A stretch of 22,210 nucleotides of DNA, taken from positions 1 to 22,210 of the IMG/VR virus record IMGVR_UViG_3300017917_002286. One strand, given 5' to 3'. Positions 1 to 22,210 of the stretch are shown piece after piece. The stretch's first letter is position 1; every line of letters begins with the position of its first letter. Position numbers and translations under genes: made by a program. Origin of the DNA: a virus. The notes under the pieces are model-generated. The model ran no database searches and was not told the origin of the DNA. It saw nothing but the letters and a program-made list of their open reading frames with translations.

Positions 1-759
1 CAGATGATTAACAATATCCAGAATGTCCATTCGTGTGAGTAGACTATCAGCCCTGCCATTAAGAATGTTGGCAATAGCAGTATAAGCCACACTAATGGCT
101 TCGTCTCCGCTTGAAATCCAGCCATATCCCTTTAGCCTTTCCCCAGCGGGTCGTAGTTGTGAAAAATCAAGTACCAAAGTATCAGCAGGGTACTTACCCG
201 CAAGCAACTTGCCCACAGACTTTGCCCAAGCCTCTGCACTATCTCCGACCTGGATTGTCCAAGTCTTGGTATCCGGCTCCCAATATTCCACATTTTCTTC
301 ATTGCCTCCCTTTTCGGTGCGTGTGCTGCGAACTACTTTGATGCTCTTTATAGGTTTTGAAAAACCATTTAGTGTGCCTACTACTGGCTTAAATCCTACG
401 CCGCAACCCTGCAGTAACAACCATAGTACATCTACCACATCGTATACTGTTTCTACTTCGGTAAAACTACAGTTAAATTGCGAAGCTTCCCGATTCTTTG
501 CTACGTTGGTACCGCCCAGCCACAGTGTACGACCACTCATAGAGACCTTACGATCCAACATTAGTTGCTCTAAGTCGTAGAGTTCTGCATACTCTTTATC
601 ATTTAAATCACGACCAACTGCTCGTTCCCATAACCACTGCTGATGATCAATTACTCGGGCAACAGTTTCTTGCCAGGTTTCAAATTGTTTACCGTCGTCT
701 GAAACTGGTCTGTTGTATGTTCGACGTGTGATGACTTGTGCTCGTGTAGAAACTGCCAT
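1..759 (-). CDS. nrdJ: Class II (adenosylcobalamin-dependent) ribonucleoside-triphosphate reductase, N-terminal part (runs off the left edge)
   Basis: Reduces ribonucleotides to deoxyribonucleotides using a B12 radical, supplying dNTPs for phage replication. The reading frame is open from an ATG at 759 to base 1 (253 codons) with no stop, so the gene is partial. Family hallmarks are visible: FNCSF at residues 95-99, where C97 fits the N-terminal redox-active cysteine; QGCGVGFKPV around 115-124; an RPAGE motif about residue 206; and R-x-D-I-L-D near the end, matching the monomeric Lactobacillus leichmannii-type enzyme rather than NrdA. The radical cysteine and C-terminal cysteines lie outside the window. 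An AAAGGA ribosome site sits 4 bases before the ATG. The gene follows dUTPase by 12 bases and shares a block with glutaredoxin, a possible reductant. The identification is mine from motif recall, without alignment. Confidence 0.85.
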   Translation of the reverse strand, partial: MAVSTRAQVITRRTYNRPVSDDGKQFETWQETVARVIDHQQWLWERAVGRDLNDKEYAELYDLEQLMLDRKVSMSGRTLWLGGTNVAKNREASQFNCSFTEVETVYDVVDVLWLLLQGCGVGFKPVVGTLNGFSKPIKSIKVVRSTRTEKGGNEENVEYWEPDTKTWTIQVGDSAEAWAKSVGKLLAGKYPADTLVLDFSQLRPAGERLKGYGWISSGDEAISVAYTAIANILNGRADSLLTRMDILDIVNHL

Positions 760-771
760 ATAATCCTTTAC

Positions 772-1269
772 TTATGTTCCGGTACTGCCGAAACCGCCAG
801 TACCTCGTTGTGTATCGTTCCAAATATCTTGAAAACTTGCTAATTCGATCTTTTGAATTACTAGCTGAGCAATTCTGTCGCCTTGCCTAATTTTATAGGG
901 ATCTTCGCCTAAATTTTTCAAAATCACTTTGATTGTTCCGCGATAGTCACTGTCAATAATGCCTACGCTATGAGGGATTGTGATTCCCTTTTTACCTTGA
1001 CTAGACCTGTTGTATACAAACCCGGCAAAGCCTAGTGGAATTTTGACCGCTATACCAGTATCAACAAGTTTTTGCTCGCCAGGAAAAAGTTCGTATTCCT
1101 GGGTACCATCTTCAAACCATGCAAATAGGTCTGCGCCAGCATCTGTAGCGTGTGCTCGTTGTGGCAGTTTAGCACCAGGGCTAACCAAGCAGCTAATACA
1201 TGGACCAAATGTAATTTGATTTAAATTTGAAGTAGTAATAGTATAGTTACCTGAATCAGTTATTAACAT
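772..1269 (-). CDS. dut: dUTPase (trimeric type)
   Basis: Hydrolyses dUTP to dUMP and pyrophosphate, keeping uracil out of phage DNA and feeding thymidylate synthesis. All five trimeric dUTPase motifs are present in 165 residues: motif 1 DAGADL (43-48), motif 2 RSS (88-90), motif 3 GIIDSDYRG (103-111, with the catalytic Asp), motif 4 GDRIAQL (130-136), and motif 5 RGTGGFGSTG (155-164), the Gly-rich C-terminal arm that closes over the neighbouring subunit. Length is typical. The ATG at 1269 overlaps the end of the flap exonuclease gene by 14 bases, suggesting translational coupling, since no clear Shine-Dalgarno is seen. The next gene is ribonucleotide reductase, 12 bases on. About 20 extra N-terminal residues precede the fold. 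Confidence 0.95.
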   Translation of the reverse strand: MLITDSGNYTITTSNLNQITFGPCISCLVSPGAKLPQRAHATDAGADLFAWFEDGTQEYELFPGEQKLVDTGIAVKIPLGFAGFVYNRSSQGKKGITIPHSVGIIDSDYRGTIKVILKNLGEDPYKIRQGDRIAQLVIQKIELASFQDIWNDTQRGTGGFGSTGT

Positions 1270-2104
1270 AAAGTTCTAAAATTTCGTCTATTTGTTTACA
1301 ATTCTCGATACCCAGTGCTTCGTGGCAGTGGGTTACCAAGTCCATTAGTTTGTAGTTGAGCAAGAGCTGTTCTTTGGATTCGTTGAGCGCCTGAACATAT
1401 TTGTATCGACTACTAATAGGAATGCTAGCAATAATGTCGTAAGTACTACCATATTCAGCAACAAGCTGCTGAGCACGCTTAGGCCCGATACCAGGCACAC
1501 CAGGTACATTGTCACCACTATCGCCTGTAAGACACTTAATACTAATGTAGTCCTCAGGATTAAAGTCATATTGTGTAGACCAGTTTTCCACAGTGGTTTC
1601 TTTACGTGTAACATAGCTAAATCTGCTTACATTGTCTTGAACTAGTAAATCCCAATCTTTATCACTACTCACTAACCAGATATTTTCAGTGCTTAGACTA
1701 TGTTTGCGGCTAACTATATACGCTGCAATATCATCAGCCTCAACACCTTGAAATTTGATAACTGGATAGTCCGTGCTTTGTTGAATATGTTCTAGTGTTT
1801 TTGTGAAATCTTCGAAGAACAGTTCAAACTGCGCTTTTTCTGCTTCTGTTTGCTGCTCAAATCTATCTTTACGATTTTGTTTGTAGTCACTATATAGCTC
1901 TTTGCGATACTGACTACTGCCCTGATCGCAAGCAATAATTACCTTATTGGCTTTGTATGATTTTTTAAGACTTTGCACAGTACGCAAGTAGTCGTCTGCA
2001 AAATCTGTAGCGCCACTATGTTTATAGCGGAAAGCTAGGTTAAGTGCATCAACTACTAGTAGTGTATTTGTTGTTTGTTGCATTGTGTGAAATGTTATTG
2101 CCAT
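1256..2104 (-). CDS. 5'-3' exonuclease / flap endonuclease (FEN, T5 D15 / T4 RNase H-like)
   Basis: Structure-specific nuclease expected to remove RNA primers and 5' flaps from Okazaki fragments. The phage polymerase here lacks a 5'-3' exonuclease domain, so this separate protein supplies it. The acidic metal site is visible: D19 in VVDALN, D60 in IACDQG, EADD at 122-125, SSDKD at 147-150 (D148, D150), and GDSGDN at 194-199. A helix-hairpin-helix DNA-binding segment (PGVPGIGPKRA, 201-211) follows directly, as in the FEN/PIN family. Length (282 aa) is normal. I kept the ATG at 2104; an in-frame ATG 7 codons later has no better ribosome site. The promoter at 2118-2146 lies so close that the predicted leader is only about 5-8 bases. 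Confidence 0.92.
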   Translation of the reverse strand: MAITFHTMQQTTNTLLVVDALNLAFRYKHSGATDFADDYLRTVQSLKKSYKANKVIIACDQGSSQYRKELYSDYKQNRKDRFEQQTEAEKAQFELFFEDFTKTLEHIQQSTDYPVIKFQGVEADDIAAYIVSRKHSLSTENIWLVSSDKDWDLLVQDNVSRFSYVTRKETTVENWSTQYDFNPEDYISIKCLTGDSGDNVPGVPGIGPKRAQQLVAEYGSTYDIIASIPISSRYKYVQALNESKEQLLLNYKLMDLVTHCHEALGIENCKQIDEILELYVNN

Positions 2105-2117
2105 TATTTAATCTTTT

Positions 2118-2146
2118 ATTATACTACAAGTAGTTAAGAAAATCAA
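2118..2146 (-). promoter_or_regulatory. Sigma70-like promoter before the flap exonuclease operon
   Basis: On the minus strand, -35 TTGATT (2146-2141) and -10 TATAAT (2123-2118) are separated by exactly 17 bases. The -35 overlaps the stop codon of the resolvase-like gene. The expected start near 2111 gives an almost leaderless mRNA for the gene beginning at 2104. Confidence 0.75.
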
Positions 2147-2595
2147 GACACAAATTGTGTTTTCTCGTGCTCTAGCCAATCTTCTAGCAGTGACACAAAA
2201 AACTCATGTCCATCACAACTTATGCACATAAATCTGTACTGTTGACTAGGCAAGTCCTCAAACGCCACAAACAGCTTGGATCTATCAAACTTGAATATTA
2301 GTAGTGGATGTTTATTTACTTGACAGCTTTGGCGATAGGTTTGTTGCCAAAACTGTATTAGCTGCGGTGTTTTGCTAGTTAATATTTGACTGGTAAGATG
2401 ATCCTCTGCATAGCCCTTTACTTCTACACAGAATAAGTTAGTCATTCCAGGTACGTACAAATCGCCTTTAAGCTGATGTTTAGGGTCAAGGGCACCACTA
2501 CCAGGCACCCTCTCCCAATTCAGCTTAGTATGCTTTCGCAACATATCGCGGGCTATAGTTTCTGTACGAGCACCTTTTGCTCTACTGTCTACCAT
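2143..2595 (-). CDS. PD-(D/E)xK nuclease, Holliday junction resolvase-like
   Basis: Small 150-residue nuclease probably cutting branched recombination intermediates. Visible features match archaeal Hjc-type resolvases: a basic N-terminus with RAKGARTE (E12 is the likely first acidic ligand), ERVPGSGA (28-35), GDL with D45, and EVK at 58-60 giving the D...ExK catalytic core. It overlaps the preceding unknown gene by one base (TAATG) and sits downstream of the gp47/gp46 pair, consistent with a job in recombination. A single-strand-break or restriction-like nuclease of the same fold is the alternative, since the fold alone does not define the substrate. No other resolvase is seen in this window. 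Confidence 0.75.
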   Translation of the reverse strand: MVDSRAKGARTETIARDMLRKHTKLNWERVPGSGALDPKHQLKGDLYVPGMTNLFCVEVKGYAEDHLTSQILTSKTPQLIQFWQQTYRQSCQVNKHPLLIFKFDRSKLFVAFEDLPSQQYRFMCISCDGHEFFVSLLEDWLEHEKTQFVS

Positions 2596-2894
2596 TACTC
2601 GCCAGTTTCCTGAGCTTGCTTTTTAGCTGCTATTTTTGCTTGTGCAGCAATTTCTTTAGCTGATAGCTTCTTTACTGGTGCTTCTGCTGGTATTTCTGCT
2701 GGTGCAGTCATTACAGGAGCACTTTGTTCCTTAATCTCTAACTCATCTACACTATATACCACGGTACCTTGAGTAACTTCTAGAGTTTCCAGGTCTTGTC
2801 TGGTAATTAGTTGATGCAAAAAGACTGGCTTTTTAACACCATCACGAGTATAGGTGGCTTTAGCACCATCTTTTAGTTTTTCTATTTTAATCAT
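2595..2894 (-). CDS. Unknown protein with Ala/Pro/Lys-rich tail
   Basis: Not recognised. The 99 residues split in two: residues 1-57 look like a compact beta-rich domain, and residues 58-99 are a low-complexity Ala-Pro-Glu then Lys-Ala-rich tail (AEIPAEAPVKKLSAKE) that should be flexible or DNA-binding. GAGG sits 6 bases before the ATG. The gene is wedged between the gp46-like ATPase and the resolvase-like nuclease, with which it overlaps by one base, so it is surely co-expressed with them and could be a small accessory of the recombination machinery. That role rests on context only. Confidence 0.75.
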   Translation of the reverse strand: MIKIEKLKDGAKATYTRDGVKKPVFLHQLITRQDLETLEVTQGTVVYSVDELEIKEQSAPVMTAPAEIPAEAPVKKLSAKEIAAQAKIAAKKQAQETGE

Positions 2895-2895
2895 G

Positions 2896-4692
2896 TTATG
2901 CCTCTATACTAGATATATTTCCACGTTTTACAACATTTACCTTTTCTAGTAATGGGTGTGTAAAACCGTGTGAAACTAAAAAGGTATTTAGATGTTCTTC
3001 TTTGAGTAACACTTCTACTAGCTTTTCTTTGCCGTCTACATCCAGTGCTTCGACGGTTTCATCTAGTATTAATAAGTTAATTCTGCTACTGCTAAGTGTT
3101 TGCATTAACTTACGAATTGCCAACAGTGTAGCCACATTTACTCTGGCCTTTTCACCGCCACTGAGTGCTGCCATCTCAATATCTTTGCCATTATCAGTAA
3201 TTACTACATTTAGCTTATCACTGCTATTGACTTTGAAACTAATTTGAAATCTGCCATCACTCAAATCTACTAAATACTTGTTAGTAATTTCTTCTAGATC
3301 TTTGACTAAACACTCTATTTTATAGGCCACCAAACCAGTAGTGCTAAATGTTTTAGTCAACACATTTAGAATACTCATGCGTTCGCTTAATTTGTGTAGC
3401 GATTCGCTGTAAGTTTCTAATTCCTCTGTCATCTCCACTAACTGCTTGCTAATAGTGTCTACTTTAGCATTATGAGTGTTAGCACTACTATTATGCTTTT
3501 CGGCTTCCTGTATCTGCTGCTTAGTTTGCTGAATACTTTGCTGTAGTTCGCTGATTTGCGCTTGCAGAGTTTCACGATCTAGCGGCTCGCCCGGTAGTGT
3601 TAGATCAATTAGCTGATGATATTTTTCCCAGGATTCTTGGGATTTTTGAGATTCTTCCCACAACTTTTTAGCAGCTTGCAGCTCACTAATGATTTTGGTT
3701 AGTTCCTCTATTCTAGCTTCGGCTAGCTCTAATTCTGTAGTCTTTTCACTAATCATGCTAGCTACTTTGATGTCATCTATTTGTGACAAACAAGTAGGGC
3801 AAGTACCGTCCAGCTGTTTCATCTTTTTGATAAAAGCTTGGGCATCTTGCACGGTTTTATCTAACCGTACCTTTTCAGTCTTTACAGGATCCACAGACTC
3901 TGTTGGCTCATCCGGTATTGGCACTAGTTGAATTTTTGACTGCAGCTGCTTATAGGTATTATTTTGACTAATCTTTTTATTAGTAGTATCTATACCCTTT
4001 AAGCTAGTCTCTAGCTCAGCGACTTGTTGAAGTAGCTCTTGGTCTAGTTCAGGCACTGCTAGTAGTGGCTTGGGTGTTAAGTCTACTTTTTCATACTTAT
4101 CTAACCAAGCTTTTACAGTATTTACTTGACCCTGAACTCCGGTAATATCCTTGCTTAAGTCATTAGCTACTTCTTTAAATACTTCGGCTGCTCTAGTATA
4201 CTTGGTAAGATTTAAAATCTCAATCAAAAACTTTTTACGAGCAGTATCTGCAGCAGTTAAAAACTCCAAACTGCCTGCATTGCTTTGATATACAATCTGT
4301 GAGAATCCTTTGTGGTCAATGCCTATAATATCTTCAATCATTTTATAGGTTGTGGTAGCAGTATGTCCACTAATGTCTTGACCATTTTTAAGCAGTTTAA
4401 CTGTTTGCTGAGTACCTCGACTGCTTTTGATTGTATACTCTATGCCGTCTTTTTCCAAATCCAGCTCAATTTGATAGTTCTTGTCTTTTATATAGCGATT
4501 AAGAATATCCGCTTTTTTAATGCCCTTGCTGTTTTTATTAAACAGTACTTCTTCTAGTATAAGGGCAATACTGCTTTTGCCATGACCGTTTTTACCCACT
4601 AGTTGAGTAAGTGGAGCATTTACAAAGTTTACCTTGTTGTCTTGCCCATAGCTAAAAGCATTGCTCCATCTGAGTTCTTTAATAGTTATCAT
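2896..4692 (-). CDS. SbcC/Rad50-like ATPase, T4 gp46-like recombination nuclease subunit
   Basis: ATPase subunit of the Mre11-Rad50 type complex that resects double-strand ends for recombination-dependent replication. In 598 residues: Walker A GKNGHGKSS (33-41); a long coiled coil on either side of a zinc-hook CPTC (298-301), where two molecules can dimerise; ABC signature LSGGE (510-514); Walker B LLILDE (540-545); and the H-loop SH (574-575). Length resembles T4 gp46 rather than the roughly 1050-residue bacterial SbcC, so the coiled coil is short. It overlaps the glutaredoxin gene by 14 bases, and no separate ribosome site is clear. The nuclease partner is encoded just upstream (4914-5870). 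Confidence 0.93.
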   Translation of the reverse strand: MITIKELRWSNAFSYGQDNKVNFVNAPLTQLVGKNGHGKSSIALILEEVLFNKNSKGIKKADILNRYIKDKNYQIELDLEKDGIEYTIKSSRGTQQTVKLLKNGQDISGHTATTTYKMIEDIIGIDHKGFSQIVYQSNAGSLEFLTAADTARKKFLIEILNLTKYTRAAEVFKEVANDLSKDITGVQGQVNTVKAWLDKYEKVDLTPKPLLAVPELDQELLQQVAELETSLKGIDTTNKKISQNNTYKQLQSKIQLVPIPDEPTESVDPVKTEKVRLDKTVQDAQAFIKKMKQLDGTCPTCLSQIDDIKVASMISEKTTELELAEARIEELTKIISELQAAKKLWEESQKSQESWEKYHQLIDLTLPGEPLDRETLQAQISELQQSIQQTKQQIQEAEKHNSSANTHNAKVDTISKQLVEMTEELETYSESLHKLSERMSILNVLTKTFSTTGLVAYKIECLVKDLEEITNKYLVDLSDGRFQISFKVNSSDKLNVVITDNGKDIEMAALSGGEKARVNVATLLAIRKLMQTLSSSRINLLILDETVEALDVDGKEKLVEVLLKEEHLNTFLVSHGFTHPLLEKVNVVKRGNISSIEA

Positions 4693-4939
4693 TTAGTAAT
4701 TGCTTTAGCTCCAATAAACCACCGACATGAAATCCATTTAAAAATACTTGCGGTACGCTGCGAGCATTAGGAACCATGTCGATTAGATCCTTTTTAGTAT
4801 ATCCGGTATTTAAACCAATTTCGCAAACAGCGTAAGGTATACCGTGTTTTTCTAGTAATCGCTTTGCTTGTTCACAGGCTGGGCAGTTGCTCTGTGACCA
4901 TACCTGTGCAGTACTATACTTGTTCGATTTTGTCTGCAT
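4679..4939 (-). CDS. Glutaredoxin
   Basis: Small thiol-disulfide oxidoreductase of 86 residues with a thioredoxin fold. The dithiol active site is CPAC (19-22), followed downstream by SVPQVFLNG with the cis-proline and then FHVGG, the glutathione-binding Gly-Gly. It could reduce the phage ribonucleotide reductase encoded further along the same block. It is inserted between the gp47-like and gp46-like genes, overlapping both (26 and 14 bases), which is not the arrangement I know from T4. No clear ribosome site precedes the ATG, so coupling to the upstream gene is likely. The active site differs from the classical CPYC. Confidence 0.92.
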   Translation of the reverse strand: MQTKSNKYSTAQVWSQSNCPACEQAKRLLEKHGIPYAVCEIGLNTGYTKKDLIDMVPNARSVPQVFLNGFHVGGLLELKQLLNDNY

Positions 4940-5870
4940 AGTTTTGTAATTCCTGTAGTGCTAGTTCGATTGTTGATTCCGGTAACTGTAAAATATACCG
5001 CAAGTACTCACTAACTTCCTCATTTAGTGTCATGTCCTTGTCTAGCAGCAGTGCTGTATCTGTTTCACGCTTTAGCACTTTACGATCAATTAGCTCGCTA
5101 TCTTCTAGTTCACCCAACTCCTGCATATCACCCTCAACTTGATAGATTGTATGGTGATATGGTGTTGGCAGTTTAGGGTCACTTACACCAACTGTCTTGC
5201 GTATAAGCTGAGGAACTTCTAACTTAATCCAGCTATGTTCTAGAGTTTCTGTATTTAATAAAATTACACCTGTATTTACTACATCTCTATGAAAGCTTGT
5301 AGTTACTGGACTACCTGGATACAGTATATTTTTTTGACAATTTTCATAGCTGTGCAAATCTCCAGCTAACACAACGTCCCAATCCTTAAAAATATCTAAG
5401 TTTACTTCAGGCTGAACGTGTGGAGGAATTTCTCCACGAACATGGGTACATAAAACCTGTCCACCGTCCCAAGGATTGTTATGCTCAAAATCTTTTAGCT
5501 TGTTATACGGAACAAATTCAATTCCGTAATCGCTGTAATAGTCATCAATAACTATTACATTTTTATTCATCTTATTAGTGGCTTTAGCAAGATTAGACAT
5601 GAATGTCGTATTTTTCTTGATAGCTTCATGATTGCCACTATAAATTATAGTAGGAATTGTACAGTGATTAATTAAATCAAAGTATACTTCTAGTTCCTCC
5701 ATATTAGGCAGTTTATCGAATACATCACCACCTATGATAAATACTTCTGCTTGTTCTTGACAGCGCTGAAACTCTTTCCACAGTAAATCGTAGCGATTTT
5801 TAGCCCAGTCCACTGGTACATTCTTCTGACCCAGTTTTATATGTATATCTGCTGTAAATAAAACTTTCAT
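4914..5870 (-). CDS. SbcD/Mre11-like nuclease, T4 gp47-like
   Basis: Metallophosphoesterase nuclease subunit that works with the SbcC/gp46-like ATPase at DNA ends. The five phosphoesterase motifs are in place across 318 residues: D8-x-H10 (ADIH), GGDVFD with D49, GNHE (79-82), TH with H143, and GDLH (170-173). The C-terminal third would be the ATPase-binding and capping region. AAAGGA lies 4 bases before the ATG. A strong terminator stands immediately upstream and no promoter separates it from this gene, so its expression must depend on read-through from the SSB gene or on an internal start. Confidence 0.93.
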   Translation of the reverse strand: MKVLFTADIHIKLGQKNVPVDWAKNRYDLLWKEFQRCQEQAEVFIIGGDVFDKLPNMEELEVYFDLINHCTIPTIIYSGNHEAIKKNTTFMSNLAKATNKMNKNVIVIDDYYSDYGIEFVPYNKLKDFEHNNPWDGGQVLCTHVRGEIPPHVQPEVNLDIFKDWDVVLAGDLHSYENCQKNILYPGSPVTTSFHRDVVNTGVILLNTETLEHSWIKLEVPQLIRKTVGVSDPKLPTPYHHTIYQVEGDMQELGELEDSELIDRKVLKRETDTALLLDKDMTLNEEVSEYLRYILQLPESTIELALQELQNYADKIEQV

Positions 5871-5888
5871 GCTTTCCTTTTACGAGAC

Positions 5889-5925
5889 AAAAAAGCCCGC
5901 TAATGTTTAGACTTAGCGGGCTTTT
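5889..5925 (-). terminator. Rho-independent terminator after the SSB gene
   Basis: A perfect 13-base-pair stem (5891-5903 with 5913-5925) with a 9-base loop; read on the minus strand it is followed by six U residues (5894-5889). It lies 6 bases beyond the SSB stop codon. The flanking A and T runs make it potentially bidirectional. No promoter follows before the gp47-like gene. Confidence 0.92.
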
Positions 5926-5931
5926 ATGATT

Positions 5932-6570
5932 TTAGCCTAATTCTTTTACAGCTTCTTGCTCTGACTCGTCAGTAGCTTCTTCTTCTGTATTAGTAGTAAT
6001 CTTAGTTAAAAGCGCTAAAACCTCCTCTGATGTTGGACGTGGAAACTTCTCATCAATATTCTGAGCTTTGTCTGCCAATTCCCTTTCTTCAGGAGTTAAT
6101 GAACGTGGCTTGCAACGCAGAACTTGTAGTGTATACTCTACGTTGAAAGGCAGCGGACCAGTCTTGGTACGCTTAAATACTACATCCCAACCACTGTCAT
6201 AGTCAGTAGGATCGCCCAAATCTTCTGCAGCTGTAAGAATTTGTTCAAACAGCTTCTTTTTGAGATTTAATGCCTTTACCTTGCCATCCTTAGGATCAAT
6301 ACAGTTAACGCTGTAGCTCCAGCTGCACTTTGCATCTGGGAAAAAGTCCTGAACATGGTCTTTTTCTAGATTATCAAATTTTTCTTTTTCACGACTAAAG
6401 GCCAGGCACTCTACAGGAATATCCTTGTTATTAGTACCCTTAAGCCAGTAAATATATCGTGGAAGGACTCCGCCAATCAAACGAACTGTGTTTTCGCCAT
6501 CTTTGTATTCGTATGCTTCAACTGTATTTTTGATTGCTTTGCCTTTGGTTTGTTTAAAACTAAGTGCCAT
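5932..6570 (-). CDS. Single-stranded DNA-binding protein, gp32-like
   Basis: Expected to coat ssDNA at the fork and recruit replication proteins through its acidic tail. The 212-residue protein has a basic start (KQTKGKAIK), a central region with RLIGGVLPRYIYW and IPVECLAFSREKEKF resembling gp32-type proteins of T4-like cyanophages as I remember them, and an acidic Glu/Asp-rich tail (residues about 193-211) typical of SSBs that contact partners. It is shorter than T4 gp32 (about 300 aa), and I do not see a convincing zinc-binding Cys/His set. The start overlaps the preceding gene by 11 bases, with GAGG about 12 bases upstream. It is followed at once by a terminator, suggesting high expression. 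The assignment rests on recall and context. Confidence 0.75.
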   Translation of the reverse strand: MALSFKQTKGKAIKNTVEAYEYKDGENTVRLIGGVLPRYIYWLKGTNNKDIPVECLAFSREKEKFDNLEKDHVQDFFPDAKCSWSYSVNCIDPKDGKVKALNLKKKLFEQILTAAEDLGDPTDYDSGWDVVFKRTKTGPLPFNVEYTLQVLRCKPRSLTPEERELADKAQNIDEKFPRPTSEEVLALLTKITTNTEEEATDESEQEAVKELG

Positions 6571-6958
6571 TTTTTATTTTTTCCTCGTATTTAAAATAAA
6601 TTTTGTTTTCGGTTATCGTTAATAGCGGATTATGTTGTATTGTGTTAACATTTATATCCAAAAAATAAGATAAATCTAAGTGTGTATATCCGTATAATTT
6701 ATATAGTAAATAATCTCTACGACCGGCCAGTCTTATATACTGTGCCTTATATACTATGTCTGTAGTTTTATCTTCAAATATTGCTTTTGCATTAAGTAAG
6801 AAACTAGTTCCAACAAGGTTACTAAGTGGTTTCACTAAATCTCTAGCGTTTTTTGGTGCTGTTTTACCTATATAATGCAATCGCAAAGTCTCGACTAATT
6901 TTTTAGGATCGTTCCGTGTTTTAGTCTCAAGAGTTTGTAGGTTAAAGAAAAGTGCCAT
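6560..6958 (-). CDS. Unknown protein upstream of SSB
   Basis: Not recognised. 132 residues, basic (many Lys/Arg), no membrane segment. A central stretch, KAQYIRLAGRRDYLLYKLYG (residues about 70-90), looks helical and basic. The C-terminal part, with LDLSYFLDINVNTI, could be a small helix-turn-helix. It is the first gene after the promoter at 6978-7006 and overlaps SSB by 11 bases, the place occupied in T4 by the helicase loader and late-transcription genes 59 and 33. I see no sequence evidence for either. There is no Shine-Dalgarno in the leader of about 13 bases. Confidence 0.8.
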   Translation of the reverse strand: MALFFNLQTLETKTRNDPKKLVETLRLHYIGKTAPKNARDLVKPLSNLVGTSFLLNAKAIFEDKTTDIVYKAQYIRLAGRRDYLLYKLYGYTHLDLSYFLDINVNTIQHNPLLTITENKIYFKYEEKIKNGT

Positions 6959-6977
6959 AATCTGTAACTTAAAGTAT

Positions 6978-7006
6978 ATTATAGCACAACGGCTACGTGG
7001 TTACAA
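6978..7006 (-). promoter_or_regulatory. Sigma70-like promoter for the SSB operon
   Basis: On the minus strand, -35 TTGTAA (7006-7001), 17-base spacer, -10 TATAAT (6983-6978). An A-tract (AAAAAATT) lies just upstream of the -35, like an UP element. The predicted leader before the ATG at 6958 is about 13 bases. Confidence 0.8.
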
Positions 7007-7016
7007 GTTGAATTTT

Positions 7017-8312
7017 TTAAACCGTTACAACTTCCCAGCCTTTTCGCAGGTAAAGACCCAACCTATCAGTATTCTGCTTTTTATCAGCCCAGCCAGCAAA
7101 CTGTATATCTACAACTATAGGGTTTTGTTTGCCTTCATGTGGACGCATAATTCTGCCTACAATTTGTTCTAGTAAGCTATCATTGCTCATTGGTACTGCT
7201 AGTATTACGCAGCTTAAGATATTGATTGAGATTCCTTCTGCGAATATTTGGCGGGAACCAGCAATGCACATCTTTTCTCTGTTAAGTATTTGTTCTTTGG
7301 CTTGTTGTCTTGCTTCAAAGTCTGTTTCGCCAGTAACCAACAAACACGTTTCCCCAACATATTCTTTTACCTTTTCTAAGAATTCTACTCTATCAGCTAC
7401 AATGAGAACACTATGGCCTCCACTAATATGCATATTAGCCAGACCAGCAATAAACTTTCTATAATTGTCATTTTGGGTTAAATCATTTATTTTTTCAACC
7501 CAAGTTGCGCCAGGCTTTAGCGTAAGCCCACTTTTTACTATATGTACTACAGGATTTATAGTATTAGCTTGTGGTGGTTTGTATACTGTATGACCAAAGT
7601 AGTCTTGAAACAGTATATGCTTGCCGTCTTTGCGAGTCATTGTACCACTCAAAGCAATCCTATATCTAGCGTGGAAAGCATCAATTGTACCAGCAAAAGT
7701 AGTTGCAGGACAATGGTGTGCTTCATCTAGTATTACTGTGCCGAATTCTTTACATAAGCTGTCTAAGTTTTTAACTATTGTTTGTATATTTCCAACCACT
7801 ATAGCGTGATCTTCAATATCAAACTTGCCACTACCAATAATTCCTGGTGATATTCCAAATAGCGTTTCTACTTCTTCTACCCACTGATCGCGTAATGCTG
7901 TAGTATGCGTAATTACTAAGGTTTTCTGCCCCAGTTTTCTAGCAGTGTGCAGAGCCGTAAAAGTTTTACCCCAGCCTACTAGCGCATTAATAAAGCAAGT
8001 ATCTGTTATTTGATCGTATATAAGTTGCTGATCTTCACGCAACTCAAATTTTGGAGTAGGAAATGGTACAGAATTTACTACACGCTTGTCTACTATTTCA
8101 TAGTCGCTTGGCACTAAGTCTAGTCTACCCTGCGGCACACTAATAATACCATTTACTAGTGATTTATAGTTTTTAATAGTTTCTACACTTACGAATTTTT
8201 TACTTCCTGTATCCTTATGGATTTTATAAGTAAGTGTTCGCATTACGTGTTTAGTGTGATCTCTACCTGGATCATCCATGTAGATTCTGTTAGATATTAT
8301 CGCTTTAGGCAT
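7017..8312 (-). CDS. UvsW-like superfamily 2 DNA/RNA helicase
   Basis: SF2 helicase expected to branch-migrate recombination intermediates and unwind R-loops, switching origin use to recombination-dependent replication as UvsW does in T4. Motifs: a Q-motif-like region REDQQLIYDQI (92-102), Walker A GWGKT (113-117), motif Ia TLVITHTTAL (131-140), DEAH box (196-199), motif III SGT in ALSGTMTRKD, and motif VI QIVGRIMRPH (383-392, arginine finger region). The 431-residue length is somewhat shorter than UvsW (about 500), with a reduced N-terminal domain. The XPB/RAD25 family shares the same architecture. The start overlaps the upstream stop by one base (TAATG), with GGAG 9 bases before the ATG. 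Confidence 0.88.
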   Translation of the reverse strand: MPKAIISNRIYMDDPGRDHTKHVMRTLTYKIHKDTGSKKFVSVETIKNYKSLVNGIISVPQGRLDLVPSDYEIVDKRVVNSVPFPTPKFELREDQQLIYDQITDTCFINALVGWGKTFTALHTARKLGQKTLVITHTTALRDQWVEEVETLFGISPGIIGSGKFDIEDHAIVVGNIQTIVKNLDSLCKEFGTVILDEAHHCPATTFAGTIDAFHARYRIALSGTMTRKDGKHILFQDYFGHTVYKPPQANTINPVVHIVKSGLTLKPGATWVEKINDLTQNDNYRKFIAGLANMHISGGHSVLIVADRVEFLEKVKEYVGETCLLVTGETDFEARQQAKEQILNREKMCIAGSRQIFAEGISINILSCVILAVPMSNDSLLEQIVGRIMRPHEGKQNPIVVDIQFAGWADKKQNTDRLGLYLRKGWEVVTV

Positions 8313-8875
8313 TATACTAATCTCCAGGTATCTTTTATCTGCATTTCGTAAAATCCGTAGAATATGTGGCCACCAGCTACTTCTAGTAAGCCGGCATACT
8401 TTTGATATGTTTGTGGTATTTGCATAGACTTGAATCGCTGTGATAGACCTTCAACTTCTATTACACACCCTAGGGTAGTCGCAGGTAAAACTTGTTTTAT
8501 CCTTTTTGTTGTCAGCTTGGCGCGCCTGGATTTTTTATGTTGAAAAACCTGGCCGGTGTTATCCACAAACCAGGTAGTACTTTTTGCCAATTTTATTAAA
8601 TCTGCTAAAAAATAAATAGCCGAACCGATAGGAAACAGCGAAACTTTATTTGCTAATGCAAGTCGCCGTAATCCTATGGTTGGCTTGTCAATGTTTTTAT
8701 CGTCAACTATTCTGTAGTTGCTAGAGTATTTTGCGCTATCTTTGTCGCTGTACTCCGCTATATAGAAAGCTACTCCAGCCTCAATAGTTGGTTTCTTTTC
8801 GCCTAATCTAAATACGGGAAAGTTTATTTCCTGTAATAGTATAGGTTTCAATGAATTTTCCAAAGCTGTAGTCAT
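8312..8875 (-). CDS. Unknown conserved-looking protein between polymerase and UvsW-like helicase
   Basis: Not recognised. 187 residues, basic, no membrane segment. A central segment with LADLIKLAK, then TTWFVDNTGQVFQHKK, and a C-terminal block ending GHIFYGFYEMQIKDTWRLV look like a compact alpha/beta domain. Its first 68 bases lie inside the 3' end of the polymerase gene in another frame, the longest overlap in the window. AGGAG abuts the ATG at 8875 with no gap; a TTG at 8863 has it 12 bases upstream, so the true start is uncertain by 4 codons. Its place between polymerase and UvsW-like helicase suggests a replication role, unproven. Confidence 0.75.
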   Translation of the reverse strand: MTTALENSLKPILLQEINFPVFRLGEKKPTIEAGVAFYIAEYSDKDSAKYSSNYRIVDDKNIDKPTIGLRRLALANKVSLFPIGSAIYFLADLIKLAKSTTWFVDNTGQVFQHKKSRRAKLTTKRIKQVLPATTLGCVIEVEGLSQRFKSMQIPQTYQKYAGLLEVAGGHIFYGFYEMQIKDTWRLV

Positions 8876-11087
8876 CTCCTATATCTTGATCCACTCCGAT
8901 TGGACTGTCATGAATACTACAACCCCAGTCTTTTTGAGTATTTTGTTTCAGTATCTCGCAATACTCTGCTACATGATCTTCCCTAACCAATGCCACAATT
9001 GAGTCGTGTACTAGCATGAAGATTTTTGCATCAAGCTTTCTATTGCTAATTTCCTTAGCAGTACCAATAGCTCCGAGTAGGTTAATGTCGCTTGCCAATG
9101 ACTGGATTTCGCTATTAATACCACTTCGTACTTCGTGGGCGGCGATTCCTTTGTCGCTGGAGAATACATTAGGCAGGCGTCGCTTTCTGCCAAAAAACGA
9201 GTAAGTATATCCATTTTGTTCAATAAAGGCTTTACGAGTATCTAACCATTGCTTTAGTTTATTGAAGCGGCTAAAATACTGTTTAATATCACTTTGAGCC
9301 TGTTCAACTGGGTAAGGTTCGCCGGTGGCTTTAGTAACAGTTTGCGATACTTTGTTAGCACCGCTACCATACAAAATACCAAATGAAATAGCTTTAGCCG
9401 ATTGACGCATAGCACCAAACTGCTTTTTAACATCTTCCACTTCGCAAGGAAGATTGAACACCATTTTAGCAATTGTAGAGTGAAAATCGCCGCCGCTACT
9501 AAACACCTTTTGCAAATTCTTATCACCACTCAACACAGCTGCATAGTACATTTCTGCAGTTGTCAAGTCTTGTGATATGATCTTGTAGCCCTGCGGAGCC
9601 TGGATACAACCTTTGATAATAGGATCGTCCCGAGGAATTTGCTGAGCGTTAAACTTACCAGAACTAGACAGACGGCCACTAGTGGTAAAAGTAAGATTAA
9701 AATTGGTACGAATTCTGCCATCTCGATCAAGCTCTGGCAAAATCTTTTGAATGTAGGTATTCTGAATCTTACCAAGCTGCCTCACTTTCAGAATTGCTTT
9801 GGGCAGTGGATGTTGTTCACTAAGCTGCTCCAATACTTCTGCGTCTGTTGAAATAGCGCCAGTAGCCGTTTTCTTACCAGTTGGCTCCAGCCCCAAATAA
9901 TCAAATAAAACTACGCGTAGCTGCATTACACTATTAGGATTAAAGATCTTACCAGTGTCTTGCTCAAATCGCTTTACTTCGTCAAAGGCATAAATTGCCT
10001 CTTTAGCCTTTTGAATTTCGTCGTCAAGGTAGATGTTTGCAGCTTCCATTCGCTCACGACTAATAGGAATACCAACTTCTTCCATGTCCATAAGGAATAG
10101 AGTACCAGGAATCAGAATTTCCTTATACACATGGAGCAGTTTATCGTTTTTCTGAACAATAGGCCAGAATTTCTGGAAAAGGTCGTATGTAACGGCTGTG
10201 TCAATTGCAGCGTAACGGCTAATAACATCAAACGGGATAAGGTCATAGGTAAAATCGTCCTGCAGAACCCCGTTTTTAGCACAGTATTCTTTCTTGAAAT
10301 CATCAAGCTCACTATCATAGTCGCCATAATCAGTATACTTGAGCGCCAACTGCTTTAGGCCGTGCGTATCTGCCTCGTCTAGCACATAATGCATAACCAT
10401 AGTGTCATGTACACGGCTGCGATCAAAATCTAATCCAAGATGATACTTAATCATCTTGTAGTCAAACTTCATGTTATGAAACACTATGCTGAATTGCTCA
10501 ACAATTTGATTTAGCAGCTCCATACACTGCTCGTCCAGGCAGTCAGTAAGAATGTATCGACCATGCTTAGACTTATAACTCATGGAGAGTCCGAGCACAT
10601 AACCATCCCGAGGATAAAGTGCGGTAGTTTCTGTGTCGAGTGCTACGTATCCTTGGGCATTGTCAAGCACTTCCTGGAAGAAAGCTACAGCCTCCGCTGT
10701 GTCATTAATCCCGCGATAGTCTCCTTCAGCAGTTGGTCGCAAAGTCCCTTCGATGTACTTGTGGATTTTGTCAACTGCTCGTTGGAAGTCGGGCTTGCCC
10801 TCCGGCTTAAAAGCCAGCATAGCAGGGTTACTGATAGGAATAAATTTATCATTTACTAGTTGTCCTGCGTAATTCGTTACTGAGGTAATTTTAGCGTACT
10901 CTTTAGCCGCTTCAGCACCTACCAAGATAACATAGTTATAAGGCTCTAGATCAACTTCCAAGTCTACATCTTTTTTGAGTAGTTTGGTAATTGGTTTGCT
11001 GCTCATGTGATAGTGATCAAATTCAAATTGAAAATACTCACTATACCTGGTGCGATTAGGTGCTTTGTCAATAACTGCGATTTTCAT
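8808..11087 (-). CDS. DNA polymerase, family A with 3'-5' proofreading exonuclease (T7-like)
   Basis: Replicative polymerase, 759 residues. Proofreading domain: Exo I DTET (D151, E153), Exo II NMKFD (N205, D209), Exo III Y292xxxD296. Polymerase domain: TGRLSSSGKFN (469-480); motif A QDLTTAE with catalytic D507 and E512; motif B R561-x3-K565-x3-F569-G-x2-Y573-G; motif C VHDS (693-696, D695). No 5'-3' exonuclease domain is present, as in T7 gp5; a separate flap nuclease is encoded at 1256-2104. The motif B phenylalanine matches E. coli Pol I F762 rather than the T7 tyrosine. The first ~120 residues before the exonuclease are unassigned. AAGGA sits 9 bases before the ATG, and the promoter at 11114-11142 gives a leader of about 20 bases. 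Confidence 0.96.
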   Translation of the reverse strand: MKIAVIDKAPNRTRYSEYFQFEFDHYHMSSKPITKLLKKDVDLEVDLEPYNYVILVGAEAAKEYAKITSVTNYAGQLVNDKFIPISNPAMLAFKPEGKPDFQRAVDKIHKYIEGTLRPTAEGDYRGINDTAEAVAFFQEVLDNAQGYVALDTETTALYPRDGYVLGLSMSYKSKHGRYILTDCLDEQCMELLNQIVEQFSIVFHNMKFDYKMIKYHLGLDFDRSRVHDTMVMHYVLDEADTHGLKQLALKYTDYGDYDSELDDFKKEYCAKNGVLQDDFTYDLIPFDVISRYAAIDTAVTYDLFQKFWPIVQKNDKLLHVYKEILIPGTLFLMDMEEVGIPISRERMEAANIYLDDEIQKAKEAIYAFDEVKRFEQDTGKIFNPNSVMQLRVVLFDYLGLEPTGKKTATGAISTDAEVLEQLSEQHPLPKAILKVRQLGKIQNTYIQKILPELDRDGRIRTNFNLTFTTSGRLSSSGKFNAQQIPRDDPIIKGCIQAPQGYKIISQDLTTAEMYYAAVLSGDKNLQKVFSSGGDFHSTIAKMVFNLPCEVEDVKKQFGAMRQSAKAISFGILYGSGANKVSQTVTKATGEPYPVEQAQSDIKQYFSRFNKLKQWLDTRKAFIEQNGYTYSFFGRKRRLPNVFSSDKGIAAHEVRSGINSEIQSLASDINLLGAIGTAKEISNRKLDAKIFMLVHDSIVALVREDHVAEYCEILKQNTQKDWGCSIHDSPIGVDQDIGDDYSFGKFIETYTITGNKLSRI

Positions 11088-11113
11088 GTGTTTAGTTCCT
11101 TGTGCGATACTTT

Positions 11114-11142
11114 ATTATAGCGTATCTTGGCTAAATATTCAA
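11114..11142 (-). promoter_or_regulatory. Sigma70-like promoter for the polymerase operon
   Basis: On the minus strand, -35 TTGAAT (11142-11137), 17-base spacer, -10 TATAAT (11119-11114). It lies in the 57-base gap between primase and polymerase and drives a canonical short leader with a good AAGGA ribosome site. Confidence 0.8.
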
Positions 11143-11144
11143 GA

Positions 11145-11999
11145 CTACTTATTGATATACTCTGCAATGCTGCGTATATCTTCTTTGTCTAATTCACCGG
11201 GGTCTGTGCCATCAGGCAGAGTTATAATTTCTACTATGAAGCCCTCTTGCTCTATCAGGGGCTTTACTTGTTGTGCTGCTTTTCTGCCGGCTTCGTCACC
11301 ATCAAACAGTATATAGATGTGTGTAATGCCTTGTGCCTTAAATGGCAGCAGCTTAGCTTTTGTTTCATTTTGCAGTGTATTTGTACCAAACACAGCCACT
11401 ACATTTTCTAGTCCATTGTCATATAGGTTTAGCATATCGAATATGCCTTCCACTAGTACCATAGACTTATATCCGCTAGGAAGATGGCTAGGAAATACCG
11501 GAATTCGTACACCGCTTGGGTAGTTTACATATCTAGGATTGCCATTACTCAAAGTATGCCTGGCTACAAATACTGCAATCTTACCAGTAATATCTTTAAT
11601 AGGAAATACTATTCTATCTTGTAACTTTTCTACTTGATTTGTGTAGAATGCACCAAAGTGTCGTAAGGTTTGTGGGCTAATACCACGAAACTGCTTTGTG
11701 TACGGGGTATGTCCACTAGGCAAATCCAGCCCTGTACCACTAGTTTTTAGTTCTGCTAACTTTTCTTTTAGTGCAGCTATTCTAATTGGTACTGGATTGG
11801 TGAATACACCAAAAAACTTGAATATATTGGTTTTAAAACCACAACTAAAGCAGTGTGCAACACCGGACACTCTATCTACACGAAAGCTGGGATTGCTGTC
11901 CTCGTGTTCGGGGTTTAAGCATTTGATCAAGTAGTCGCGGCCCGAGACAGTAAAGCCCAGGCCGTTTTTATTTATCAGTTCTAGTACTGGATCACTCAT
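11145..11999 (-). CDS. DnaG-type DNA primase (zinc finger plus Toprim)
   Basis: Synthesises RNA primers for lagging-strand replication. The 284-residue protein has an N-terminal CHC2-like zinc ribbon (C27, H32, C50, C53; the second pair in HCFSCG) and a Toprim catalytic domain with the conserved glutamate E184 (VLVEGIFD) and the D233-x-D235 pair (LFDGDEAG). It lacks the C-terminal helicase-binding domain of bacterial DnaG, so it resembles the primase half of T7 gp4 or a compact phage DnaG. It begins 5 bases after the helicase stop, with GGTGA 5 bases ahead of the ATG, and is co-transcribed with that helicase. Confidence 0.93.
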   Translation of the reverse strand: MSDPVLELINKNGLGFTVSGRDYLIKCLNPEHEDSNPSFRVDRVSGVAHCFSCGFKTNIFKFFGVFTNPVPIRIAALKEKLAELKTSGTGLDLPSGHTPYTKQFRGISPQTLRHFGAFYTNQVEKLQDRIVFPIKDITGKIAVFVARHTLSNGNPRYVNYPSGVRIPVFPSHLPSGYKSMVLVEGIFDMLNLYDNGLENVVAVFGTNTLQNETKAKLLPFKAQGITHIYILFDGDEAGRKAAQQVKPLIEQEGFIVEIITLPDGTDPGELDKEDIRSIAEYINK

Positions 12000-12004
12000 T
12001 TATA

Positions 12005-13393
12005 TCACCATGGTGGTAAATCAGCACCACTATCATCTTGTTTTAGGTCAGGTTGCTCTTTCTTTTTGCCAACCTTTTTAACTGGTTCCTTAGCTGCAGG
12101 TCTGTCCACGGATTGCGGACTAATCCGTAAGGTATCCCAGTCGATAGGGCAGGTAAATGCCATTTCTTTGCCTCCACGAATTTTAGTGGTTTCAAAGCTA
12201 ACAGCATTTGTCTCTTTGTCATGGGCTTCCATTGTAAGAGCAATGTCGGCTGCATCAAGAATACCCTTCGCAAAGCGGGCTTCACCTGTTGCATCAATTT
12301 GATACGGCGAAACCATAACCACTTCGTACTTGCGTGCAAGGTTCTTAAGCTTTTTGGATACCTCAATTTGCGGTTTCCAATCATATTGATCTTGCCCTTC
12401 TAGCACAATTTGATTAATGTAGTCTACTACCACTACTTTTAGCTTATCTCCAAACTTTGCCTTGGCTTTGCCAATGTGCAAGTCGATACTGCTCAAACTA
12501 AGGTCTCGGTCGTCTACAATAATCATTTGATTATCTGTTTTTAGTGTGTGATTTCGTACTAATTCTTCTTCAAATCGGTATCTGTCTCTGTGTCGTAAAA
12601 AATTATTCACTGTTTGGTCTGCTTCATTGAACATACCTGCTCGGGCTTTTACAACTTTTAGTACTTCATCATCTGTTAATTTATTCTGCTTTAAATTTTG
12701 AAGATTAACATTAGCCAATATGGATAGATTGCGGTGCATTACCTCTATAGCAGTCATTTCAATACTAAAATAAATACTGCTGTTACCGCACTCATATTGA
12801 TTAACAAAAATATTGCTACTAGTAATAGATTTACCAGATCCTCTCCGACCCCCAATGAGTACGAGCTCTTGCCGAGCCACGCCACCCAACACAGCGTCAA
12901 AAGTATTATTGAGACCCAGATAAACACGTTCTTTCTCCAACTCATCAGGATGCTGAAACATCATTATATCAGCCATAGTGAAAACTTTTTCACTGGTATG
13001 AGTCTTTTCTTCAATAGTTAAGGCAATATTTGCTAAGTTATCTTTTATTTCGTTACTGTCGTAAAGTGGTAGCTTGTCTACAAATTTGTCTAGTAGTTTT
13101 ACTGTTTCGTTTTGTGTATATTGATCTATTAGTGCGTCTAGTGCGACTTCTGCTGAAACATCAGGAACCTCGGTTAAGCGGAGAGTTGCTAACGTTTTTG
13201 ACGCCGGTCCCTCCCTCAAGGTCAATTCTAGATCATCAAATGATGGAATACCATTGTATTTTTCATAATACTTGTTAATGGCACCATAAAGGGAAGAGTA
13301 CGCAGCGTCCAGGAATACTAACTTGAGCTTGGCCCAGATTTCTAGATTTCGCTCTGTTAATAATTTGTTTAAGACTACTGCTGAAGTATCCAA
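12005..13393 (-). CDS. DnaB/gp41-like replicative helicase
   Basis: Hexameric RecA-fold helicase that unwinds DNA ahead of the polymerase. In 462 residues: an N-terminal helical domain (1-135, primase-interacting in the family), Walker A GRRGSGKS (182-189), a probable catalytic glutamate in SIEMT (E212), Walker B VVVVD (320-324), and a sensor-like MVSPYQID further on. The C-terminus is a Lys-rich linker ending in an acidic tip with DLPPW, reminiscent of SSB tails. The start is a TTG at 13393 with TAGGG just upstream; no in-frame ATG lies near the domain start. It lies 2 bases after the preceding gene and is followed by primase. Confidence 0.92.
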   Translation of the reverse strand: MDTSAVVLNKLLTERNLEIWAKLKLVFLDAAYSSLYGAINKYYEKYNGIPSFDDLELTLREGPASKTLATLRLTEVPDVSAEVALDALIDQYTQNETVKLLDKFVDKLPLYDSNEIKDNLANIALTIEEKTHTSEKVFTMADIMMFQHPDELEKERVYLGLNNTFDAVLGGVARQELVLIGGRRGSGKSITSSNIFVNQYECGNSSIYFSIEMTAIEVMHRNLSILANVNLQNLKQNKLTDDEVLKVVKARAGMFNEADQTVNNFLRHRDRYRFEEELVRNHTLKTDNQMIIVDDRDLSLSSIDLHIGKAKAKFGDKLKVVVVDYINQIVLEGQDQYDWKPQIEVSKKLKNLARKYEVVMVSPYQIDATGEARFAKGILDAADIALTMEAHDKETNAVSFETTKIRGGKEMAFTCPIDWDTLRISPQSVDRPAAKEPVKKVGKKKEQPDLKQDDSGADLPPW

Positions 13394-13395
13394 GA

Positions 13396-13695
13396 TTACC
13401 CTACTTTCGATTCATTGTCAATAATAACTTGGTCTATGATTTCAGTAACTTTATATAGTATTTGGTCTCTGAGCTTTTTAATATCTTGCTGATATGTACC
13501 ACCCTGCTCAAAGAGTATGCTAAGCTGTTCATGTGTAATAAGCTGCTGTAATCCAAAATATATGTGATCATACGCCATGGTACTTTCAGGCATTATCTCT
13601 ACATTAACAGCTTTACCGTAGTTGTGAACAGCTTGTTTGACAACTTCTTCTACGGTAAAAGATTCGTTGTCGTGGTATGTAATTGTAACTTTCAT
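13396..13695 (-). CDS. Unknown small protein upstream of helicase
   Basis: Not recognised. 99 residues, acidic, mixed alpha/beta. It begins with a beta-strand-like segment (MKVTITYHD) and ends in helices (residues 60-95). I start it at the ATG at 13695, which has GGAG 7 bases upstream; an earlier in-frame TTG at 13710 lies in the ribosome site itself. It ends 2 bases before the helicase start, so it is co-translated with it. A helicase loader or modulator is conceivable from position alone. A terminator sits immediately upstream with no promoter between. Confidence 0.75.
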   Translation of the reverse strand: MKVTITYHDNESFTVEEVVKQAVHNYGKAVNVEIMPESTMAYDHIYFGLQQLITHEQLSILFEQGGTYQQDIKKLRDQILYKVTEIIDQVIIDNESKVG

Positions 13696-13712
13696 ACTTC
13701 GACTCCGCAAAG

Positions 13713-13751
13713 AAAAAAGGTCGGGAGCCTTTTAGTCAACTCCCGACCTTT
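13713..13751 (-). terminator. Rho-independent terminator after the tandem-HTH gene
   Basis: A perfect 12-base-pair GC-rich stem (13716-13727 with 13740-13751), 12-base loop, followed on the minus strand by six U residues (13718-13713). It lies about 20 bases past the stop of the HTH-repeat gene and 18 bases before the next ATG. Confidence 0.92.
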
Positions 13752-13770
13752 AGGTATTGTACCTGCTAGA

Positions 13771-14523
13771 TTAGGCGGCAGCCTTTGCTTCTGCCTTAGC
13801 CTTCTTAGCGGCCCCATCGTAATCGGCAACCTTGATGCCACGACGAGTTAGCAGAGTGCGAAGACCACGCTCAGTCTTGTCAACAGCAGCTGCGATCTCT
13901 GCCACGGTCATGCCGTGAATCTTATCGCCCAAGGCGGTAACAGGATCAATTTGCTCCTTGGCATGACTAACACGCTGTGCAGGAATCTTAGCGATTTGAC
14001 CCTTACGAGTCAGGCTCAGAGCCTTACCGCGGACGCTGGCAACAGTCTTGTTAAGAGCAGTAGCAATATCTTCGATAAAGCTACCAGCTTCAGCCATCTG
14101 AATGAACTTGGCTTCTTCTGCATCGGTATAAGTGCGAGCCACTTCAACCTTTTCAGCAGGCTTAACACTGCCAGTCAGTTCGAGGGCAAGCAACTTACCT
14201 TGAATTTGCTTGGCAGTAAACTTACCACCGGCAAATTGTTCGGCAATCTGCTTGTATGTGAGATTGCCGCTATTGCTGATTACAAACTCAGCAAGGTCAG
14301 CACCTTCGTCATCGGTGAAGGCACTAGTCTTTTCCTTAGCCATGCTAGCAACTTCAACTTCAAGTTGACGCAGCTTGCTGGCAACGCTACGGGCAGTAAA
14401 CTCTGCACCAAGTGCTTCTGCAGCACGTTCAACAGTTTCAGCGCTAACAGGACGCTGAGAACCAATAACACCCATCAATGTGTCAACAGCGGAATCGGAC
14501 CACTTTTTAGCTTTTTCAGTCAT
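13771..14523 (-). CDS. Tandem helix-turn-helix repeat DNA-binding protein with Lys/Ala tail
   Basis: Not a family I can name. The 250 residues contain about four repeats of a Myb/SANT- or HTH-like unit: 7-59, 67-120, 129-180 and 196-237. Each shows an aromatic/acidic start (KKWSDS, SAFTDDE, RTYTDAE), a middle IA or AA helix, and an ending of the type SVASKLRQL, QIQGKLLAL or SVRGKALSL; the fourth is weaker. The tail AAKKAKAEAKAAA is histone-H1-like. A multi-site DNA-binding or nucleoid-organising protein, or a transcription regulator, is the natural reading. Base composition is visibly more GC-rich than its neighbours, and a strong terminator follows; both suit an abundant product. It overlaps the ligase half gene by 8 bases. 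The gene at 17577-17951 carries one similar unit. Confidence 0.85.
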   Translation of the reverse strand: MTEKAKKWSDSAVDTLMGVIGSQRPVSAETVERAAEALGAEFTARSVASKLRQLEVEVASMAKEKTSAFTDDEGADLAEFVISNSGNLTYKQIAEQFAGGKFTAKQIQGKLLALELTGSVKPAEKVEVARTYTDAEEAKFIQMAEAGSFIEDIATALNKTVASVRGKALSLTRKGQIAKIPAQRVSHAKEQIDPVTALGDKIHGMTVAEIAAAVDKTERGLRTLLTRRGIKVADYDGAAKKAKAEAKAAA

Positions 14524-15274
14524 TTTTTTCTTTCAAGAAAGTTTTTAAGTTTGTGATAATCGTAATACCGAGAGACTCGGCTTTTTTGCGTTTTGCGCTA
14601 CCTTTATCTTCTTCGTCTACTAAATAATCTGTAGTTTTTGTTACAGACTCTACAGGTTTGAAACCCATAGACTCCAATGCTTTATGTGCTTCGGCTTTAG
14701 TTTTATAAGAATTTAATTTGCCAGTGATGCACACAGTTTTTCCGTTACTGTGTACAACACTAGCCTTTTCACTACGAAACGAGAAAGGCAAGAACTCTCT
14801 CATCTCTTGGAAATCAGTTTCTAGCCAGGTGAGCAAGTTTTCGGTAACTTTGTCGCCCAATCCAGCCTGCTTGCAAGTCTCAAAACTGATCTCGTCTACA
14901 GATGCTACTACTTCACACAATTTCTTACTTGCGGTTTGACCCACTAGCGGTATCGAAAATGAACTGAGCACAGTGGCTAAATCGGCACTGCGGCTTTTAT
15001 CAATTTCTTCAAGCAGTTTGGTAGCTGTGCGCTCGCTGCTTAGTGCCATAGACACTTCCATTAGGTCTAGATAATACAGTTCTGTAATATCTGCTAGACC
15101 AAGTTTTTCAATTGTGCGAGAACCCATACCCTTAATGCCAAGAGTCTTGCAGAAATGCTCGACCTTTTTACTAAGCTGAGCACCGCAAGCTGTGTTACGG
15201 CAGTAGAGCTGATCGTTGACCAGTTCCAATGGGTAGCTACAGCAAGGACATTCAGTAGGTATTGTGATTCTCAT
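14516..15274 (-). CDS. ligB: NAD-dependent DNA ligase, C-terminal half (zinc finger, HhH, BRCT)
   Basis: The 252 residues are the C-terminal portion of a LigA-type ligase: a four-cysteine zinc finger (C9, C12, C25, C30), a helix-hairpin-helix region with LGIKGMGSRTIEKLG (45-59) and further HhH elements to about 160, then a BRCT domain (about 177-247, starting GKTVCITGKL). These domains clamp DNA, while catalysis lies in the other half. The catalytic half is encoded 89 bases upstream as a separate gene, and this gene has its own promoter and ATG, so this is a two-subunit ligase as annotated in phage T5, not a sequencing break. The leader of about 19 bases has no obvious Shine-Dalgarno. The symbol follows the T5 subunit-B usage and should not be confused with bacterial LigB. 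Confidence 0.92.
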   Translation of the reverse strand: MRITIPTECPCCSYPLELVNDQLYCRNTACGAQLSKKVEHFCKTLGIKGMGSRTIEKLGLADITELYYLDLMEVSMALSSERTATKLLEEIDKSRSADLATVLSSFSIPLVGQTASKKLCEVVASVDEISFETCKQAGLGDKVTENLLTWLETDFQEMREFLPFSFRSEKASVVHSNGKTVCITGKLNSYKTKAEAHKALESMGFKPVESVTKTTDYLVDEEDKGSAKRKKAESLGITIITNLKTFLKEKND

Positions 15275-15299
15275 AGTTGCTTTATCAATTTAAGATATA

Positions 15300-15328
15300 A
15301 TTATACAGTATTAACTGCTCGCTGACAA
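15300..15328 (-). promoter_or_regulatory. Sigma70-like promoter between the ligase halves
   Basis: On the minus strand, -35 TTGTCA (15328-15323), 17-base spacer, -10 TATAAT (15305-15300), with an AAAATTTT tract directly upstream. It fills the 89-base gap 15275-15363 and drives the C-terminal ligase half and the HTH-repeat gene. Confidence 0.85.
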
Positions 15329-15363
15329 GTTAAAATTTTCTTTGCCCATTAGCAAAATAAAAT

Positions 15364-16317
15364 TTACGCGTCAACTTTGTGCAGGATACAAGGGATAATT
15401 TCGCCGCTGCGAATTACAGCTACCGTATCCCCGATCTGCAAGCCCAGGCTCTCAATAAATCCAGGATTGTTGAGAGTTGCTCGTGACACTAGCGCATCAC
15501 CAATCATGACTGGCTCTAGTATAGCAACAGGGGTAACTTTACCCGACTTACCTACTTGCCACTCTACACCGATGAGTTTAGTTTCAACGTGCTCTGCGCG
15601 CTCTTTTTTGGCATATGCACCGCGAGGGTGTTTAGCCGTATACCCCATTTCTAAAAACATTGCATTATCATTTACACGAAACACAATGCCATCGCAAGGG
15701 TAAATTTTATCTAGCTCGGTCTCGTTTATTGTTCCGAAACCAAGCCGTCTTAGTCGTAGCAAGTCATCGTCATACTTTAGTTCTAGGCTAGGCTGTATGC
15801 CGTAGGCAAAGAAGCTAAGGGCACGAGTCTTGAACTCATCTACATCTTTAAGATTGAGTGAACCTGCTGCATAGTTACGAGCATTCTCAATATGCTTAGG
15901 TGCTACAATCTCACCAGTGACTTGATAGATTCCTGGCAAGTTAATATTGTTAGGCACTAGTCCCTTATGCGCTAGTAGCTTGTCAGTAATAAGTTGACCC
16001 TCTACTCCGTCACCACGAGTTAGTGCACGCACTAGTTGACCATCAACATACAGCAGTGAAACGGCCGCACCGTCTAGCTTGGCCGTCATGCACAAGTCTT
16101 GAATACCTTCTAGTGGACGCTTGCCCTCGTCTTCATAATACTTTTGTAGTGAATACATTTGGTATAAGTGACGCTCAGTTGGGCCGCTTGCGCGTGCGCC
16201 AACAGCCGAGTAGCCACAGCTCTCGGCAAGTCTGTCGAATTGATCGTCAGTGATAATGGGCTGGCCGGCATAGTATGCTCGGGCCGCTTTATTCAAGAAT
16301 TGTTCTAGTTCAGTCAT
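15364..16317 (-). CDS. ligA: NAD-dependent DNA ligase, N-terminal catalytic half (adenylation plus OB fold)
   Basis: Seals nicks using NAD+. In 317 residues: a shortened Ia NMN-binding region with ARAYYAGQPIITDDQFD (12-28), the adenylated lysine K80 in AKLDG, RGDG (101-104), the GE motif TGEIV (134-138), DGIVFRVN (209-216), and an OB fold (about 245-315) with GKSGKVTPVA and SGEIIP. It ends where the zinc finger would begin; the rest is encoded at 14516-15274. The combined length (569) is below that of E. coli LigA (671). In the nucleotidyltransferase motif DGVVxKVN, the usual lysine (E. coli K290) is arginine (R214) here. The ATG at 16317 coincides with the predicted transcription start, so the mRNA may be leaderless. 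Confidence 0.94.
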   Translation of the reverse strand: MTELEQFLNKAARAYYAGQPIITDDQFDRLAESCGYSAVGARASGPTERHLYQMYSLQKYYEDEGKRPLEGIQDLCMTAKLDGAAVSLLYVDGQLVRALTRGDGVEGQLITDKLLAHKGLVPNNINLPGIYQVTGEIVAPKHIENARNYAAGSLNLKDVDEFKTRALSFFAYGIQPSLELKYDDDLLRLRRLGFGTINETELDKIYPCDGIVFRVNDNAMFLEMGYTAKHPRGAYAKKERAEHVETKLIGVEWQVGKSGKVTPVAILEPVMIGDALVSRATLNNPGFIESLGLQIGDTVAVIRSGEIIPCILHKVDA

Positions 16318-16324
16318 AGTATAT

Positions 16325-16353
16325 ATTATACAGGTTTAGGGTCACTAAATCAA
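16325..16353 (-). promoter_or_regulatory. Sigma70-like promoter for the ligase catalytic half, predicted leaderless
   Basis: On the minus strand, -35 TTGATT (16353-16348), 17-base spacer, -10 TATAAT (16330-16325). The -10 ends only 7 bases before the A of the ATG at 16317. The -35 contains the TGA stop of the PC4-like gene. Sequence around it resembles the promoter at 18510-18538. Confidence 0.82.
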
Positions 16354-16631
16354 CTGTGAATTTTTTCAGCATATCGGCCAATGATTTCTTCGGCCTCGCC
16401 TTTTGAAACTATATCAAATAATCCATCTAAGAGGGCATAGATGTTTTCCATACTGGCTTCCATGCTTACGCCCTCTTTACTTGGTACAAAGTCACCTTCA
16501 TAGCTTTGAAAGTATTTGCGTATATTGATATAATACTTTTCTCTGAATTCGCTCACAGTGAGCATAAGCTGATAAAACTTATCCTCGTTGTGGTAAATTA
16601 TTTTTTCGTAGTGTAGTACACCATCACTCAT
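16350..16631 (-). CDS. PC4/YdbC-like single-stranded DNA-binding protein
   Basis: The 93 residues carry the signature of the PC4 (transcriptional coactivator p15) fold: VSEFREKYYINIRKYFQSYE then FVPSKEGVSM (residues about 26-56), matching the family pattern FRGK-x-IxIRKYY-x-GxxxPxKkGI, followed by a C-terminal helix for dimerisation. The family binds ssDNA or melted promoters; in phages it may act in replication or transcription control. The start at 16631 is chosen because AAGGA lies 7 bases upstream; a longer in-frame opening from 16703 overlaps the Cys-rich gene and is unlikely. The last codons form part of the next promoter. Assigned by pattern recall. Confidence 0.72.
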   Translation of the reverse strand: MSDGVLHYEKIIYHNEDKFYQLMLTVSEFREKYYINIRKYFQSYEGDFVPSKEGVSMEASMENIYALLDGLFDIVSKGEAEEIIGRYAEKIHS

Positions 16632-16737
16632 GCTTAATCCTTGCTGGGCAGCGTCTACCCTGATAACAGTTGTGATTGCAAGGCGGGCAGTTGCTTGCAC
16701 CAATAAGTTTTAAAAATTTAATTACTGCTTGCATCAT
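16624..16737 (-). CDS. Cys-rich phage microprotein (37 aa)
   Basis: A 37-residue frame starting at tandem ATGs (16737 and 16734), overlapping the previous stop by 4 bases (ATGA) and the PC4-like start by 8 bases, so it fills what would otherwise be a 100-base gap. Residues 1-12 are hydrophobic and basic, followed by NCPPCNHNCYQGRRC with four cysteines spaced as C-x2-C-x3-C-x5-C, suggesting a metal-binding knuckle. Similar short C-N-x-x-C-x-QGR-x-C proteins occur in many phages as unannotated small genes, as far as I recall. Function unknown. Confidence 0.68.
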   Translation of the reverse strand: MMQAVIKFLKLIGASNCPPCNHNCYQGRRCPARIKHE

Positions 16738-17357
16738 ACCTTGACTCCCAGCTCCCGCAAATGCTCCAAACTTGCTAGCTCATACGCAGGCTGATAGGCA
16801 CTTTGTTGCCAATTGCCACGCAACCACATACTGTAGATATACCCGTGTTTAGGGTCAAGTTTTTCACTAGTAATTTGTGCAAGTGTATCGTATCTAGCAC
16901 TGTACACTACTTCGCCTACCTTAAATCTGTCGCGCACTGCACCTTCGGGAATTAACTGCGGATCAAAGTAGCTATGTCCAGGCACACGAATAGGTACACT
17001 ATAAGTTTCTAGAATTTGCTTTACAAACGCTGGACTACGATATATACCTTTACTGATACCATCAATAGGTTCGCCGCTTAGGTACTCGCCGATAATAAAT
17101 TGCAGTTCATCACTGCTTACAGGTTTGCCACGCTTTTCAGCACGAAACTTCTTATCGCGCGCTTGTTTATCTTTGTACTGCTGAATGATGGTACCGAGAC
17201 GAGTGGTGTTATAACTCATGCCCAAAATCTGACAAGCGTCTTTTTTGGTAATAGGCTTTGCGCCCTCCTCGACTGGCTCTAGTAGACGAATAACTCTAGC
17301 AATATTTGCATCTGTCATCAACTCGTCTTCCAGATCACTGCGCTTTCGCTTACCCAT
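16734..17357 (-). CDS. Unknown phage protein with HTH-like segments
   Basis: A conserved-looking phage protein of 207 residues with no function I can name. The N-terminus is very basic (MGKRKRSD). Residues about 36-58 (ITKKDACQILGMSYNTTRL) look like a helix-turn-helix, and a second follows around 80-120 (SSDELQFIIGEYLSG then YRSPAFVKQILETY). The C-terminal half contains VGEVVYSARYDTLAQI, an SH3/KOW-like beta segment, and ends ELASLEHLRELGVKV. A DNA-binding regulator is plausible. I use the second ATG (17357), which has GGGGG 6 bases upstream; the first (17363) abuts it. It overlaps its neighbours on both sides. Confidence 0.78.
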   Translation of the reverse strand: MGKRKRSDLEDELMTDANIARVIRLLEPVEEGAKPITKKDACQILGMSYNTTRLGTIIQQYKDKQARDKKFRAEKRGKPVSSDELQFIIGEYLSGEPIDGISKGIYRSPAFVKQILETYSVPIRVPGHSYFDPQLIPEGAVRDRFKVGEVVYSARYDTLAQITSEKLDPKHGYIYSMWLRGNWQQSAYQPAYELASLEHLRELGVKV

Positions 17358-17544
17358 TCTCATCCCCCATCATCTGTTGTACAAGATTTCTCAAATCCTG
17401 TATTTCTTCAGCAGCCTCATCTAACAAGTCTGCAATCCTGTCAGGCTTATTTTCCTGGACACTTTTGCGACCAGGAATTTGTCGCCTTATACTAGCACGG
17501 ATGCGTAGTCTGTCTACAATATCTTGATCCATAATGTTGTCCAT
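17350..17544 (-). CDS. Small helical protein, unknown
   Basis: 64 residues, starting at the ATG at 17544 just after a terminator U-tract; an ATG at 17532 is also possible. The pattern DIVDRLR...RKSVQ...PDRIADLLDEAAEEIQDLRNLV is the familiar layout of small phage proteins with an N-terminal DI-DRLR and a C-terminal amphipathic helix, which are widespread but uncharacterised. An upstream in-frame GTG (17562) lies within the hairpin and is rejected. The 3' end overlaps the next gene by 8-14 bases. Confidence 0.68.
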   Translation of the reverse strand: MDNIMDQDIVDRLRIRASIRRQIPGRKSVQENKPDRIADLLDEAAEEIQDLRNLVQQMMGDENG

Positions 17545-17573
17545 AAAAAGAATAGGCGGCACTGGGCCGCCTA
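17545..17573 (-). terminator. Hairpin terminator after the 17577-17951 gene
   Basis: An 8-base-pair GC-rich stem (17553-17560 with 17566-17573), loop of 5, followed on the minus strand by a broken U-rich run (17552-17545). It begins 3 bases past the stop codon and runs right up to the next ATG at 17544. Confidence 0.8.
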
Positions 17574-17576
17574 GGA

Positions 17577-17951
17577 TTAAGCCTTGATAACTGTGAGCAG
17601 ATACACAGCAGCCTTGCCGGTCAGCTTGCTCAAAATATCTTCATCAACAGGTGCGCCCTTGGCCTCGATTGCGGCACGCAGTTCAGCAATGCTAGACTCT
17701 TTACTAACACGCTTACTTCCCTCACCAGTGGTCTTGGCTTTAGTGCCACCACTAGAGCTTGCGCTAGGGTCTTTCTTAACATAAACACCAGCTTGCACAA
17801 GAACCATGCGAACCCCGTTGGGACTCATTTCAATTTCTTCTGCAATATCCTTGATAATTTCAGTGCTGGTTTCAGGAGTAGGTTCTGCGCCCTCATACAT
17901 TTCAATTACTTTTGCCTTGAGTTCGTCAGTCCACTGAGTAGTTGTAGCCAT
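17577..17951 (-). CDS. HTH-like DNA-binding protein, related to the tandem-HTH gene
   Basis: 124 residues in three parts: an HTH/SANT-like unit at 6-57 (QWTDELKAKVIEMYEG, then EIIKDIAEEIEMSPNGVRMVL), a Ser/Gly/Lys-rich linker (58-82), and a C-terminal helical domain (SIAELRAAIEAKG, then DILSKLTGKAAVYLLTVI). The first unit follows the same plan as the repeats of the gene at 13771-14523, and both genes share GC-richer codons and a terminator directly after the stop, so I read them as functional relatives and probably abundant proteins. AAGGAA lies 4 bases before the ATG. Family name not known to me. Confidence 0.8.
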   Translation of the reverse strand: MATTTQWTDELKAKVIEMYEGAEPTPETSTEIIKDIAEEIEMSPNGVRMVLVQAGVYVKKDPSASSSGGTKAKTTGEGSKRVSKESSIAELRAAIEAKGAPVDEDILSKLTGKAAVYLLTVIKA

Positions 17952-17959
17952 TTGTTTCC

Positions 17960-18214
17960 TTAATGAGTGTTTTTAGTTTGTTTAATATTTCCAGTTTTAA
18001 CTAGATCGTATTCGATTAGTTTATCGTATGCGGCATTGTATGCCAGTGCAAGTAAATAAAGTTTATCTGTTGGTATCAAACTGTCCGGCAGATCGGATGG
18101 GTCTGATCCATTTCCAATACAGATTTCTTCTATTTTTTGTTTTAGTTGTAGTCCTAATTTGGCAGCTTCTGCTAATGCCGCACTATCCCAAGTTCTAAAC
18201 TGTTGTTTAGACAT
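17960..18214 (-). CDS. Unknown small protein
   Basis: 84 residues, not recognised. Largely helical: residues 10-35 (SAALAEAAKLGLQLKQKIEE) and 50-72 (DKLYLLALAYNAAYDKLIEY) form two amphipathic helices separated by a short Asp/Pro-rich loop. No membrane segment or cysteine motif beyond a single Cys. The ATG overlaps the previous stop by 8 bases and the stop is 8 bases before the next gene, so it is part of the operon started at the 18510 promoter. Confidence 0.75.
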   Translation of the reverse strand: MSKQQFRTWDSAALAEAAKLGLQLKQKIEEICIGNGSDPSDLPDSLIPTDKLYLLALAYNAAYDKLIEYDLVKTGNIKQTKNTH

Positions 18215-18479
18215 AATCGGCTTTTACCGACTGCATCTGCTCAGGGATAAACCTACGGTAGTTGTGCTTTAGATCAAACTGCTCTAGCAAACGCATGGTT
18301 TCGTCATGCTGTGCGGTTTTCAGCAAACTAAACTCACGACAAAAATCAGCAAAGTCTTGCTCTGGCATCTGAGATACATCAATGCCTTCTACATACTTGC
18401 AAGGCTGCTGCAGCTCAATAACTGCGCGTTCGCTTTGTGAGCCATCACTTTTTGTGTAGGTAAATTCAATAAGTTTCAT
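18207..18479 (-). CDS. Unknown small protein, first gene of an operon
   Basis: 90 residues, not recognised by function. The N-terminus is a beta-hairpin-like segment (MKLIEFTYTKSDGSQSERAV), followed by KYVEGIDVS and an acidic helical stretch, ending with DLKHNYRRFIPEQM. The frame is open far upstream (to 18611), but that region contains the promoter at 18510-18538, so translation must start at the ATG at 18479. The leader is about 24 bases, with a weak CGGAAA ribosome site. The resemblance to small proteins of T4-like phages is an impression only. Confidence 0.8.
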   Translation of the reverse strand: MKLIEFTYTKSDGSQSERAVIELQQPCKYVEGIDVSQMPEQDFADFCREFSLLKTAQHDETMRLLEQFDLKHNYRRFIPEQMQSVKADYV

Positions 18480-18509
18480 TGTGTGGTTTCCGTGAGTTGT
18501 CAATATATT

Positions 18510-18538
18510 ATTATACAAGTTTAGCGACTTAGGGTCAA
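18510..18538 (-). promoter_or_regulatory. Sigma70-like promoter
   Basis: On the minus strand, -35 TTGACC (18538-18533), 17-base spacer, -10 TATAAT (18515-18510). A TTCACAG block directly upstream is identical to that before the promoter at 16325. It decides the start of the gene at 18479. Confidence 0.85.
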
Positions 18539-18549
18539 CTGTGAAATTT

Positions 18550-18810
18550 TTAATCTTTTGCAAAGATACTGTTACGGAGTCCGCGCCTAAACTGTTCGGC
18601 CTTAGACTCAAACAATATAGGTAAGATTAAAACTGGAGCCATAATACAACCAATAATAATGTAGATTACAGCACTCATAATAGGGTATTTTGTAAACTCG
18701 TTTTCAACACCCTCACTTTTTGCTTCGCCTAGTATGGGTAAAAAGAATAATAGACAACAAGTAATGCTAGTAGTTAGTGCAAATATAATATATAGTTCAA
18801 TCAACCCCAT
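18550..18810 (-). CDS. Small two-span inner-membrane protein
   Basis: 86 residues with two clear hydrophobic segments, 5-27 (LYIIFALTTSITCCLLFFLP) and 43-67 (PIMSAVIYIIIGCIMAPVLI), joined by a short charged loop and ending in a basic cytoplasmic tail (KAEQFRRGLRNS). No signal-peptide cleavage motif. A hairpin with both ends in the cytoplasm is likely. It overlaps the gene before it by 10 bases. Function unknown; small early phage membrane proteins often modify the host envelope or exclude other phages, but nothing here proves that. Confidence 0.8.
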   Translation of the reverse strand: MGLIELYIIFALTTSITCCLLFFLPILGEAKSEGVENEFTKYPIMSAVIYIIIGCIMAPVLILPILFESKAEQFRRGLRNSIFAKD

Positions 18811-19193
18811 ACAAGATTACCGTGTTTATCGTGGGCACGAGCACCAAGCTGAAAGCTTACTCGACCTTCGATTTTTGGATACTGCCTGTTGCCTCGCAGA
18901 TATACTGCGGCACTGCGTACCTTTTCATTGCTACTAAACAAGTCGTGACTTGCTTTACCAGTCATCAACTTAAACAGCTTAGCAACTTGGATATTAGTTT
19001 TTGACCACTGACCTGTAGTGCCTGGCGTTCTACGCCTGTAACTAATATTTTTCAAAGCTTCAGCAATTTGCGGATTGTTAGGTTGTAGCTTTAGTAGTTT
19101 CTTTAGCTTGCGCTCACGATTTGTTTTCCAGCGGCTATTTGCTTTATAATTGCTGTAATAGCCTTGTTTAGACTTACTAGTAGTTTTTGCCAT
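18801..19193 (-). CDS. Basic unknown protein
   Basis: 130 residues, strongly basic (Lys/Arg-rich throughout, e.g. WKTNRERKLKKLLKLQ at 22-37 and YRRRTPGTTGQW at 52-63), likely nucleic-acid-binding. A C-terminal region with EGRVSFQLGARAHDKHGNLVW looks like beta structure. I do not recognise a family. It overlaps the previous gene by one base (TAATG) and the following membrane-protein gene by 10 bases. The pairing of a basic protein and a membrane protein in one transcript is noted without functional claim. Confidence 0.8.
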   Translation of the reverse strand: MAKTTSKSKQGYYSNYKANSRWKTNRERKLKKLLKLQPNNPQIAEALKNISYRRRTPGTTGQWSKTNIQVAKLFKLMTGKASHDLFSSNEKVRSAAVYLRGNRQYPKIEGRVSFQLGARAHDKHGNLVWG

Positions 19194-19537
19194 TATTCGG
19201 TATCTTGTACAAAGGTGTAGCCATCGTCATCGGCGACAAAAATTTCTTCGTCACTTTCAATGCGCTCTACTAGAGTGTTGCCAGTATTAATGGTGTTGTA
19301 GTTATTATAGCAATAGTTAAGTGCTTCTACTAGTTCGGGGATCTGGTCAATACTGATAGGAATGCTGCGATTGCAACCATCAAAGATACGGACTTCATCC
19401 ATACCTCCTGGATTAGTACCATGCTCTACGCCTTGATAAAACCACAAGGTTTCACCATTGCGCTCGATACTAAACATACCTTCATCGCCGAATAGGTCTA
19501 CATCGTGTGCTTCTGCTTTGCCAAAATAAATCTTCAT
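19193..19537 (-). CDS. Acidic unknown protein, first gene of an operon
   Basis: 114 residues, clearly acidic (Asp/Glu-rich, especially the tail ESDEEIFVADDDGYTFVQDTE), no recognised motif. The pattern of short strands (MKIYFGKAE, GMFSIERNGETLWFYQG, DEVRIFDG) suggests a small beta-rich fold with a helix at 66-85. It has a good AAAGGA ribosome site 8 bases before the ATG and starts about 24 bases downstream of the best promoter in the window (19568-19596), so expression should be strong. An acidic partner for the basic protein that follows is imaginable. Confidence 0.8.
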   Translation of the reverse strand: MKIYFGKAEAHDVDLFGDEGMFSIERNGETLWFYQGVEHGTNPGGMDEVRIFDGCNRSIPISIDQIPELVEALNYCYNNYNTINTGNTLVERIESDEEIFVADDDGYTFVQDTE

Positions 19538-19567
19538 TGTGTGTCCTTTGTGGGGTTAGAATTTAAT

Positions 19568-19596
19568 ATTATACTTGTTTATGTTGAGTTTGTCAA
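19568..19596 (-). promoter_or_regulatory. Consensus sigma70 promoter with inverted repeat over the -35
   Basis: On the minus strand, a perfect TTGACA (19596-19591), 17-base spacer, and TATAAT (19573-19568). A 6-base inverted repeat with 5-base centre (19582-19598) covers the -35 and could be an operator. The 89-base gap 19538-19626 holds nothing else. Confidence 0.9.
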
Positions 19597-19626
19597 CAAA
19601 ATAATTTTGCAACAAAAAATTAACTA

Positions 19627-19956
19627 CTAAGTTTGATCTCCGCTAGTTTTTGCTTGCTGCTCAGCTTCCATATAGTCAAAAATGGAGTTATGTATTGCTA
19701 AGTAACCAGATACCTGTGCAGGTAAATAGCTTTCAGGTCCAAATCCAAATACATCGTAAAGAACGTATCGGTAAGTACCACGATCCTCAATTTCGCCTTT
19801 AAATATGCGACGACTAACAGCGCAAAAAGTCATTAGCTGCTGCTCTTTGCTTAGCGAGTTCCAATACTGCTCTTGCTCCAGCTCCATGCGGTCAATTGAT
19901 TCTTGAAACAGTTGGCTAGTTTCTGCAAAAGTTTTGCTGAGTTCTTCGTTATTCAT
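19627..19956 (-). CDS. Unknown phage protein
   Basis: 109 residues, not assigned to a function. An N-terminal amphipathic helix (1-40, Glu/Gln-rich) is followed by TFCAVSRRIFKGEIEDRGTY and VLYDVFGFGPESYLPAQVSGYLAIHN, an aromatic-rich segment that I believe recurs in small proteins of marine T4-like phages; unverified. It begins 9 bases after the CCA end of the CAT tRNA, with AAGGA 5 bases before its ATG, so it is probably released from a joint tRNA-mRNA transcript started at the promoter at 20210. Confidence 0.78.
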   Translation of the reverse strand: MNNEELSKTFAETSQLFQESIDRMELEQEQYWNSLSKEQQLMTFCAVSRRIFKGEIEDRGTYRYVLYDVFGFGPESYLPAQVSGYLAIHNSIFDYMEAEQQAKTSGDQT

Positions 19957-19965
19957 AGTTGTCCT

Positions 19966-20033
<68 letters not shown>

Positions 20034-20043
<10 letters not shown>

Positions 20044-20183
20044 GCTAATTCTTTGATTATTTTTTCCTGTTCTTGTGGGGTCATGTATGCCCAACGCTGA
20101 ATTTCTTCTAGGGTTCGCTTGCACCCAATACAGTACTGCAGCTTAGGGTCAAGTTTGCATATTTTTATACAAGGTGTTTGCAT
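20034..20183 (-). CDS. DUF1289-like Cys-rich microprotein (49 aa)
   Basis: A 49-residue frame, short but distinctive: PCIKICKLDPKLQYCIGCKRTLEEIQ and MTPQEQEKIIKEL. Four cysteines (C5, C9, C18, C21), the IGCKRT-x2-EI-x2-W core and the C-terminal MT-x2-E helix match DUF1289 (YdhL-like) proteins, proposed to bind a metal or Fe-S centre; function unknown. It begins 20 bases downstream of the predicted start of the 20210 promoter; the leader is the right arm of a terminator hairpin, with no clear Shine-Dalgarno. Its last 10 bases are the beginning of the tRNA gene, so tRNA processing would cut its stop region. Confidence 0.82.
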
Positions 20184-20186
20184 AAT

Positions 20187-20229
20187 AAAAAATCCCCAAA
20201 CCAGTATATATTATACCAAGTTTGGGGAT
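20187..20229 (-). terminator. Terminator hairpin whose loop carries a promoter -10 box
   Basis: Outer 10-base-pair stem (20192-20201 with 20220-20229), an inner 5-base-pair stem (20204-20208 with 20212-20216), then five U residues on the minus strand (20191-20187). It follows the Val tRNA by about 20 bases and would end the upstream tRNA/rubredoxin transcript. Confidence 0.85.
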
Positions 20230-20238
20230 ACAAATCAA
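20210..20238 (-). promoter_or_regulatory. Sigma70-like promoter nested inside the terminator
   Basis: On the minus strand, -35 TTGATT (20238-20233), 17-base spacer, -10 TATAAT (20215-20210). The spacer is the 5' arm of the hairpin, and the expected start (near 20203) lies beyond it, so new transcripts carry only the 3' arm. Confidence 0.8.
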
Positions 20239-20248
20239 GTTAATAATT

Positions 20249-20323
20249 TGGTACCCGGTAGTGGGGTCGAACCACTGACCCACGCCTTGTAAGGGCGTTG
20301 CTCTACCACTGAGCTAACCGGGT
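20249..20323 (-). tRNA. tRNA-Val (TAC)
   Basis: Complete cloverleaf: acceptor ACCCGGT/ACCGGGT, anticodon stem ACGCC/GGCGT with loop CTTACAA, standard T-loop TTCGACC, A73 and encoded CCA. It begins one base after the stop of rubredoxin. Confidence 0.94.
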
Positions 20324-20324
20324 G

Positions 20325-20471
20325 TTATTCGAATTCGTAGATTTCGTAATCTTCTTTACCTACACCGCACTCAGGACACTCGAAGTTATCTGGCAAAGTT
20401 TCCCATCTGCCTTCCAGTTCCTCGTCATGTATATGTCCGCACACTACGCATACATATTCACAGTTACTCAT
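20325..20471 (-). CDS. Rubredoxin (48 aa, short form)
   Basis: Mononuclear iron electron-transfer protein. Both Fe(SCys)4 knuckles are present: YVCVVCG (C8, C11) and ECPECG (C32, C35), followed by VGKEDYEIYEFE as in stand-alone rubredoxins (CPxCGVGKxxFE). The loop between the knuckles is several residues shorter than in typical 52-54 residue rubredoxins, yet keeps W-x-LPDNFECPECG. The ATG overlaps the TGA of rubrerythrin (ATGA), so the two are translated together, and it most likely passes electrons to that diiron protein. A tRNA-Val starts one base after its stop. Confidence 0.93.
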   Translation of the reverse strand: MSNCEYVCVVCGHIHDEELEGRWETLPDNFECPECGVGKEDYEIYEFE

Positions 20472-20920
20472 AGTGCCTCCAACTTCTTCTTGTAAGCTTC
20501 AGCGTGACGCTTTTCTACTTTAGCCAGGGCAGCAAATCGCGCCTCGGCCTTATCTAGCAGTTCTTGGAACTCCATAGCGTGCATCTTAGACTCTTTAGCC
20601 TGCAGTTTGGCCTCTAGTGCTGCGTTCTCGTCACCTTCTGTAATGGCTTCTTCCATAAACTTAGGATACATTTCTGTATATTCATAAGTCTCGCCCTGAA
20701 TTGCTTTCTCCAAGCACTCTCGTGTACTAGGGTGTCCGACGAGCAGCTCTAGGTGACCCCAGGCGTGCTTAATTTCCTGATCGGCTGTATGCTCAAAATG
20801 GTCGGCAATATCATCATAGCCTTCTTCACGGGCAATCTTGGCAAAGTAGCGATACTTGATATGCGCCATACTTTCGCCAGCTAGAGCACTCTCTAGATTG
20901 TGTAGTGTTTTACTTAACAT
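20468..20920 (-). CDS. Rubrerythrin, diiron domain only
   Basis: Ferritin-like four-helix diiron protein that in the family reduces hydrogen peroxide. Ligand motifs in 150 residues: E16 (GES in helix 1), ExxH at 49-52 (EIKH), ETYEYTEMYPKF at 77-88 in helix 3, and ExxH at 136-139 (EKRH). The usual C-terminal rubredoxin domain of rubrerythrin is missing and is instead a separate gene overlapping the stop by 4 bases. AAGGA lies about 7 bases before the ATG. It sits between a Gly tRNA and a Val tRNA, in the middle of a tRNA cluster. Rubrerythrins are commonest in anaerobes and microaerophiles, but also occur in aerobic bacteria. Confidence 0.9.
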   Translation of the reverse strand: MLSKTLHNLESALAGESMAHIKYRYFAKIAREEGYDDIADHFEHTADQEIKHAWGHLELLVGHPSTRECLEKAIQGETYEYTEMYPKFMEEAITEGDENAALEAKLQAKESKMHAMEFQELLDKAEARFAALAKVEKRHAEAYKKKLEAL

Positions 20921-20939
20921 TTATTTTCCTTGTGTGTTG

Positions 20940-21013
20940 TGGTGCGGGGTAAGAGAATCGAACTCTTAACTGAAGGTTGGAAGCCTACCGTTTTGCCATT
21001 AAACTAACCACGC
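20940..21013 (-). tRNA. tRNA-Gly (TCC)
   Basis: D stem GTTT/AAAC, anticodon loop CTTCCAA, T stem AAGAG/CTCTT with TTCGATT, A73 and encoded CCA. The acceptor stem pairs except position 4-69, which is T opposite C. Confidence 0.9.
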
Positions 21014-21014
21014 T

Positions 21015-21091
21015 TGGTGCGGGCGAGGGGATTCGAACCCCTGTCCACTGGTTGGCAACCAGCGATAATAACCAGGCTATACGACGCACGC
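21015..21091 (-). tRNA. tRNA-Gly (GCC)
   Basis: Anticodon stem GCTGG/CCAGT with loop TTGCCAA, T stem AGGGG/CCCCT, A73 and encoded CCA. The acceptor stem again has T4 opposite C69; otherwise complete. It starts one base before the CCA-side spacer of the TCC gene, giving a tight tandem. Confidence 0.9.
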
Positions 21092-21094
21092 ATA

Positions 21095-21190
21095 TTATGA
21101 TAAATCTACTAACTCTAACTCTAAAAACCCGTGTTCATCTATATACCAGTGTATAAAGCGTTTGGGCGGAAACATCATTATATATTGCAT
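21095..21190 (-). CDS. Possible 31-aa microprotein inside the tRNA cluster
   Basis: A short frame from the ATG at 21190 with AGGAG 5 bases upstream, one of the better ribosome sites in the window. The product begins MQYIMMFPPKRFIHWYID and ends in an acidic ELELVDLS; aromatic and amphipathic, no known family. The AGGAG is the 3' acceptor strand of the degenerate tRNA next to it. The stop falls 3 bases before the Gly-GCC tRNA. It could be a chance frame; the ribosome site and neat fit between tRNAs argue for translation. Confidence 0.45.
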   Translation of the reverse strand: MQYIMMFPPKRFIHWYIDEHGFLELELVDLS

Positions 21191-21193
21191 AAA

Positions 21194-21265
21194 TACTCCT
21201 AGCTTGGATTCGAACCTTGTTCTAGTATTGTCTATCTGCGCTTCCCACAGTGCTGACCAGGAGTA
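21194..21265 (-). pseudogene. Degenerate tRNA
   Basis: 72 bases with a perfect 7-bp acceptor pairing (TACTCCT/AGGAGTA) and an intact GGTTCGAATCC T-loop. However, the T stem has two A-A mismatches and a 2-base insertion, the D stem is weak, no 7-base anticodon loop with U33 can be drawn, and CCA is absent although every intact tRNA here encodes it. It lies in line with Thr and Gly tRNAs at normal spacing. Best read as a decayed tRNA gene. Confidence 0.6.
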
Positions 21266-21269
21266 CGTT

Positions 21270-21344
21270 TGGTGCCGGTTGTCGGATTTGAACTGACGAC
21301 CTACCGCTTACAAGGCGGTTGCTCTACCACTGAGCTAAACCGGC
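21270..21344 (-). tRNA. tRNA-Thr (TGT)
   Basis: Acceptor GCCGGTT/AACCGGC, D stem GCTC/GAGC, anticodon stem ACCGC/GCGGT with loop CTTGTAA, A73 and encoded CCA. The T stem has one A-C mismatch (GTCAG/CCGAC). Confidence 0.93.
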
Positions 21345-21348
21345 TAGG

Positions 21349-21424
21349 TGGAATCGGCGACAGGACTTGAACCTGCATCTAGCGGATTTGCAATCCGGGC
21401 CCTAACCATTCGGGTCACGCCGAC
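21349..21424 (-). tRNA. tRNA-Cys (GCA)
   Basis: Acceptor GTCGGCG/CGCCGAT, anticodon loop TTGCAAA, T stem GCAGG/CCTGT, and T73 followed by encoded CCA; U73 is the Cys identity base. It directly abuts the stop codon of the 72-residue gene, with no spacer. Confidence 0.93.
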
Positions 21425-21643
21425 CTAGATTCGTTTGTTACGGACGCACTGTTCAAAAGTTGCCCACAGCTTCTCAAACTTGACTTCGTAGATTTGATGC
21501 AAGCCAAGAAGGTAATTCATTTGCTGATCTTGGTCTAAGTTTTCTAGTGCATGGTACAAGTTATCAATGTCTTTGGTTACGTTCCAGCACTCCATAATTT
21601 CTTGTTCCAAATCAAACCTGTCTTTTTGTTTAAATAGTGTCAT
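21425..21643 (-). CDS. Unknown small helical protein
   Basis: 72 residues, not recognised. Predicted wholly helical and acidic (FDLEQEIMECWNVTKDIDNLYHAL, then LDQDQQMNYLLGLHQIYEVKFEKLW), resembling small conserved proteins of T4-like phages that lack known function. The start is one base after the YkuK-like gene ends, and its TAG is immediately followed by the first base of tRNA-Cys, so mRNA and tRNA share one transcript and 5' processing by RNase P would leave the message with no 3' untranslated tail. Confidence 0.78.
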   Translation of the reverse strand: MTLFKQKDRFDLEQEIMECWNVTKDIDNLYHALENLDQDQQMNYLLGLHQIYEVKFEKLWATFEQCVRNKRI

Positions 21644-21644
21644 T

Positions 21645-22115
21645 TTAATTACTCAATACAAATTTAAGTCTGTCGGCTGCGTAAGTTGCTGCAAATGCTT
21701 GTGGTTTAATGTGTGGGTCTATATTGCAAGTTCCGCGAATATATCCAACTGCTTGTTGTATTACTTGGCTGCTAGCGTAACGATCACTTGGATTAAGATC
21801 AAGATGCACCTCAACATATCTATCCTGAAGTACTTCGCTTAACTCGTTGAAAAGATTAGCGACCTTATAAACTTCATTCATCAGTCGCAGTGCTGGTTTA
21901 TTTTTCTTTTGATCCCAGTCAGGCTCGCGCTCTACATAACCAAATATTTTACAACCGTGCTTGCCGTCTATATGCACTACAACTGCAACAGTGTAGTCCA
22001 CAAACCATTTGCCACTAACATTTACACGCTCACTGTCCGCGCCTAAATAAACTTTAGTTTCAATGCTTTGATTATAGATAAATTCGCGTACTTTGTCAAT
22101 ATTAAATTTTTTCAT
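21645..22115 (-). CDS. YkuK/DUF458-like RNase H-fold protein
   Basis: 156 residues of the RNase H-like family typified by Bacillus YkuK. The core YLGADSERVN, followed by WFVDYTVAVVVHIDGKHGCKIFGY, gives a first acidic strand and a beta-sheet. VEVHLDLNPSDRYASSQVI supplies further aspartates, and PHIKPQAFAATYAADRL ends the family pattern. A nuclease acting on RNA or hybrids is possible; no biochemical role is established that I know of. The frame is open upstream to 22151 but that would read into tRNA-Gln, so I start at the ATG at 22115, 9 bases after the tRNA CCA. No Shine-Dalgarno is seen. Confidence 0.8.
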   Translation of the reverse strand: MKKFNIDKVREFIYNQSIETKVYLGADSERVNVSGKWFVDYTVAVVVHIDGKHGCKIFGYVEREPDWDQKKNKPALRLMNEVYKVANLFNELSEVLQDRYVEVHLDLNPSDRYASSQVIQQAVGYIRGTCNIDPHIKPQAFAATYAADRLKFVLSN

Positions 22116-22124
22116 TTTATTGTT

Positions 22125-22200
22125 TGGCTGGGGATGATGGACTCGAACCACCGAATGTCGGAATCAAAATCCGATGCCTTACCTGCTTGGCGAATCCCCA
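22125..22200 (-). tRNA. tRNA-Gln (TTG)
   Basis: Acceptor TGGGGAT/ATCCCCA, anticodon stem TCGGA/TCCGA with loop TTTTGAT, T-loop TTCGAGT, discriminator G73 (as in bacterial Gln tRNAs) and encoded CCA. The remaining 10 bases of the window hold nothing identifiable. Confidence 0.95.
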
Positions 22201-22210
22201 AGTGATTGTA

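Follow-up and report, generated by a model that had tools for sequence, protein, structure and literature searches.

A tRNA-Val (UAC) gene and a DUF1289 gene lie on the minus strand of a virus record (IMG/VR IMGVR_UViG_3300017917_002286; the window is the whole stretch of 22,210 nt that was analysed), and the bases between them carry both a promoter and a hairpin followed by a T tract. We asked whether the two signals really occupy the same bases, and what such an arrangement would mean for RNA arriving from the tRNA side and for RNA starting at the site itself.

From its sequence the window belongs to a T5-like phage. Its DNA polymerase is about 50% identical to Demerecviridae polymerases, its NAD-dependent ligase is split into an adenylation/OB part and a BRCT part encoded by separate genes, and D12/D13-like recombination genes together with a set of tRNAs are arranged in a way that resembles T5. 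Rubredoxin and rubrerythrin genes are adjacent within the tRNA cluster (20325-20920, minus strand). When a 7-kb stretch was compared at the DNA level with the named phages of a phage collection, only tRNA genes matched, no close relative was found and the element itself had no meaningful match. In an Rfam scan, tRNAs alone scored above the gathering threshold.

A promoter inside a predicted terminator hairpin

In the preliminary description, the spacer and the -10 box of a TTGATT-17-TATAAT promoter were placed within the 5' arm and loop of a hairpin, and the sequence and the fold confirmed that the promoter does lie inside it (Table 1). Read on the minus strand from 20238 to 20187, the site is TTGATT TGTATCCCCAAACTTGG TATAAT ATATACTGG TTTGGGGATTTTTT; the TTGATT-N17-TATAAT promoter extends over 20238-20210 with a spacer of 17 nt, and a TG stands one base 5' of the -10 box. 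The U tract (T6) was as described, whereas the stem, given as 10 bp, proved to be an outer stem of 11 bp including one G-U pair (20229-20219 with 20202-20192); within it lies an inner stem of 6 bp (20217-20212 with 20208-20203) and a loop at 20211-20209. The start codon of the DUF1289 gene (ATG at 20183) follows immediately 3' of the T tract.

Table 1. Features at the nested site and its two neighbouring genes.
Feature	Position	Strand	Basis
-35 box TTGATT	20233-20238	-	sequence; TTG invariant in 22 aligned copies
-10 box TATAAT, within inner stem and loop of the hairpin	20210-20215	-	sequence and alignment
5' arm of predicted terminator hairpin (promoter spacer)	20219-20229	-	fold and covariation
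3' arm of predicted terminator hairpin, contains GGGGA	20192-20202	-	fold and covariation
Inner stem GGTATA/TATACT, loop ATA	20203-20217	-	fold
T6 tract (predicted terminator tail)	20187-20192	-	sequence; T-rich tail in all aligned members
tRNA-Val (UAC), final gene in the transcription unit upstream	20249-20323	-	ARAGORN; Rfam tRNA
DUF1289 protein gene, first in the downstream unit	20034-20183	-	ORF; Pfam PF06945, E 9e-19

The hairpin at 20229-20192 had a minimum free energy of -19.6 kcal/mol (z -4.7), a value equalled by 1 of 200 shuffles. RNA from 20203 onward, in which the 5' arm is absent, gave a different fold (-13.2, z -1.35), and the proposed distinction between arriving RNA with both arms and new RNA without the 5' arm held in these predictions. 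When the site was shuffled, a stem between spacer and downstream bases arose by chance at a length of 8 bp in 0.65% and of 10 bp in 0.055% of cases. The automated terminator scan accepted only loops of at most 8, and the nested hairpin was missed for this reason.

Pairing is retained while the sequence changes

A search of viral contigs with the exact site sequence gave no match; in relatives the arms have changed. A scan of 84 loci showed that divergent relatives carry the same nest. Among all loci inspected, more than 12 distinct sequences had the element after tRNA-Val (UAC), each with a stable hairpin and a T tract. We aligned 15 members and then 22, that is, the window and 21 copies from related uncultured phages, located after tRNA-Val or elsewhere. 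In the 22-member alignment 88.8% of the cells were paired, compared with 32-52% when the partner was slid (about 51% at a slide of one column). Double changes occupied 41 cells, against 17 in shuffles, and none of 500 shuffles reached 41; related sequences, even unstructured ones, can exceed this shuffle control, and more weight is therefore given to the slide control and to the particular double changes. The latter included C-G to U-A, G-C to A-U, and U-A to A-U or C-G. TTG, TATAAT and the T-rich tail were constant in the 22 members while the stem letters varied, just as had been anticipated for a stem that compensates around a fixed -10 box. The covariation shows that promoter and predicted terminator have been kept within the same 45 bases over long evolutionary time.

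Of 30 related phage records searched with a covariance model, 19 contained the element, with one to three matches per record; mostly there was one copy, some had two strong ones, and unrelated nested promoters were present as well. Loss of a single arm without consequence had been named as a finding that would speak against the design. At L088 and L102, where the element is absent between tRNA-Val and the DUF1289 gene that comes next, it is the whole unit that is gone, not one arm.

Proposed action of the site

We favour, with a probability of roughly 0.78, the reading that the site is a composite terminator-promoter, a cassette of a T5-like phage similar to the promoter early stem-loops (PeSLs) of T4-like phages, which ends the tRNA/rubredoxin transcript and starts the DUF1289 transcript. 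A polymerase coming from the rubrerythrin/rubredoxin/tRNA-Val side would make the 5' arm by copying the promoter spacer and the 3' arm by copying the bases that follow the -10 box, and the hairpin with its U6, predicted from stem-loop and T tract to be a transcription terminator, would stop this RNA about 60 nt past tRNA-Val. Termination may be partial, because the hairpin is only moderately stable. Polymerase carrying the host's main sigma factor would begin at about 20205-20202, within the hairpin, and the resulting RNA, having only the 3' arm, would form no terminator and extend through DUF1289 and tRNA-Met into the gene beyond. Read-through RNA would sequester in its stem the GGGGA that serves to initiate DUF1289 translation, and translation would be poor. 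Promoter-bound polymerase might also hinder passing polymerase, which is conjecture. We infer the start site from the -10 box, and termination, sigma factor, timing and the effect on translation likewise from the sequence. If it acts in this way, the element suggests how phages insulate exchanged genes.

Other explanations of the site

The DUF1289 gene has a single Shine-Dalgarno candidate, the GGGGA in the 3' arm 10 nt before the ATG (anti-SD duplex, -5.5 kcal/mol). This suggests that the hairpin may also, or instead, mask the ribosome-binding site of read-through RNA, a role compatible with termination. In a stronger form, the hairpin would mainly hide this site in long RNAs, as in T4 genes e, soc and I-TevI, the nested promoter would supply the translatable RNA and termination would be secondary. 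Besides the T4 precedent (PMC3014915), a spacing of 10-12 nt is constant before several different genes, in about half of the copies the following gene has no ribosome-binding-site candidate other than the one in the 3' arm, which masking explains equally well, and the same genomes have nested promoters free of a T tract, with a ribosome-binding site in the 3' arm and covarying stems. We nevertheless regard masking as the main role as rather unlikely: the T-rich tail is retained in 22 of 22 members, and hairpin and T tract both persist in the copies at L155, L076b, L189 and L192, where a separate ribosome-binding site lies downstream. This speaks for termination as the function shared by the copies.

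The same element precedes at least seven unrelated genes across the relatives: DUF1289, metallophosphoesterase-like, rubrerythrin, small membrane protein and tail-like genes and at least two other families (names other than DUF1289 and rubrerythrin were assigned by eye from the N-termini). Rubrerythrin stands directly 3' of the element at L138 and L146. Such a distribution is that of a cassette placed where genes are exchanged, and it would also suit a recombination joint, a repeat kept at gene borders for module exchange whose regulatory effect is incidental; PeSLs are proposed as mediators of shuffling in T4-like phages (PMC4503421). Such a joint needs sequence identity, whereas here the sequence diverges with pairing kept, and most genomes have one or two copies, leaving little to recombine within a genome. 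We consider this explanation improbable.

Could the promoter be a chance match within an ordinary terminator of the tRNA operon? In AT-rich phage DNA, matches to the consensus were about as frequent as in shuffles, so that consensus matching alone stays at chance level, and it is conservation that raises the promoter call above it. All aligned members have conserved the -35 box, the -10 box and the A/T-rich flank 5' of the promoter. The promoter consensus of the clade is AAAAATTTnnACTTGA-N17-TATAATA, and the window promoter, which appears to be of the sigma-70 type, ranks at the 90th percentile among the clade's promoters; the flank upstream of the -35 box, which had not been used in detection, scored 8.6, where the best 5% of random DNA gave 1.5. 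On conservation and the weight matrix, a chance promoter was rejected as very improbable. Equally improbable is a promoter without terminator, whose inverted repeat is accidental or serves a regulator as an operator at the DNA level: a symmetric repeat around the -10 box could bind a dimeric protein, but its letters change freely in pairs, as expected of paired RNA but not of an operator with a fixed sequence, and each copy is followed by a T tract.

In T5, three sub-threshold model matches (L176 25577-25636, L175 20995-21064 and L175 35527-35590) coincided with the annotated promoters 75568-75642, 20998-21071 and 35524-35598, respectively. Another promoter in the window, 16353-16318 (minus strand) before a ligA-like ligase gene, has TTGATT and TATAATATATACT in common with the nested site. 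It was rejected as a second copy of the element, being a promoter core without hairpin; its ATG lies 7 nt after the -10 box, and the RNA may be nearly leaderless.

Comparison with known systems

The preliminary description knew of no named example in phage tRNA clusters, and here it was wrong, as PeSLs are a named element of T4-like phages and RB49 has -10 boxes in hairpin loops. The PeSL papers are Arbiol 2010 and Comeau 2014, and the first PeSL paper reportedly found that the stem-loops terminate effectively in RB49/phi1. As cited in PMC4503421, PeSLs are 'composite conserved promoter-terminator motifs', and they resemble the present element in combining a sigma-70-type promoter and a stem-loop or terminator in one small unit at the borders of variable genes, with the downstream genes exchanged. 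Our own scan of RB49 (100 kb) found TTGACA-N16-TATAAT with the -10 box in a hairpin loop, a 13-bp stem and a T-rich tail, as well as several further nested hairpins of 8-10 bp without a tail; the excess of nesting over permutation was modest. No clear nested terminator was seen in the parts of KVP40 scanned, and covariance model R1 had no match in the parts of RB49 or KVP40 searched. The present element differs in belonging to a T5-like phage with a T5-like DNA polymerase, and in having one conserved copy linked to tRNA-Val and few others, as against many near-identical copies per genome. Judged by sequence, it appears to work like a PeSL, and common descent with the PeSLs of T4-like phages is not supported. 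It would extend PeSL-like cassettes to T5-like phages.

In T4, gene e, soc, gene 49 and I-TevI have late promoters within hairpins that block translation (PMC3014915). The likeness to gene e lies in a promoter in the 5' part of the hairpin, a ribosome-binding site paired in the 3' arm, and a long RNA that is silenced while the locally started RNA escapes without the 5' arm. The T4 case has a late promoter (TATAAATA) and a block of translation, whereas here a sigma-70-type promoter is joined to a T6 tract and a predicted terminator. In five related phages (L216, L230, L235, L243 and L246), upstream of an ORF starting ATGTATTTTTGCGT, a promoter-containing hairpin locks the GGAG of the ribosome-binding site, there is no T tract and both arms covary; by analogy, this hairpin would be a mask of the T4 gene e kind in T5-like phages.

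T5 belongs to a related group with the same promoter type, and in its annotation (AY543070) a terminator directly precedes a promoter; the named promoter P13b stands right behind tRNA-Val (UAC) (AY543070 31990-32155, minus strand, L175). The T5 arrangement differs in being tandem, with the -10 box about 40-80 nt behind the hairpin start and outside the hairpin. No convincing case of a nested terminator was found in AY543070, and P13b is without one. The comparison indicates that the promoter position after tRNA-Val is kept in T5 and that the overlap with the terminator is probably specific to the present clade. In the archaeal virus HGTV-1, motifs of a TATA box and an inverted repeat have been likened to PeSLs (PMC3950731). 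By description, they share a promoter-like box and an inverted repeat before many ORFs, and they differ in the archaeal promoter type.

How general nesting is in the clade

In the window and nine related phage records, the offset from the -10 box to the hairpin centre had a nested peak at -10 to 0, where one bin held 13 cases and the background was about 2 per bin, and a separate peak at +40 to +70, corresponding to a tandem terminator followed by a promoter. Permuting spacers against downstream sequences for 259 promoters with a nearby gene start gave 1.2 expected nested stems of at least 10 bp, compared with 15 observed; after exclusion of the tRNA-Val-type element family there were 9 against 0.95. 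Held-out contigs (738 kb), from which this family and spacers close to the first set had been excluded, contained 7 such stems against 0.4 expected, a number reached in 0 of 300 permutations. Over whole contigs, nests of at least 10 bp were about 10-fold above permutation. In the held-out loci around the DNA polymerase gene there was no excess once the tRNA-Val-type family was set aside (1 against 0.3). Enrichment at all promoters of the clade was therefore rejected, and the nesting design is regional, a matter of whole contigs and variable regions, not general.

Tentatively, and with somewhat less than even confidence, we suggest that the T5-like phages of this clade use promoters nested in hairpins generally to reset transcription in variable regions. 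Read-through RNA would be silenced by termination at a T tract or by masking of a ribosome-binding site, only locally started RNA would be both full-length and translatable, and several unrelated hairpin families would have converged on this geometry. If this is true, every imported gene would be self-contained.

A second family of nested promoters was seen in G002, G005, G006, G008, G009, G012 and G016, where the leader that follows ends in ACCAACAAGGAAGTACATG or a similar sequence. Its stems change (for example ATCCGGTGG/CCACCGGAT), a T-rich tail is often present, and the downstream gene has its own ribosome-binding site. At 7006-6952 (minus strand) of the window, the -10 box of a TTGTAA-17-TATAAT promoter is able to pair with ATTATGGCAC around the start codon of ORF 6560-6958. 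This nest also occurs in the L004 genome (G001 34395) and may reflect coding constraint; it was not counted as a terminator, as the -10 box pairs with the start-codon region inside coding sequence. Elsewhere in the window, a strong terminator-like hairpin of 14 bp with a T tail lies at 13751-13716 (minus strand), between ORF 13771-14523 and ORF 13396-13710.
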